Shown: piece after piece, positions 1 to 45,288 of the stretch
How the letters are laid out: each line of letters begins with the position of its first letter
How positions within the stretch are numbered: the first letter of the stretch is position 1
From: Bacteroidaceae bacterium
Lineage (GTDB): Bacteria > Bacteroidota > Bacteroidia > Bacteroidales > Bacteroidaceae
Assembly: GCA_017483765.1 (NCBI GenBank)
Contig: JAFUVE010000042.1
Coordinates: 1 to 45,288 of the forward strand
Reading direction: 5' to 3'
DNA: 45,288 nt
The notes under the pieces: generated by a model
The model's database searches: none
Seen by the model: the letters and a program-made list of their open reading frames with translations, nothing else
What the model was told of the DNA's origin: nothing
Position numbers and translations under genes: made by a program

Positions 1-171
1 GTTCTAATAATTAATAAATCCAAGAGAATTATCTTTGCCTGTGTTTGCCTCTTTTTGGCATCTTTGCTCTTAACCTCTTGAACCGTAGCTCGCTACGCTT
101 CTGCGAGTTTGCGAGCAAATCTGCTCAAAAATAGTCTAAACTCAGCCTAAAGCTAATTTTTAGAACCTGCC
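1..171. repeat. MITE-like intergenic element, copy 1 (left tip cut by window start)
   Basis: The first 133 bases are identical to the last 133 bases of the window. The element appears to run on to base 171. Its right tip, read on the minus strand, begins GGCAGGTTCTAAAAATTA and matches the left tip seen in the second copy (GGCATGTTCTAATAATTA) at 16 of 18 positions, so the element has terminal inverted repeats and a total length near 176 bp. The interior holds several short hairpins, such as CGTAG-CTCG-CTACG. No coding sequence is visible. It resembles a non-autonomous miniature element or a structured dispersed repeat; the family name is unknown to me. Confidence 0.7.
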
Positions 172-668
172 TTATATTAATGCCCCAGTTCCGTAACTCC
201 GTGTGATAGCGACGGTTCTCCACTGATGGTTTCTGACGATATTACGAGATAGCTAGGTTTCCAAGGGTGGGATGGTTTTGCCGTGCTTCTCCAGCCGATT
301 GTGCGGGCGAGACGCCCATACCCCGAGCCAAGACCGATCATAGCGGAAAGAGTGAATACTATTTTTACCTTTCTTTTTTGATTGTAATAGAAAAAAATAG
401 ACAAAAATAGACAGTGGTTTATTTTTTACACCTGCGCAGCTTGCATTTTTGTGTCAGGTTGTTATTGAAGGGGATGTTGGGCTCCGACTGTTTGTGTTTT
501 GTGGGGCAAATGCAGGCTTGCTGCTTTGTGTGGCTGTCCTGGCTGGTGGAGTTAAATGCGAGGAACTTGACGGTGTTTTTTGCAAAGGCACAAGGAAAAT
601 GGAATAGGTTTTCCATATTTTCGGAAAAAGATTCATCGTGTTGTGTGTCGGGTTAAGAAAATAAATCG
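172..668. other. Intergenic region upstream of ispF without a credible gene
   Basis: This stretch separates the end repeat from the ispF promoter. Bases 274-358 belong to a repeated structured element listed separately. Short open frames exist on both strands (for example 414-656 plus and 177-404 minus), but they have low-complexity or repeat-derived translations and no family resemblance. I see no RNA gene in the remainder. Confidence 0.6.
274..358. repeat. Structured intergenic repeat, copy A
   Basis: This block aligns over about 80 bp with bases 1248-1330 on the other side of ispF. Both contain a GCCGTGCTTC core, a short GC-rich hairpin, a GCCAAGAC segment and the end GCGGAAAGAGTGAATA. 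The hairpin here is GGGCG-aga-CGCCC at 305-317; in copy B it is GGACG-agga-CGTCC, so one pair differs in a compensated way. Translated on the minus strand the end reads FTLSA, which explains spurious short frames. Confidence 0.65.
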
Positions 669-676
669 TATATTTG
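669..676 (+). promoter_or_regulatory. Bacteroidales-type -7 promoter box of ispF
   Basis: TATATTTG matches the Bacteroidales -7 consensus TAnnTTTG. A TTG triplet lies about 20-27 bases upstream in the GTGTTGTG stretch. Transcription would begin near 681-684, which argues against the ATG at 678 and for the ATG at 714 as the ispF start. Confidence 0.55.
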
Positions 677-713
677 CATGAGAAATTTCAAACTTAAAAA
701 TAAAGACAATTAT

Positions 714-1199
714 ATGACGAAAATCAGAGTGGGAATGGGCTATGATGTCCATCAGTTGGTGAAGGATCGCGAACTGTGGCTGGGCGGCGTGAAGATCGAG
801 CATGAGTTAGGACTGCTGGGACACAGCGATGCGGATGTGCTGATTCATGCGATTTGTGATGCCATACTTGGGGCTGCGAACATGCGGGATATCGGATTCC
901 ATTTCCCGGACAAGGACCCGGAGTTCAAGAATATAGACTCTAAGATTTTGCTGCGCAAGACGGTGGAACTGGTGAGGCAGAAGGGTTATGAGATTGGAAA
1001 TGTGGATGCAACGGTCTGTGCGGAACGGCCTAAAATCAACCCCCATATCCCGCGGATGCAGCAGGTGATGGCGGAGACGATGGGTGTGGATGTCGATGAC
1101 GTCAGCATCAAGGCGACGACGACTGAGAAGTTGGGTTTCACAGGACGCGAGGAAGGTATCAGCGCTTATGCGGTGGCACTGATATATAAAGGAGATTAG
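714..1199 (+). CDS. ispF: 2-C-methyl-D-erythritol 2,4-cyclodiphosphate synthase
   Basis: IspF converts CDP-methylerythritol 2-phosphate to the cyclodiphosphate with release of CMP, in the methylerythritol phosphate route to isoprenoids, in the cytosol. The 161-residue product has the usual family length. The N-terminal GYDVH supplies Asp11 and His13, and GHSDADVLIH supplies His45, the three expected metal ligands. The segment DIGFHFPD and the C-terminal KATTTEKLGFTGREEG are also family hallmarks. I start it at 714 because an in-frame ATG at 678 sits almost on the promoter and would add a 12-residue tail absent from the family. The gene stands alone between two copies of an intergenic repeat. 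Another gene of the same pathway, dxr, lies at 25360-26505. Confidence 0.95.
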   Translation: MTKIRVGMGYDVHQLVKDRELWLGGVKIEHELGLLGHSDADVLIHAICDAILGAANMRDIGFHFPDKDPEFKNIDSKILLRKTVELVRQKGYEIGNVDATVCAERPKINPHIPRMQQVMAETMGVDVDDVSIKATTTEKLGFTGREEGISAYAVALIYKGD

Positions 1200-1247
1200 T
1201 TGTAGGAGAGGATACTGTTTTATAGGAACAGAAGGGCATGCACTAGG

Positions 1248-1330
1248 TTTGGCCGTGCTTCGCCGGCCGGTTGTGCGGACGAGGACGTCCACAAGCCCGG
1301 CCAAGACTAATAAAGCGGAAAGAGTGAATA
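1248..1330. repeat. Structured intergenic repeat, copy B
   Basis: Second copy of the block at 274-358, lying between the convergent ends of ispF and the oxidoreductase gene. It has a longer stem than copy A: TTGTG-C-GGACG at 1271-1281 pairs with CGTCC-ACAA at 1286-1294, with one bulged C, closed outside by CCGG/CCGG and GGCC/GGCC complementarity. Its right end forms the left arm of the terminator at 1312-1352. Confidence 0.65.
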
Positions 1331-1352
1331 TGCTGTTCACTCTTTCCGCTTT
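1312..1352. terminator. Bidirectional intrinsic terminator between ispF and the Nfn-like gene
   Basis: A perfect 17-bp stem (AAAGCGGAAAGAGTGAA and its complement) encloses a 7-base loop at 1329-1335. The arms end in A and T runs, so the hairpin can stop transcription from both sides. The two genes converge here. Confidence 0.85.
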
Positions 1353-1375
1353 TTACTTTCTTCAGGCTTGCTTCT

Positions 1376-3739
1376 TCAGGCCTGCTTCTTCAGCATCTCG
1401 TCCATGTACTTGGCTGCACGGCGGCCGTCGCCCATGGCGAGGATGACAGTGGCACCACCGCGGACGATATCGCCTCCGGCGAAGATGGTCGGGATGTTCG
1501 ACTGCATCTCGTCGTTCACGGCAATCGTGTTCTTGCGTCCCAGCTCCAGGCCTTCCACGGACTTGGGCACGAGCGGGTTAGGCGATACACCCACAGCCAC
1601 GATGGCCATGTCGATGTCGCGGGTCTCGATAGCTCCTTCGATAGGAACCGGGGAACGACGTCCGCTGGCATCCGGCTCTCCCAGCTCCATCTTCTGCAGA
1701 CGAACCTGCTTCACCGCGCCTTTCTCGTCGGCGATATACTCAATCGGGTTGTGGAGCGTGAGGAACTCGATGCCCTCCTCCTTGGCGTGCTTCACCTCCT
1801 CGAGACGAGCCGGCATCTCTGCCTCGCTGCGTCGGTATGCAATGAACACATGCTCAGCACCCAGACGCTTGGCTGTGCGGCAAGAGTCCATGGCGGTGTT
1901 TCCACCACCTACGACCATCACGCTGTTCGCCTTGTTGATCGGGGTGTCGGAAGCCGGGTTCGAGGCGTCCATCAGGTTCACACGAGTGAGGTACTCGTTG
2001 CTCGACATGATGTTGATGCTGTTCTCGCCCGGTATGTTCATGAAGTTCGGCAGTCCGGCGCCGCTTGCCACGAATATGGCCTTGTAGCCTTCAGCCTCGA
2101 GGTCCTGTATGGTGATGGTCTTGCCCACGATGCAATCCTTGACGAAGTTTACGCCAATCTTTCGGAGGTTGTTGATCTCCACGTCGACGATAGCGTTAGG
2201 CAGACGGAACTCAGGAATACCATATTTCAGCACACCTCCAATCTCGTGAAGCGCCTCGAATACAGTCACGTCGTATCCCATCTTCGCCATGTCGCCCGCG
2301 CAGGACAGACCGGCAGGGCCAGAACCCACGATGGCAATCTTGATGCCGTTGCTCTCAGCCACCTCCGGCAGTGCCATCTTTCCGCTTTCACGCTCGAAGT
2401 CGGCAGCGAAACGCTCGAGATAGCCGATTGCCACCGGCTGCTTGCCCATCTTCACCTGGATGCACTTGCTCTCGCACTGCTTCTCCTGAGGACATACACG
2501 TCCGCATACGGCAGGCAGGGCCGACGTGGATTTCAGTACCTTGGCAGCTTCCAGGAACTCCCCGCGCTCGATATTTTTGATGAACGACGGGATGTTGATG
2601 TTGACCGGGCAGCCCTCCATACACGTCGGCTTCGGACAGTCGAGACAACGCTTGGCCTCAGTGAGCGCCTGCTCCTTAGTCAGACCGATGTTTACCTCCT
2701 CGGTTCGTGTGGTAGCACGGTAAACCGGGTCGAGCTCCGCCATCTTGCAGCGCTCAATCAGACCGCGGTCCTTCGGTTTGAGCGACTTCTTCAGCTCCTG
2801 ACGCCACTCCGCCTTCGGGTCGGTCAGCTCTGACAAGGGCGCGTCGCTCGACATCGTGGCAGCCTCGGCAGCCTTCGTCTCGTCCACCTTCACGCTGCTG
2901 TCCACCACCACGCTCTCCACGTGGTTCTCCAGTTTCTTCATCTCCTCAATCTCGGCGGCCTTGAACGCGCCCATGCGCTTGAACATCTCGTCGAAGTCCA
3001 CCTCATGTCCGTCGAACTCAGGACCGTCGACACATACGAACTTCGTCTTTCCGCCCACGGTGATACGGCATGCGCCGCACATACCCGTTCCGTCCACCAT
3101 GATGGTGTTGAGCGAGACGTCGGTGGGCACATTATATTTCTTAGTCAGCAAGCAGCAGAACTTCATCATGATGGCAGGACCGATGGCGAAGCACTTGTCC
3201 ACTTTCTCACGCTGAATGACCTGCTCGATTCCGACAGTGACCACGCCCTTCTGTCCGTAGCTGCCGTCGTCGGTCATGATGATGACCTCGTCAGAGTGCT
3301 TGCGCACCTCTTCCTCCAGGATGATCAACTCCTTCGTACGTCCGGCCAGCACGGAAATCACGCGGTTTCCTGCAGCTTTCAATGCCTTGATGATAGGAAG
3401 CATAGGCGCCACACCGACACCACCTCCGGCGCATACGACGGTGCCGAAGTTCTCGATGTGAGTGGCCTGTCCGAGCGGTCCTACCACGTCGGTGATGTAG
3501 TCTCCCTCATTCAGGTCGCATAATTTCGTGGATGAGTAACCCACTTTCTGAACCACCAATGTGATGGTTCCATTCTCGATGTCCGATTCTGCGATGGTCA
3601 GCGGCATACGCTCACCATTCTCGCCGACACGTACGATGACGAAATGTCCGGCTTTTCGGGATTTTGCAATCAACGGAGCCTCAACAACGAGTTTGAAGAC
3701 TTTCTCCGAAAACTGCTCCTTTTTAACAATCTTGTTCAT
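1376..3739 (-). CDS. Fused NfnA/NfnB-like flavoprotein (ferredoxin-NADP reductase / GltA-like oxidoreductase)
   Basis: The 787-residue protein joins two modules. Residues 1 to about 270 resemble the FAD/NAD-binding DHODB/NfnA family and hold a [2Fe-2S] cysteine set starting DGTGMCGACR and continuing FVCVDGPEF. Residues from about 310 to 787 resemble the glutamate synthase small subunit/NfnB family. They begin with cysteine clusters CLDCPKPTCMEGCP and VCGRVCPQEKQCESKC, then show the FAD motif VGSGPAGL and the NADPH motif VGGGNTA. Databases often name such proteins a DHOD B subunit/glutamate synthase fusion. The module order fits an NADH-dependent ferredoxin:NADP oxidoreductase, so that role is an inference. 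It lies downstream of serS, with a heptamer repeat 14 bases before the ATG. Confidence 0.85.
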   Translation of the reverse strand: MNKIVKKEQFSEKVFKLVVEAPLIAKSRKAGHFVIVRVGENGERMPLTIAESDIENGTITLVVQKVGYSSTKLCDLNEGDYITDVVGPLGQATHIENFGTVVCAGGGVGVAPMLPIIKALKAAGNRVISVLAGRTKELIILEEEVRKHSDEVIIMTDDGSYGQKGVVTVGIEQVIQREKVDKCFAIGPAIMMKFCCLLTKKYNVPTDVSLNTIMVDGTGMCGACRITVGGKTKFVCVDGPEFDGHEVDFDEMFKRMGAFKAAEIEEMKKLENHVESVVVDSSVKVDETKAAEAATMSSDAPLSELTDPKAEWRQELKKSLKPKDRGLIERCKMAELDPVYRATTRTEEVNIGLTKEQALTEAKRCLDCPKPTCMEGCPVNINIPSFIKNIERGEFLEAAKVLKSTSALPAVCGRVCPQEKQCESKCIQVKMGKQPVAIGYLERFAADFERESGKMALPEVAESNGIKIAIVGSGPAGLSCAGDMAKMGYDVTVFEALHEIGGVLKYGIPEFRLPNAIVDVEINNLRKIGVNFVKDCIVGKTITIQDLEAEGYKAIFVASGAGLPNFMNIPGENSINIMSSNEYLTRVNLMDASNPASDTPINKANSVMVVGGGNTAMDSCRTAKRLGAEHVFIAYRRSEAEMPARLEEVKHAKEEGIEFLTLHNPIEYIADEKGAVKQVRLQKMELGEPDASGRRSPVPIEGAIETRDIDMAIVAVGVSPNPLVPKSVEGLELGRKNTIAVNDEMQSNIPTIFAGGDIVRGGATVILAMGDGRRAAKYMDEMLKKQA

Positions 3740-3752
3740 TTATACTTTTTTT

Positions 3753-3780
3753 AGTTGAGAGTTTAGAGTTGAGAGTTGAG
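3753..3780. repeat. Heptamer leader repeat upstream of the Nfn-like gene
   Basis: Four perfect tandem heptamers read AGTTGAG, AGTTTAG, AGTTGAG, AGTTGAG on the plus strand. They lie 14 bases upstream of the minus-strand ATG at 3739, so the mRNA leader would carry CUCAACU/CUAAACU repeats. Similar arrays precede serS, the PspC gene and carB. Confidence 0.8.
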
Positions 3781-3861
3781 AGTATACTTGTACTCTTTCA
3801 AATAAGATTATACTTTAACTCCTTTCATTCTGGTTGTTCAAATCCTCTCGGTTTTCTGAAA

Positions 3862-5151
3862 TCAGAAATTTTTGTCGTCAAGGAATTCAAAGCCGCAGTA
3901 AGGCACAAGAGCCTTCGGCACTCGGATACCCTCCGGTGTCTGGTTGTTCTCCATCAGCGATGCCACGATGCGGGGCAGAGCCAGGGCAGAGCCGTTGAGC
4001 GTGTGGCAGAGCTCGATCTTCTTGTCGTCGGCACGGCGGTAGCGGCATTTCAGACGGTTGGCCTGATAGCTTTCGAAGTTAGACGTAGAGCTGACCTCGA
4101 GCCATCGCTGCTGTGCAGCCGACCATACTTCGAAGTCGTAGCAAATGGCGCTCGTGAACGACATGTCGCCTCCGCAGAGACGCAGGATGCGGTAGGGCAG
4201 TTCCAGTTTCTGCAGCAGTCCTTCCACATGAGCCAGCATCTCGTTGAGTGACTCATAGGAGTGCTCCGGCTTGTCGATGCGCACGATCTCCACCTTGTCG
4301 AACTCATGCAGACGGTTCAGTCCGCGCACGTCCTTTCCGTAGGCGCCAGCCTCGCGGCGGAAGCATGCAGAATAAGCGCAACGCTTGATTGGAAGTTCTT
4401 TCTCTTCGAGAATGACGTCGCGGAAGATGTTCGTGACCGGAACCTCCGCAGTAGGGATGAGATACAGGTCGTCCACCGGAGCATAATACATCTGTCCCTC
4501 CTTGTCGGGCAGCTGTCCGGTGCCATATCCAGAAGCCTGGTTGACCACCAGCGGCGGCTGCACCTCCAGGTATCCGCTCTTGCGTGCCTCCTCCAGGAAG
4601 AACGCCTCGAGCGCACGCTGGAAGCGGGCCATCTTTCCGATATAGAAAGGGAATCCCGCACCTGTCACCTTGGCACCCAGCTCAAAGTCAATCAAATTGT
4701 ATTTCTTAGCCAATTCCCAGTGGGGCAGTGCGTCCGGTCCCAGTTCCGGCTTCACGCCGCCTTCCTTCACCACCACGTTGTCCTCGGCTCCAAATCCTTC
4801 CGGCACGTCGTCGTTCGGGATGTTCGGTATGGTGCAAAGCTGTTTCACCAGGTCTTCCTCAAATTGTTTGAGCGTGTTCTGAAGTTCGGCAGTCTCAGCC
4901 TTCATCTTAGCCACCTCAGCCTTTGCGGCCTCTGCAGCCTCTTTCTGGCCCTGCTTCATCAGCTGACCAATCTGGTTGGCATATTTCTTACTTTCTGACA
5001 GCAAATTGTCCAATTTGCCCTGTGTCTCACGGCGGTTACGGTCGATGTCGAGGACTTTTGCGATAGCGTCCTCTGCCTCGTCGAAATGTTTTTTCTTCAG
5101 ACCTTTGATTACTCTTTCGGTCTCTTCCTTGATTAATTTTAATGTAAGCAT
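3862..5151 (-). CDS. serS: Seryl-tRNA synthetase
   Basis: SerS charges tRNA-Ser, and the tRNA-Sec where present, with serine in the cytosol. At 429 residues it has the normal bacterial length. Residues 1-110 form the long helical hairpin that grips the tRNA, rich in Lys, Glu and Ala. The class II motif 2 is visible as FRREAGAYGKDVRGL with HEFDKVE following, and motif 3 as NGSALALPRIVASLMENNQT near residues 386-405. The TAEVPVTN segment upstream is also typical. It sits between a small basic protein gene and the Nfn-like gene, all on the minus strand, with repeat-filled gaps of about 120-130 bases on each side. Confidence 0.97.
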   Translation of the reverse strand: MLTLKLIKEETERVIKGLKKKHFDEAEDAIAKVLDIDRNRRETQGKLDNLLSESKKYANQIGQLMKQGQKEAAEAAKAEVAKMKAETAELQNTLKQFEEDLVKQLCTIPNIPNDDVPEGFGAEDNVVVKEGGVKPELGPDALPHWELAKKYNLIDFELGAKVTGAGFPFYIGKMARFQRALEAFFLEEARKSGYLEVQPPLVVNQASGYGTGQLPDKEGQMYYAPVDDLYLIPTAEVPVTNIFRDVILEEKELPIKRCAYSACFRREAGAYGKDVRGLNRLHEFDKVEIVRIDKPEHSYESLNEMLAHVEGLLQKLELPYRILRLCGGDMSFTSAICYDFEVWSAAQQRWLEVSSTSNFESYQANRLKCRYRRADDKKIELCHTLNGSALALPRIVASLMENNQTPEGIRVPKALVPYCGFEFLDDKNF

Positions 5152-5171
5152 TTTATTGTTTGACTTCTTTT

Positions 5172-5236
5172 AGTTGAGAGTTTAGCGTTGAGAGTTTAGC
5201 GTGATTTTAGTTTTGTGTTTAGAGTTGAGAGCTGAG
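5172..5236. repeat. Heptamer leader repeat upstream of serS
   Basis: Units AGTTGAG, AGTTTAG, CGTTGAG, AGTTTAG run from 5172 to 5199. After a degenerate stretch come AGTTGAG and AGCTGAG at 5223-5236. The array begins 20 bases before the serS start codon and fills most of the gap to the next gene. Confidence 0.75.
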
Positions 5237-5279
5237 TGTGATTTTTGTTTGGAATTGAGGGATTCTCTGGCTGTCAATC

Positions 5280-5486
5280 TCATTTTTTGCGCTGGCTGGC
5301 GCGCTTCTTCACTCTTTGACGGATTTCGGCCTTGTGCTTGGCAGATGCAGATCCGTGGGCTCCCGTGTGGTAGCCCTTTTTCCTGGCTTTTGTCTTGACC
5401 TTGTCGTCGTCGCCCTTTTCCTTCTTGGCACCGCTGAAGCTGATGCCGTTCATAATCGCATATTGTATTTCCTTAGCGTCTGCCAT
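5280..5486 (-). CDS. Small highly basic protein, function unknown
   Basis: I do not recognise this 68-residue protein. It starts MADAKEIQYAIMNGISFSG and then becomes strongly Lys/Arg-rich, ending in RVKKRASQRKK. A nucleic-acid or ribosome partner is possible from the charge alone, but this is inference. A longer in-frame start at 5555 exists but would run into the 3' end of the preceding AICAR transformylase gene, so I choose the ATG at 5486, 11 bases after that stop codon. The tight spacing suggests cotranscription with the purine gene and probably serS. No membrane segment or signal peptide is visible. Confidence 0.65.
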   Translation of the reverse strand: MADAKEIQYAIMNGISFSGAKKEKGDDDKVKTKARKKGYHTGAHGSASAKHKAEIRQRVKKRASQRKK

Positions 5487-5497
5487 AAATGTAGGTA

Positions 5498-6679
5498 TTA
5501 ATGATGGAACAGTCGGATGCCTGTGAACGCCATGGCAATGCCATATTTGTCGCACGTCTCAATCACGTTGTCGTCGCGTACGGACCCGCCGGCTTGTGCG
5601 ATGAACTGCACTCCCGACTTGTGTGCCCGCTCGATGTTGTCGCCGAACGGGAAGAACGCGTCACTGCCCAGGCACACACCCGTGTTCTGTGCGATCCACG
5701 CCTTTTTCTCCTCAGCGGTCAGCGGCTCCGGCTTCTGCGTGAAGAACTGCTGCCATACACCTTCCCGCAGCACGTCCTCATATTCATCTCCGATATAGAC
5801 GTCGATGGTGTTGTCGCGGTCGGCGCGTCGTATGCCCTCCTTGAATGGCAGTGCCATGACCTTCGGACACTGGCGCATCCACCAGATGTCAGCTTTGTTG
5901 CCCGCGAGTCGAGTGCAGTGGATTCGGCTCTGCTGTCCTGCGCCGATACCGATAGCCTGTCCGTCCTTCACGTAGCATACAGAGTTCGACTGCGTGTATT
6001 TCAGCGTGATGAGTGCGATCTTGAGGTCGCGCTTCGCGCTTTCGGTGAAATTCTTGTTCTCAGTAGGGATGTTGGCGAAGAGGTCGTCGCCGCTGAGGTC
6101 CACCTCGTTACGTCCCTGCTCGAAAGTGATTCCGAACACCTGCTTCGTCTCCACAGGCTCAGGCACGTATGACGGGTCAATCTTGATGACGTTGTATGTT
6201 CCCTTCCTTTTGCTTCTGAGGATTTCGAGCGCCTCGTCGCTGAAACTTGGTGCAATCACGCCGTCGCTCACTTCCCGCTTGATCAGCAGTGCTGTCATGG
6301 CGTCACATTCGTCGCTGAGCGCAATGAAATCACCATATGACGACATACGGTCCGCTCCACGAGCCCTGGCGTAAGCCGTTGCGATCGGGGTCAGCTCTTC
6401 GGTGATGTCGTCCACGAAATAAATCTTGCGCAGTGTGTCGCTAAGTGGCTCGGCAACAGCCGCTCCCGCCGGGCTAACGTGCTTGAATGATGCTGCCGCT
6501 GGCAGTCCCGTGGCTTTTTTCAGCTCTTTCACTAACTGCCATGCATTCAATGCATCCAAAAAATTGATGTAGCCGGGACGACCATTCAATACCTCAATGG
6601 GAAGCTCACCGTTCTCCATAAAGATACGGGCCGGCTTCTGGTTGGGGTTGCAACCATACTTCAGCGATAATTCTTTCAT
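5498..6679 (-). CDS. AICAR formyltransferase, stand-alone short PurH-type
   Basis: The product belongs to the AICAR transformylase family, which moves a formyl group from 10-formyl-tetrahydrofolate to AICAR, the second-last step of IMP synthesis. The conserved Lys-His pair is seen in SFKHVSPAGA at residues 66-67, with later landmarks GIGAGQQSRIHCTR and SDAFFPFGDNIE. At 393 residues it lacks the N-terminal IMP cyclohydrolase domain of standard bifunctional PurH (about 510-530 residues). The ring-closing step must therefore come from another gene outside this window. It is the first gene of a minus-strand run and lies divergent from the C11-peptidase lipoprotein gene. Confidence 0.9.
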   Translation of the reverse strand: MKELSLKYGCNPNQKPARIFMENGELPIEVLNGRPGYINFLDALNAWQLVKELKKATGLPAAASFKHVSPAGAAVAEPLSDTLRKIYFVDDITEELTPIATAYARARGADRMSSYGDFIALSDECDAMTALLIKREVSDGVIAPSFSDEALEILRSKRKGTYNVIKIDPSYVPEPVETKQVFGITFEQGRNEVDLSGDDLFANIPTENKNFTESAKRDLKIALITLKYTQSNSVCYVKDGQAIGIGAGQQSRIHCTRLAGNKADIWWMRQCPKVMALPFKEGIRRADRDNTIDVYIGDEYEDVLREGVWQQFFTQKPEPLTAEEKKAWIAQNTGVCLGSDAFFPFGDNIERAHKSGVQFIAQAGGSVRDDNVIETCDKYGIAMAFTGIRLFHH

Positions 6680-6756
6680 AGGATTTTTTACCTTAAATAT
6701 TAATATTTTTTGTTCGTTCGCACACGAATTTTATTCGTTTCTTTCCTAATAATCTG

Positions 6757-6764
6757 CAAAATTA
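6757..6764 (-). promoter_or_regulatory. Promoter-like -7 box upstream of the AICAR transformylase gene
   Basis: On the minus strand this reads TAATTTTG, matching TAnnTTTG, about 78 bases upstream of the start codon. I could not find a well-spaced TTG partner, so the call rests on one box and its position in a divergent intergenic region. Confidence 0.4.
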
Positions 6765-6845
6765 CAAAATAAATAGCAATTTCCTTTATTATTTAATGTA
6801 AAATGAAAAAAGTTTTTTAAATTCGCACCATATTTCATCAAAATC

Positions 6846-8006
6846 ATGCCAATTATGAGAAAACATATTGCAATCGTCGCCCTTTTTTTGTCATTTCTGC
6901 TATTCGTTGCCTGCAGCAAGGACAACGAGTCGGACACGCCACGTGAAGAGGGCCCGAACAAGCAGACCATCATCATCTTCTTCCCTTGGTCGGGCACCAC
7001 GATGAGCAACGGGCTATATTATTTCATCACGCAGAACGTGCGTGAGATTCAGAAGGCAATCGTTGACAACAAAGGTTTCTCCCAAGCCCGTTTTATCTGT
7101 TTCATGTCGAACAGCGCCGAGTCGGCCGTCATGTATGAGATGAAATACGAGAAAGGCAAATGCGTGAACGACACAGTCCAGCGATATTCCTCTCCTGACT
7201 TTTCAGATGCCTCGACCCTCCAGCATATCATTGCCGATGCCATTGGCCATGCCCCTGCAGAACGTTATGGGATGGTCGTAGGCGGTCATGGATCAGGCTG
7301 GCTCCCCGCGCCGTCCACAATAAAGAAGAAGACTCGATTCATAGGCGGATACTCAGGTGTCTATGCCACCGACACCCCAGTCTTCGCACAGGCACTGAAT
7401 GCACTTGGTCAGAAAATGGATTTTATCCTTTTCGACAACTGCTATATGGCCAACATCGAAGTGGCTTATGACCTCCGCGACGCGACAGACATGATGATTG
7501 CGTCCACATCGGAAATTATAGAAAGAGGCATCCCATATCAGGACATATTCAAATATCTTGTCGGTAGTCCTGACTATGAGCGCCTTATCGCCGGTTTCCA
7601 TGACTTCTACAAGTCCTACACCTATCCCTTTGGCGCACTGTCTGCCATAGACTGCACTCAGACCGAAAAGATGGCCGCCATCATGCGCCGAATCAACAGC
7701 CAGACGGTCTGGAATGCTTACAACAACAACCTCGTGCAGAAACTGGACGGGTACTCGCCGGGCGTCTTCTACGACATGGGAGACTATGTACGCCATCTTT
7801 GCGAAGACCCTGTGCTGCTCAGTGAGTTCGAGCAGGCCTTGAAGCAGCTTGTGCCCTATGCCAGTTGCACGGACAACCTCTATACCGAACTCACTGCGTC
7901 GCAGTTCGTTGTCAGCACTTTCTCCGGCATCACCATTTCCGACCCGTCGGAGAACAGCATGGCTGCAGGAAAGACATCCACCAACTGGTATCAGGCTACG
8001 CATTAG
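6846..8006 (+). CDS. Clostripain-family (C11) cysteine peptidase lipoprotein
   Basis: The N-terminus is a lipoprotein signal: a hydrophobic stretch followed by FLLFVACSK, with Cys23 as the lipidation site. The mature part fits the C11 clostripain family, caspase-like-fold cysteine peptidases. The likely catalytic His is His148 in VVGGHGSGW and the catalytic Cys is Cys199 in LFDNCYMAN. Such proteins in Bacteroidales are usually anchored to the outer membrane, where they process or degrade proteins; the substrate here is unknown. A second in-frame ATG three codons in (6855) is an equally good start. It is a single gene on the plus strand, divergent from the purine gene. Confidence 0.88.
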   Translation: MPIMRKHIAIVALFLSFLLFVACSKDNESDTPREEGPNKQTIIIFFPWSGTTMSNGLYYFITQNVREIQKAIVDNKGFSQARFICFMSNSAESAVMYEMKYEKGKCVNDTVQRYSSPDFSDASTLQHIIADAIGHAPAERYGMVVGGHGSGWLPAPSTIKKKTRFIGGYSGVYATDTPVFAQALNALGQKMDFILFDNCYMANIEVAYDLRDATDMMIASTSEIIERGIPYQDIFKYLVGSPDYERLIAGFHDFYKSYTYPFGALSAIDCTQTEKMAAIMRRINSQTVWNAYNNNLVQKLDGYSPGVFYDMGDYVRHLCEDPVLLSEFEQALKQLVPYASCTDNLYTELTASQFVVSTFSGITISDPSENSMAAGKTSTNWYQATH

Positions 8007-8118
8007 TGTGTGGGGATAATTACGCGTTTTGGGCGGGTGAGAGATGGAAAAAAGATGATTTTTTCTTGTAAGTATTATTATTTAATATTTTTTAACTTTT
8101 CTGTATTACTATTTGTCG

Positions 8119-8126
8119 TATATTTG
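8119..8126 (+). promoter_or_regulatory. Promoter-like -7 box before the acidic-tail protein gene
   Basis: TATATTTG followed by CAAA matches the TAnnTTTG box and lies 72 bases before the ATG at 8198. The flanking sequence is AT-rich, and the intergenic gap after the peptidase gene gives room for independent transcription. Confidence 0.5.
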
Positions 8127-8197
8127 CAAAAATTTTCCAATACAGGTTTTTTATTGAACGAGAAGAAGTAAAGATTTTAAATTTAACCAATTGATTT

Positions 8198-8983
8198 ATG
8201 GCAAAATTAAAATTGGACAACCTCACAAAGAGCAACATCTGGACCATCTCAGAGTCAGAGCTCAACCAGATGCTTATTGAGGGGAAGAAGAAAGAGGGAT
8301 TTGCTGAAAACGAGACTCACTACATGAATATCATTCATACCGTGTTTGATATCCAGTATTTCGACCGTGATGACGAGAAGGCCAAAGCCCGTTTTGAGGC
8401 AGAGCAGTACGACCTTTTCTATGCTCCGAGCGACGGAGAGTACAATGCAGTGGCAATCAGGAAGCGTAAGATAGCAAAAATTACCGACTTGACATTAGAG
8501 AATGTGTCGCATCTGACACCGGAGGACATACTTGCCCTTATCGAGAACAACATGGGTACAGGTTGGCAGGGCCTTCCCCTTGCCATTCAGGACATCATAG
8601 AGTCAGCATTCTACGTGGACGTGGCATCCATGCCGGAAGCTGCCATCCACCGCAAGGGCGGCGTGATCGACCGCCGCGTGGCTGACGGATATGAGGTGCT
8701 TGAGATTCCCCGTGGCAGCTGGGTAGAGGCGATCTTTGTGAAGCTGAAACCCAAGCAGGAGAAACCTAAATTCTCGTTCAAAGGTGCGAGCTACGATGAC
8801 GAGGGCAACATCAAGAATGACGACGACGATGACGACGCCGACTCACTCGACATCGACGAGAAGGACGATGTTACTCCCAACATGGATGTTGACGACGACG
8901 ACGATTCCGACATGGAAGATCAGGAGCCTGCTATTGAGGATATCGATGAGATCAACGATGCGTCGGACGACGATGATGACTAA
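8198..8983 (+). CDS. Unknown protein with a long Asp-rich tail
   Basis: I do not recognise this 261-residue protein. Residues 1 to about 195 look like an ordinary soluble alpha/beta domain, with segments such as HYMNIIHTVFDIQYF and GGVIDRRVADGYEVLEIPRGSW. Residues 199-261 form a tail made almost entirely of Asp, Glu, Asn and Ser, with runs of five to six Asp. The tail is coded by repetitive GAC/GAT codons. No signal peptide or membrane helix is visible, so a cytosolic location is likely. Acidic tails of this kind can mimic DNA or hold a basic partner, but nothing in the sequence proves that. It has its own promoter-like box and converges on another unknown gene across a strong terminator. Confidence 0.8.
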   Translation: MAKLKLDNLTKSNIWTISESELNQMLIEGKKKEGFAENETHYMNIIHTVFDIQYFDRDDEKAKARFEAEQYDLFYAPSDGEYNAVAIRKRKIAKITDLTLENVSHLTPEDILALIENNMGTGWQGLPLAIQDIIESAFYVDVASMPEAAIHRKGGVIDRRVADGYEVLEIPRGSWVEAIFVKLKPKQEKPKFSFKGASYDDEGNIKNDDDDDDADSLDIDEKDDVTPNMDVDDDDDSDMEDQEPAIEDIDEINDASDDDDD

Positions 8984-9085
8984 TTTCGTAACAGCTTGAG
9001 TTCCTGCTTTTGTCCGGTGGGGTTGATCCTCTCCGTGTATGACCGCATCCGCAGTCCCAGGCATAAAAACGGAGGATGAAAATAA

Positions 9086-9119
9086 AAATCCCCGTCAGCC
9101 ACATGGCTGACGGGGATTT
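9086..9119. terminator. Bidirectional intrinsic terminator between two convergent unknown genes
   Basis: A perfect 15-bp stem (AAATCCCCGTCAGCC and its complement) encloses the loop ACAT at 9101-9104. T-rich sequence follows on the plus strand, and a T-rich run follows on the minus strand as well. Confidence 0.9.
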
Positions 9120-9151
9120 CTTTGCTTTTTTCCAACAAGCAGTAGCAGATG

Positions 9152-9166
9152 TTTTTTTGGGGGGGG
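9152..9166. repeat. Homopolymer tract T7G8
   Basis: Seven T are followed by eight G in the short space downstream of the unknown gene at 9211-9891. The G run is the longest I noticed in the window and would be prone to slippage. It lies outside any credible reading frame. Confidence 0.8.
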
Positions 9167-9210
9167 ACGTCGGTGCTATCTTGCCGGGGCTTCATCAATG
9201 ATATTGTCGG

Positions 9211-9891
9211 CTAAGAAGCAAATTCGGCTGCGTCGTCCGGGAAGTTGATATTTCCCTGTGACTCGATGCTGATGCCTCCGGCAACTGCAGGCTCCGGCTG
9301 AGCAGTCTCGTTCTCTGCTTTGTTTTTCGCCTCTTTGTCTGCATCGAGAAAGATATACTCGAAATTGTTGCTTTTAGCAGACGGGAACTGGCTCCGAGGG
9401 TCTACGTCCTGCCGGTTCTGGAGATGCTCGACAATTCTGTCGTAGCAGTGCATGGCGCTTCCTGCAATCAGTCGTGCTTTGAAACGGGTGTCGACATACT
9501 TGCATTTTCCTGTGTCGGGATTCTGTACCACCCGCTTGAATGTGAGGCTTGCCTCATACCATCCGATGTGCTGCTCGTTCAAAATTTCCAGCTGTGTCCG
9601 CTTTCTGTCAGACATGAGCATCCTACTGTCTGCGCGCTGCTCTTTCCGCTGTTTTTCCAAATACTTGAACTCCTCCAAGTTTTTGGCCTCAGTCTTCAGA
9701 AAAAGCACGTAGTTGCTGTAGCTTACTTTAAGCCTGAAAGGATATATTCCGTCTGACTCAACGAAACTGCCAATTCGGCTGACCACGCTGTCATCTACTT
9801 TGATTTCGCTGATGGATTTCAAAAAATTAACAACCTCGTCCATGTTGGTTGCCAATGTCTCATGATCAAAGTACCTTACGTAAAGATTCAT
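9211..9891 (-). CDS. Unknown cytosolic protein (226 residues)
   Basis: I do not recognise the family. The protein starts MNLYVRYFDHETLATNMDEVV. It contains a charged stretch, KNLEEFKYLEKQRKEQRADSR, which is probably helical, then a mixed alpha/beta part with GWYEASLTFKRVVQNPDTGKC. The last 40 residues are low-complexity and rich in Ala, Glu and Asn. No signal peptide, membrane segment or catalytic motif stands out. It is transcribed alone, with a TAnnTTTG box at 9988-9995 and a 10-bp inverted repeat in its leader. It converges with the acidic-tail gene, which also lacks a recognised family; a functional link is possible but unproven. Confidence 0.75.
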   Translation of the reverse strand: MNLYVRYFDHETLATNMDEVVNFLKSISEIKVDDSVVSRIGSFVESDGIYPFRLKVSYSNYVLFLKTEAKNLEEFKYLEKQRKEQRADSRMLMSDRKRTQLEILNEQHIGWYEASLTFKRVVQNPDTGKCKYVDTRFKARLIAGSAMHCYDRIVEHLQNRQDVDPRSQFPSAKSNNFEYIFLDADKEAKNKAENETAQPEPAVAGGISIESQGNINFPDDAAEFAS

Positions 9892-9900
9892 TGTAAATCG

Positions 9901-9935
9901 TATTAATTAGAAAAAAAATAATTACCTAATTAATA
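9901..9935 (-). promoter_or_regulatory. Inverted repeat in the leader of the 226-residue unknown gene
   Basis: TATTAATTAG at 9901-9910 is the exact reverse complement of CTAATTAATA at 9926-9935, with 15 bases between. It begins 10 bases upstream of the start codon, so a folded leader or a bound dimeric regulator could control this gene. Confidence 0.4.
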
Positions 9936-9987
9936 ATAATATTGTGCATATTTATACATCTTTTGCCAATATTATTACTAATTTCTG

Positions 9988-9995
9988 CAAAGTTA
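9988..9995 (-). promoter_or_regulatory. Promoter-like -7 box of the 226-residue unknown gene
   Basis: The minus strand reads TAACTTTG followed by CAG, a good match to the Bacteroidales -7 consensus. It lies about 97 bases upstream of the start codon. No clear -33 TTG was found. Confidence 0.45.
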
Positions 9996-10454
9996 GTGAT
10001 TTTTATTCATATCTGAAAAAAATCTTCATATTTATTTTGTTTAGATGCTCCTTTCTCGCCGAAGAGGAAACGCTTTTTAAGTGAAAAGTGAATAATGAAA
10101 AGTGAATAGTGCCATGCGGACGGTTTTTTTCGGATGAAAATCTAACATGAATCTGAACGTGAATTTTATTAGAAAGAAAATATTGTTTTGATAGGTTTTA
10201 ACATGAATGACCATGAATGTCCACTCTAACTTTGCAGTGTCAATGAGATTGGTGAGCACGAATGATTCATAAATGAATTTTTAAAATTTTCATGACGATA
10301 GAAATAACGCCTTTACTGGCTGAATGGTTACGAAAAATGGCTTATTGTGTCAAAAATGTTAAAAAAGGTCAAAAAATTGACTGTATTTTTGCTTCATTAG
10401 AAAATTTTATTTTAATTTGCATTCGATAACGAATTGATATGAAATTCCAAGTTT
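9996..10454. other. AT-rich intergenic region before the sigma factor gene
   Basis: No credible gene is seen. The region holds a short repeat at 10081-10111 and promoter-like boxes TAACTTTG at 10227-10234 and TATTTTTG at 10384-10391 on the plus strand, either of which could serve the sigma factor gene. It also holds several CATGAAT words around 10145-10220. The short minus-strand frame at 10077-10259 is repeat-derived. Confidence 0.5.
10081..10111. repeat. GTGAAAAGTGAATA-type intergenic repeat
   Basis: The block holds two copies of a GAAAAGTGAATA unit in tandem. The 15-mer GAAAAGTGAATAGTG recurs at 17811-17825, far away and also intergenic, so it is a dispersed repeat of this genome. Confidence 0.6.
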
Positions 10455-10490
10455 ACGTATAGGATTTCAAAGTCAACGAATAGGATTTCA
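10455..10490 (+). promoter_or_regulatory. Tandem 21-bp-spaced repeats upstream of the sigma factor gene
   Basis: ACGTATAGGATTTCA at 10455-10469 and ACGAATAGGATTTCA at 10476-10490 differ at one base and are 21 bp apart, two helical turns. A partial inverted copy (ATGAAATTCC) lies just upstream at 10439-10448. The arrangement looks like operator or sigma-dependent promoter sites about 80-110 bases before the ATG. Confidence 0.45.
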
Positions 10491-10568
10491 TTTCAGTTCA
10501 TAAGTATAACTTCTAAAAACGTCATTGCCTATCGATACACATTACGCCTAATCAAAAATTGAAGCATA

Positions 10569-11162
10569 ATGAACAAATTACCGGAACAGACCGACGAACA
10601 ATTGGTGAGTTCATATTTGAAAGGCAATGACATGGCTTTCGATACTTTGCTTAAGCGGTACGAAAGGAAAGTGTTTACCTATATTCTCTATTCCGTTAAG
10701 AACGAAGAGGTGGCGCAAGACCTTTTCCAGGATTGCTTTATGCGCATCATTACCAAACTCCATTCTGGCCTATACACGGAGAATGGCAAGTTTGCGTCGT
10801 GGATTATGAGAATCGCCCATAACCTCGTCATTGACTATCACCGCCAGAACCAGTGTGCAAACTTAGTGTCGAACGATGACTCGGACTATGACTTGCTCAA
10901 CGACTCCTCCATCGCCATGGAGTACAGTCGTGAGAAAGAGATGGTGGACATCCAGACGCTCAACGACGTGAAATCTCTCATCAAGAAACTGCCTGCCAAC
11001 CAGCGTGAGGTGGTGCTTATGCGATTCTATGAAGAGCTCAGCTTCAAGGAAATCGCAGAGACAACCGGAGTCAGCATCAACACGGCTTTGGGTCGAATGC
11101 GCTATGCCCTCATCAACCTGCGCAGGCTTGCCGAGAAATATGACGTCTGCCTTGCCGGCTGA
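10569..11162 (+). CDS. ECF-type sigma-70 family RNA polymerase sigma factor
   Basis: This 197-residue protein redirects RNA polymerase to a special promoter set. Region 2 spans about residues 25-100, with the landmarks DLFQDCFMRI and FASWIMRIAHNLVIDYHRQ. Region 4 spans about residues 135-190 and includes the helix-turn-helix LPANQREVVLMRFYEELSF followed by KEIAETTGVSINTALGRMRYAL. There is no extra C-terminal domain, so it is a compact ECF factor. No anti-sigma gene follows; the next gene is convergent. Repeats upstream suggest autoregulation or control by another factor. Its regulon cannot be read from the sequence. Confidence 0.93.
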   Translation: MNKLPEQTDEQLVSSYLKGNDMAFDTLLKRYERKVFTYILYSVKNEEVAQDLFQDCFMRIITKLHSGLYTENGKFASWIMRIAHNLVIDYHRQNQCANLVSNDDSDYDLLNDSSIAMEYSREKEMVDIQTLNDVKSLIKKLPANQREVVLMRFYEELSFKEIAETTGVSINTALGRMRYALINLRRLAEKYDVCLAG

Positions 11163-11200
11163 TTTTGCCATAAGCATACTTTTTGATAAACAATAAAACC

Positions 11201-11234
11201 AAGCCTCCCTTGCTTCTTCTTGCAAGGGAGGCTT
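11201..11234. terminator. Hairpin terminator after the sigma factor gene
   Basis: AAGCCTCCCTTGC and its exact complement form a 13-bp stem with an 8-base loop, 39 bases after the sigma factor stop. The T run after the stem is short, so it may be a weak or Rho-assisted stop. It could also serve the convergent receptor gene. Confidence 0.7.
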
Positions 11235-11314
11235 TATGTAGGTACAGTTTGCCGTTTCTTTTATGATTTTGTGTTGTTGGCGTTTTTTCAGCCTGTGTTG
11301 CACTTATAGGTGAT

Positions 11315-11356
11315 GTAATCAACTGATGACTGAAAACTAACAACTGAAAACTTTTC
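11315..11356. repeat. ACTGAAAACTAACAACTGAAAAC-type simple repeat
   Basis: The segment repeats ACTGA and CTGAAAACT words right after the 3' end of the receptor gene. It resembles the other short simple intergenic repeats in this window in size and placement. It is not coding. Confidence 0.45.
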
Positions 11357-11357
11357 A

Positions 11358-13604
11358 TCACATTCCGCTTCCAGAACTGCTTCCAGCCGCGTCGCCAATC
11401 TGCTCCTGGTCGGACTTCTTCTCCGTGAAGTCGTTCTCAATTCGTGACTTATGCTGCTTCACACGTACTTTCGTGTTTCCGAAAGTGAAGCTCACGCTCA
11501 CACCGAATTGAGCAATTGGCACAGAGATTTTCTGTCGGTTGGAGAAGTCGCTGCCACGGGTGTAGGTTTCGAAGCTGAGTTTTCCGTGGTCGTTCAATCC
11601 TGTAACACCGTACGCGCTTATGCTCAGACGGTCTTTCAGGAATGACTTTGTGATGCTGGCGATTCCGATGTTGAATCCGCTGCTCCATCCTTGCAGGTTG
11701 TAGCTGCGGCTGTTGCTCACCATGTTCAGACTCAGTTTCAGGTCCCACGGCAGCGTCTGCTGCAGTCCCACCATGAGATTGCCCTGCCATCCGTGATTCC
11801 GCTGTCCCAGCTGGTCGCTTCGCAAGTCGGCGTATGTGGCCCCTCCGTTCAGCATCAGTCGTGTCTTGGGCAGAACCAGCCAGTTGATGAACAGGTTGAG
11901 CGAGGTGTTTCGTTCTTTCACGATGTTTCCGAACGTGCTGTAGAGCACCCCTTCGTCAAAGAAGCTGTAGCTTGAAATGCGGTTGTCGCACAGTCCTTGT
12001 ACAAGTCCGATGTTCATCATGAACTTAGAGCTGAAGAGGCTGTAGGAAAGTCCGATGTTGTGGTTCTTTTCCACTTTCAGGTGGGAATTACCATAGCTCA
12101 CCTGCATCGGGTCGCTTCGGTCGACGTAGGGGTTCAGGTAGGTGATACCCGGACGAGAAATACGCATATTGTATGTGAGGCCGATATTGCTGGTTGCCGA
12201 CGGTTTCAGGTTCAGGCTGAGGCTCGGCACGAGGTTTCCGTAGTCTGTGGAGAAGTCGCTGCCTTCCCCTTTCTTGTAATCCACGTCCTGCCATGTGTGC
12301 TCGTAGCGCAGTCCAGCCTTTCCGCTCACCACTCCGAAGTTGCCTTCATACTCCGCATATGCCGCCGCGATGTTGTTCGTGTGCTGATAGTCCATTTGGT
12401 TTGTAAGCGTCCGCTCATCCCCGCTGAGCAGGTAATAGTCGGCTTTCGAGAGGTTGCGTCGGTTGATGTATTTTCCGCCGAGATTGAGCGTCTGTGTGGC
12501 GTTCAGCGGGCGTACATAATCCAGCTGAACCGTATGCTCGGTGGACTTCGGCCGGTTTTCGTTAAAGATGTCGTCCATCATGAGCACCTCCTCGTCATAG
12601 TGCTGTGTGGTCTCGCTCGTCTGGGGACTGTAGCCGAAGAGGTAGGATAGGGTGATGTAGTGCGTACGCTCCCCGTTGAAGAAGTGCTGCCAGTCGGCGC
12701 TTGCGTCAATTGATGTTGACTTCTGTTTGGTGTCGTTGTTGTAGGAGTAGGAGTTCAGCCTGCTGTCCGGGCTGATGAGACTTATGCTTGGGCTGAATCT
12801 GTTCTTGATTCTGAACGCCGTCAGTCCGAAACTTCCACTTACCGTGTTGAGCGAGTCGATGTCGTACGACAGGCTGAGCGTCCCCATGTTGAACCTCGTT
12901 TTCTGCTTTGTGGTGAAATATTGGCTGGTCACGTTGCCGTTGTCTTCCCTTCGCTCAGTTGTTGACTTGATTCTCGGCATCCGCTGGTAGCCGGTCATGA
13001 GGTTTCCGGACAGTGACAGCTTTCCTTGCTGCACGGAGAACGACGCACCGCCGTTGTATCCTTGGCTTCCCCCCTGTGCCCGCACGGTTCCGGTCATTCC
13101 GTCGATGGACTGTTGTCCACCACCTCCCACGCTCATCTTGGCCAGGACGATGTTGAGCACGCCCACGGCTCCCTCTGCGTCGTACTTGGCACCTGGATTC
13201 GTGATGACCTCAATTTTAGACACAGCCGCCGCCGGCATCATCTTGAAAATCTGCGACGGGTTGTTCGAGAACATCGGGCTCGGTTTTCCGTCCACATATA
13301 CTTTGAACGAGCCAGATCCGTTCACCGTGATGTTGTCCTGGCCGTCCACCGTGACCATCGGCACCTTGCGGAGCATATCCAATACGGTCGCGCTTTTCGA
13401 GTCGGCGTCGTTCTGCACGTCGTAGGTCATCTTGTCTGCCTCCATCTTCACTAACGGACGTACCGCAGAAACCGTCACCTGATCCAGGTATTTTTCCCAG
13501 TCGATGGTGTCACCCGGTACTCCTGTTGTCTCGTTGTTCACTTGTGCGTTGCCCATCAAAGCAAACAGGGCAGCCGCCATTGTCATTACAATCTTTTTTG
13601 CCAT
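11358..13604 (-). CDS. Outer-membrane beta-barrel receptor (TonB-dependent-receptor-like, OMP_b-brl_3 type)
   Basis: The protein (about 748 residues from the ATG at 13604) starts with a signal peptide, MAKKIVMTMAAALFALMGNA. A plug domain follows at about residues 30-150, with VTVSAVRP, VLDMLRKVPMVTV and VSKIEVITNPGAKYDAEGAVG. The rest is beta-barrel sequence with alternating aromatic strands. Unlike many Bacteroidales receptors it lacks the N-terminal carboxypeptidase-regulatory-like domain. No SusD partner is adjacent, so glycan import is not indicated and the ligand is unknown. An upstream in-frame ATG at 13643 would place MRLRKKTKLKTEK before the signal peptide, so I prefer 13604. The sigma factor gene faces it from the other side. 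Confidence 0.88.
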   Translation of the reverse strand: MAKKIVMTMAAALFALMGNAQVNNETTGVPGDTIDWEKYLDQVTVSAVRPLVKMEADKMTYDVQNDADSKSATVLDMLRKVPMVTVDGQDNITVNGSGSFKVYVDGKPSPMFSNNPSQIFKMMPAAAVSKIEVITNPGAKYDAEGAVGVLNIVLAKMSVGGGGQQSIDGMTGTVRAQGGSQGYNGGASFSVQQGKLSLSGNLMTGYQRMPRIKSTTERREDNGNVTSQYFTTKQKTRFNMGTLSLSYDIDSLNTVSGSFGLTAFRIKNRFSPSISLISPDSRLNSYSYNNDTKQKSTSIDASADWQHFFNGERTHYITLSYLFGYSPQTSETTQHYDEEVLMMDDIFNENRPKSTEHTVQLDYVRPLNATQTLNLGGKYINRRNLSKADYYLLSGDERTLTNQMDYQHTNNIAAAYAEYEGNFGVVSGKAGLRYEHTWQDVDYKKGEGSDFSTDYGNLVPSLSLNLKPSATSNIGLTYNMRISRPGITYLNPYVDRSDPMQVSYGNSHLKVEKNHNIGLSYSLFSSKFMMNIGLVQGLCDNRISSYSFFDEGVLYSTFGNIVKERNTSLNLFINWLVLPKTRLMLNGGATYADLRSDQLGQRNHGWQGNLMVGLQQTLPWDLKLSLNMVSNSRSYNLQGWSSGFNIGIASITKSFLKDRLSISAYGVTGLNDHGKLSFETYTRGSDFSNRQKISVPIAQFGVSVSFTFGNTKVRVKQHKSRIENDFTEKKSDQEQIGDAAGSSSGSGM

Positions 13605-13745
13605 TTTTTCGGTTTTTAATTTCGTTTTTTTTCTTAGACGCAAAAAATCCTCAAAATGCTACGCGAAAATCCGGAAAAATCACCTTTTCTTTCATTTTTG
13701 ACAGTTTTTGTTACGTTTGCAGAGAAAACCATGATAAAAAGATGT

Positions 13746-13779
13746 GGCATGGACGGTGTTTTCGCAACACGCCCATGCC
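13746..13779. terminator. Hairpin after the PspC-domain gene
   Basis: GGCATGG at 13746-13752 pairs with CCATGCC at 13773-13779, and an inner GTGTT pairs with AACAC around the loop TTCGC. It lies 11 bases beyond the stop of the minus-strand gene, and a T run (CTTTTT) follows a few bases later on that strand, as for an imperfect intrinsic terminator. Confidence 0.6.
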
Positions 13780-13789
13780 CGGTTATTAA

Positions 13790-15529
13790 CTAATTAACTT
13801 TCTCCAGTAAGAAATCCATAGAGTTCACCCAGGTGCAGTAGCAAGGTGAGTTGGTGAATGTGGGTATGGTGCTGACACCGTATTTGATGGTGTTGCCGGT
13901 CAGCACGATATTGTCCAGTGTCACTTTGTTCCATCCGCATCCGGTGCTGTCGTTCGACGCTACGATGTTGCCGTATGTCAGTGAGTCGGCAGGGTTGAGC
14001 GTCAGTTTCGTCTTTGCCTCTTCCCAGATATTTCCGCCCTGTTCTCCGTTGGCAGGGATGGCTGTTTGCTGCTTCTTGTCGTCTGCGATGGCATAGAGGT
14101 AGGCACCGTTCGCGTCGGTGCGAGTGATGGCTGTCAGGCGGTAGATGCCCGGTGACAGGAATGTGTCGGCCCGTTCAATCTGGTAGTAGTCCAGAATGTC
14201 GTCGTCCCATGCAGAGAAGTAGCGAATGCGGTCGTCGTAGTATTGGCCTCTATCCGTATGTATATGCCACACCTCATTACTGTCGGGATTTTTTCCTTTG
14301 AGATGGAACTGCGTAAGCTTGAAGTAATTCTGGTCCGTGTTGTTCATCAGCACCCCCTCGAAAGTGTTGTCTTTCATGAAGTGCTTGTGTGCGATTTTAG
14401 AGATGTTCACACCGCATACTGTTACAGCGATGATGGTGGCAATCCATAGTCCGAACCACATCCATCGCTGGCTCATGCTCATCGGAGCAGTCTTTCCGGA
14501 ACTACTCAGTAGCGAGTGGAGCGCGCAATAGCCCGGGATGAACAAAATCAGCAACACGCAGATGCCGGTGAACCAGAAGAGGAACGGGTGTTCTGTGTAA
14601 ATCGGTATGAGTTCGGAGTCTATGAAGCTTGGCATCTCGTTGGTGGGGGAGAAGATGATACTGATCAGTGCTACGAACACGACGAGGAAGGTGATGAACA
14701 TAAAGAGGAAGAATGCCCCGATCATGATTTTCACCAAAACGCCCATGACAGTCATGAACGCGTTCAGGCATCCATGTTGTTTTGATTGGGGAGGATAAGG
14801 CAGTCCGTCTCCTCTTTCTTTTGCTTGCTGAGCCAGTTCGTCAGCCAGGTTCTGAGGAGTCACGTCGATTCCTTTCATCTTCAGTCGCTCTTCCGGTGTC
14901 TTGGCACATGGTGCGAGAAAGGCCAGCAGGATGTAGAGCAGGATTGGTATGCTGAACACAGGTACGAAGTTGAAGTGGTCGAAGATAGCCCAATTGCTTA
15001 CGCTATTCCACAGCACGACGAAAAGTACGTAGCCCAGTCGCCATGCCAGCGGGTCACCCCCGAAATAGTTTGCCGCACCAGAGAGCACACCTGCTATGAT
15101 TTTGTCGTTGCCGTCGCGGTAGTATTTTTTCCTGGATCCGCTGTTCGGTTTCGTCCCGCTGTTGGCGGAAGGTGATGCCGTGTTGCTGTTACCCTGTTGC
15201 TGCGTTCCTGTTGTGGACGATGTGTTTTGCGTCTGTGTTGCCTCATCTGCAGACCCGTCTGCTGCCGGTGACTCCATGTCCTCTGGGTTGCCTATGCGCT
15301 TGATGATGCTCTCCACGTGCTCGATGGTGATAGCCTGCACGCCGCTTGATTTCAGCTCCGTGAACAACTCGCCGATACGGCCTTCTATGTCGTCGGCAAT
15401 TTCGTCGCCGCCCTCTTCCTTGCGGAAATGTTGACGGATGGCGTCAAGATAGTTTTTCAGCAGCTCGTATGCATCCTCGTCGATGGCATACAGTTGGCCA
15501 AACATATTGATTGTGATATTCTTTTTCAT
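13790..15529 (-). CDS. PspC-domain membrane protein
   Basis: The 579-residue protein begins with a soluble domain (residues 1-85) holding DIEGRIGELFTEL and a Gly-Asn-Pro end, like the helical N-terminal modules of Bacteroidales PspC proteins. A Ser/Thr/Asn/Gln-rich linker follows. The PspC domain starts near residue 133 with KKYYRDGNDKIIAGVLSGAA and includes the first hydrophobic helices. Further hydrophobic segments (for example ILLYILLAFLAP, FFLFMFITFLVVFVALISII and LLILFIPGYC) make it a polytopic inner-membrane protein. The last 170 residues are soluble and beta-rich. PspC proteins are linked to envelope stress. The PadR gene just upstream probably represses this operon. A heptamer repeat lies 7 bases before its ATG. 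Confidence 0.85.
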   Translation of the reverse strand: MKKNITINMFGQLYAIDEDAYELLKNYLDAIRQHFRKEEGGDEIADDIEGRIGELFTELKSSGVQAITIEHVESIIKRIGNPEDMESPAADGSADEATQTQNTSSTTGTQQQGNSNTASPSANSGTKPNSGSRKKYYRDGNDKIIAGVLSGAANYFGGDPLAWRLGYVLFVVLWNSVSNWAIFDHFNFVPVFSIPILLYILLAFLAPCAKTPEERLKMKGIDVTPQNLADELAQQAKERGDGLPYPPQSKQHGCLNAFMTVMGVLVKIMIGAFFLFMFITFLVVFVALISIIFSPTNEMPSFIDSELIPIYTEHPFLFWFTGICVLLILFIPGYCALHSLLSSSGKTAPMSMSQRWMWFGLWIATIIAVTVCGVNISKIAHKHFMKDNTFEGVLMNNTDQNYFKLTQFHLKGKNPDSNEVWHIHTDRGQYYDDRIRYFSAWDDDILDYYQIERADTFLSPGIYRLTAITRTDANGAYLYAIADDKKQQTAIPANGEQGGNIWEEAKTKLTLNPADSLTYGNIVASNDSTGCGWNKVTLDNIVLTGNTIKYGVSTIPTFTNSPCYCTWVNSMDFLLEKVN

Positions 15530-15536
15530 ATTTTTT

Positions 15537-15611
15537 TAGAGTTGTTTTAGTTGAGAGTTTAGAGTTATTTTAGTTGCGAGTTTAGAGTTGAGGGTTTAGA
15601 GTGATTTTAGT
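15537..15611. repeat. Heptamer-type leader repeat upstream of the PspC gene
   Basis: Units of the form AGTTTAG, AGTTGAG and GTTTTAG repeat with small spacers directly upstream of the minus-strand ATG at 15529. A shorter trace of the same repeat is at 15705-15720, after the PadR gene. It belongs to the family found before serS, the Nfn-like gene and carB. Confidence 0.7.
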
Positions 15612-15619
15612 TTTGCTAT

Positions 15620-15688
15620 AGCCACCCGACACGGGGGGCGTTCGTGAGGCAGGGGGAAGGCGTGCCACACTGAGGCCTTGAGGGGGTA
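15620..15688. repeat. GC-rich block between padR and the PspC gene
   Basis: This short segment has G runs of six, five and five and is much richer in G+C than the AT-rich spacer around it. It is flanked on both sides by heptamer repeats. It has no reading frame of note. It may be an inserted dispersed repeat; on the plus strand the G runs could form a quadruplex. Confidence 0.45.
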
Positions 15689-15737
15689 GTTTAAAGTTTT
15701 ATTTTTAGAGTTTAGAGTTTGATGGGCATAGGGGCTT

Positions 15738-16067
15738 TTACGTTATGTTTTTCAGAATGTTCACCGTGTTGGCGATTTCGTTCCAGGCTTTGTCGAGCTC
15801 TACCAGGACCGCTGACCCGGTGTCGGTCAGTGCATAATATTTGCGTGGCGGTCCCTGCGTGCTCTCCTGCCATTCGTATTTCAGCAAGCCTCCGTTCTTC
15901 ATGCGCGTAAGCAGCGGGTAGAGCGTGCCTTCCACCACGAGCAGGTCGGCGTCCTTCAGCTTGTTGATGATGTCGGAGGTGTAGGCCGGCTGATGTTTCA
16001 GCAGCAGGAGAATGCAATATTCCAACATTCCCTTCCGCATCTGTGATTTCGCGTTTTCTATGTTCAT
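15738..16067 (-). CDS. PadR-family transcriptional regulator
   Basis: The 109-residue protein is a winged-helix DNA-binding protein of the compact PadR type. Recognisable parts are RKGMLEYCILLLL at the first helix, the SDIINKLKDADL helix, the recognition segment EGTLYPLLTRMKNGGLLKYEW, and the wing GPPRKYYALTDTG. The short C-terminal helix should form the dimer. Such regulators usually repress membrane-protein or transporter operons. The next gene in the same direction encodes the PspC protein, its probable target. The M61 peptidase gene ends 65 bases upstream. Confidence 0.92.
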   Translation of the reverse strand: MNIENAKSQMRKGMLEYCILLLLKHQPAYTSDIINKLKDADLLVVEGTLYPLLTRMKNGGLLKYEWQESTQGPPRKYYALTDTGSAVLVELDKAWNEIANTVNILKNIT

Positions 16068-16132
16068 GTTCAGAGAGTTGTTTTATAGTTTTTGACCAAT
16101 TTTGTCCAGATTTGTTCGTCTTTCTATTGTTC

Positions 16133-17668
16133 CTATTGAGCTTCCAGCCCCATGCTCCGACGCACTTTCTCGGCTTCTTTACTGCAGTCTTTCAGTCTGA
16201 AGAGCTGGTAGGAATCATGGTTGATCCCAAGTCCTGCTTTTGCCAAAATTCCGTCATAGTCAATGTCTTCGGTCGTGTCTACATAGCGGCGGATGTCATC
16301 CAGCTGGCTGCCAGCTGTCTCTGCCACGCTCTGCCAGAATTCTTCCTCCGTGAATCCACGTTTCAGTTCCTTGAAGTATCGCCAATAGAGCAATCTCATC
16401 AGGTCGTCCAGGCTCTTTTGACAATTGGTTCTGCTTCGGATTTCTATGTCCATCAGAAGTCCGATAATGGGGCCTTTGTCGTAATAGGAGATACGCACGT
16501 CCTTGCCGTTTTCAGATCGGTTGAAAAAGTTCAGCCAGATGTCGTAACTGCTCTGACGGAGGCTCATGTGCTTGTGTCCTTCCTTTCCTTCAATCGTCTC
16601 GATGTAGCTGGATAGGTCTTTCAGCAGGTATTCGCTGTCGCAGATGCCAGCACTCATCATCAGGCGAGTCTCGTAGTAGACGGTGAATCCTTCGCTGACC
16701 CACAGCAGGGGTGTGAACACCTCGCGGTCGTAGTCGAACGGTCCCAGTTCAATCGGTCGGATGCTCTTCACGTTGTAGAGATGAAAATATTCGTGTGTCA
16801 CGAAACTCATATACCGAAGGTATTGATCGTGGCTGGGGAATCGGAATGTTCCTTCGCTGTAGCATGCTTGTGAGTTGATGTGTTCCAGTCCTCCTCCGCC
16901 TTTTCCCAGATGGATGAGGCAGTAGTTGTCGTACGGCACGTCGCCAATCAGTTTTGTTGTGGCGCTCACCATTTTCTTGAAATCCTCTTTGAACGGACTT
17001 TCTTTGTACCCGTCGGGTGTCTCCAGTGCGAATTCGTAGGTGTGGCCTTCGTGGGAGAATTCCTCCGTGTAGTGGTTGCCGAAGAGGAAGGGGCTGTCGT
17101 AGAGCAGGTCGAAGTTCTTGGCGTAATAGCAGCCAGGTGTCGTTCCTTCTTTTGCCAGCCCTGTTGAGATGTGTGACCAGCTGTCGGGTAGGGTGAAATG
17201 GATATGGCAGTCGTGGTTGATGTCACCATCGTGGTGCATGAACACGCCGTTGGGGGTGAGGAAACCGATATTTTCTTCCACTCGGCTTTCCGCCACGCTC
17301 CGCTCATTGGCAAAGATGCGCCAGCTCAGCCTGCTTTGTCGGCTCTTCGGGGAGAACTTCCATCCGTTCTTTCCGACTTTCTCCCAGTTCAAAGTCTGTC
17401 CGGATGCGTCTTCGGCTTTGAAGTCGGTGAGGTATTTCGGATAATCCACAATCAGGTAGTACCCTGGTGCCCATACCGGCATTTTGAGGAGCACGGGTTG
17501 GTTGATTTCGTCGCTGCTGTATGTCAGCTCCACGTTGATGTAGTGGGTTTTGGGCTCGAAGCTCACCTCGTAGTTCATTTCGTAGGCGCTGGCTGTCAGA
17601 AAGCTCGCGCTCATCAGCAATGCCATTGCTGCTGTTGTCGCTGATTTTGTTTTCATGATTCTGCTCAT
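16133..17668 (-). CDS. M61-family metallopeptidase (glycyl-aminopeptidase-like), secreted
   Basis: A signal peptide is evident: MKTKSATTAAMALLMSASFLTASA after a few residues. The zinc motif HEYFH is at residues 292-296 (counting from 17668), followed by the glutamate region LLWVSEGFTVYYE. GGGGLEH upstream is also typical of M61. The family normally ends in a PDZ domain; this protein stops soon after the catalytic domain, at about 511 residues, and I see no PDZ sequence. The ATG at 17668 follows an A-rich leader and leaves about 46 bases after the predicted transcription start. ATGs at 17701 and 17656 are alternatives. It probably acts in the periplasm or at the surface on peptides. Confidence 0.85.
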   Translation of the reverse strand: MSRIMKTKSATTAAMALLMSASFLTASAYEMNYEVSFEPKTHYINVELTYSSDEINQPVLLKMPVWAPGYYLIVDYPKYLTDFKAEDASGQTLNWEKVGKNGWKFSPKSRQSRLSWRIFANERSVAESRVEENIGFLTPNGVFMHHDGDINHDCHIHFTLPDSWSHISTGLAKEGTTPGCYYAKNFDLLYDSPFLFGNHYTEEFSHEGHTYEFALETPDGYKESPFKEDFKKMVSATTKLIGDVPYDNYCLIHLGKGGGGLEHINSQACYSEGTFRFPSHDQYLRYMSFVTHEYFHLYNVKSIRPIELGPFDYDREVFTPLLWVSEGFTVYYETRLMMSAGICDSEYLLKDLSSYIETIEGKEGHKHMSLRQSSYDIWLNFFNRSENGKDVRISYYDKGPIIGLLMDIEIRSRTNCQKSLDDLMRLLYWRYFKELKRGFTEEEFWQSVAETAGSQLDDIRRYVDTTEDIDYDGILAKAGLGINHDSYQLFRLKDCSKEAEKVRRSMGLEAQ

Positions 17669-17720
17669 CGTTTTCTGTATTTTTTTATGTTTGTTTTGCA
17701 CGTTTTTATGATTTACGCTG

Positions 17721-17751
17721 CAAAGTTATGTATTTTTATAGTACTATGCAA
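17721..17751 (-). promoter_or_regulatory. Promoter of the M61 peptidase gene
   Basis: On the minus strand TTG (17751-17749) and TAACTTTG (17728-17721) are separated by 20 bases, a full match to the Bacteroidales -33/-7 pattern. It is the best two-part promoter I found in the window. Confidence 0.6.
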
Positions 17752-18066
17752 TACAAGGTACTAAAAATATTTCAAATTTTCACATTGTTTAACAAATGGG
17801 GTAGGTAAGTGAAAAGTGAATAGTGTAGTTACTTTGGGGATGAAAAGTGTCCCCTAGTAGAGACTTTATATATGGTGTCTAAAAGAATCTATTATGTTTC
17901 TACGTATAATTCTATTTATTTTTGCGGTGGAAAATATGTGGGAAACCACAAAAAAACTACCCTAATTATGATATTTATGAAGAGAACTCGTCAGAAAGTT
18001 TCGTTGGGTGTGTTCGGTTTCGATTTAGATTTAGATGCCTTTCTGATTTGATAGGATTAAGTTACA
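17752..18066. other. Intergenic region without a gene between porV and the M61 gene
   Basis: Apart from a GTGAAAAGTGAATAG repeat at 17807-17825, I see no conserved feature. The open frame at 17922-18128 on the plus strand runs into the terminators and has no family resemblance. Confidence 0.5.
17807..17825. repeat. GTGAAAAGTGAATA-type intergenic repeat, second copy
   Basis: The segment shares the 15-mer GAAAAGTGAATAGTG with 10097-10111. Both copies are intergenic. Confidence 0.55.
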
Positions 18067-18124
18067 AGACGCCCCTCGGGGCGTCTCTACAAAAAAGAGG
18101 CCACATTCGGATGTGGTCTCTTTT
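18067..18124 (-). terminator. Double hairpin terminator after porV
   Basis: Two hairpins follow each other. AGACGCCCC/GGGGCGTCT lies at 18067-18086 with a tiny TC loop. AAGAGGCCACAT/ATGTGGTCTCTT lies at 18095-18122 around TCGG. For minus-strand transcripts the second is met first and is followed by a T run, so it is the main stop for porV. Confidence 0.8.
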
Positions 18125-18173
18125 ATGATTGCTAAGGATGAAAAATTATTTAATCTCTTTGTCTGATAGGGGG

Positions 18174-19373
18174 TTATCTTCTCTTTCCGAGGATGTCGGC
18201 GATGCCGTCCATGTCGAATGCGAGGGAGAGACGGAGGGTCTGGTCGAGCGGGTTGCTCTGCGAAGCGGAGATCACATAACCGGCGTCGATGGAGAATACG
18301 CTCATCTTGAATCCGGCACCTACCGTCCAGTATTTACGGTTACCTTTGTTCGGGTGCTCGTAGTGGTAGCCCGCACGGAGGAAGAACTTGTTGTCGTAAG
18401 AATATTCCATACCGGCACTCCATGAAATCTCCTGCATCTCTTCCTTAAAACCTCCCGGTGCGTCGCCAAACGACTTGAAGATACCCGAAATCGGCGAGAG
18501 GTTGTAGTACCCTTCGTCCATGAGCCAGCTTGTGTAGCCAGAATAGTCATCCTCAGCTGCACCGGTCTCCTGAATGTATTGCTCCATGGTTGGACGAGTC
18601 GGAACCATCAATTTGTTTACGTCGGCAGAGAAACTGATGTTGTTGAACTCGTCGATAGGAACGAGCAGCGAAGCACCGATACGAAGGTTTGTAGGCAGGA
18701 ATTCACTGGTGTTACCTTCATCGTATGAAATCTTACTACCGATATTGCTGGCATTCACACCCCATCCAAGCTGACATTCGCGGCTTCCGATGTTAAGATA
18801 TCCGTTATGGTAGATGGCTATGTCGGCAGCAAAGGCATTTCCCGGAGTCGTTTCATCGTCGGCTTTGTATGCCAAGTCGGAATGGATATATCTCAGACCT
18901 ACGCCTGCAGAGAAGGTCTCGCTCAGCATACGCGAATATGCCACGTCTACAGAGAACTCATACGGCTTGATGGTCTCGTTGAACTCGGTGCCATATCCTG
19001 CAATCACCTCTCCCAGAGAGAAATAGCGCAAGGATGCACTGATGGCGTCCCAGTCACCTATACGGTAGTATCCTGTGATGTTGGCGAGGTCGATGTCCTT
19101 CACGATATGACGCAGCCATGGCGTGTAGTTGATAGACACGCCCGACCGGCTGATGCAGAACGGATATTTTGCCGGGTTCCAGTATTGTGAGTTCACGTCC
19201 GGATCCGTTGCGGCACCTACGTCACCCAGTCCGGCAGCACGTGCATCCGGAGCAATGGCCAGGGAGGTTACACCATAGTAAACGGGGTTCAGCTGATTCT
19301 TTATGTCCTGTGCCTTGGCTGACGTGATCGCCAGCAGCAGGGCGAGGGTGGATATGATTTTGCGTCTCATCAA
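18174..19373 (-). CDS. porV: Type IX secretion system protein PorV (LptO-like outer-membrane barrel)
   Basis: PorV is an outer-membrane barrel that shuttles type IX cargo from the translocon to the PorU attachment complex. The 399-residue product has a signal peptide (LALLLAITSAKAQ). Its mature start NQLNPVYYGVTSLAIAPDARAAGLGDVGAATDPD is very characteristic of PorV, as is NSQYWNPAKYPF. The remainder is a barrel of amphipathic strands ending in LSLAFDMDG. It follows porU by about 120 bases with no clear promoter between, so the two are probably one operon. Confidence 0.93.
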   Translation of the reverse strand: MMRRKIISTLALLLAITSAKAQDIKNQLNPVYYGVTSLAIAPDARAAGLGDVGAATDPDVNSQYWNPAKYPFCISRSGVSINYTPWLRHIVKDIDLANITGYYRIGDWDAISASLRYFSLGEVIAGYGTEFNETIKPYEFSVDVAYSRMLSETFSAGVGLRYIHSDLAYKADDETTPGNAFAADIAIYHNGYLNIGSRECQLGWGVNASNIGSKISYDEGNTSEFLPTNLRIGASLLVPIDEFNNISFSADVNKLMVPTRPTMEQYIQETGAAEDDYSGYTSWLMDEGYYNLSPISGIFKSFGDAPGGFKEEMQEISWSAGMEYSYDNKFFLRAGYHYEHPNKGNRKYWTVGAGFKMSVFSIDAGYVISASQSNPLDQTLRLSLAFDMDGIADILGKRR

Positions 19374-19494
19374 TTTTTTCTTTGTTTGCTGTTTCTGGTT
19401 AAGGTCTCAGTACTTTTATATAACGGAATCCTGTGGCCTTTATTGTATCTTATCGGTATCTATTATGTTAATGAATGTAATCGCCGTATTATTT

Positions 19495-22400
19495 CTATTT
19501 TCTTCTGACCACGATGAACTTCTTGGCTTCAGTGGCTTTCGGTCCGTCGGCTGTGGATATGCCCGCTTTCACGATGTACACTCCAGGCACGAGATGAGAG
19601 TCGTTCTCACTCATGTTCCACGAGAAAGTGTAAGTGGAACTGGAGTTGAAGTCCTTTGCAGCCGTCTTGTAGACCATGCGTCCGCTGATGTCAAAGATCT
19701 CCAGATGTACTGTCATATTGGTCTGCGGCCGGTCGTTCTCAATCGTGAACAAAACTTCGTCGCTTGTGGCGCTGTTCACGTTGAGGGAGAATATCTTCGG
19801 CTTTTCCCCGTTGTTCACGTAGAATTCAATCGTGGATGTAGACGGGTTGTTCAGAATGTCAAAGGCACGCATGGTGAGCGTGTGTCGTCCGTCGGGTAGG
19901 GCAGGTATGCTGAACTCCACTCGTCCGCTTGTGTAGTCGCCCGTTGTTGGGATGAAGTAGCTGTTGAGAGAGTAGGTGGTCAACTCGTTGTTGTCAATCA
20001 GGGCTTCGATGTCGTGTCCGATTCCGCTGCCCGTCATGTTGATTCCGTCCTTGTCGGAGATATACGCCATGAGCAACGGTGTCTCGTTCACTACATCGCC
20101 ACTCACGAATCTGTCGGTGTTCAGATAAACCGGTGTGATCATCGGCCCAATGGTGTCCTGACTCATCGTTTCGCCGGTTCCAGCCACGCGGAACTTGCTG
20201 TTATAGCCATGAGCCTCATGAGTGTGGTCGTTGTTTGTGGCGTAAAGGCTGATGAGACCCTCCTCGCCGCTGTAGTTGTTGTCGAGCGGAATGGGGAACT
20301 TGAATGTGAACTGACCGTTCTGCACGCTGTCTGCCACGTTGTAGAGCATCTTCATCCGTGCGTTGAACGTGTATGGCTCGGCGCTTTCGTTACCATTCGT
20401 CTCGCGGTAGGGATTGTTCAGGCAGGTCACGAGTTCCACGTTGTCCATGACGGTCGGATATATCAGACCGTTGAAATTGTCGTCGGTTAGTCCGTTGTCA
20501 CCTTCAATATGTCCTTTCACCGTCACCACCTCCCCGGCGTATACAGGGTCTGTCGTGTCGCTGTCTGCAGACATTCCGTTGATTTCGTCAATCACGATGT
20601 TGTACGTAGGCAGTGCCAGCTTCATGGCCGGGTCTCCGAGCAGGTGGTAGTGTATGCGGTTAAAGACGGACGACCCGCTGCTGATAAGCTCTCGTTTTGC
20701 TTTCATCAGGGCCTCGCCCAGGGTGTATTGGCGGCCAAATTCGTCACGGGAGAGCACGCTAGTCATAAACCGTATGTTCATCTGTCGGTTCGGGTCGGAA
20801 TAGACCGTGCGTGCCGTGCCTATGAATCCCATTGCGCTTCCGTCGGAATTGAGGATGGCACTCTCGCCGATGTTGGATTTGTTCATGTCGAAAGGCGATA
20901 CGTCGCAGGCGGCGGTGAACCACAAGGGAAGTCGCTTGGTAATCCAGTTCTCGAAGTCTTGGTTGAGCAGCAGCTGCTCGTGAGCCAGCTGTCCCGGTGC
21001 TCCGTGTCCCGTATAGTTCATGACCAATGCTCCGTCGAGCATCAGCTTGTCGATGTCGACCTTTGCGTTAGGGTAGTGGCTTCCAGTTGCCGTCGTCTCC
21101 CGCTCGTATGTGTCGGTGTAGATGCGCCGGACTCGGTAAGAGGTGGTGACGGACTCGATGTTCTTGATCACATCCTCACCGTCCTTCATGTGGAGGTTGT
21201 TGTTTCCGTCGTCGCAGATGAAGCACAGCAGGTTTTTCCAGCTTCCAACCTCCTTGTTCGTCATATATCCTATCAGTTTGTCGACCACGCCCTTGGCCTC
21301 ACGTGAAGTGAGGACAGGAATGCGGCCCACACCGATACGTGGCAGGCTGTAGAGCAGGCTCGTGTTGTCGTCGTCTGTCAGTACGAAGTATTCTTCCATC
21401 ACGTAGCTGTCAGTCTTGCTCAGTGAATTGTCCGACTCATAGCAGAGCAGGTAGTCGTCGGGCGACTTGGACTGAAGTCCCCCCGTCACCATGCGGTTGT
21501 CCCATACTCCGTCGCCGAAGAGCAGGAGGTTCTTAGGCCGGTTGCTTTCCGACGTGGCGTTGTCGTAGAGCATCTTCATGAAGCGTCGCAGTGCCGTGGC
21601 GTCGGGCGTTCCTCCCGAGAACTCGTTATACACCTTATCTATAGTCAGCACGACGCTGCGCAGGCTGTCGTAAGTGGTATGCGCATCGGCCAGCCGCTGA
21701 GCCTGTGCCAGCAGTTTTCCGCTTGCTGGAACCACGATGACCAAATCCAGGTTGGCCAGTGCGTGCAGGTCCTGATTCGCTATTTTTCCCACGACCGTAG
21801 GTGAGGGGAATGCCGATGCCGGATTAAGTGCCACCAGCTCTTCTGTTTGCCATGTCACCTTGTCGGTTTCCTCGCTTGAGAAAGGCACCGTGAGGCTTCC
21901 TCCGCTCATCGTGCTCTTCACGCCCTCAATCTCTCCCAATCGGCTCACTCTCCAAACCACGGTGTTTTCGTTTGCTCCTGAGATGTTGAACACCACGTCG
22001 CCGTTCTGAGCAGGACGGAAGAGCAGTGAACCTCCGTCGAGCTGCAGATTTCGGAAATAGCCCGCCCGGATGTAGTCGAGATGACCGGACACGCCACTCA
22101 CCCGTTCGTGCGTGAGGGTGACGGTGTTCTGACTGGCCACGTCGCTGCTCAGTGTGAAGCTTTTTGAGCGGAGAATGCCGTGGTCGTAGTTTCCGAGTTT
22201 TGATATTTCGATCTTGCCTATCTCATTATTGTTTAAGAACACATTGAGAGTTGAAGCGCTTGTGCCAGCTGCACAGAACTGCACGTCGAGTGTCACGTTG
22301 CCCTCGCCAGAGAATCCCGGCAGTTCGAGGTTGTAGCTTCGGCTGTTGTTCGACTGGTAGTCATAGCTTTCGAAGAAGGCGCGTCCCGAATTCATGAAAC

Positions 22401-22920
22401 TGTAGTTGTCGCTTTCAATCAGCGCATGCTCTGGGAACGTGTGGAATGCCGGAGCGTCGGATGAGACTTCATATTCGTAAGTCGGGAACTCCATGGGGCT
22501 GTCGCCTTCTGTCAGCAGATAGTATTTGTAGTTGGAGTAAGGATTGTTGAAATGCGTGAAGGACACATAGCTGCTGCTGGCATTGCGGATGGACCAGCGA
22601 GTGGTGCCTCGGCCATAGAACAATACTTTGTCTGCTGTGCGGTAGAGCGGCAGCTCAGTGACGTCGTCGCCCAGCTTGCCCAGTCCACTTTCTGGAAGCA
22701 CTTCCATGTTCATCCCGTACAGTTTCACCCGGTCGGGATTTGTGAATCCCATGGACCTTAGGCTGCTGTTCGTGATTTGATAGACTCCTGGCTTGTCTAT
22801 GCGTATTTTCACCCATGTGCCGGAAGCCAACACGGAATTCGTGGCATAATCGTCGCCGTCGTCCGCCCAAAGGGGGAGAACGGACAGAACTGCCGTCAAC
22901 ATCAACAATAACCTGCGCAT
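19495..22920 (-). CDS. porU: Type IX secretion system sortase PorU
   Basis: PorU is the gingipain-like (C25) surface transpeptidase that removes the C-terminal signal of type IX cargo and joins it to A-LPS. The 1141-residue product starts with a signal peptide ending LSVLPLWA. The catalytic His is His639 in NYTGHGAPGQ and the catalytic Cys is Cys672 in WFTAACDVSPFD, the order seen in C25 proteases. The last 80 residues look like a type IX C-terminal domain, with MVYKTA, PGVYIVKAG and a KKFIVVRRK end, which PorU is known to keep uncut. It lies directly before porV. The other T9SS genes are not in the window. Confidence 0.93.
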   Translation of the reverse strand: MRRLLLMLTAVLSVLPLWADDGDDYATNSVLASGTWVKIRIDKPGVYQITNSSLRSMGFTNPDRVKLYGMNMEVLPESGLGKLGDDVTELPLYRTADKVLFYGRGTTRWSIRNASSSYVSFTHFNNPYSNYKYYLLTEGDSPMEFPTYEYEVSSDAPAFHTFPEHALIESDNYSFMNSGRAFFESYDYQSNNSRSYNLELPGFSGEGNVTLDVQFCAAGTSASTLNVFLNNNEIGKIEISKLGNYDHGILRSKSFTLSSDVASQNTVTLTHERVSGVSGHLDYIRAGYFRNLQLDGGSLLFRPAQNGDVVFNISGANENTVVWRVSRLGEIEGVKSTMSGGSLTVPFSSEETDKVTWQTEELVALNPASAFPSPTVVGKIANQDLHALANLDLVIVVPASGKLLAQAQRLADAHTTYDSLRSVVLTIDKVYNEFSGGTPDATALRRFMKMLYDNATSESNRPKNLLLFGDGVWDNRMVTGGLQSKSPDDYLLCYESDNSLSKTDSYVMEEYFVLTDDDNTSLLYSLPRIGVGRIPVLTSREAKGVVDKLIGYMTNKEVGSWKNLLCFICDDGNNNLHMKDGEDVIKNIESVTTSYRVRRIYTDTYERETTATGSHYPNAKVDIDKLMLDGALVMNYTGHGAPGQLAHEQLLLNQDFENWITKRLPLWFTAACDVSPFDMNKSNIGESAILNSDGSAMGFIGTARTVYSDPNRQMNIRFMTSVLSRDEFGRQYTLGEALMKAKRELISSGSSVFNRIHYHLLGDPAMKLALPTYNIVIDEINGMSADSDTTDPVYAGEVVTVKGHIEGDNGLTDDNFNGLIYPTVMDNVELVTCLNNPYRETNGNESAEPYTFNARMKMLYNVADSVQNGQFTFKFPIPLDNNYSGEEGLISLYATNNDHTHEAHGYNSKFRVAGTGETMSQDTIGPMITPVYLNTDRFVSGDVVNETPLLMAYISDKDGINMTGSGIGHDIEALIDNNELTTYSLNSYFIPTTGDYTSGRVEFSIPALPDGRHTLTMRAFDILNNPSTSTIEFYVNNGEKPKIFSLNVNSATSDEVLFTIENDRPQTNMTVHLEIFDISGRMVYKTAAKDFNSSSTYTFSWNMSENDSHLVPGVYIVKAGISTADGPKATEAKKFIVVRRK

Positions 22921-23047
22921 AGTTCTATATGTCTTTATATTTGTTACAATTTATAATTCTTTTCTCATTGTCTGAGCTGTTCAGAAAGTCCCATTCCGCT
23001 CATTCATCACATTCAACCCATCCAATACCCTAAAGTCTCAAGAGCAC

Positions 23048-23749
23048 TCACCGTATGCTCAAGTCCAGCACTTCTTTCTCGCCTAAATAGCCTTTCAGCC
23101 TTTGCCCCTCATGGACAGGACCCACGCCTACCGGTGTACCGGTGAAAATCAGGTCGCCTGTCTTCAGGGTGATGAACCGGCTCACATAGGATATGATCCG
23201 GTCGACGCTGAACATCATGTCGGCCGTATGCCCGTCTTGAACGGTCTCTCCGTTGATATCCAGCCTGAAGTGAATGTCCTGTATCAGCTTCTGCCATGAC
23301 GCTTCGCTGATGTGCTCTCCACCGCTCTTCGACGGCTTCCATTCAGGGACCGTCGCAGTGCAGCCAGGTATGTGGAACAATTCTTCTTTTTTGACCAGTG
23401 TGCCGAGAGCGGCCGAATTGTCAAACCCCTTACAGAGCTCCCATGGCAGTCCGTCTTCTCGCAGCTTTGCCTGAAGGTCGCGGGCTGTGAAGTCAATACC
23501 GACCGTGACCGCGTCGTAGTAACGGTGTGCGAATCTCTCGCTCACGTCTTTGCCCAGGCGGCTGATACGCACCACCAGCTCTGCCTCGTAGTCGAATCGC
23601 TGAGCAAAATCTGGCACGAAAAAGGGCTTTCCTCCTCTCAGGATGGCAGAGTCGGGCTTGGAGAAAATCACCGGCTCCTTAGGTAATAACGTCTCGTTGA
23701 GTTCTTTATTGTGTGCGGCATAGTTCATGCCTACAGCTAAAATCTTCAT
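23048..23749 (-). CDS. Fumarylacetoacetate hydrolase-family protein
   Basis: Proteins of this fold hydrolyse acylpyruvates or decarboxylate oxaloacetate, or isomerise related oxo-acids, with a bound metal. The family core is clear: FDYEAELVVRISRLGKDV holds the metal-binding acids, then YDAVTVGIDFTARDLQ, GKGFDNSA-like WELCKGFDNSAALG, and the C-terminal GDLIFTGTPVGVGPV. At 233 residues it is longer than the usual 205. The extra length appears as an insert around residues 122-150, between GTLVKKEEL and the QDIHFRLDING strand. The exact substrate is not readable. It lies 36 bases downstream of rseP. Confidence 0.85.
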   Translation of the reverse strand: MKILAVGMNYAAHNKELNETLLPKEPVIFSKPDSAILRGGKPFFVPDFAQRFDYEAELVVRISRLGKDVSERFAHRYYDAVTVGIDFTARDLQAKLREDGLPWELCKGFDNSAALGTLVKKEELFHIPGCTATVPEWKPSKSGGEHISEASWQKLIQDIHFRLDINGETVQDGHTADMMFSVDRIISYVSRFITLKTGDLIFTGTPVGVGPVHEGQRLKGYLGEKEVLDLSIR

Positions 23750-23785
23750 CGTATGCCTTTTTGTTTTGTTGGCTCATGTCTTTCG

Positions 23786-25201
23786 CTAAATCAGGCCGAA
23801 GAGCCTCAATATGTCGTTGAGGTTGGCGAATATCAGCAGTCCGAGCAGAATGAAGAATCCTACATACTGGGCGCGTTGGAGGAAGGTGTCGCTTGGCTTT
23901 CTGCCCGTGACCATCTCGTAGACGCAGAACAAGGCATGTCCTCCGTCGAGAGCCGGGATCGGGAGCACGTTCACCACGCCGAGCATGATTGAGAGCAGCG
24001 CGGTGAGCATCCAGAAGCTCTGCCAGTCCCAAACCCCGGGGAAGATGTTTCCGATGGTGATGAATCCACCCACGCTCTGTGCCCCTTTCTTCGTGAAGAT
24101 GTATTTGAGGTCGCTCACGTAGTTGGTGAGCTGTTTCCATCCAAATGCGATTCCGGCAGGTATGGCCTCGAAAAATCCGTATTCCTTCGTTGAGGTCTTG
24201 TATGCCGGCATTTTGTTGGTGAATCCTAACGTGAGATCGGCCGTCAGCGTTGTCTTTACGGTGCGCAGGCTGTCTCCGTCGGCGATGGTCACCGTCACTT
24301 CGCGTGCCTTCAGGCTGTCGGCCTGGGTGCCCTCAGCCACGCTGGCGCGCAGACGAGCCAGCTCACTGCTGAGGTCGTTGAAGTCTTTGATGTCCTTGTC
24401 GTTCAGCTTCGTGATTCGGTTGCCTTTCCTCAGGCCAATCTGCTCGGCCGGAGTGCCCGGGAACACGCTGTCGACCTCCATCGGTGTCAGCACATCCGCA
24501 AAACGAGGTTCTTCCAGCATCTCAAGCAAGTTGAGGTCGCCCGGAAGGGATATGTTCTCCTCCTTGCCGTTTCGGAGCACTGTGGCGCTCTTCGCTCCAG
24601 ACAGCGTGCGGAGATTTGCCGGCTGCCAGCTCTCAAATTCCACTCCGTCGGCTCCAATCAGAATGTCGCCGTCCTGGAATCCCAGCGCTTTGGCCTCGTT
24701 GTTGAATTTCAGTCCGTACGTCATGTCGGACGGCTTGACGTATTCCTTTCCCCATGCGAAGAGCACCATGGCATAGATGAAGAAAGCGACGATGAAGTTC
24801 ATCAGCACACCTCCAAGCATGATGAGCAGCCGTTGCCACGGCTTCTTTGTGCGGAACTCCCAGGGCTGGGGCTCTGCGCTCAGCTTGTCCTTGTCCTGCG
24901 TCTCGTCAATCATGCCGTCAATCTGTACATAGCCGCCAAGCGGAATCCATCCGATTCCATATTCCGTGCCGCGGTATTCATACTCGCCGTTCTCCTTCTT
25001 CGGCACAGGCTCTTTGCCAATCATCCTGCGAAACCAAGGCATATACGTGCTGAAGAGACTGAATTTCCAGTCGAAAAACAAATAAAACTTGTTTACACGA
25101 GTCTTGAAGAGTTTTGCAAACAAGAAATGGCCTCCCTCATGGAGGATAATCAATAATCCTAATGAAATAATTACCTGAATAATCTTAATTAATACAGTCA
25201 T
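23786..25201 (-). CDS. rseP: Site-2 intramembrane metalloprotease RseP
   Basis: RseP cuts membrane-bound anti-sigma factors and leftover signal peptides within the inner membrane. The zinc motif HEGGH is at residues 21-25 in the first membrane helix. The second motif, NVLPIPALDGGH, lies near residue 425. Two PDZ regions sit between them, with LGFQDGDILIGADG and IGLRKGNRITKLNDKDI. The length of 471 residues is normal. It is downstream of dxr with a gap of about 160 bases, the common dxr-rseP pairing in Bacteroidales. Confidence 0.95.
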   Translation of the reverse strand: MTVLIKIIQVIISLGLLIILHEGGHFLFAKLFKTRVNKFYLFFDWKFSLFSTYMPWFRRMIGKEPVPKKENGEYEYRGTEYGIGWIPLGGYVQIDGMIDETQDKDKLSAEPQPWEFRTKKPWQRLLIMLGGVLMNFIVAFFIYAMVLFAWGKEYVKPSDMTYGLKFNNEAKALGFQDGDILIGADGVEFESWQPANLRTLSGAKSATVLRNGKEENISLPGDLNLLEMLEEPRFADVLTPMEVDSVFPGTPAEQIGLRKGNRITKLNDKDIKDFNDLSSELARLRASVAEGTQADSLKAREVTVTIADGDSLRTVKTTLTADLTLGFTNKMPAYKTSTKEYGFFEAIPAGIAFGWKQLTNYVSDLKYIFTKKGAQSVGGFITIGNIFPGVWDWQSFWMLTALLSIMLGVVNVLPIPALDGGHALFCVYEMVTGRKPSDTFLQRAQYVGFFILLGLLIFANLNDILRLFGLI

Positions 25202-25359
25202 GTCGTTTTGTTGCTGTTTGTTATGCTATAAAATACGTTTTTCTTGAGTGAGGACATGTATTCTTTTGTCCTACTGCGTTTTGTATGTTATGATATATTG
25301 CATGATAACCCATTCTCTGTGGAATGGCATGTTGCCATCTCAATGCCCCTTCTTTATTA

Positions 25360-26505
25360 TTATTTATCCAGCAGCCGTTCAGCATATGCCCTTGACTTGC
25401 GGTCGGTCTCCAGATAGGTGTCGAGCGAGCAGTCGTAGGCTTTCTCCACGTTGTTCATGGTCTCCTCTATGATCTCGGCGATGCGGAGGAACGATATGCG
25501 ATTGTCTATGAATGCCCTGTTGGCCACTTCGTTAGCGGCGTTCATGATGCAAGCCATGTTACCTCCCTCGGCAAGTGCGTCGTAGGCCAGCTGGAGGCAT
25601 CTGAAGCGCACCATGTCCGGCTTTTCGAAGGTCAGCTGCTGCAGTCCTGGGAAATCCAGCCGTCCGTAGTCGTTCTGAATCCTTCTGGGATAGCTGAATG
25701 CATACTGGATGGGTAGCCGCATGTCGGGCGTTCCCAGCTGAGCCTTCACCGCTCCGTCGTGGAACTGCACCATGGAGTGAATCACCGACTGCGGGTGTAC
25801 CACCACCTCTATTTTCTCTGATGGCACGCCGAAGAGCCAATGCGCCTCAATCACCTCGAACCCCTTGTTCATCATCGTGGCAGAGTCAATGGTGATTTTA
25901 TCCCCCATATGCCAAGTGGGGTGGGAGAGAGCCTGCGATGGGCTGGCTTTCTTCAGCTCTTCGTCGCTGAAACGCCGGAAAGGTCCTCCCGATGCCGTCA
26001 GAAGGATTTTCTCTATCTTGTTGCCCGGTTCCAGACACTGGAAAATGGCTGAGTGCTCAGAGTCCACCGGTAGCAAAGGCACCTCGTACTGCTTGCACAG
26101 ACGCGTAATCAGGTCTCCTGCAACGACCAGCGTCTCTTTGTTCGCCAGTGCGATGGCTTTCTTTGCCTTGATGGCGCTGATTGTGGGCTTCAGGCCGGCA
26201 AAGCCAACCATAGAGGCCAGCACGATGTCGATATTCGTGTCCTCCACGATGTCGCATAGCGCCTGTGCTCCGGCATACACCTTGATGGGCAGGTCGGACA
26301 GGGCCCGTTTCAGCTTGTCGTAATGCTGCTCGTTGGCAATCACCACCATCTCCGGCTGAAAATGGCGTGCTTGCTCGATGAGCAGACTCACATTGTTGTT
26401 GGCCGTCAAGGCGTAGGCCTCAAACAGGTCGGGATGCGCCGATATCACATCCAGAGCCTGTGTTCCTATCGAACCTGTCGAACCTAATATGGCGATTTTT
26501 CTCAT
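25360..26505 (-). CDS. dxr: 1-deoxy-D-xylulose 5-phosphate reductoisomerase
   Basis: Dxr makes methylerythritol 4-phosphate with NADPH, the first committed step of the methylerythritol route, in the cytosol. The N-terminal NADPH motif is ILGSTGSIGTQALDVI. Catalytic-region landmarks are LLPVDSEHSAIFQCL with its metal-binding acids, LTASGGPFR, and HPTWHMGDKITIDSATMMNKG. The length of 381 residues is normal. A purine-rich tract fills the 93 bases between rimM and the start codon. ispF, of the same pathway, is in this window at 714-1199. Confidence 0.96.
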   Translation of the reverse strand: MRKIAILGSTGSIGTQALDVISAHPDLFEAYALTANNNVSLLIEQARHFQPEMVVIANEQHYDKLKRALSDLPIKVYAGAQALCDIVEDTNIDIVLASMVGFAGLKPTISAIKAKKAIALANKETLVVAGDLITRLCKQYEVPLLPVDSEHSAIFQCLEPGNKIEKILLTASGGPFRRFSDEELKKASPSQALSHPTWHMGDKITIDSATMMNKGFEVIEAHWLFGVPSEKIEVVVHPQSVIHSMVQFHDGAVKAQLGTPDMRLPIQYAFSYPRRIQNDYGRLDFPGLQQLTFEKPDMVRFRCLQLAYDALAEGGNMACIMNAANEVANRAFIDNRISFLRIAEIIEETMNNVEKAYDCSLDTYLETDRKSRAYAERLLDK

Positions 26506-26519
26506 GGATTTTTTTGCCT

Positions 26520-26598
26520 TTTGTTTTTATTTCCTTTTCCTACTCCCTTCTTCCTCTTCTACTTCCACTTTTACTTCCTTCTTTTACTTCCACTTTTT
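26520..26598. repeat. Polypurine (minus strand) simple repeat before dxr
   Basis: On the minus strand this leader consists almost only of A and G with single T bases, as irregular repeats of GGAAGTAAAAG and GGAAGTAGAAG. It takes up nearly the whole gap between the rimM stop and the dxr start. Such a tract may affect ribosome loading or form unusual DNA, but no function is proven. Confidence 0.65.
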
Positions 26599-27120
26599 TC
26601 ACAACTCCCATATACCTTCTGGAAGATTCATGACCATTCGTTTCTCGTCGTGGTCCATGCTTACGATAAACTCCTCGTGAGCCGGAATATAGTGAACGGT
26701 GCCGTCGGGTGCTTCCAGCTGAAACAGCCAGTTCTCCGTCTGGTCGTCCACGTCGGTAATCACGCCTTTCGTTTCGCCCTCTTCATCCACGACTGAGAAT
26801 CCGATGAAATATTGCAGTGTCAGTTCTTCAGACTCGTTCGCGCTGGCCTTACTGCGCTCGAAGAGCACGTCGTTGCCAAGCAGCATCTGTGCCTGTTCGC
26901 TGCTGTCGATCTGTTCGAATTTCACGATGGCGGTTGTGTCGGATCGGAAACGGATTGACTCAATGAAGAAAGGCACAATAATGCCGTCGACCCTAATCAG
27001 CAGATATGGTGATTCGGTCGTGTCGAAGATGTCGTCGGTGAAGTGGAAGTTCACCTCTCCTTTCAGTCCATGTGTCTTGCTGATATAGCCAATCTTGTAT
27101 ACGGAGTCTTCGCTTATCAT
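26599..27120 (-). CDS. rimM: 16S rRNA processing protein RimM
   Basis: RimM assists maturation of the 30S subunit and binds ribosomal protein S19. The 173-residue product has the two expected parts. The N-terminal RimM domain holds YKIGYISKTHGLKGEVNFHF. The C-terminal PRC-barrel holds VDEEGETKGVITDVDDQTENW and YIPAHEEFIVSMD. Its start codon overlaps the murA stop region (27117-27120), which indicates tight coupling. Confidence 0.93.
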   Translation of the reverse strand: MISEDSVYKIGYISKTHGLKGEVNFHFTDDIFDTTESPYLLIRVDGIIVPFFIESIRFRSDTTAIVKFEQIDSSEQAQMLLGNDVLFERSKASANESEELTLQYFIGFSVVDEEGETKGVITDVDDQTENWLFQLEAPDGTVHYIPAHEEFIVSMDHDEKRMVMNLPEGIWEL

Positions 27121-28469
27121 TTCTGACTGTTCTTTTCCTGGTCGTTTTCGGTCTGAGTTTTCGTGTCCAGTCGTGTGATATGTGCGCCGATGGCAGTCAG
27201 ACGTTTCTCTATGTCCTCATAGCCTCGGTCTATCTGCTCGATGTTGCTGATCACGCTTGTGCCTTTCGCGCTCAACGCGGCAATCAGCAGTGCGATGCCG
27301 GCACGTATGTCGGGAGACGACATCTTGGCGCCACGCAGCTGGAATCGGTGGTTGTGTCCAATCACGACTGCCCGATGCGGGTCGCAGAGTATGATTTGCG
27401 CTCCCATGTCGATCAGTTTGTCGACGAAGAAGAGCCTGCTCTCGAACATCTTCTGATGGAAGAGTACGCTTCCGTCGGCCTGCGTTGCCACCACGAGCAG
27501 CACACTCAGCAGGTCGGGGGTCAGTCCTGGCCATGGTGCGTCGGCCATCGTCATGATGCTGCCGTCGATGAATTTGCTGACGGTGTAGCCGTCCTGCTGA
27601 GGGATGTGTATGTCGTCGCCCTCACGCTGCATCTCTATGCCCAGACGTTTGAACATCTCGGGAATAATGCCCAGGTTGTCGTAGGACACGTTCTTGATAA
27701 TCAAGTCGCTGCCCGTCATGGCTGCCATGCCGATGAAGCTGCCCACCTCAATCATGTCAGGCAGGATTCGGTGCTCAGTGCCATGAAGCCGCTCCACACC
27801 CTCAATCTTCAGGTAGTTGGACGCGATGCCTTCGATTTTCGCCCCCATCCGGTTCAGCATTTTGCACAGCTGCTGTATGTAAGGCTCGCAGGCCGCATTG
27901 TATATCGTCGTCTTTCCAGGGGTCAGCACGCTGGCCATGATGATGTTGGCCGTACCGGTGACGGATGCTTCGTCCAGCAGGATGTCTGCTCCGTGAAGTT
28001 CAGAAGCGTCAATCTCAAACCGTCCGCTCTCGTCATCGAAGTCAAACTTCGCCCCCATCAGTTTCACGCCGTAGAAATGCGTGTCGAGGCGTCTCCGCCC
28101 AATCTTGTCTCCGCCCGGCTTGGCGATGCGGGCACGATGGTATTTACCCAAGAGCGGACCAAGCAGCAGCACGCTGCCCCGAAGTCGTGCGCAACGCTGC
28201 ACGAACTCCTGGCTTGACAGGTAGTCCATGTCGAGAGAGTTGGCACGGAATTCCCATGTCCCTCCTCCATGGTTTTCGCATCGAACACCCATCCTGCTCA
28301 ATATGCCGATGAGGTTGTTCACGTCGAGAATGTCGGGGATGTTGTGCATGAGCACGGGCTCGTCGGTCAGCAGCACGGCACTGATCACTTCCAGGGCCTC
28401 ATTTTTTGCCCCTTGCGGTGTGATTTCTCCGTGAAGCTTATGGCCCCCTTCAATAACAAATGATGCCAT
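27117..28469 (-). CDS. murA: UDP-N-acetylglucosamine 1-carboxyvinyltransferase MurA with Asp in place of the reactive Cys
   Basis: MurA adds enolpyruvate from PEP to UDP-GlcNAc, the first committed step of peptidoglycan synthesis. From the ATG at 28469 the protein has 450 residues. The start gives MASFVIEGGHKLHGEI; the longer frame from 28517 would overlap the upstream gene by 44 bases. The N-terminal lysine-asparagine pair is present in GAKNEALEV. The loop that normally carries Cys115 reads KPGGDKIGRRRLD here, so Asp121 replaces the cysteine that fosfomycin alkylates. The codon GAC is at 28107-28109. Such Asp forms are known to be active and fosfomycin-resistant. It lies in the tsaB-DUF4290-murA-rimM run. 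Confidence 0.95.
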   Translation of the reverse strand: MASFVIEGGHKLHGEITPQGAKNEALEVISAVLLTDEPVLMHNIPDILDVNNLIGILSRMGVRCENHGGGTWEFRANSLDMDYLSSQEFVQRCARLRGSVLLLGPLLGKYHRARIAKPGGDKIGRRRLDTHFYGVKLMGAKFDFDDESGRFEIDASELHGADILLDEASVTGTANIIMASVLTPGKTTIYNAACEPYIQQLCKMLNRMGAKIEGIASNYLKIEGVERLHGTEHRILPDMIEVGSFIGMAAMTGSDLIIKNVSYDNLGIIPEMFKRLGIEMQREGDDIHIPQQDGYTVSKFIDGSIMTMADAPWPGLTPDLLSVLLVVATQADGSVLFHQKMFESRLFFVDKLIDMGAQIILCDPHRAVVIGHNHRFQLRGAKMSSPDIRAGIALLIAALSAKGTSVISNIEQIDRGYEDIEKRLTAIGAHITRLDTKTQTENDQEKNSQK

Positions 28470-28473
28470 ATGC

Positions 28474-29115
28474 TTATTTCTTCTTTTTCTTCTTGGATGG
28501 ACGCATCTGCTGAACATCCGTTAATATCTCGTTGTCGCTCAGTAGATGGAGCTCGCCCGGCAGATAGCTTGCCGCTCCGTCAGTCATGCGTGCCAGGTCG
28601 TCGAGCACCTTCTCCTCAGTCATCGCGTCCTTGTTCCATCGTCCGAGGCTTCGCTTCATCTGGTTAGCCACCATGCGGATCAGAGCCTCCCGCTCTTTCT
28701 TGTCGCTGATTTCGGGAAGTTTTTTCAGCAGCGATTCGATGATGGCGCCATAATGGCGTTTGGATATGTTTTGCTGAGGATATTCGATGCGTTCGCGCTC
28801 ATTGCTCTGGTCGCTCATCTTCTCGATTTCGTAGGGATAATCCACGTCCAGCTCATAGCGGGATATGGCTGCCAGGTGGTTCCAGAGCTTCTTCTGGTAT
28901 TCCGTCTCATCGCCGCTGTGCGGACGCAGGCTCGACATGATCTGTACGATCGTGCGTGCGCACCGGTTGCGCTCCTTACGGTCGTCCAGTGTCATGCAGT
29001 AGTCCACCATGTTCTGGATGCTGCGTCCATATTCGGGGAGGATCAACGGTGGCCGGTCGGTGTTGTAGTCCAGCAGCTCGCGGCCGTTGTCTAAATTGAT
29101 GGGTTCGTTTATCAT
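28474..29115 (-). CDS. DUF4290 protein, function unknown
   Basis: The 213-residue product matches the DUF4290 family known from Bacteroidetes, recognised from LDYNTDRPPLILPEYGRSIQNMVDYC near the N-terminus and SDQSNERERIEYPQQNISKRHYG in the middle. It is mostly helical and soluble. The extreme C-terminus is a Lys run (SKKKKKK). It is placed directly before murA, four bases away, and its start overlaps the tsaB stop. This conserved position suggests a cell-envelope or translation-linked role, but none is known to me. Confidence 0.9.
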   Translation of the reverse strand: MINEPINLDNGRELLDYNTDRPPLILPEYGRSIQNMVDYCMTLDDRKERNRCARTIVQIMSSLRPHSGDETEYQKKLWNHLAAISRYELDVDYPYEIEKMSDQSNERERIEYPQQNISKRHYGAIIESLLKKLPEISDKKEREALIRMVANQMKRSLGRWNKDAMTEEKVLDDLARMTDGAASYLPGELHLLSDNEILTDVQQMRPSKKKKKK

Positions 29116-29807
29116 AATTTTTCCTTCTTTTTCTTTCCTGCTATAAATTCCTTCAGATAGAAAGGCTCAAAATAGGCCACGTCGGCAAAGTTCTCCGTCA
29201 CGTTGGCTTTCTCAGCCAGCGGACACATGTATTTTGCCAGAGGCTTGATGCCGTCGATGAAGTGCGCGTTGGGATGTTGCAGCACGTCTTTGCATTTGTC
29301 CGACCCGTTGCCGAAGAAATAGACGGGGTGTGAGTCGAGGTATTCTTTGAAGCTGTCAGCGTCAATCACCTTGGCGCTCGTCTCTTCCATCGGCTTCAGC
29401 GCCCGTGTATACACGCGCGTGTACACTTCCATCCGTCTGGCGTCGAGCATAGGACATAGGAGTGCGTCGTCGGGGAGGTCGTAGTTGCCCAGGAGCACCG
29501 GTACGCACAGCAATTCCAATGTGGGGATGGATATCAGTTTCAGACTTCTGCCATAGCAAATGCCTTTGGCAGTGGACACACCGATTCGCAGCCCGGTGTA
29601 TGAACCAGGTCCGCTGCTCACGGCCACTGCGTCAAACGGGATGGCGTGGTTGTCGGTGAACGACATGGCCGAGTCCACCATTCCGGCCAGACGTGTTGAA
29701 TGCGACGGACCAGCGAAATCTTCCTCATGGAAAATCACCGACCCGTTTTCACTCACTGCAACCGAACATACCTCTGTAGAGGTGTCAATATGAAGGATAC
29801 AGGACAT
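29112..29807 (-). CDS. tsaB: tRNA threonylcarbamoyladenosine biosynthesis protein TsaB
   Basis: TsaB pairs with TsaD in making the t6A base at position 37 of ANN-decoding tRNAs. The ASKHA-fold N-terminus is clear: LHIDTSTEVCSVAVSENG, then SHSTRL and the GPGSYTGLRIGVSTAKG loop. The length of 231 residues is normal. Its stop overlaps the DUF4290 start by four bases (ATGA). It begins the minus-strand housekeeping run and is divergent from yicC, with a promoter-like box at 29837-29844. Confidence 0.94.
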   Translation of the reverse strand: MSCILHIDTSTEVCSVAVSENGSVIFHEEDFAGPSHSTRLAGMVDSAMSFTDNHAIPFDAVAVSSGPGSYTGLRIGVSTAKGICYGRSLKLISIPTLELLCVPVLLGNYDLPDDALLCPMLDARRMEVYTRVYTRALKPMEETSAKVIDADSFKEYLDSHPVYFFGNGSDKCKDVLQHPNAHFIDGIKPLAKYMCPLAEKANVTENFADVAYFEPFYLKEFIAGKKKKEKL

Positions 29808-29836
29808 TTTCTTTAACTAAAAACGATTTTCTACTG

Positions 29837-29874
29837 CAAAATTACGATAATCCGACGAAAAATCCGTATTTTTG
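29837..29874. promoter_or_regulatory. Divergent promoter boxes for tsaB (minus) and yicC (plus)
   Basis: TAATTTTG on the minus strand at 29844-29837 and TATTTTTG on the plus strand at 29867-29874 both match TAnnTTTG and point away from each other. They lie 30 and about 136 bases from the tsaB and yicC start codons. Confidence 0.5.
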
Positions 29875-30009
29875 TACAGTTTTTACAAGAAAACAACGTT
29901 TTTTATGATTTTTCTATACGTTTAATATACATTTTGTCATGCCTTTACTGCAATTTGCATATAGTTGAGGCAGACGGAGCAATAGTTCTGGAAAATAAAT
30001 TTTCGATTT

Positions 30010-30897
30010 ATGATACTATCAATGACAGGCTACGGAAACGCCGTGGCCGACTATCAGGGAAAGAAGATTCATGTGGAAATCAAGGCGCTCAACAGCAAGG
30101 CGCTCGACCTCAATGTGCGTATCGCCACGCTCTACCGTGAGAAGGAGATGGAGATCAGGCAAATCGTGTCGGAAAAGCTGCTCAGGGGTAAGGTGGATGT
30201 CACCATCTGGGTTGAGAAAAGTCTGCAGGACCTTGCCCAGCCTATCAACCAGCAGGTTGTGAACAGTTATTATCAGCAAATCAGGCAGATGTCGGAACAG
30301 ATGGGCATTGACTCTACAGACATCAAGGCCACGGACTGGATGACGGTCCTCCTTCGTCTGCCCGATGTCATGGCAGCATCAGAGGTGGAGGTGCTTTCAG
30401 ATGAGGAATGGGGTATCCTGAGGGAGAACGTCCTGAAGGCGCTCGACGAGCTCGTCGCCTTCCGCAAGCAGGAAGGTAAGGCGCTGCAAGCCAAATTCAC
30501 TGAGAAGGTGGACAACATAGAGCAACTGCTGCTGAGCATCGAGCCTTTCGAGAAGTCGAGAGTGGAAAAGATCAGACAGAGAATCATCGAGAGTCTTGAG
30601 AAACTCGCACTCGCCGACTACGACCACAACCGTCTTGAACAGGAGATGATATACTATATCGAGAAGCTCGACATCAACGAGGAGAAACAGCGGCTCAAGA
30701 ACCATCTCGACTATTTCCGCCAGACGATGGAGGCAGAGCCTGGCCAGGGAAAGAAACTCGGATTCATCGCCCAGGAGATGGGGCGCGAGATCAACACCAC
30801 CGGCAGCAAGAGCAACCAGGCCGAGATGCAGAACATCGTGGTCAAGATGAAGGACGAGCTCGAGCAGATCAAGGAGCAGGTGCTCAACGTGCTGTAG
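30010..30897 (+). CDS. YicC-family endoribonuclease-like protein
   Basis: The 295-residue product is a YicC/YloC-family protein. The N-terminal signature MILSMTGYGNAVADYQGKKI and the ALNSKALDLNVR segment are very typical, as is the C-terminal GKKLGFIAQEMGREINTTGSK with its NQAEMQNIVVKMKDELEQIKEQ end. YicC of E. coli has been reported as an RNase affecting small RNA decay, so an RNA role is likely. The central part is long and helical. gmk follows 75 bases later and nadD after it, as is usual in Bacteroidales, so they form one operon. Confidence 0.94.
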   Translation: MILSMTGYGNAVADYQGKKIHVEIKALNSKALDLNVRIATLYREKEMEIRQIVSEKLLRGKVDVTIWVEKSLQDLAQPINQQVVNSYYQQIRQMSEQMGIDSTDIKATDWMTVLLRLPDVMAASEVEVLSDEEWGILRENVLKALDELVAFRKQEGKALQAKFTEKVDNIEQLLLSIEPFEKSRVEKIRQRIIESLEKLALADYDHNRLEQEMIYYIEKLDINEEKQRLKNHLDYFRQTMEAEPGQGKKLGFIAQEMGREINTTGSKSNQAEMQNIVVKMKDELEQIKEQVLNVL

Positions 30898-30972
30898 AGA
30901 CGTGTCGTGGCGCGTCTTCCAAACTTCCGTTCTCTCTTCAATATCAAACCACTAACATACAACATTCGGATT

Positions 30973-31554
30973 ATGGAACAAAACATCAAACCAGGCAAAA
31001 TCATTATCTTCAGCGCGCCCAGTGGCAGCGGGAAAACCACGATTCTCAACCGTGTGCGCGAAGTTTTCAATAATTTGGAATTCTCCGTTTCCTGTGCCAC
31101 CCGCGAGCCAAGGGGTAATGAGAAAGACGGAGTAGATTATTTTTTCATCACGCCTGAGCAATTCAAGCAAAAGATTGAAAACGACGAGTTTGTGGAGTAT
31201 GAGGAGGTTTATCCTGGCAAGTTCTACGGCACGCTCAAGTCGGAAGTGGAGGGCGATTTGGCCAAGGGCATCAATGTGGCTTTTGACGTGGATATCCACG
31301 GCGGGCTGAATATCAAGAAAATATATGGCGACCAGGCTTTGGCCGTTTTCATCCAGCCGCCAAGCATAGAGGAGTTGCGCCGCAGACTCGTGGCCCGTGG
31401 CACTGACTCTGAGGAGGTGATCGAGACTCGCATTGAGCGTGCGGCATACGAACTCTCCCGAGCTGATGAGTTTGACACCGTTGTCGTCAATGACAACCTC
31501 GAGACTGCCGTCGAAGAGGCGCTGAAAGTGGTGGGCGACTTTCTTAACGCTTAA
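30973..31554 (+). CDS. gmk: Guanylate kinase
   Basis: Gmk phosphorylates GMP to GDP with ATP in the cytosol. The P-loop SAPSGSGKTT lies at residues 14-23 of the 193-residue protein. The GMP-binding region shows VSCATREPRGNEKDGVDYFF and EYEEVYPGKFYGT, and the lid FIQPPSIEELRRRLVARGTD. I use the ATG at 30973 (MEQNIKPGKI); a frame from 30907 would add 22 non-conserved residues right after the yicC stop. Confidence 0.96.
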   Translation: MEQNIKPGKIIIFSAPSGSGKTTILNRVREVFNNLEFSVSCATREPRGNEKDGVDYFFITPEQFKQKIENDEFVEYEEVYPGKFYGTLKSEVEGDLAKGINVAFDVDIHGGLNIKKIYGDQALAVFIQPPSIEELRRRLVARGTDSEEVIETRIERAAYELSRADEFDTVVVNDNLETAVEEALKVVGDFLNA

Positions 31555-31567
31555 TCGTCGCAGGTCT

Positions 31568-32209
31568 ATGTCTCGAAGAATCGCCATCTACGGGGGATCT
31601 TTCAATCCCATTCACAACGGACATACGTCCATCGCCCGTGCCGTCTGCGAAACCGGGGTGGTGGATGAGGTCTGGTTTATGGTGTCGCCGCTCAATCCCT
31701 TGAAGAAAGACGCGGCAAAGACCATCCTCCCCACCGACATCAGGCTGCGACTGGCCGACTTGGCGGTCGAAGATGTTGATTTCCTGAAGGTTTCGGATTT
31801 TGAAACGCATCTGCCAATCCCGTCCTATACCTATACCACGCTTACGGAACTGGAGAAGGCATACCCAGGGTGTGAGTTCTCGCTCATCGTCGGTCAGGAC
31901 AACTGGGAACGGTTCTCAAGATGGTATAAAGGGGATGAAATCAAGGCTGCCCACGACATCATCGTCTATGGAAGGAACGAGGAGAACGGGAACCAGCAGC
32001 AGGGTGGGGCAGTCTTTGCCCAGGTACATCTTTACAGAAAAGACGGTTCCGTTGAGCGACTGGACTCCGACGACCATCTATTCAAACTCTACGACATCTC
32101 GTCAACGCAAATCCGAAACGCGTTCAAGACGCATGACCTTCCGTTCGCAGCCAAGTGGCTGCATCCCGACGTGTTCCGCCACATTCTGGAAAACGCGCTT
32201 TATGCTTAA
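31568..32209 (+). CDS. nadD: Nicotinate-nucleotide adenylyltransferase
   Basis: NadD joins nicotinate mononucleotide with ATP to form deamido-NAD. The nucleotidyltransferase motif GGSFNPIHNGH is at residues 9-19 and the C-terminal YDISSTQIRNA motif near residue 175. The segment SLIVGQDNWERFSRWY is also typical. The product has 213 residues, slightly longer than average because of a Gln/Gly-rich loop (GNQQQGGAV). It starts 13 bases after gmk. A short hairpin follows, and then the restriction island begins on the other strand. Confidence 0.94.
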   Translation: MSRRIAIYGGSFNPIHNGHTSIARAVCETGVVDEVWFMVSPLNPLKKDAAKTILPTDIRLRLADLAVEDVDFLKVSDFETHLPIPSYTYTTLTELEKAYPGCEFSLIVGQDNWERFSRWYKGDEIKAAHDIIVYGRNEENGNQQQGGAVFAQVHLYRKDGSVERLDSDDHLFKLYDISSTQIRNAFKTHDLPFAAKWLHPDVFRHILENALYA

Positions 32210-32219
32210 TGAATAATCC

Positions 32220-32243
32220 AGGGGTGCCCTCATGGGCACCCCT
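32220..32243. terminator. Hairpin between nadD and hsdR
   Basis: AGGGGTGCCC and its exact complement form a 10-bp stem with the loop TCAT. No strong T run follows, so it may be a Rho-assisted or bidirectional stop between the two convergent genes. Confidence 0.65.
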
Positions 32244-32295
32244 GTGATTTCTACTGCTCTATCCCGCCAAAATTGGATAGACTGCAAAACCGCCA

Positions 32296-35200
32296 TCATG
32301 AATCGGAATCTTCTGCAGCCAAATGGAAGATCTTGTCGGGTTGTAGGTCGTAAATCTTTGTTCTGCTCCTGACATATTCGCTGACGATGTGGAACCATTC
32401 TTTTTGCTTGCCTATCATGGCGGGATATTTCTCATTGAACTGTTCCTGACAAGACCGGACGATATTCAGAATAGAAGTCCTTTCTTTCATCGCCAACATA
32501 GACTCAATATGAGCAACCATCTCATCGTCGTCTCTTACATCAGTCAGTACCGGCGATGTTGCGATGGCATATTCAGCTGCGTATTCCTCGTCGTCGGTCC
32601 ACTCCTCGCATTGCTTGAGCACGATGTTGAGTGCGTAGTCTGCTTGTTCAGGCGGATAGTGGTATTTTTTCAACAACCGTTTCACAAGCTTCCGCATTCC
32701 AGCCCGTGCCGACTCCTTGTGCTGCCAGTCTATGGTGCGGTTTTTGCGTAGCGTCTCGGTCAGCTCCTTGGTCATCGCCACGAGTTCATCGTTTTCATAT
32801 ATGTCTTTAACCGCCTGTGGGCGCGTCAGGGCGTCATAGAATGCCTTTTCCTCGTCGGAAAGGCCCAGTTCGTTGCCCTGTTCTTCGGAGGCCTTGATTT
32901 CAGAGGCCAGTTTCAGGAGTTCCTGAATCACTTCCTCGTTGGTTAGCATCCCCTTGAGATAGTTGCTCAATGCGCTGTTCAGCAGCTCTGAGAATTTCTC
33001 ACTCTGCACGATGTTCTTATGCTGGAATGCCCTCACCCTGTCTTTGAGCAGGTTCTCCAGAATTTGGATGGAGATGTTCTTCTCCTTCATCCTGGAAAGT
33101 TCGGAAAGGAAGGCGGGGTCATTCAGTGAGAATTCCTTTCCCTCATTTTGGAAAAGATTGATGACTCCTTCGCTCTTCACGCTTTGTTTCATGAGCTCTC
33201 GGATACGCCGGTCGATGTCTTTCTTCGAGAACTGTCCTTTTGCTCCCAGTCGGAGAATCATCACGCGTACCGTCTCAAAGAACGCACATTCCCACCGCTG
33301 TTCGTCAGTCAGCAGGCTTCTGCAGAGTGTTATGGACTGATGCAGTGCGGTGGCTTGTCTCATGTATTCGTCTTTCTTCTCCTTCCGCTCAATGTCCAGC
33401 ATGAAGTTCGTGCCGCCCTTGATGATCTCCGCACGTTTTAGGTCGGATGTGTCCTTGAACTGGCTATAGTCAAACCCATGCATGAGGTCGCGGCATATTT
33501 CCAGTTTCTCCTGGAAAATCTTCAGCGCTGTGGATTTGATGTTGGGGTCGCCGAATTTGCGCTTGTCGTTCGTGGAATAGAACTTCATCGCCTGTTTCAA
33601 AGCCTGCGCGATGCCGATGTAGTCCACCACCAGGCCACCTTCCTTCCCATTGAACACACGGTTCACTCGGGCGATGGCCTGCATGAGGTTGTGGCCGCTC
33701 ATAGGCTTGAACACATACATGGTGGCCAGCGACGGCACATCGAATCCCGTGAGCCACATGTCCACGACGATGGCGATTTTCATCGGGTCGTTGTCGTCCT
33801 TGAATTTCTTCGCCAGCTCCTGCTTGTATTGCTTGTTGCCTATGATGTCGCGCCATTCTTCCGGGTCGTTGTTACCGCTTGTCATCACGCATTTCACCTT
33901 CTCCGTCCAGTCGGGACGCAGCTCAAGTATGCGCTTGTATATCTTGATGGCGATAGGACGGCTGTACGCCACAATCATCGCCTTGCCGGTGAGCTCCTGC
34001 TCGCGGTAGTTCTCATAGTGGCAGAGGATGTCGCCAACGAGAGAGTCGATCGTGGCATCCGCGCCGAGTAGCTCTTCCAGATGCGACAAGTCTTTCTTGC
34101 TTTTGCTCAGCTGCTCCTCTTCTGCTCCTTCCGCTTCCAGCAGGTCATATTCCTGGTCGATGAGCGCCAGTGTCTTTTCGTCCAGCTTCAAGTTGATCAC
34201 ACGGCTTTCGTAATACACGGGGACAGTGGCATGGTCGAGCACGCTCTGTGTCATGTCGTAGACGTCGATGCAGTCGCCGAACACCTCTATGGTGTTGCGG
34301 TCTTTCAATGCCACAGGCGTACCTGTGAATCCGATGAACGATGCATGAGGTAGGGAGTCGTGAATCATGCGTGCCGTGCCCACTCTTATCTGTCCGGTCT
34401 CCGGGTTCACTTTCTCTTCAAATCCGTATTGTCCTCTGTGTGCCTCGTCGCTCATCACGATGATATTGCTTCGCGTGGAGAGCGGGGTGTCATACTCCTC
34501 AAACTTCTGCATCGTCGTGAAGATGATGCCGTTGGCAGTTCGTCCTTCCAGGAGTTCTCGGAGATGCTGACGGGTGGAGGCCTGGACAGGAACCTGCCGC
34601 AGGAAGTCTTTGCATTTGGCAAACTGCGTGTAAAGCTGGTTGTCGAGGTCGTTGCGGTCGGTGATGACCACGATTGTAGGTTGTGTCACTGCTGTTTGCA
34701 GCAGGTGGGCGTAGAACACCATCGACAAGGACTTTCCGCTTCCTTGCGTATGCCAGAACACGCCGATTTTGCCGTCACCCTGTACGGCGCATGCCGTTCG
34801 GTCGATGGCTTTTCGGACGGCAAAGTATTGGTGGTAGCCAGCCAGTATCTTGTAGTCCTTTCCTTCGTCCTTGCAATAGCACACGAAATTCTTGATGATG
34901 TCCATCAGTCTGTCTTTTCTGAACATTCCCTCGAAGAAGACGTCGAAGTTCACCACTTCGCAGTTCTCATACACGCCGTCCTTGGATTTCCACTGCATAT
35001 AGCGGTCTTCGCTCGACGTGATTGTGCCGGCTCTTGACTCAGCCATGTCGCTCATCACGCAGAACACATTGTAGGTGAACATACCCGGTATTTCCTTCAT
35101 GTAGTTCTTCAGTTGGCGGTAAGCGGCGCTCGCGTCTGTATCCTCCCTTGAGGGGGATTTCAGCTCCATCAGCACGACGGGCATTCCGTTAAGGAACAGA

Positions 35201-35625
35201 ATGAGGTCTGCCCGTTTCTTTGACTTCTCCACGTAAGTCCATTGGTTCACCAATAGGAAGTCGTTACGATCGATATGTTCGTAGTCGGCGAGGTAGACGA
35301 TATCGTTTTTCAGCTCATGTCCGTCGTGGAACGTCACCTCAATGCCATGTTGTAGGTAGTCCATGAACAGCTCGTTGTTCTGCACCATGTTTCCGGCCTC
35401 GATATGCAGCAGTTTCCTTTCTGCCTCATCAATGGCGGTTGACGGCAGCCCCGGATTCAACACTGTCAGCATCCCGTGCATCCGCTCCTTATAAACTGGG
35501 CAGTAATAGTCTTTCTCCGCGTATGTGCTTTGGATGTCGTAACCGTTGGCATAGTCAAAGCCCAATCGTTCCGTAAACAACTGGATTAGCGTCTGTTCGT
35601 AATGGTCTTCGTTATAGTCTGACAT
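32296..35625 (-). CDS. hsdR: Type I restriction enzyme R subunit
   Basis: HsdR is the motor and nuclease subunit of the type I restriction complex. In the 1109-residue product the N-terminal nuclease fold has Asp140 (SKKRADLIL) and the pair Glu154/Lys156 (VLMELKSP). The Walker A motif HTQGSGKS is at residues 292-299 and DEAH at 393-396. Helicase segments such as TTMQKF, GFTGTP and GFDVPSLATMYVFKPM follow. The length is normal, with no sign of damage. It is the last gene of the island, separated from the four-helix gene by a CTAG repeat array that lies 22 bases upstream of its ATG. It ends opposite nadD. Confidence 0.95.
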   Translation of the reverse strand: MSDYNEDHYEQTLIQLFTERLGFDYANGYDIQSTYAEKDYYCPVYKERMHGMLTVLNPGLPSTAIDEAERKLLHIEAGNMVQNNELFMDYLQHGIEVTFHDGHELKNDIVYLADYEHIDRNDFLLVNQWTYVEKSKKRADLILFLNGMPVVLMELKSPSREDTDASAAYRQLKNYMKEIPGMFTYNVFCVMSDMAESRAGTITSSEDRYMQWKSKDGVYENCEVVNFDVFFEGMFRKDRLMDIIKNFVCYCKDEGKDYKILAGYHQYFAVRKAIDRTACAVQGDGKIGVFWHTQGSGKSLSMVFYAHLLQTAVTQPTIVVITDRNDLDNQLYTQFAKCKDFLRQVPVQASTRQHLRELLEGRTANGIIFTTMQKFEEYDTPLSTRSNIIVMSDEAHRGQYGFEEKVNPETGQIRVGTARMIHDSLPHASFIGFTGTPVALKDRNTIEVFGDCIDVYDMTQSVLDHATVPVYYESRVINLKLDEKTLALIDQEYDLLEAEGAEEEQLSKSKKDLSHLEELLGADATIDSLVGDILCHYENYREQELTGKAMIVAYSRPIAIKIYKRILELRPDWTEKVKCVMTSGNNDPEEWRDIIGNKQYKQELAKKFKDDNDPMKIAIVVDMWLTGFDVPSLATMYVFKPMSGHNLMQAIARVNRVFNGKEGGLVVDYIGIAQALKQAMKFYSTNDKRKFGDPNIKSTALKIFQEKLEICRDLMHGFDYSQFKDTSDLKRAEIIKGGTNFMLDIERKEKKDEYMRQATALHQSITLCRSLLTDEQRWECAFFETVRVMILRLGAKGQFSKKDIDRRIRELMKQSVKSEGVINLFQNEGKEFSLNDPAFLSELSRMKEKNISIQILENLLKDRVRAFQHKNIVQSEKFSELLNSALSNYLKGMLTNEEVIQELLKLASEIKASEEQGNELGLSDEEKAFYDALTRPQAVKDIYENDELVAMTKELTETLRKNRTIDWQHKESARAGMRKLVKRLLKKYHYPPEQADYALNIVLKQCEEWTDDEEYAAEYAIATSPVLTDVRDDDEMVAHIESMLAMKERTSILNIVRSCQEQFNEKYPAMIGKQKEWFHIVSEYVRSRTKIYDLQPDKIFHLAAEDSDS

Positions 35626-35643
35626 GATTGTTTTTTTTTAGGA

Positions 35644-35742
35644 TGACTAGTTAGACTAGGGAAACTAGTTAGACTAGTATGACTAGGGAAACTAGTATGA
35701 CTAGGATAACTAGTTAAACTAGGATAACTAGTAAAAACTAGC
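35644..35742. repeat. Tandem 9-bp CTAG array upstream of hsdR
   Basis: CTAG occurs at 35647, 35656, 35665, 35674, 35683, 35692, 35701, 35710, 35719, 35728 and 35738. Ten are exactly 9 bp apart and the last is 10 bp away. The consensus unit on the plus strand is WRACTAGKD. Units with ACTAGT and units with ACTAGG alternate irregularly. It fills the space between the four-helix gene (ends at 35750) and hsdR (starts at 35625), so it is transcribed as part of the hsdR leader. CTAG is usually a rare tetranucleotide in bacterial DNA, which makes the array stand out. Confidence 0.92.
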
Positions 35743-35749
35743 AATATTT

Positions 35750-36436
35750 CTATTTGTTTTGATTTTTCAGTTTTTCGATTTCAGCCTTTAGCTTTTCGAT
35801 TTCCTCTTTTAGTGTTTTGATTTCCTGTTCTTTTGCGTCGATAGTGGCGCGTTGGATGTTACGATAGCCGAGCCGTGCCGCTGTCATACGCTCACGTATT
35901 CCGCCGTTTTCCTTAAAGTCTTTTTCGAGGTAGCGCTCATAGCTCACCATCATTTTGTCTGTGAAATGGCAGAGAGAGAGGGCTACGTTGCACATCTCCT
36001 CAGCGTTCCATCGGTAGAAATAGGGCTCATAGAATTCAGACTTGTTGTGTATTCGGCAGAAATCCAGCATTTGATGGTAACGTGGATGATCATTGCCCCA
36101 TCTTATGAGCTGGCGTGTAAGCAGATAGTCTATATAATCCTCTCGAAGTTCCCTCAGTGAGGCTCTTGCCACATTGATTAACTTCATTTCCATTTCTATG
36201 GATGTGACGCCGTCGGCCATTCCCTCTACGATGTTTTGCTTTCCTGATCGTGCGGCCTGCACCATCTGGTCGACTGTGCGGTCGCCATATTGGGGCAGGA
36301 ACCTTTGACAGAACACGTATGTCATCATGTAGAGTGCCACAGTCTTCTGATAGAAGAATAGCGACTCCCAATTTTTTTCATGCCGTAATATGGTGTCAAT
36401 CACTACAGCTGACTGTAAAGGATTATGCTTTTCCAT
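35750..36436 (-). CDS. Four-helix-bundle protein with suffix domain and coiled-coil tail
   Basis: Residues 23-110 match the four-helix-bundle family related to the 23S rRNA intervening-sequence proteins and to the Avd accessory protein of retroelements. The key segment is QMVQAARSGKQNIVEG at 57-72. Residues 111-195 look like the four-helix suffix domain known in Bacteroidetes. Residues 199-228 form a Lys/Glu heptad coiled coil (EIKTLKEEIEKLKAEIEKLK). No catalytic residues are seen, so binding of RNA, DNA or a protein partner is the likely mode. It lies between hsdS and hsdR inside the restriction island, and its 3' end abuts the CTAG array. The DNA for the tail is an approximate 21-bp repeat. 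Confidence 0.8.
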   Translation of the reverse strand: MEKHNPLQSAVVIDTILRHEKNWESLFFYQKTVALYMMTYVFCQRFLPQYGDRTVDQMVQAARSGKQNIVEGMADGVTSIEMEMKLINVARASLRELREDYIDYLLTRQLIRWGNDHPRYHQMLDFCRIHNKSEFYEPYFYRWNAEEMCNVALSLCHFTDKMMVSYERYLEKDFKENGGIRERMTAARLGYRNIQRATIDAKEQEIKTLKEEIEKLKAEIEKLKNQNK

Positions 36437-36489
36437 ATGACTAATTTCACCTTTTATGTTTATCTCTCTTTTATAAATGCGTTTAAAAC

Positions 36490-36501
36490 GAATTTACAAG
36501 T
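36490..36501. repeat. 12-bp direct repeat, copy 1 (end of hsdS)
   Basis: GAATTTACAAGT covers the hsdS stop codon. The same 12 bases occur at 38824-38835, just upstream of the DUF1016 gene, so the pair brackets the DUF1016-hsdS segment of about 2.3 kb. Confidence 0.5.
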
Positions 36502-37654
36502 GTATTTCACCTGGATTTAGCTCTCCGGACATCAGACGAGGGAGTAGGGTGTCACGAAGTTGAGCGAGGCGGCGGGATTCTTCCTCTCTTCCCCGTCTCG
36601 TTTCGTAAAGAGAGCCGATTATTGGGCGAATTTCGTTAATTACATTTTTTGGAGGTAAAGCCAGCACTAACTTTTGCATATTTGCTTGGCTTAACTTTGC
36701 TTGAACAGCGCCAGTGACAAGATGCTGAATATTGGTTATTGATAGTAGCACATGAACCATTTCTGTGCTAAACCCGTTCTTTCCTCGCAAGATATGAGCG
36801 TGATTGTTAACCCAGAATTTGCCCCATACATATTGCATGTATGGTAAGCCATCTTCTTTTACCACACTTCCATCTTCCCCTATGAGAGTATAAATCCCAT
36901 CAAAGATAAAGTTGTCAACATAGTCCATGCATGATGTTGCTCCATAATATGGATATATACGTTCCATGTTCTCCCTATCTTTTCCAGACAGTGGTTTCCT
37001 TAGTTTGTCGTAGATGGATGCAACATCAAATAGAGTCCCCACCTTCCATCCTTTCGGTATCATCCCAATTTCACTTTCTTCAAATTCTCCATCTTTAAAA
37101 GGTTCAAAATCCACAAACCAGGACTTGAACAACGCCTGTGCCTGTTGCTCTAAATTATCATTTATCCGCCTGTTCACCTCGATTTTGTCATCAAGAGATT
37201 TGAGGATGGATGCAATTTTCTTTTGTTGTTCAAAAGGTGGTAATGATATATTCCATTGCAAAATTTGTTTTTTGTCCCCTCTTGGCATTTTTGTACCTTT
37301 TGAGCCTTTCATGACATATTCAAAGAAAGAATCCTGGCTCATTAGGTAATAAAGGAAAAGTGAATCAACTTTATTGTTTGCTCTATAGCAAATAACATCT
37401 GCAGAACAGCCACCTTCTTTATTTGCTCTCCAGATTTTTTTAAAATAAGGACGAATGTTTGAAATCAATATATCATCTTCTTTAAAATGGATACAATTAC
37501 CAGCTGGGATTCCTGAAGACTTGGAAACTCCAGCTTTGTTTTGGAGCATATTCTCTGTTGATATATAATTATAATCATCTAGAACAGATGTGTCTGTTTT
37601 ATCTGTTATAACGATAACAAGGTCCTTTAATTTATATTCTTTCCACTGTTCCAT
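36494..37654 (-). CDS. hsdS: Type I restriction-modification specificity subunit
   Basis: HsdS reads the DNA target for the methylase and restriction complexes. The 386-residue product has the usual two halves. The first target-recognition domain covers about residues 1-150. A central conserved helix follows with LPPFEQQKKIASILKSLDDKIE and AQALFKSWFVDFEPF. The second domain starts at IPKGWKVGTL and ends with the distal helix containing RRLAQLRDTLLPRLMSGEL. The gene is visibly richer in A+T than its neighbours, as is common for exchanged specificity genes. It starts two bases after the DUF1016 stop. A recombinase gene in the same island suggests that this gene may be shuffled; no second hsdS copy is in the window. 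Confidence 0.93.
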   Translation of the reverse strand: MEQWKEYKLKDLVIVITDKTDTSVLDDYNYISTENMLQNKAGVSKSSGIPAGNCIHFKEDDILISNIRPYFKKIWRANKEGGCSADVICYRANNKVDSLFLYYLMSQDSFFEYVMKGSKGTKMPRGDKKQILQWNISLPPFEQQKKIASILKSLDDKIEVNRRINDNLEQQAQALFKSWFVDFEPFKDGEFEESEIGMIPKGWKVGTLFDVASIYDKLRKPLSGKDRENMERIYPYYGATSCMDYVDNFIFDGIYTLIGEDGSVVKEDGLPYMQYVWGKFWVNNHAHILRGKNGFSTEMVHVLLSITNIQHLVTGAVQAKLSQANMQKLVLALPPKNVINEIRPIIGSLYETRRGREEESRRLAQLRDTLLPRLMSGELNPGEIHL

Positions 37655-37656
37655 AG

Positions 37657-38817
37657 TTAATCCTTTTTGTGTTGAAGCTTGAAGAATTCCTTTTGCTGTT
37701 CGATTTCACGTCGCAGTTCTTCCTTGGTCGGCATATAAGTAAGATACTTGGCAGCAAAGAGTTGGTCGTTGTCGTTCAGTACTGAATAGCGGGCTATATC
37801 CTCGTCGGTTTCAGCACACAGTAAGAGCCCTATGGTTGGGTTGTGCCCTTCTGGCCGTACCATTTCATCGTACATTCTTACGTACATATCCATCTGTCCC
37901 ACATCTTGATGGCTTAGTTTGGAGGTTTTGAGGTCAATAAGTATAAAACTGCGAAGATGATAATTATAGAAAACCAGGTCTATGTAATAATCTTCCTTTT
38001 CTGTGTGAATATGCTTCTGACGGTCAACAAAAGCAAAGCCTTTTCCTAATTCCATGAGAAACAGAACAAGATGATCAATGAGACTTTGCTCTAAATCAGT
38101 TTCCGTATATTTTGCATTGTTCTTGAATCCTAAGAACTCTGCCACTACAGGATTCTTCAGATATTCGAGTTTGTCTTGCAATGGTGCTGTAATGGTCTGC
38201 ATTTCATTATGCACTGCCTCTTGATTCTGCGACTGCAAAAGCCGATGGTAGTACTGCGAAGACACATTGCGCTGCAGGGTACGTGTACTCCACATTTCGC
38301 GTGCTGCCTCCTGCTCATACCATGCCCTACCTCTGTCTGTATTCTCTTGCAGAATAATGCTATAATGGGTCCACGATAGTCTAAGTTGTTTCGTGGGTTT
38401 CATGGAATTGAAAAAGTCTGTATGTTCCAATAATCCCATCAGCGATGGGATTTTTTGAGATTGTCCCGTCAGTGATGGGACAATCTCAAATTCTCCATAC
38501 GTTGATTGGAACATATTTGGGAATGTTTTATAAAATGAAATAAATCTGTAGAGATTGTTTCTTGAATACCCACTTCCGTATTTATCAGTTAATTCCTTGG
38601 CAAGGTTTTTGACTGTTTGCTCGCCATATTCAGCGCGTTGTTCTTTAAGTACCTCATGATGAATGCGTATCCCCAATAGCCAATTACGCTTAATTAACGT
38701 CTCATTGACCAGACGATATGCCTCAGCCTGAGCCTGTTCTATGATAGTGCAAGCATCCTTAAACAACATGTTATTCTGCTGTTCAGCCTTCACTGCTATA
38801 ATATTGTTCTCTTCCAT
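37657..38817 (-). CDS. DUF1016/YhcG-type PDDEXK nuclease-domain protein
   Basis: The 386-residue product has the DUF1016 architecture. Its N-terminal helical part includes NWLLGIRIHHEVL, YGSGYSRNNLYRF and LSWTHYSIIL. The C-terminal PDDEXK-type nuclease domain has YYIDLVFYNYHLRSF followed by ILIDLKTSKL near residues 276-300, which supplies the catalytic Asp and the Asp-Leu-Lys triad. Such genes are often found inside Bacteroidales type I restriction loci; a defence or accessory role is inferred. Residues 111-129 (FEIVPSLTGQSQKIPSLMG region) are coded by a duplicated palindrome and appear as an insert. It is AT-rich like hsdS and overlaps its expression unit. Confidence 0.88.
   Translation of the reverse strand: MEENNIIAVKAEQQNNMLFKDACTIIEQAQAEAYRLVNETLIKRNWLLGIRIHHEVLKEQRAEYGEQTVKNLAKELTDKYGSGYSRNNLYRFISFYKTFPNMFQSTYGEFEIVPSLTGQSQKIPSLMGLLEHTDFFNSMKPTKQLRLSWTHYSIILQENTDRGRAWYEQEAAREMWSTRTLQRNVSSQYYHRLLQSQNQEAVHNEMQTITAPLQDKLEYLKNPVVAEFLGFKNNAKYTETDLEQSLIDHLVLFLMELGKGFAFVDRQKHIHTEKEDYYIDLVFYNYHLRSFILIDLKTSKLSHQDVGQMDMYVRMYDEMVRPEGHNPTIGLLLCAETDEDIARYSVLNDNDQLFAAKYLTYMPTKEELRREIEQQKEFFKLQHKKD
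38432..38487. repeat. Duplicated palindrome inside the DUF1016 gene
   Basis: Two perfect hairpins follow each other in the reading frame. AATCCCATC/GATGGGATT lies at 38432-38452 with a 3-base loop. GAGATTGTCCC/GGGACAATCTC lies at 38457-38487 with a 9-base loop. Both contain the related core TCCCRTCAGYGATGGGA, 30 bp apart, so this is a 10-codon tandem duplication that keeps the frame. Confidence 0.8.
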
Positions 38818-38823
38818 AAATGA

Positions 38824-38835
38824 GAATTTACAAGT
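38824..38835. repeat. 12-bp direct repeat, copy 2 (upstream of DUF1016 gene)
   Basis: GAATTTACAAGT is repeated exactly here, 7 bases upstream of the DUF1016 start codon. See the partner at 36490-36501. Confidence 0.5.
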
Positions 38836-38885
38836 CTGTTTAGCGTTTTTTTTTCTATTTGTTTAAACTTATTTCACTGTAGAGT

Positions 38886-39878
38886 TCAGCTCAAAAATTT
38901 TCTGTGAGAGATTTTTACGTTGTTTTGGCTTACCATGGCATAATGCATGGTGGTATCAATTTTCACATGGCCCAATAATTTCTGCACCTGTTCCACTGGC
39001 ATACCTTTGTCTATGGCCATTGTAGCCAACGTTCTTCTGAACTTATGTGGATGGACTCTTGGAATCTTCGCCTCTTTTCCTATTTTTCTCAATCTAACTT
39101 CCACTCCAGATATCTGCAATCGCCGATGAGGCTTGGCGAGCGAAACAAACAAGGCTTTGTTTTTGTCGCGTCTGCTATTTAAATATTCCTGAAGATGTAT
39201 TTTTGCCCTTGCATTGAAATACACGATCCGCTCTTTGTTTCCCTTTCCATAGACCAGACACTCACGCTCGTTGAAATTGATATCATCTCTGTTTAGCTTC
39301 ACGAGTTCTCCCACGCGCATACCAGTAGAAGAAAGGAGGTCTATGATAGCGAGGTCGCGTGTCTCCTTGCATATGTCTCGCAGATTTTCAAGCGACTCAT
39401 CTGACAACACTTCCTTTACTTGTGCGCCTGTCTTCACTTTATGGATTCTTCGTACGGGACTTTTTATGATATAGTCTTCTTCTTCAAGCCAGGCAAAGAA
39501 CGAAGAAAAGATGCGCCTTACATTGTCAACCGTCACCCTGCTTGCTTTTCGTTTTCGCTGGAATACAGCAAGATATGCTCTGATGTCTTCTGTCGTATAT
39601 GTGGTCACGCGTTTGGGCATCGTTTTGTATAGCTGCTGAATCATGCTACCATAATAACGGATTGTCGGTGTGCTGCAACCTTCCACCTGCTTCGCGGACA
39701 GGAACGACCGTAGCAGCTCTTCATTGCTTTCTTCCGTTTTCTGCGTTTTTACCTCGTCATTTGTGACAGTATATTTCCCGACAACTTTAAGCAGTACTGC
39801 ATTCAGCTTTGCTATCTGTTCTACTGTGAGAATATCAGCCATTTCATTGCTGATTTCCAAAATAAGTTTCTCTTTCAT
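38886..39878 (-). CDS. Tyrosine recombinase of the restriction island
   Basis: This 330-residue integrase has the complete catalytic set: Arg188 (TGMRVGEL), Lys212 in the GKGNKER hairpin, His278-x-x-Arg281 (HPHKFRRT), His304 (LLGHVKI) and Tyr313 (MHYAMVS). An N-terminal SAM-like core-binding domain spans about residues 52-135, and residues 1-50 are an extra charged segment. It is the kind of recombinase found beside hsdS genes in Bacteroidales, where it inverts specificity segments. Its upstream gap holds a near-perfect inverted repeat that could be its core site. It lies 8-55 bases downstream of hsdM in the same direction. Confidence 0.93.
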   Translation of the reverse strand: MKEKLILEISNEMADILTVEQIAKLNAVLLKVVGKYTVTNDEVKTQKTEESNEELLRSFLSAKQVEGCSTPTIRYYGSMIQQLYKTMPKRVTTYTTEDIRAYLAVFQRKRKASRVTVDNVRRIFSSFFAWLEEEDYIIKSPVRRIHKVKTGAQVKEVLSDESLENLRDICKETRDLAIIDLLSSTGMRVGELVKLNRDDINFNERECLVYGKGNKERIVYFNARAKIHLQEYLNSRRDKNKALFVSLAKPHRRLQISGVEVRLRKIGKEAKIPRVHPHKFRRTLATMAIDKGMPVEQVQKLLGHVKIDTTMHYAMVSQNNVKISHRKFLS

Positions 39879-39925
39879 AATTCTTCGATATAATTGGTTG
39901 TTTTATTCAATAATAACGAAGAATT
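39879..39925. promoter_or_regulatory. Inverted repeat shaped like a recombinase core site, between hsdM and the recombinase gene
   Basis: The left arm AATTCTTCGATATAATTG (39879-39896) and the reverse complement of the right arm (39908-39925) agree at 16 of 18 positions. The spacer is the 11 bases GTTGTTTTATT. The layout resembles the arm-spacer-arm form of tyrosine recombinase sites. It could also be an RNA hairpin covering the recombinase start codon. Confidence 0.5.
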
Positions 39926-39933
39926 AGATTTTT

Positions 39934-41442
39934 CTATATTTTAAAACCAATACTTGCCAGCTGCTTGCGTATTTCCTCTTCCAGCTGATGGCTTTGCTCA
40001 AACAGTCCGCTGAGCTCGGTGGTGAGGCGGCTCATCTTCTCTTCGAAGGGCTCGCCGTCGTCTTCCTGCTCGGCAATGCCGACATATCGGCCGGGGGTTA
40101 GGATGAAATCCTGTGCTTCCACTTCCTCAATCGTCTTGACCGCGCAATATCCTTTCTCATCTTTGAGCGTGCCGTTGCGGTAGTCGGTGAAGGTCTGAGC
40201 GATGTGGTTGATGTCGTCGTCGGTCAGTTCACGTAGTTTACGTGAGACCATGGTGCCCATGTTGCGGGCGTCGACGAACACCATCTTTCCCGGCTGAGTC
40301 TTCTGCCGGCTGAGAAACCATAGGCATACGGGTATGCCAGTGCTGTAGAACAACTGGCTGGGTAAAGCCACGATGCCCTCTATCAGGTCTGCCTTCAGTA
40401 TGTTCTTGCGGATTTCTCCCTCACCGCCCGTCTGGCTGCTCAGTGAGCCGTTGGCAAGCACCAGTCCGATTCGCCCCGTCGGGGAGAGATGGCTGATCAT
40501 GTGCTCCAGCCAGGCGAAGTTGGCATTTCCCTGTGGCGGTATGCCATATTTCCATCGCACGTCCTCCTGCAGTTTGTCGGCTCCCCAATCGCTCATGTTG
40601 AACGGCGGGTTCGCCATCACGAAGTCCGCTTTCAGCGTTGGGTGCTGGTCCTCAAAGAATGTGTCAGCGTTCTTCTCGCCGAGGTTCGCCTCAATGCCAC
40701 GAATGGCGAGGTTCATCATCGCCATCTTTCGGGTGTTGGCGTTGATTTCCTGTCCGAAAATAGAGAGGTTCTTGATGTCGCCCTGATGATGTCGCACGAA
40801 GTCGGCACTCTGCACAAACATACCGCCGCTGCCCATAGCCGGGTCGTAGCAACGGCCTTTGAACGGCTGCAACACGGCGACTATCGTACGCACGATACAG
40901 GACGGTGTGAAGAACTCACCTGCATTCTTCCCTTCGAGCGACGCAAACTTGGAGAGGCAGTACTCGTAGGTGCGTCCAAGCAGGTCTTTGTTTTCTTCCT
41001 GCTTGCCCAGCTCTATGGTGTTGGTGAAGAGGTCGACCACGTCGCCCAACCGGCGTTTGTCCAGTTCCGGCCGCGCAAAGTTCTTTGGCAGGATGCCTTT
41101 CAGCCGGACATTCTCTTTCTCGATTTCCAGCATGGCATTGTCGATGACCTTACCGATTTCGGGTGTGTGGGCGGCTTCAGCAATCACCTTCCACCTTGCG
41201 TCCGCTGGGACATAGAATATGTTTTCAGAGACGTACTCATCCTTGTCTTCCTCGAATCCGTCGCCTTCATCCACCAGCTGCTGATGTTTCGCGTCGAAAC
41301 AGTCTGAAATGTACTTCAGGAAGATAAGTCCCAATACCACGTTCTTATACTCAGCTGCGTCGATGGAGCCGCGGAGCAGGTCGGCCGCTTTCCATATCTT
41401 GTCCTCAAATCCGAGGTCAGCAGTGTTGTTTTTCTTTGCCAT
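39934..41442 (-). CDS. hsdM: Type I restriction-modification DNA methyltransferase subunit
   Basis: HsdM transfers a methyl group from S-adenosylmethionine to adenine in the target DNA. From the ATG at 41442 the protein has 502 residues. The N-terminal helical domain begins FEDKIWKAADLLRG and includes EYKNVVLGLIFLKYISD. The SAM-binding motif is CYDPAMGSGGMF and the catalytic motif NPPF is at residues 278-281 (ADFVMANPPFNMSDW). All parts are intact. I prefer 41442 over 41508 because the added 22 residues are not typical of the family. It is the first gene of the island, with a promoter-like box at 41625-41632, and lies behind the carB terminator. Confidence 0.95.
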   Translation of the reverse strand: MAKKNNTADLGFEDKIWKAADLLRGSIDAAEYKNVVLGLIFLKYISDCFDAKHQQLVDEGDGFEEDKDEYVSENIFYVPADARWKVIAEAAHTPEIGKVIDNAMLEIEKENVRLKGILPKNFARPELDKRRLGDVVDLFTNTIELGKQEENKDLLGRTYEYCLSKFASLEGKNAGEFFTPSCIVRTIVAVLQPFKGRCYDPAMGSGGMFVQSADFVRHHQGDIKNLSIFGQEINANTRKMAMMNLAIRGIEANLGEKNADTFFEDQHPTLKADFVMANPPFNMSDWGADKLQEDVRWKYGIPPQGNANFAWLEHMISHLSPTGRIGLVLANGSLSSQTGGEGEIRKNILKADLIEGIVALPSQLFYSTGIPVCLWFLSRQKTQPGKMVFVDARNMGTMVSRKLRELTDDDINHIAQTFTDYRNGTLKDEKGYCAVKTIEEVEAQDFILTPGRYVGIAEQEDDGEPFEEKMSRLTTELSGLFEQSHQLEEEIRKQLASIGFKI

Positions 41443-41822
41443 AATAACGTTTGGAAAAACAGATTTTCCCATGAAGTGCTCTACAAGCCGATTAAACTTA
41501 TATAACACTTCGAGGGAAATCTGGTATTAATAGATTAGCCTAAGTTTCTGTTGGTCATTTAGCCAATAATGTGCTTGACAGTTTTTTCTGTACTCGCACA
41601 TTGCTCTTTTTTGATTTTTCGTTGCAAATATAATCATTTTTTTGCAATCTCACTCCTGTTTCCCTCCTAAATATTTCTCGGCAAGGGTGCGCAGATATTT
41701 TGTTGCTTTGTCCATAGATTCAGTTCCGAAGTGTCCTGCAGATTGGATTTAATAAAAATAATGCTTTGTGTTTCATAATAATTAGATGTTAAAAAGTTTG
41801 TTAATGATGTTTCTATAAAAAA
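41443..41822. other. Intergenic region between hsdM and carB
   Basis: Besides the promoter-like box at 41625-41632, this AT-rich stretch shows no gene or clear repeat. It marks the upstream edge of the restriction island. I found no obvious direct repeats matching the other edge near 32250. Confidence 0.5.
41625..41632 (-). promoter_or_regulatory. Promoter-like -7 box of the restriction island
   Basis: The minus strand reads TATATTTG followed by CAACG. It lies about 180 bases upstream of the hsdM start codon and is the only such box between carB and hsdM. No well-spaced -33 TTG was found. Confidence 0.5.
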
Positions 41823-41853
41823 AGCCAGCATGGGAATGAACCCATAGCTGACT
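41823..41853 (-). terminator. Terminator after carB
   Basis: ATGGG/CCCAT with an outer AGCCAGC/GCTGACT stem (one mismatch and one bulged A) encloses the loop AATGAA. A run of seven T follows on the minus strand, so it is a standard intrinsic terminator for carB. Confidence 0.8.
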
Positions 41854-41870
41854 TTTTCAGAAAAGTATGT

Positions 41871-44800
41871 TTAGCTGTTGTATTCCTGCCAGCTCTTAGG
41901 CTTGATGTCTTCCTGCTTGAGTTCGCAGAAGGCCTCGATGAAAGCTTTGGCAAGTCGTACGTTGGTGATCAGAGGGATGTTGTGGTCGATGGCGTCGCGA
42001 CGGATTTTGTAACCGTTGGTCAGCTCGCGTTTTGTATGGTTCTTCGGAACGTTGATGATGAGGTCGAACTGGTGTGCTGCAATCATGTCCATCACGTTGT
42101 TTTCGCCCTCCTCGTCAGGCCATGCTACTGCCGTGGCTTCCACTCCGTTGTCGTTCAAGAACTTGGCGGTTCCGGCAGTCGCGAAAATCTTGTAGCCGTT
42201 CTTCACCAGGCTCTGTGCTGGCTCCAGCAGGTCCACCTTTCCTTTCGCGCCACCTGAGGAAATCAGGATGTTCTGCTTCGGCAGGCGGTAGCCGGTGGCA
42301 ATCATGGCATTCACGAGCGCCTCGTTCATGCTGTCGCCCAGACAGCCAACCTCACCAGTGGACGACATGTCCACGCCCAGGATCGGGTCGGCGTTCTGCA
42401 GACGTGCGAACGAGAACTGGGATGCTTTCACTCCGATGCGGTCGATGTCGAACTCGCTGCTGTCGGCCTTTGTATATGGTACGTCGAGCATGATTTTCGT
42501 GGCCGTCTCGATGAAGTTGCGCTTCAGAATCTTGCTTACGAACGGGAAGGAGCGAGAGGCGCGGAGGTTACATTCAATCACCTTCACCTCGCGGTTCTTC
42601 GCCAGGTACTGGATGTTGAACGGACCGCTGATGTTCAGCTCCTTGGCAATCTTGCGTGAGATCTTCTTGATTTCGCGGATGGTGGAGAAATAGATGTGCT
42701 GAGCCGGGAATACCATCGTGGCGTCGCCAGAGTGCACACCTGCATACTCGATATGCTCAGAGATGGCATACTCGATGATCTCGCCCTTGTCGGCCACTGC
42801 GTCGAACTCGATCTCCTTCGTGTCCTGCATGAACTGAGACACCACTACCGGGTACTCCTTGCTGACCTCTGTGGCCATCTTCAGGAAGCGCTCCAGCTCC
42901 TCGTCGTCGTAGCACACGTTCATCGCTGCTCCAGAAAGCACATACGATGGACGTACCAGCACCGGATAGCCCACCTCGCTGATGAACTCCTTGATGTCGT
43001 CGAGAGATGTCAGCGCACGCCAAGCCGGCTGGTCAACGCCCAGCTTGTCGAGCATGGCAGAGAACTTGTCGCGGTTTTCCGCGCGGTCGATATTCACCGG
43101 AGACGTACCCAATACCGGTACCCCCTGACGGTAGAGCTTCATGGCCAGGTTGTTCGGAATCTGTCCGCCCATGCTCACAATCACGCCGCGTGGCTGCTCC
43201 AGCTCAATCACGTCGAGCACGCGCTCCAGCGAGAGCTCGTCGAAGTAGAGGCGGTCACACATGTCGTAGTCCGTCGACACAGTCTCCGGGTTGTAGTTGA
43301 TCATGATGGACTTGTAGCCCAGCTTGCGTGCGGTGTTGATTGCGTTCACCGAGCACCAGTCAAACTCCACTGAAGAGCCGATGCGGTAGGCGCCTGAGCC
43401 TAACACCACAACCGATTTCTCGTTCTTATAGTAGTTGATATCATGACCAGTGGTATGGTAAGTGAAGTAGAGGTAGTTGGTCAGTTCAGGATGTTCGCTT
43501 GCCACGGTGTTGATACGCTTCACAGCAGGAAGAATGTTACGTGACTGACGGTATTTCCTCACTTCCAGGTTCTCGCGCTCCATGTTCGTCTCGTTCGGTT
43601 TCAGCACGAAACGTGCAATCTGGAAGTCGCTGAAGCCCGCTGCCTTCACCTCGCGGAACAACTCGTCTGGAATGTCCTCCAGCTTGTTGAAGGTCAAGAG
43701 CTTGTTCTTCAGGTTTACGATATTCTGCAGACGGGAGATGAACCAAGCGTCAATCTTCGTCAGCTCTTCAATGCGCTCCACGCTGTAGCCTTCCTCCAAT
43801 GCCTGTGCGATGGCGAAGATGCGCAGGTCGGTAGGGTTGGAGAGTTCTTCGTCGAGGTTGTCAAAACGCAGGTGGTCGTTGCCGACAAAACCGTGCATAC
43901 CCTGTCCAATCATACGCAGACCTTTCTGGATCATCTCCTCGAAGCTGCGTCCGATGGACATGATTTCGCCTACAGACTTCATAGACGAACCAATCAGACG
44001 GCTCACGCCGCTGAATTTCGTCAGGTCCCAACGTGGAATCTTGCAAATCATGTAATCCAAAGAAGGAGCCACGTAAGCAGAGTTTGGTGTGCCCATCTCT
44101 CCAATCTGGTCGAGTGTATATCCGAGTGCGATCTTGGCAGCTACGAATGCGAGGGGATAACCCGTGGCTTTTGAAGCCAGGGCTGACGAGCGGCTCAGAC
44201 GAGCGTTGATCTCGATGATTCGGTAGTCGTTGGTCTCGGCATTGAACGCGAACTGGATGTTGCACTCACCTACGATATTGAGGTGTTTCACGCACTTGAT
44301 GGACAACTCCTGTAGCATCTTCACCTGGTCGTCGCTCAGCGAGCAGGTAGGAGCCACTACGATAGACTCACCGGTGTGGATGCCGAGCGGGTCGAAATTC
44401 TCCATAGAGGCAACGGTGAAGCAATGGTCGTTTGCATCGCGTATCACCTCGAACTCAATCTCTTTCCATCCTTTCAGCGACTCCTCAACCAGGATCTGAG
44501 GCGCAAAGGTGAACGCGCTCTCAGCAATCTCCACGAACTTGGCCTCATCGGGGCAGATGCCAGAACCCAGGCCACCCAGTGCGTAGGCTGAACGGATCAT
44601 AATCGGGAAGCCGATGCGACGGGCAGCAGCCAGTGCATCCTCCATGTTCTCTACAGCCTGGCTGACAGGTGTCTTCAGTTCCGCCTCGTCCAGCTTCTTT
44701 ACGAAGCGGTCGCGGTCCTCGGTGTCCATGATGGCCTCCACGGACGTGCCAAGCACTTCAACTCCGTTCTCTTTCAGCGTGCCGTTCATATAGAGCTCCG

Positions 44801-45095
44801 TACCGCAGTTCAGGGCAGTCTGTCCTCCGAACGCAAGCAGGATGCCGTCGGGCTGCTCCTTCTTGATGATCTCGGTCACGAAGTAGGGGGTCACAGGCTG
44901 AAAATACACCTTGTCGGCGATGCCTTCAGAGGTCTGAATCGTGGCGATGTTTGGATTCACCAACACACTGTGTATCCCTTCCTCACGCAGTGCTTTCAGA
45001 GCCTGAGAACCTGAATAGTCGAACTCACCGGCCTGGCCGATTTTTAATGCGCCGGATCCCAATACCAGCACTTTCTTGAATTTTTTTCTTTCCAC
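41871..45095 (-). CDS. carB: Carbamoyl-phosphate synthase large subunit
   Basis: CarB makes carbamoyl phosphate for arginine and pyrimidine synthesis, using ammonia passed on from CarA. The 1074-residue product has the expected doubled ATP-grasp layout. The first half starts KVLVLGSGALKIGQAGEFDYSG and the second begins near residue 560 with VVLGSGAYRIGSSVEFDWC. A methylglyoxal-synthase-like regulatory domain forms the last 130 residues. The start codon is GTG (45095-45093); no in-frame ATG lies close by upstream. The carA gene is not in the window and may lie just beyond its right end. A heptamer-type repeat lies 18 bases before the start. Confidence 0.96.
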   Translation of the reverse strand: MERKKFKKVLVLGSGALKIGQAGEFDYSGSQALKALREEGIHSVLVNPNIATIQTSEGIADKVYFQPVTPYFVTEIIKKEQPDGILLAFGGQTALNCGTELYMNGTLKENGVEVLGTSVEAIMDTEDRDRFVKKLDEAELKTPVSQAVENMEDALAAARRIGFPIMIRSAYALGGLGSGICPDEAKFVEIAESAFTFAPQILVEESLKGWKEIEFEVIRDANDHCFTVASMENFDPLGIHTGESIVVAPTCSLSDDQVKMLQELSIKCVKHLNIVGECNIQFAFNAETNDYRIIEINARLSRSSALASKATGYPLAFVAAKIALGYTLDQIGEMGTPNSAYVAPSLDYMICKIPRWDLTKFSGVSRLIGSSMKSVGEIMSIGRSFEEMIQKGLRMIGQGMHGFVGNDHLRFDNLDEELSNPTDLRIFAIAQALEEGYSVERIEELTKIDAWFISRLQNIVNLKNKLLTFNKLEDIPDELFREVKAAGFSDFQIARFVLKPNETNMERENLEVRKYRQSRNILPAVKRINTVASEHPELTNYLYFTYHTTGHDINYYKNEKSVVVLGSGAYRIGSSVEFDWCSVNAINTARKLGYKSIMINYNPETVSTDYDMCDRLYFDELSLERVLDVIELEQPRGVIVSMGGQIPNNLAMKLYRQGVPVLGTSPVNIDRAENRDKFSAMLDKLGVDQPAWRALTSLDDIKEFISEVGYPVLVRPSYVLSGAAMNVCYDDEELERFLKMATEVSKEYPVVVSQFMQDTKEIEFDAVADKGEIIEYAISEHIEYAGVHSGDATMVFPAQHIYFSTIREIKKISRKIAKELNISGPFNIQYLAKNREVKVIECNLRASRSFPFVSKILKRNFIETATKIMLDVPYTKADSSEFDIDRIGVKASQFSFARLQNADPILGVDMSSTGEVGCLGDSMNEALVNAMIATGYRLPKQNILISSGGAKGKVDLLEPAQSLVKNGYKIFATAGTAKFLNDNGVEATAVAWPDEEGENNVMDMIAAHQFDLIINVPKNHTKRELTNGYKIRRDAIDHNIPLITNVRLAKAFIEAFCELKQEDIKPKSWQEYNS

Positions 45096-45113
45096 TAGCT
45101 TTTATTATTTTTA

Positions 45114-45150
45114 AAGTTTAGAGTTTCGTGTTTAGAGTGAATTTAGTTTA
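45114..45150. repeat. Heptamer-type leader repeat upstream of carB
   Basis: Words AGTTTAG, GTGTTTAG and AATTTAG repeat in the carB leader, ending where the MITE-like element begins. It is the most degenerate of the four heptamer arrays. Confidence 0.6.
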
Positions 45151-45288
45151 GGCATGTTCTAATAATTAATAAATCCAAGAGAATTATCTTTGCCTGTGTT
45201 TGCCTCTTTTTGGCATCTTTGCTCTTAACCTCTTGAACCGTAGCTCGCTACGCTTCTGCGAGTTTGCGAGCAAATCTGCTCAAAAATA
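45151..45288. repeat. MITE-like intergenic element, copy 2 (right part cut by window end)
   Basis: Bases 45156-45288 equal bases 1-133 exactly, in the same orientation. Here the left tip is complete and reads GGCATGTTCTAATAATTA, which fits the inverse of the right tip of copy 1. The window ends inside the element. Confidence 0.75.

Follow-up and report, generated by a model that had tools for sequence, protein, structure and literature searches.

A phased CTAG array beside a four-helix-bundle protein gene in a Bacteroidaceae genome: a candidate pairing of a small protein with its own address word

Short palindromes that recur at a fixed step and are cooperatively bound by small dimers are known from the MetJ and TrpR operators (the trp operator contains CTAG), and S23/IVP-type proteins form a widespread family. 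The arrays reported here differ from the MetJ/TrpR operators, which have an 8-bp step, few units, few sites and other protein folds. In the REP/TnpA-REP systems (RAYT, REPtrons), a gene is flanked by its own short repeats, copies of which are dispersed, and the protein groups have co-evolved with the repeats (PMC8266576, available part of the text). Intergenic TAACTGA heptamer repeats have been described from Beggiatoaceae, Cyanobacteria and five Bacteroidetes, and their author raised the idea of an unidentified, perhaps mobile, repeat-binding protein (PMC4679880, available part).

As far as the available parts of these sources go, the present locus shares with REPtrons the flanking of a gene by its own dispersed repeats; however, TnpA-REP proteins belong to the HuH superfamily of enzymes and act on individual REP hairpins, whereas here a four-helix bundle, without any HuH-type transposase domain in NCBIfam or Pfam searches of the flanked gene, accompanies phased rows of 4-8 bp words. 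The TAACTGA repeats are likewise short, phased and dispersed between genes, but they are exact 7-bp repeats for which no partner protein was identified, whereas a core with variable spacer, a step of 8-10 bp and a linked gene are found here (PMC4679880, in the part available). In contrast to the S23/IVP proteins treated in the accessible part of PMC4990558, the gene is not located in a 23S rRNA gene, and unlike the Avd proteins of diversity-generating retroelements (PMC10053308, accessible part) it had no reverse transcriptase with template or variable repeats among the six proteins encoded near the array in the window or the neighbours scanned. The accessible parts of these two papers contained no mention of phased arrays accompanying S23/IVP or Avd proteins, those of PMC6749651 and PMC10333322 nothing on such arrays or the protein, and no description of CTAG arrays in Bacteroidales or of a four-helix-bundle protein with cognate phased arrays was found among the titles and abstract starts listed in searches of open-licence literature. 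A small helical protein with address-tag arrays in gut bacteria thus looks like an undescribed system next to the known heptamers, REPtrons and S23/Avd proteins.

The window, i.e. the whole stretch of 45,288 nucleotides (45 kb) that was analysed, contains the array and its neighbours as follows:

35647..35741, no strand: CTAG array of 11 units (nine 9-bp steps, one 10-bp step), from CTAG count and spacing
35750..36436, minus strand: gene of the four-helix-bundle protein with suffix domain (P0001, 228 aa), TIGR04258 and TIGR02436 above cut-off, model pLDDT 85.1, nearest solved folds 2gsc and 2rld
35858..36004, minus strand: TIGR04258 suffix domain of this gene, from the profile match
35756..35899, minus strand: C-terminal long helix of the protein (residues 180-227), from the structure model
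32296..35625, minus strand: hsdR, type I restriction subunit with the array in its leader, TIGR00348 at 549 bits
36494..37654, minus strand: hsdS, specificity subunit, flanking the four-helix-bundle gene opposite to hsdR, PF01420
37657..38817, minus strand: DUF1016/PDDEXK (YhcG) gene of the same operon, PADLOC candidate PDC-S02, from Pfam and PADLOC
38886..39878, minus strand: tyrosine recombinase of the same operon, from NCBIfam and Pfam
39934..41508, minus strand: hsdM, methyltransferase subunit, from NCBIfam and Pfam

The eleven CTAG units start at 35647, 35656, 35665, 35674, 35683, 35692, 35701, 35710, 35719, 35728 and 35738, with variable bases in the five positions separating them. The position listing bore out the initial annotation with respect to the number of units, the first start, the variable spacers and the 9-bp register with a single 10-bp step; the ten 9-bp steps that it had counted are in fact nine. 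Its further statement that the array occupies the hsdR leader and abuts the end of the four-helix-bundle gene was also confirmed: 8 bp separate the array from the stop codon of this gene, and 21 bp separate it from the hsdR start codon. Elsewhere in the window CTAG is rare, with six copies outside the array and 17 in all, whereas 100 dinucleotide shuffles averaged 101. Chance or base composition as the source of the array was rejected on the basis of these shuffles and of the GATC, GTAC and CATG controls in related genomes (see below). A GCCATGCGGACGG-like motif recurred beside arrays in spacers of the same genome (window 10112-10125; L219:8318; L220:2936 and 2982; L228:891).

The assignment of the neighbouring gene to the TIGR02436/TIGR04258 four-helix-bundle families, as initially proposed, held, both NCBIfam scores exceeding the curated cut-offs (67.2 bits versus 40 for TIGR04258, 33.1 bits versus 24 for TIGR02436); the score for Pfam 23S_rRNA_IVP (28.0) was below the cut-off of 33.8. 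The predicted structure and its nearest solved folds place the protein in the S23/IVP four-helix fold. NCBIfam and Pfam detected neither a nuclease nor a polymerase domain in it, and PADLOC assigned no family to the protein or to two of its relatives. Purifying selection on the four-helix-bundle protein is indicated by the dN/dS values of three gene pairs (0.004/0.098, 0.025/0.42 and 0.022/0.33).

In the genome of origin (G000; 3.13 Mb on 105 contigs, 70% complete), runs of three CTAGs spaced 9 bp apart were counted 171 times per strand, those of the reversed word GATC 0 times. An array-start pattern gave 66 matches; 34 stretches and the window were examined and yielded 44 arrays, a lower bound because the start pattern can miss arrays, and 276 of the 316 CTAGs in the examined DNA (251.5 kb) were located inside arrays. 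None of these 44 arrays, and none of 56 in the sister genome G012 (in which 40 of the 44 listed regions were covered), lay in genes called by a purpose-made ORF caller; coding repeats (9 bp corresponding to three codons) were rejected on this basis, yet 30 of 134 arrays in loci of named genomes were inside called genes. Divergent gene pairs rarely enclosed an array (5/90 versus 37/234 array-free gaps in the G000 and G012 loci; 5/89 versus 61/313 in the named loci). A special class of array-neighbouring genes was also discarded, nine of ten neighbours giving an NCBIfam family at E 1e-10; SecA, adenine phosphoribosyltransferase, serine acetyltransferase, FabG and L-fucose permease are among the families found. 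When phased 4-mers of any kind were counted in 405 intergenic pieces of the G000 and G012 loci, period 9 was present in 113, a figure inflated because the loci were selected for CTAG arrays, and period 7 in 91, all other periods from 5 to 15 in at most 12 (period 14), with 0-1 in one order-1 shuffle. Arrays of other cores at 9 bp were also encountered in CTAG-selected loci (CCGG, TCCGG, AGCCCCAT and ATAG; L120:6426, L197:6262, L156:5089 and L135:2436).

Four phased CTAGs were detected in 15 of 120 related genomes, with 175 matches in G012, 119 in G000, 104 in G029 and 60 in G005, and gave 0 matches in four of the genus's 13 genomes; the control words GATC, GTAC and CATG occurred in two, two and four of the 120 genomes, with one match each. 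In an even draw of 392 genomes from the wider order, CTAG matched in 13 and the GATC control in 10, the summed matches being 280 versus 23; three of the 13 CTAG-positive genomes had identical or near-identical units. Among named genomes, at least 114 CTAG-array stretches were collected, mainly from gut and rumen Bacteroidales, but also from Victivallales, Kiritimatiellae, Verrucomicrobia and a few others; one chain comprised 45 phased CTAGs (L110:5493, Verrucomicrobia contig), in a locus where no four-helix-bundle gene was detected. A viral origin was considered and rejected: the pattern occurred in 41 stretches of viral_contigs, none a relative, and phages gave no match. The plasmid search returned one record.

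A TIGR04258 match was present in 23 of the 120 relatives, at 32 places, 30 of which were used together with five loci of genus g108 as a set of 35 gene loci (two of the 35, one a short fragment, are omitted from flank counts and tree). Scored as at least four phased copies at a period of 8-10 bp within 150 bp, an array adjoined 25 of 33 genes of the set, and 19 of 27 after removal of six picked through their array; the controls gave 3 of 31 for genes from comparable loci and 1 of 30 for genes of the window (p 1.4e-9). With three or more copies, 32 of 33 genes were accompanied by an array; three copies alone are weak evidence because the controls reach 6 of 31 and 6 of 30. Phased CTAGs themselves, at 9, 10 or alternating 9/10 bp, lay beside the gene in nine of 30 loci including that of the window. 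In the opposite direction, 8 of 114 CTAG-array loci among the matches listed held the gene, all eight within 44 bp of an array, for which random placement of the gene in those loci gives a probability of 9e-8. Further cases agree: five of six sampled species of g108, which belongs to another family, have one CTAG array, situated 3-11 bp upstream of a homologous gene in 5/5 species, and a gene of Prevotella nigrescens, found by protein search alone, is followed 47 bp downstream by four CTAGs at 9-bp steps, the surrounding 105 kb containing one further array (three units) and three more CTAGs. The gene and the array are thus linked. The enrichment of four-helix-bundle genes near arrays, which the initial annotation had put forward as a test of its proposal that array and gene belong together, was observed from genes to arrays (19/27 versus 4/61 for the combined controls) and from arrays to genes, and its proposal, which took the array either for a multi-site platform bound by the four-helix-bundle protein or for a mobile repeat family marked by it, is sustained in both directions as well as by g108.

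The contact can be very close, the TAG stop codon forming the first array unit in 10 of 23 CTAG-labelled genes, and at eight loci (L319, L328, L303, L321, L323, L123, L107 and L166) the repeats belonging to the gene stand on either side of it. One CTAG-clade gene with a 9-bp array at its end also has, some hundreds of bp upstream, long rows of CTAG at an 8-bp step (L100:3971-4420). Of five TIGR02436 genes in G000, three of them TIGR04258, only one adjoins a CTAG array. Beside other genes, other words were recognized (labels set by eye; L304, with three CCTARG units, was placed with CTAG, and L310 and L312 with none):

GTCnGAC at 9 bp: L031, L302, L303
GAGTACTC at 9 bp: L308
CTATAG at 9 and 10 bp: L325, L328
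AACGTT at 9 bp: L323
ACGT at 8 bp: L321
TCGA at 8 bp: L327
CCCA-type at 9 and 10 bp: L314, L316, L032
GTCC/GGAC at 9 bp: L306, L309, L313
AATT at 9 bp: L311

In a tree of 41 proteins, the 23 rows labelled CTAG and the two labelled CTATAG (14 of these 25 picked through their array, 11 not) formed one clade with support of 100/98, and other protein clades adjoined other words. The CTAG label required three changes on the tree compared with a shuffled mean of 13.6 (0/500 as low), the complete set of labels 12 changes compared with 17.7 (0/200 as low). Because different clades go with different words, word and protein would have diversified together. A forward test was based on GTCnGAC, the word beside a second TIGR04258 gene of G000: among the 120 genomes, matches to GTCnGAC arrays numbered 255 in G000, 168 in G012, 28 in G027 and 1 in G055, with 0 in all others and 0 for the control, and GTCnGAC-flanked proteins had previously been seen only in G000, G012 and G027. 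CTAG arrays occurred in eight of ten genomes with a CTAG/CTATAG-clade gene and in 7 of 110 without (p 3e-7, genomes counted as unrelated). The main exception is G012, which has the most CTAG arrays and no CTAG-clade gene found in its 70%-complete assembly; G018 and G049 possess a CTAG-clade gene and no four-unit 9-bp array. The match between protein clade and word and the co-occurrence at the genome level are evident from the tree and these genome counts. Where the word is a palindrome, a dimer bound to double-stranded DNA is suggested; the CCCA and GTCC groups, with their non-palindromic words, show that symmetry is not required.

Comparison with the sister genome revealed a fast turnover of array units. 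Twenty-eight G000 arrays, i.e. those whose flanking genes matched examined G012 loci, have a G012 counterpart beside matching genes, with equal unit number in only three pairs; steps of 18 and 27 bp occur within arrays, and the flavour can switch at one site from an ACTAGG type in G000 to a TCTAGA type in G012 (ACTAGG/CCTAGT-flanked cores: 64/188 in G000 versus 14/231 in G012, p 2e-13). In the 19 pairs without a gap opposite the G000 array, and with exclusion of the triple that had served to locate the G012 array, the two genomes agreed in 137 of 152 CTAG cells, 288 of 401 spacer positions and 1256 of 1465 flank positions; the core is hence estimated to be better kept than the spacers (p 1e-6), its excess over the flanks reaching only p 0.08. 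The 211 G000 spacers were of 92 kinds and so are not the identical units of a microsatellite or STRR; together with their rewriting between the sister species, this agrees with the initial statement that the array is unlike plain slippage. The cysE protein was found in nine of the 13 genus genomes and its upstream DNA examined in eight, of which G000 and G012 have a CTAG array in the cysE leader and the other six have none; one of these six CTAG-free leaders carries three 9-bp units of another word. In the cysE leader of G010 (L278), an array of ~22-bp units (CAGTGAAACAA...GTACC) occupies the place of the CTAG array of G000 and G012.

The window gene is part of a type I restriction operon, sitting between hsdS and hsdR; hsdM and hsdS are separated by a DUF1016/PDDEXK gene and a tyrosine recombinase, an arrangement also known from phase-variable type I systems. 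Restriction-modification genes were direct neighbours in 14 of the 35 loci (the Pfam scan of neighbours covering the set other than L101, L302 and the g108 loci). The order hsdS - gene - hsdR was found in the window, L304, L305, L318, L324 and L323, with the array between gene and hsdR; hsdR lies on the downstream side of the gene in L315, L322 and L166. In the orders hsdR - gene - hsdM (L309, L313) and hsdM - gene - hsdS (L325, L327), the array is upstream of the gene and not before hsdR, and in L317 an Eco57I-type methylase precedes the gene. Between the window and L166, HsdR identity is 35% and bundle-protein identity 65%; the HsdRs of L304, L324 and L323 share 56-80%, with arrays of the CTAG, CTAG and AACGTT types, respectively. 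The GC content of window positions 35001-40000 is 41.6%, compared with 48-54% in the other 5-kb steps, which suggests a recent transfer of that part of the operon. Based on these identity mismatches and the low GC content, gene and array appear to travel jointly, as a cassette, from one operon to another, and the question arises why type I restriction operons host these cassettes so frequently.

Taken together, array and neighbouring gene are in our judgement likely to be two parts of one system, the array being a row of the cognate word of the protein. The four-helix-bundle protein would itself recognize the word, in oligomeric form and progressing unit by unit along the array, most likely in double-stranded DNA, although a role in RNA is conceivable, and this recognition may control or insulate neighbouring genes. 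The row found at the edge of almost every such gene would probably act as operator or leader, in the window also as hsdR leader, and in some genomes rows of the same word would additionally be dispersed over tens of intergenic sites; the one array at the gene in g108 and in G009 hints at an original operator whose copies would have increased in certain lineages. Direct recognition of the word would be the simplest cause of the linkage, the clade-word match and the outcome of the forward test, and a mobility of gene and array is presumed. Against this reading, the gene is missing from the neighbourhood of most dispersed arrays (43 of 44 in G000, within ~3 kb on either side where the contig allowed; 106 of 114 CTAG-array loci among the matches listed), seven of the 120 genomes, including G012, combine CTAG arrays with the lack of a detected CTAG-clade gene, and the order-wide numbers of positive genomes are similar for CTAG (13/392) and GATC (10/392). 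The non-palindromic CCCA and GTCC words weaken a simple dimer-on-palindrome picture, and the CTAG cells are not clearly better kept than the flanks.

A selfish dissemination in the manner of REPtrons, with the protein helping to copy or spread its own array to no gain of the host, competes with the preferred reading over purpose and not over the pairing, and appears to us a conceivable but distinctly less probable option. It would account for the genes flanked by their repeats on both sides, the dispersed intergenic copies, the patchy array counts (0 to 175 within one genus), the unrelated operons in which the gene resides and its occurrence in a Kiritimatiellae contig; however, the protein has no detected nuclease or polymerase domain, and recent jumping is not seen because the 28 G000 arrays keep their place in G012. 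Less readily accepted, and in our opinion unlikely, is a reading in which the arrays act at the RNA level, within intergenic transcripts to which an Avd-like RNA-binding protein attaches. Comparison of the predicted model suggested a fold common to Avd and the four-helix-bundle protein, and arrays are scarce between divergent genes; array RNAs also fold better than shuffles (z <= -4.3 in 9 of 11), which is no independent evidence because phased palindromes fold so by construction. Imperfect units show no consistent strand (nTAG:CTAn on the sense strand 17:8 in G000, 16:28 in G012 and 14:6 in named genomes), and the non-palindromic words of two groups cannot form a ladder. A strand-specific recognition of UAG was discarded for the same leaning of imperfect units in different directions in the three sets.

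That the protein is a restriction controller, similar to a C protein, with the array as hsdR operator, would fit the restriction-modification neighbours and the position of the array in the hsdS - gene - hsdR loci; but 21 of 35 loci have no such neighbour among the genes scanned, the neighbours differ in g108 and Prevotella nigrescens, the array is not before hsdR in the R-gene-M and M-gene-S orders, and the dispersed arrays are left without account, so that we regard this explanation as rather improbable. The least credible of all, with hardly any probability left to it, is an ordinary minisatellite drift, in which slippage produces the repeats and no partner exists. The unequal unit numbers in 25 of the 28 orthologous pairs, the 18- and 27-bp steps, the identical or near-identical units in three of the order-wide positive genomes and the at least 120 viral stretches that contain CTAG arrays without the gene (with more uniform spacers, distinct-spacer fraction 0.46 versus 0.68-0.74) are in its favor; the two-way linkage, the clade-word match, the GTCnGAC forward test and the single matches of the control words in few relatives, where CTAG arrays reach 175 matches, are opposed to it.

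If array and protein are paired as preferred here, one branch of the S23/IVP-type family gains a defined partner that lends itself to testing, a prominent group of intergenic repeats in gut Bacteroidales is accounted for, and a natural set of proteins with different words and steps of 8, 9 and 10 bp would let the evolution of nucleic-acid recognition be studied. With about even chances, the pairing may extend to an as yet undescribed class of two-part genomic systems: S23-fold proteins would each own an evolvable short address word, with a phased row at the gene and rows dispersed in some lineages, spacers and unit numbers being rewritten while word and step are kept, heptamer arrays next to relatives lacking the suffix domain would represent a 7-bp branch, and the whole would constitute an address layer that organizes or insulates the chromosome or tempers restriction, or else a selfish repeat without transposase. 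The 7-bp arrays, which are common between genes of G000, are possibly such a heptamer branch of the same system, a view based on two genes only in a genome where heptamers are frequent anyway. The two G000 TIGR02436 genes without suffix domain (L034 and L035, on contigs C45 and C103) adjoin 7-bp arrays of the ATTCTTC, TTTACTA and AAATCGT types, and in the window 7-bp arrays are located at 3753-3783, 5168-5250, 15535-15602 and 45110-45138.
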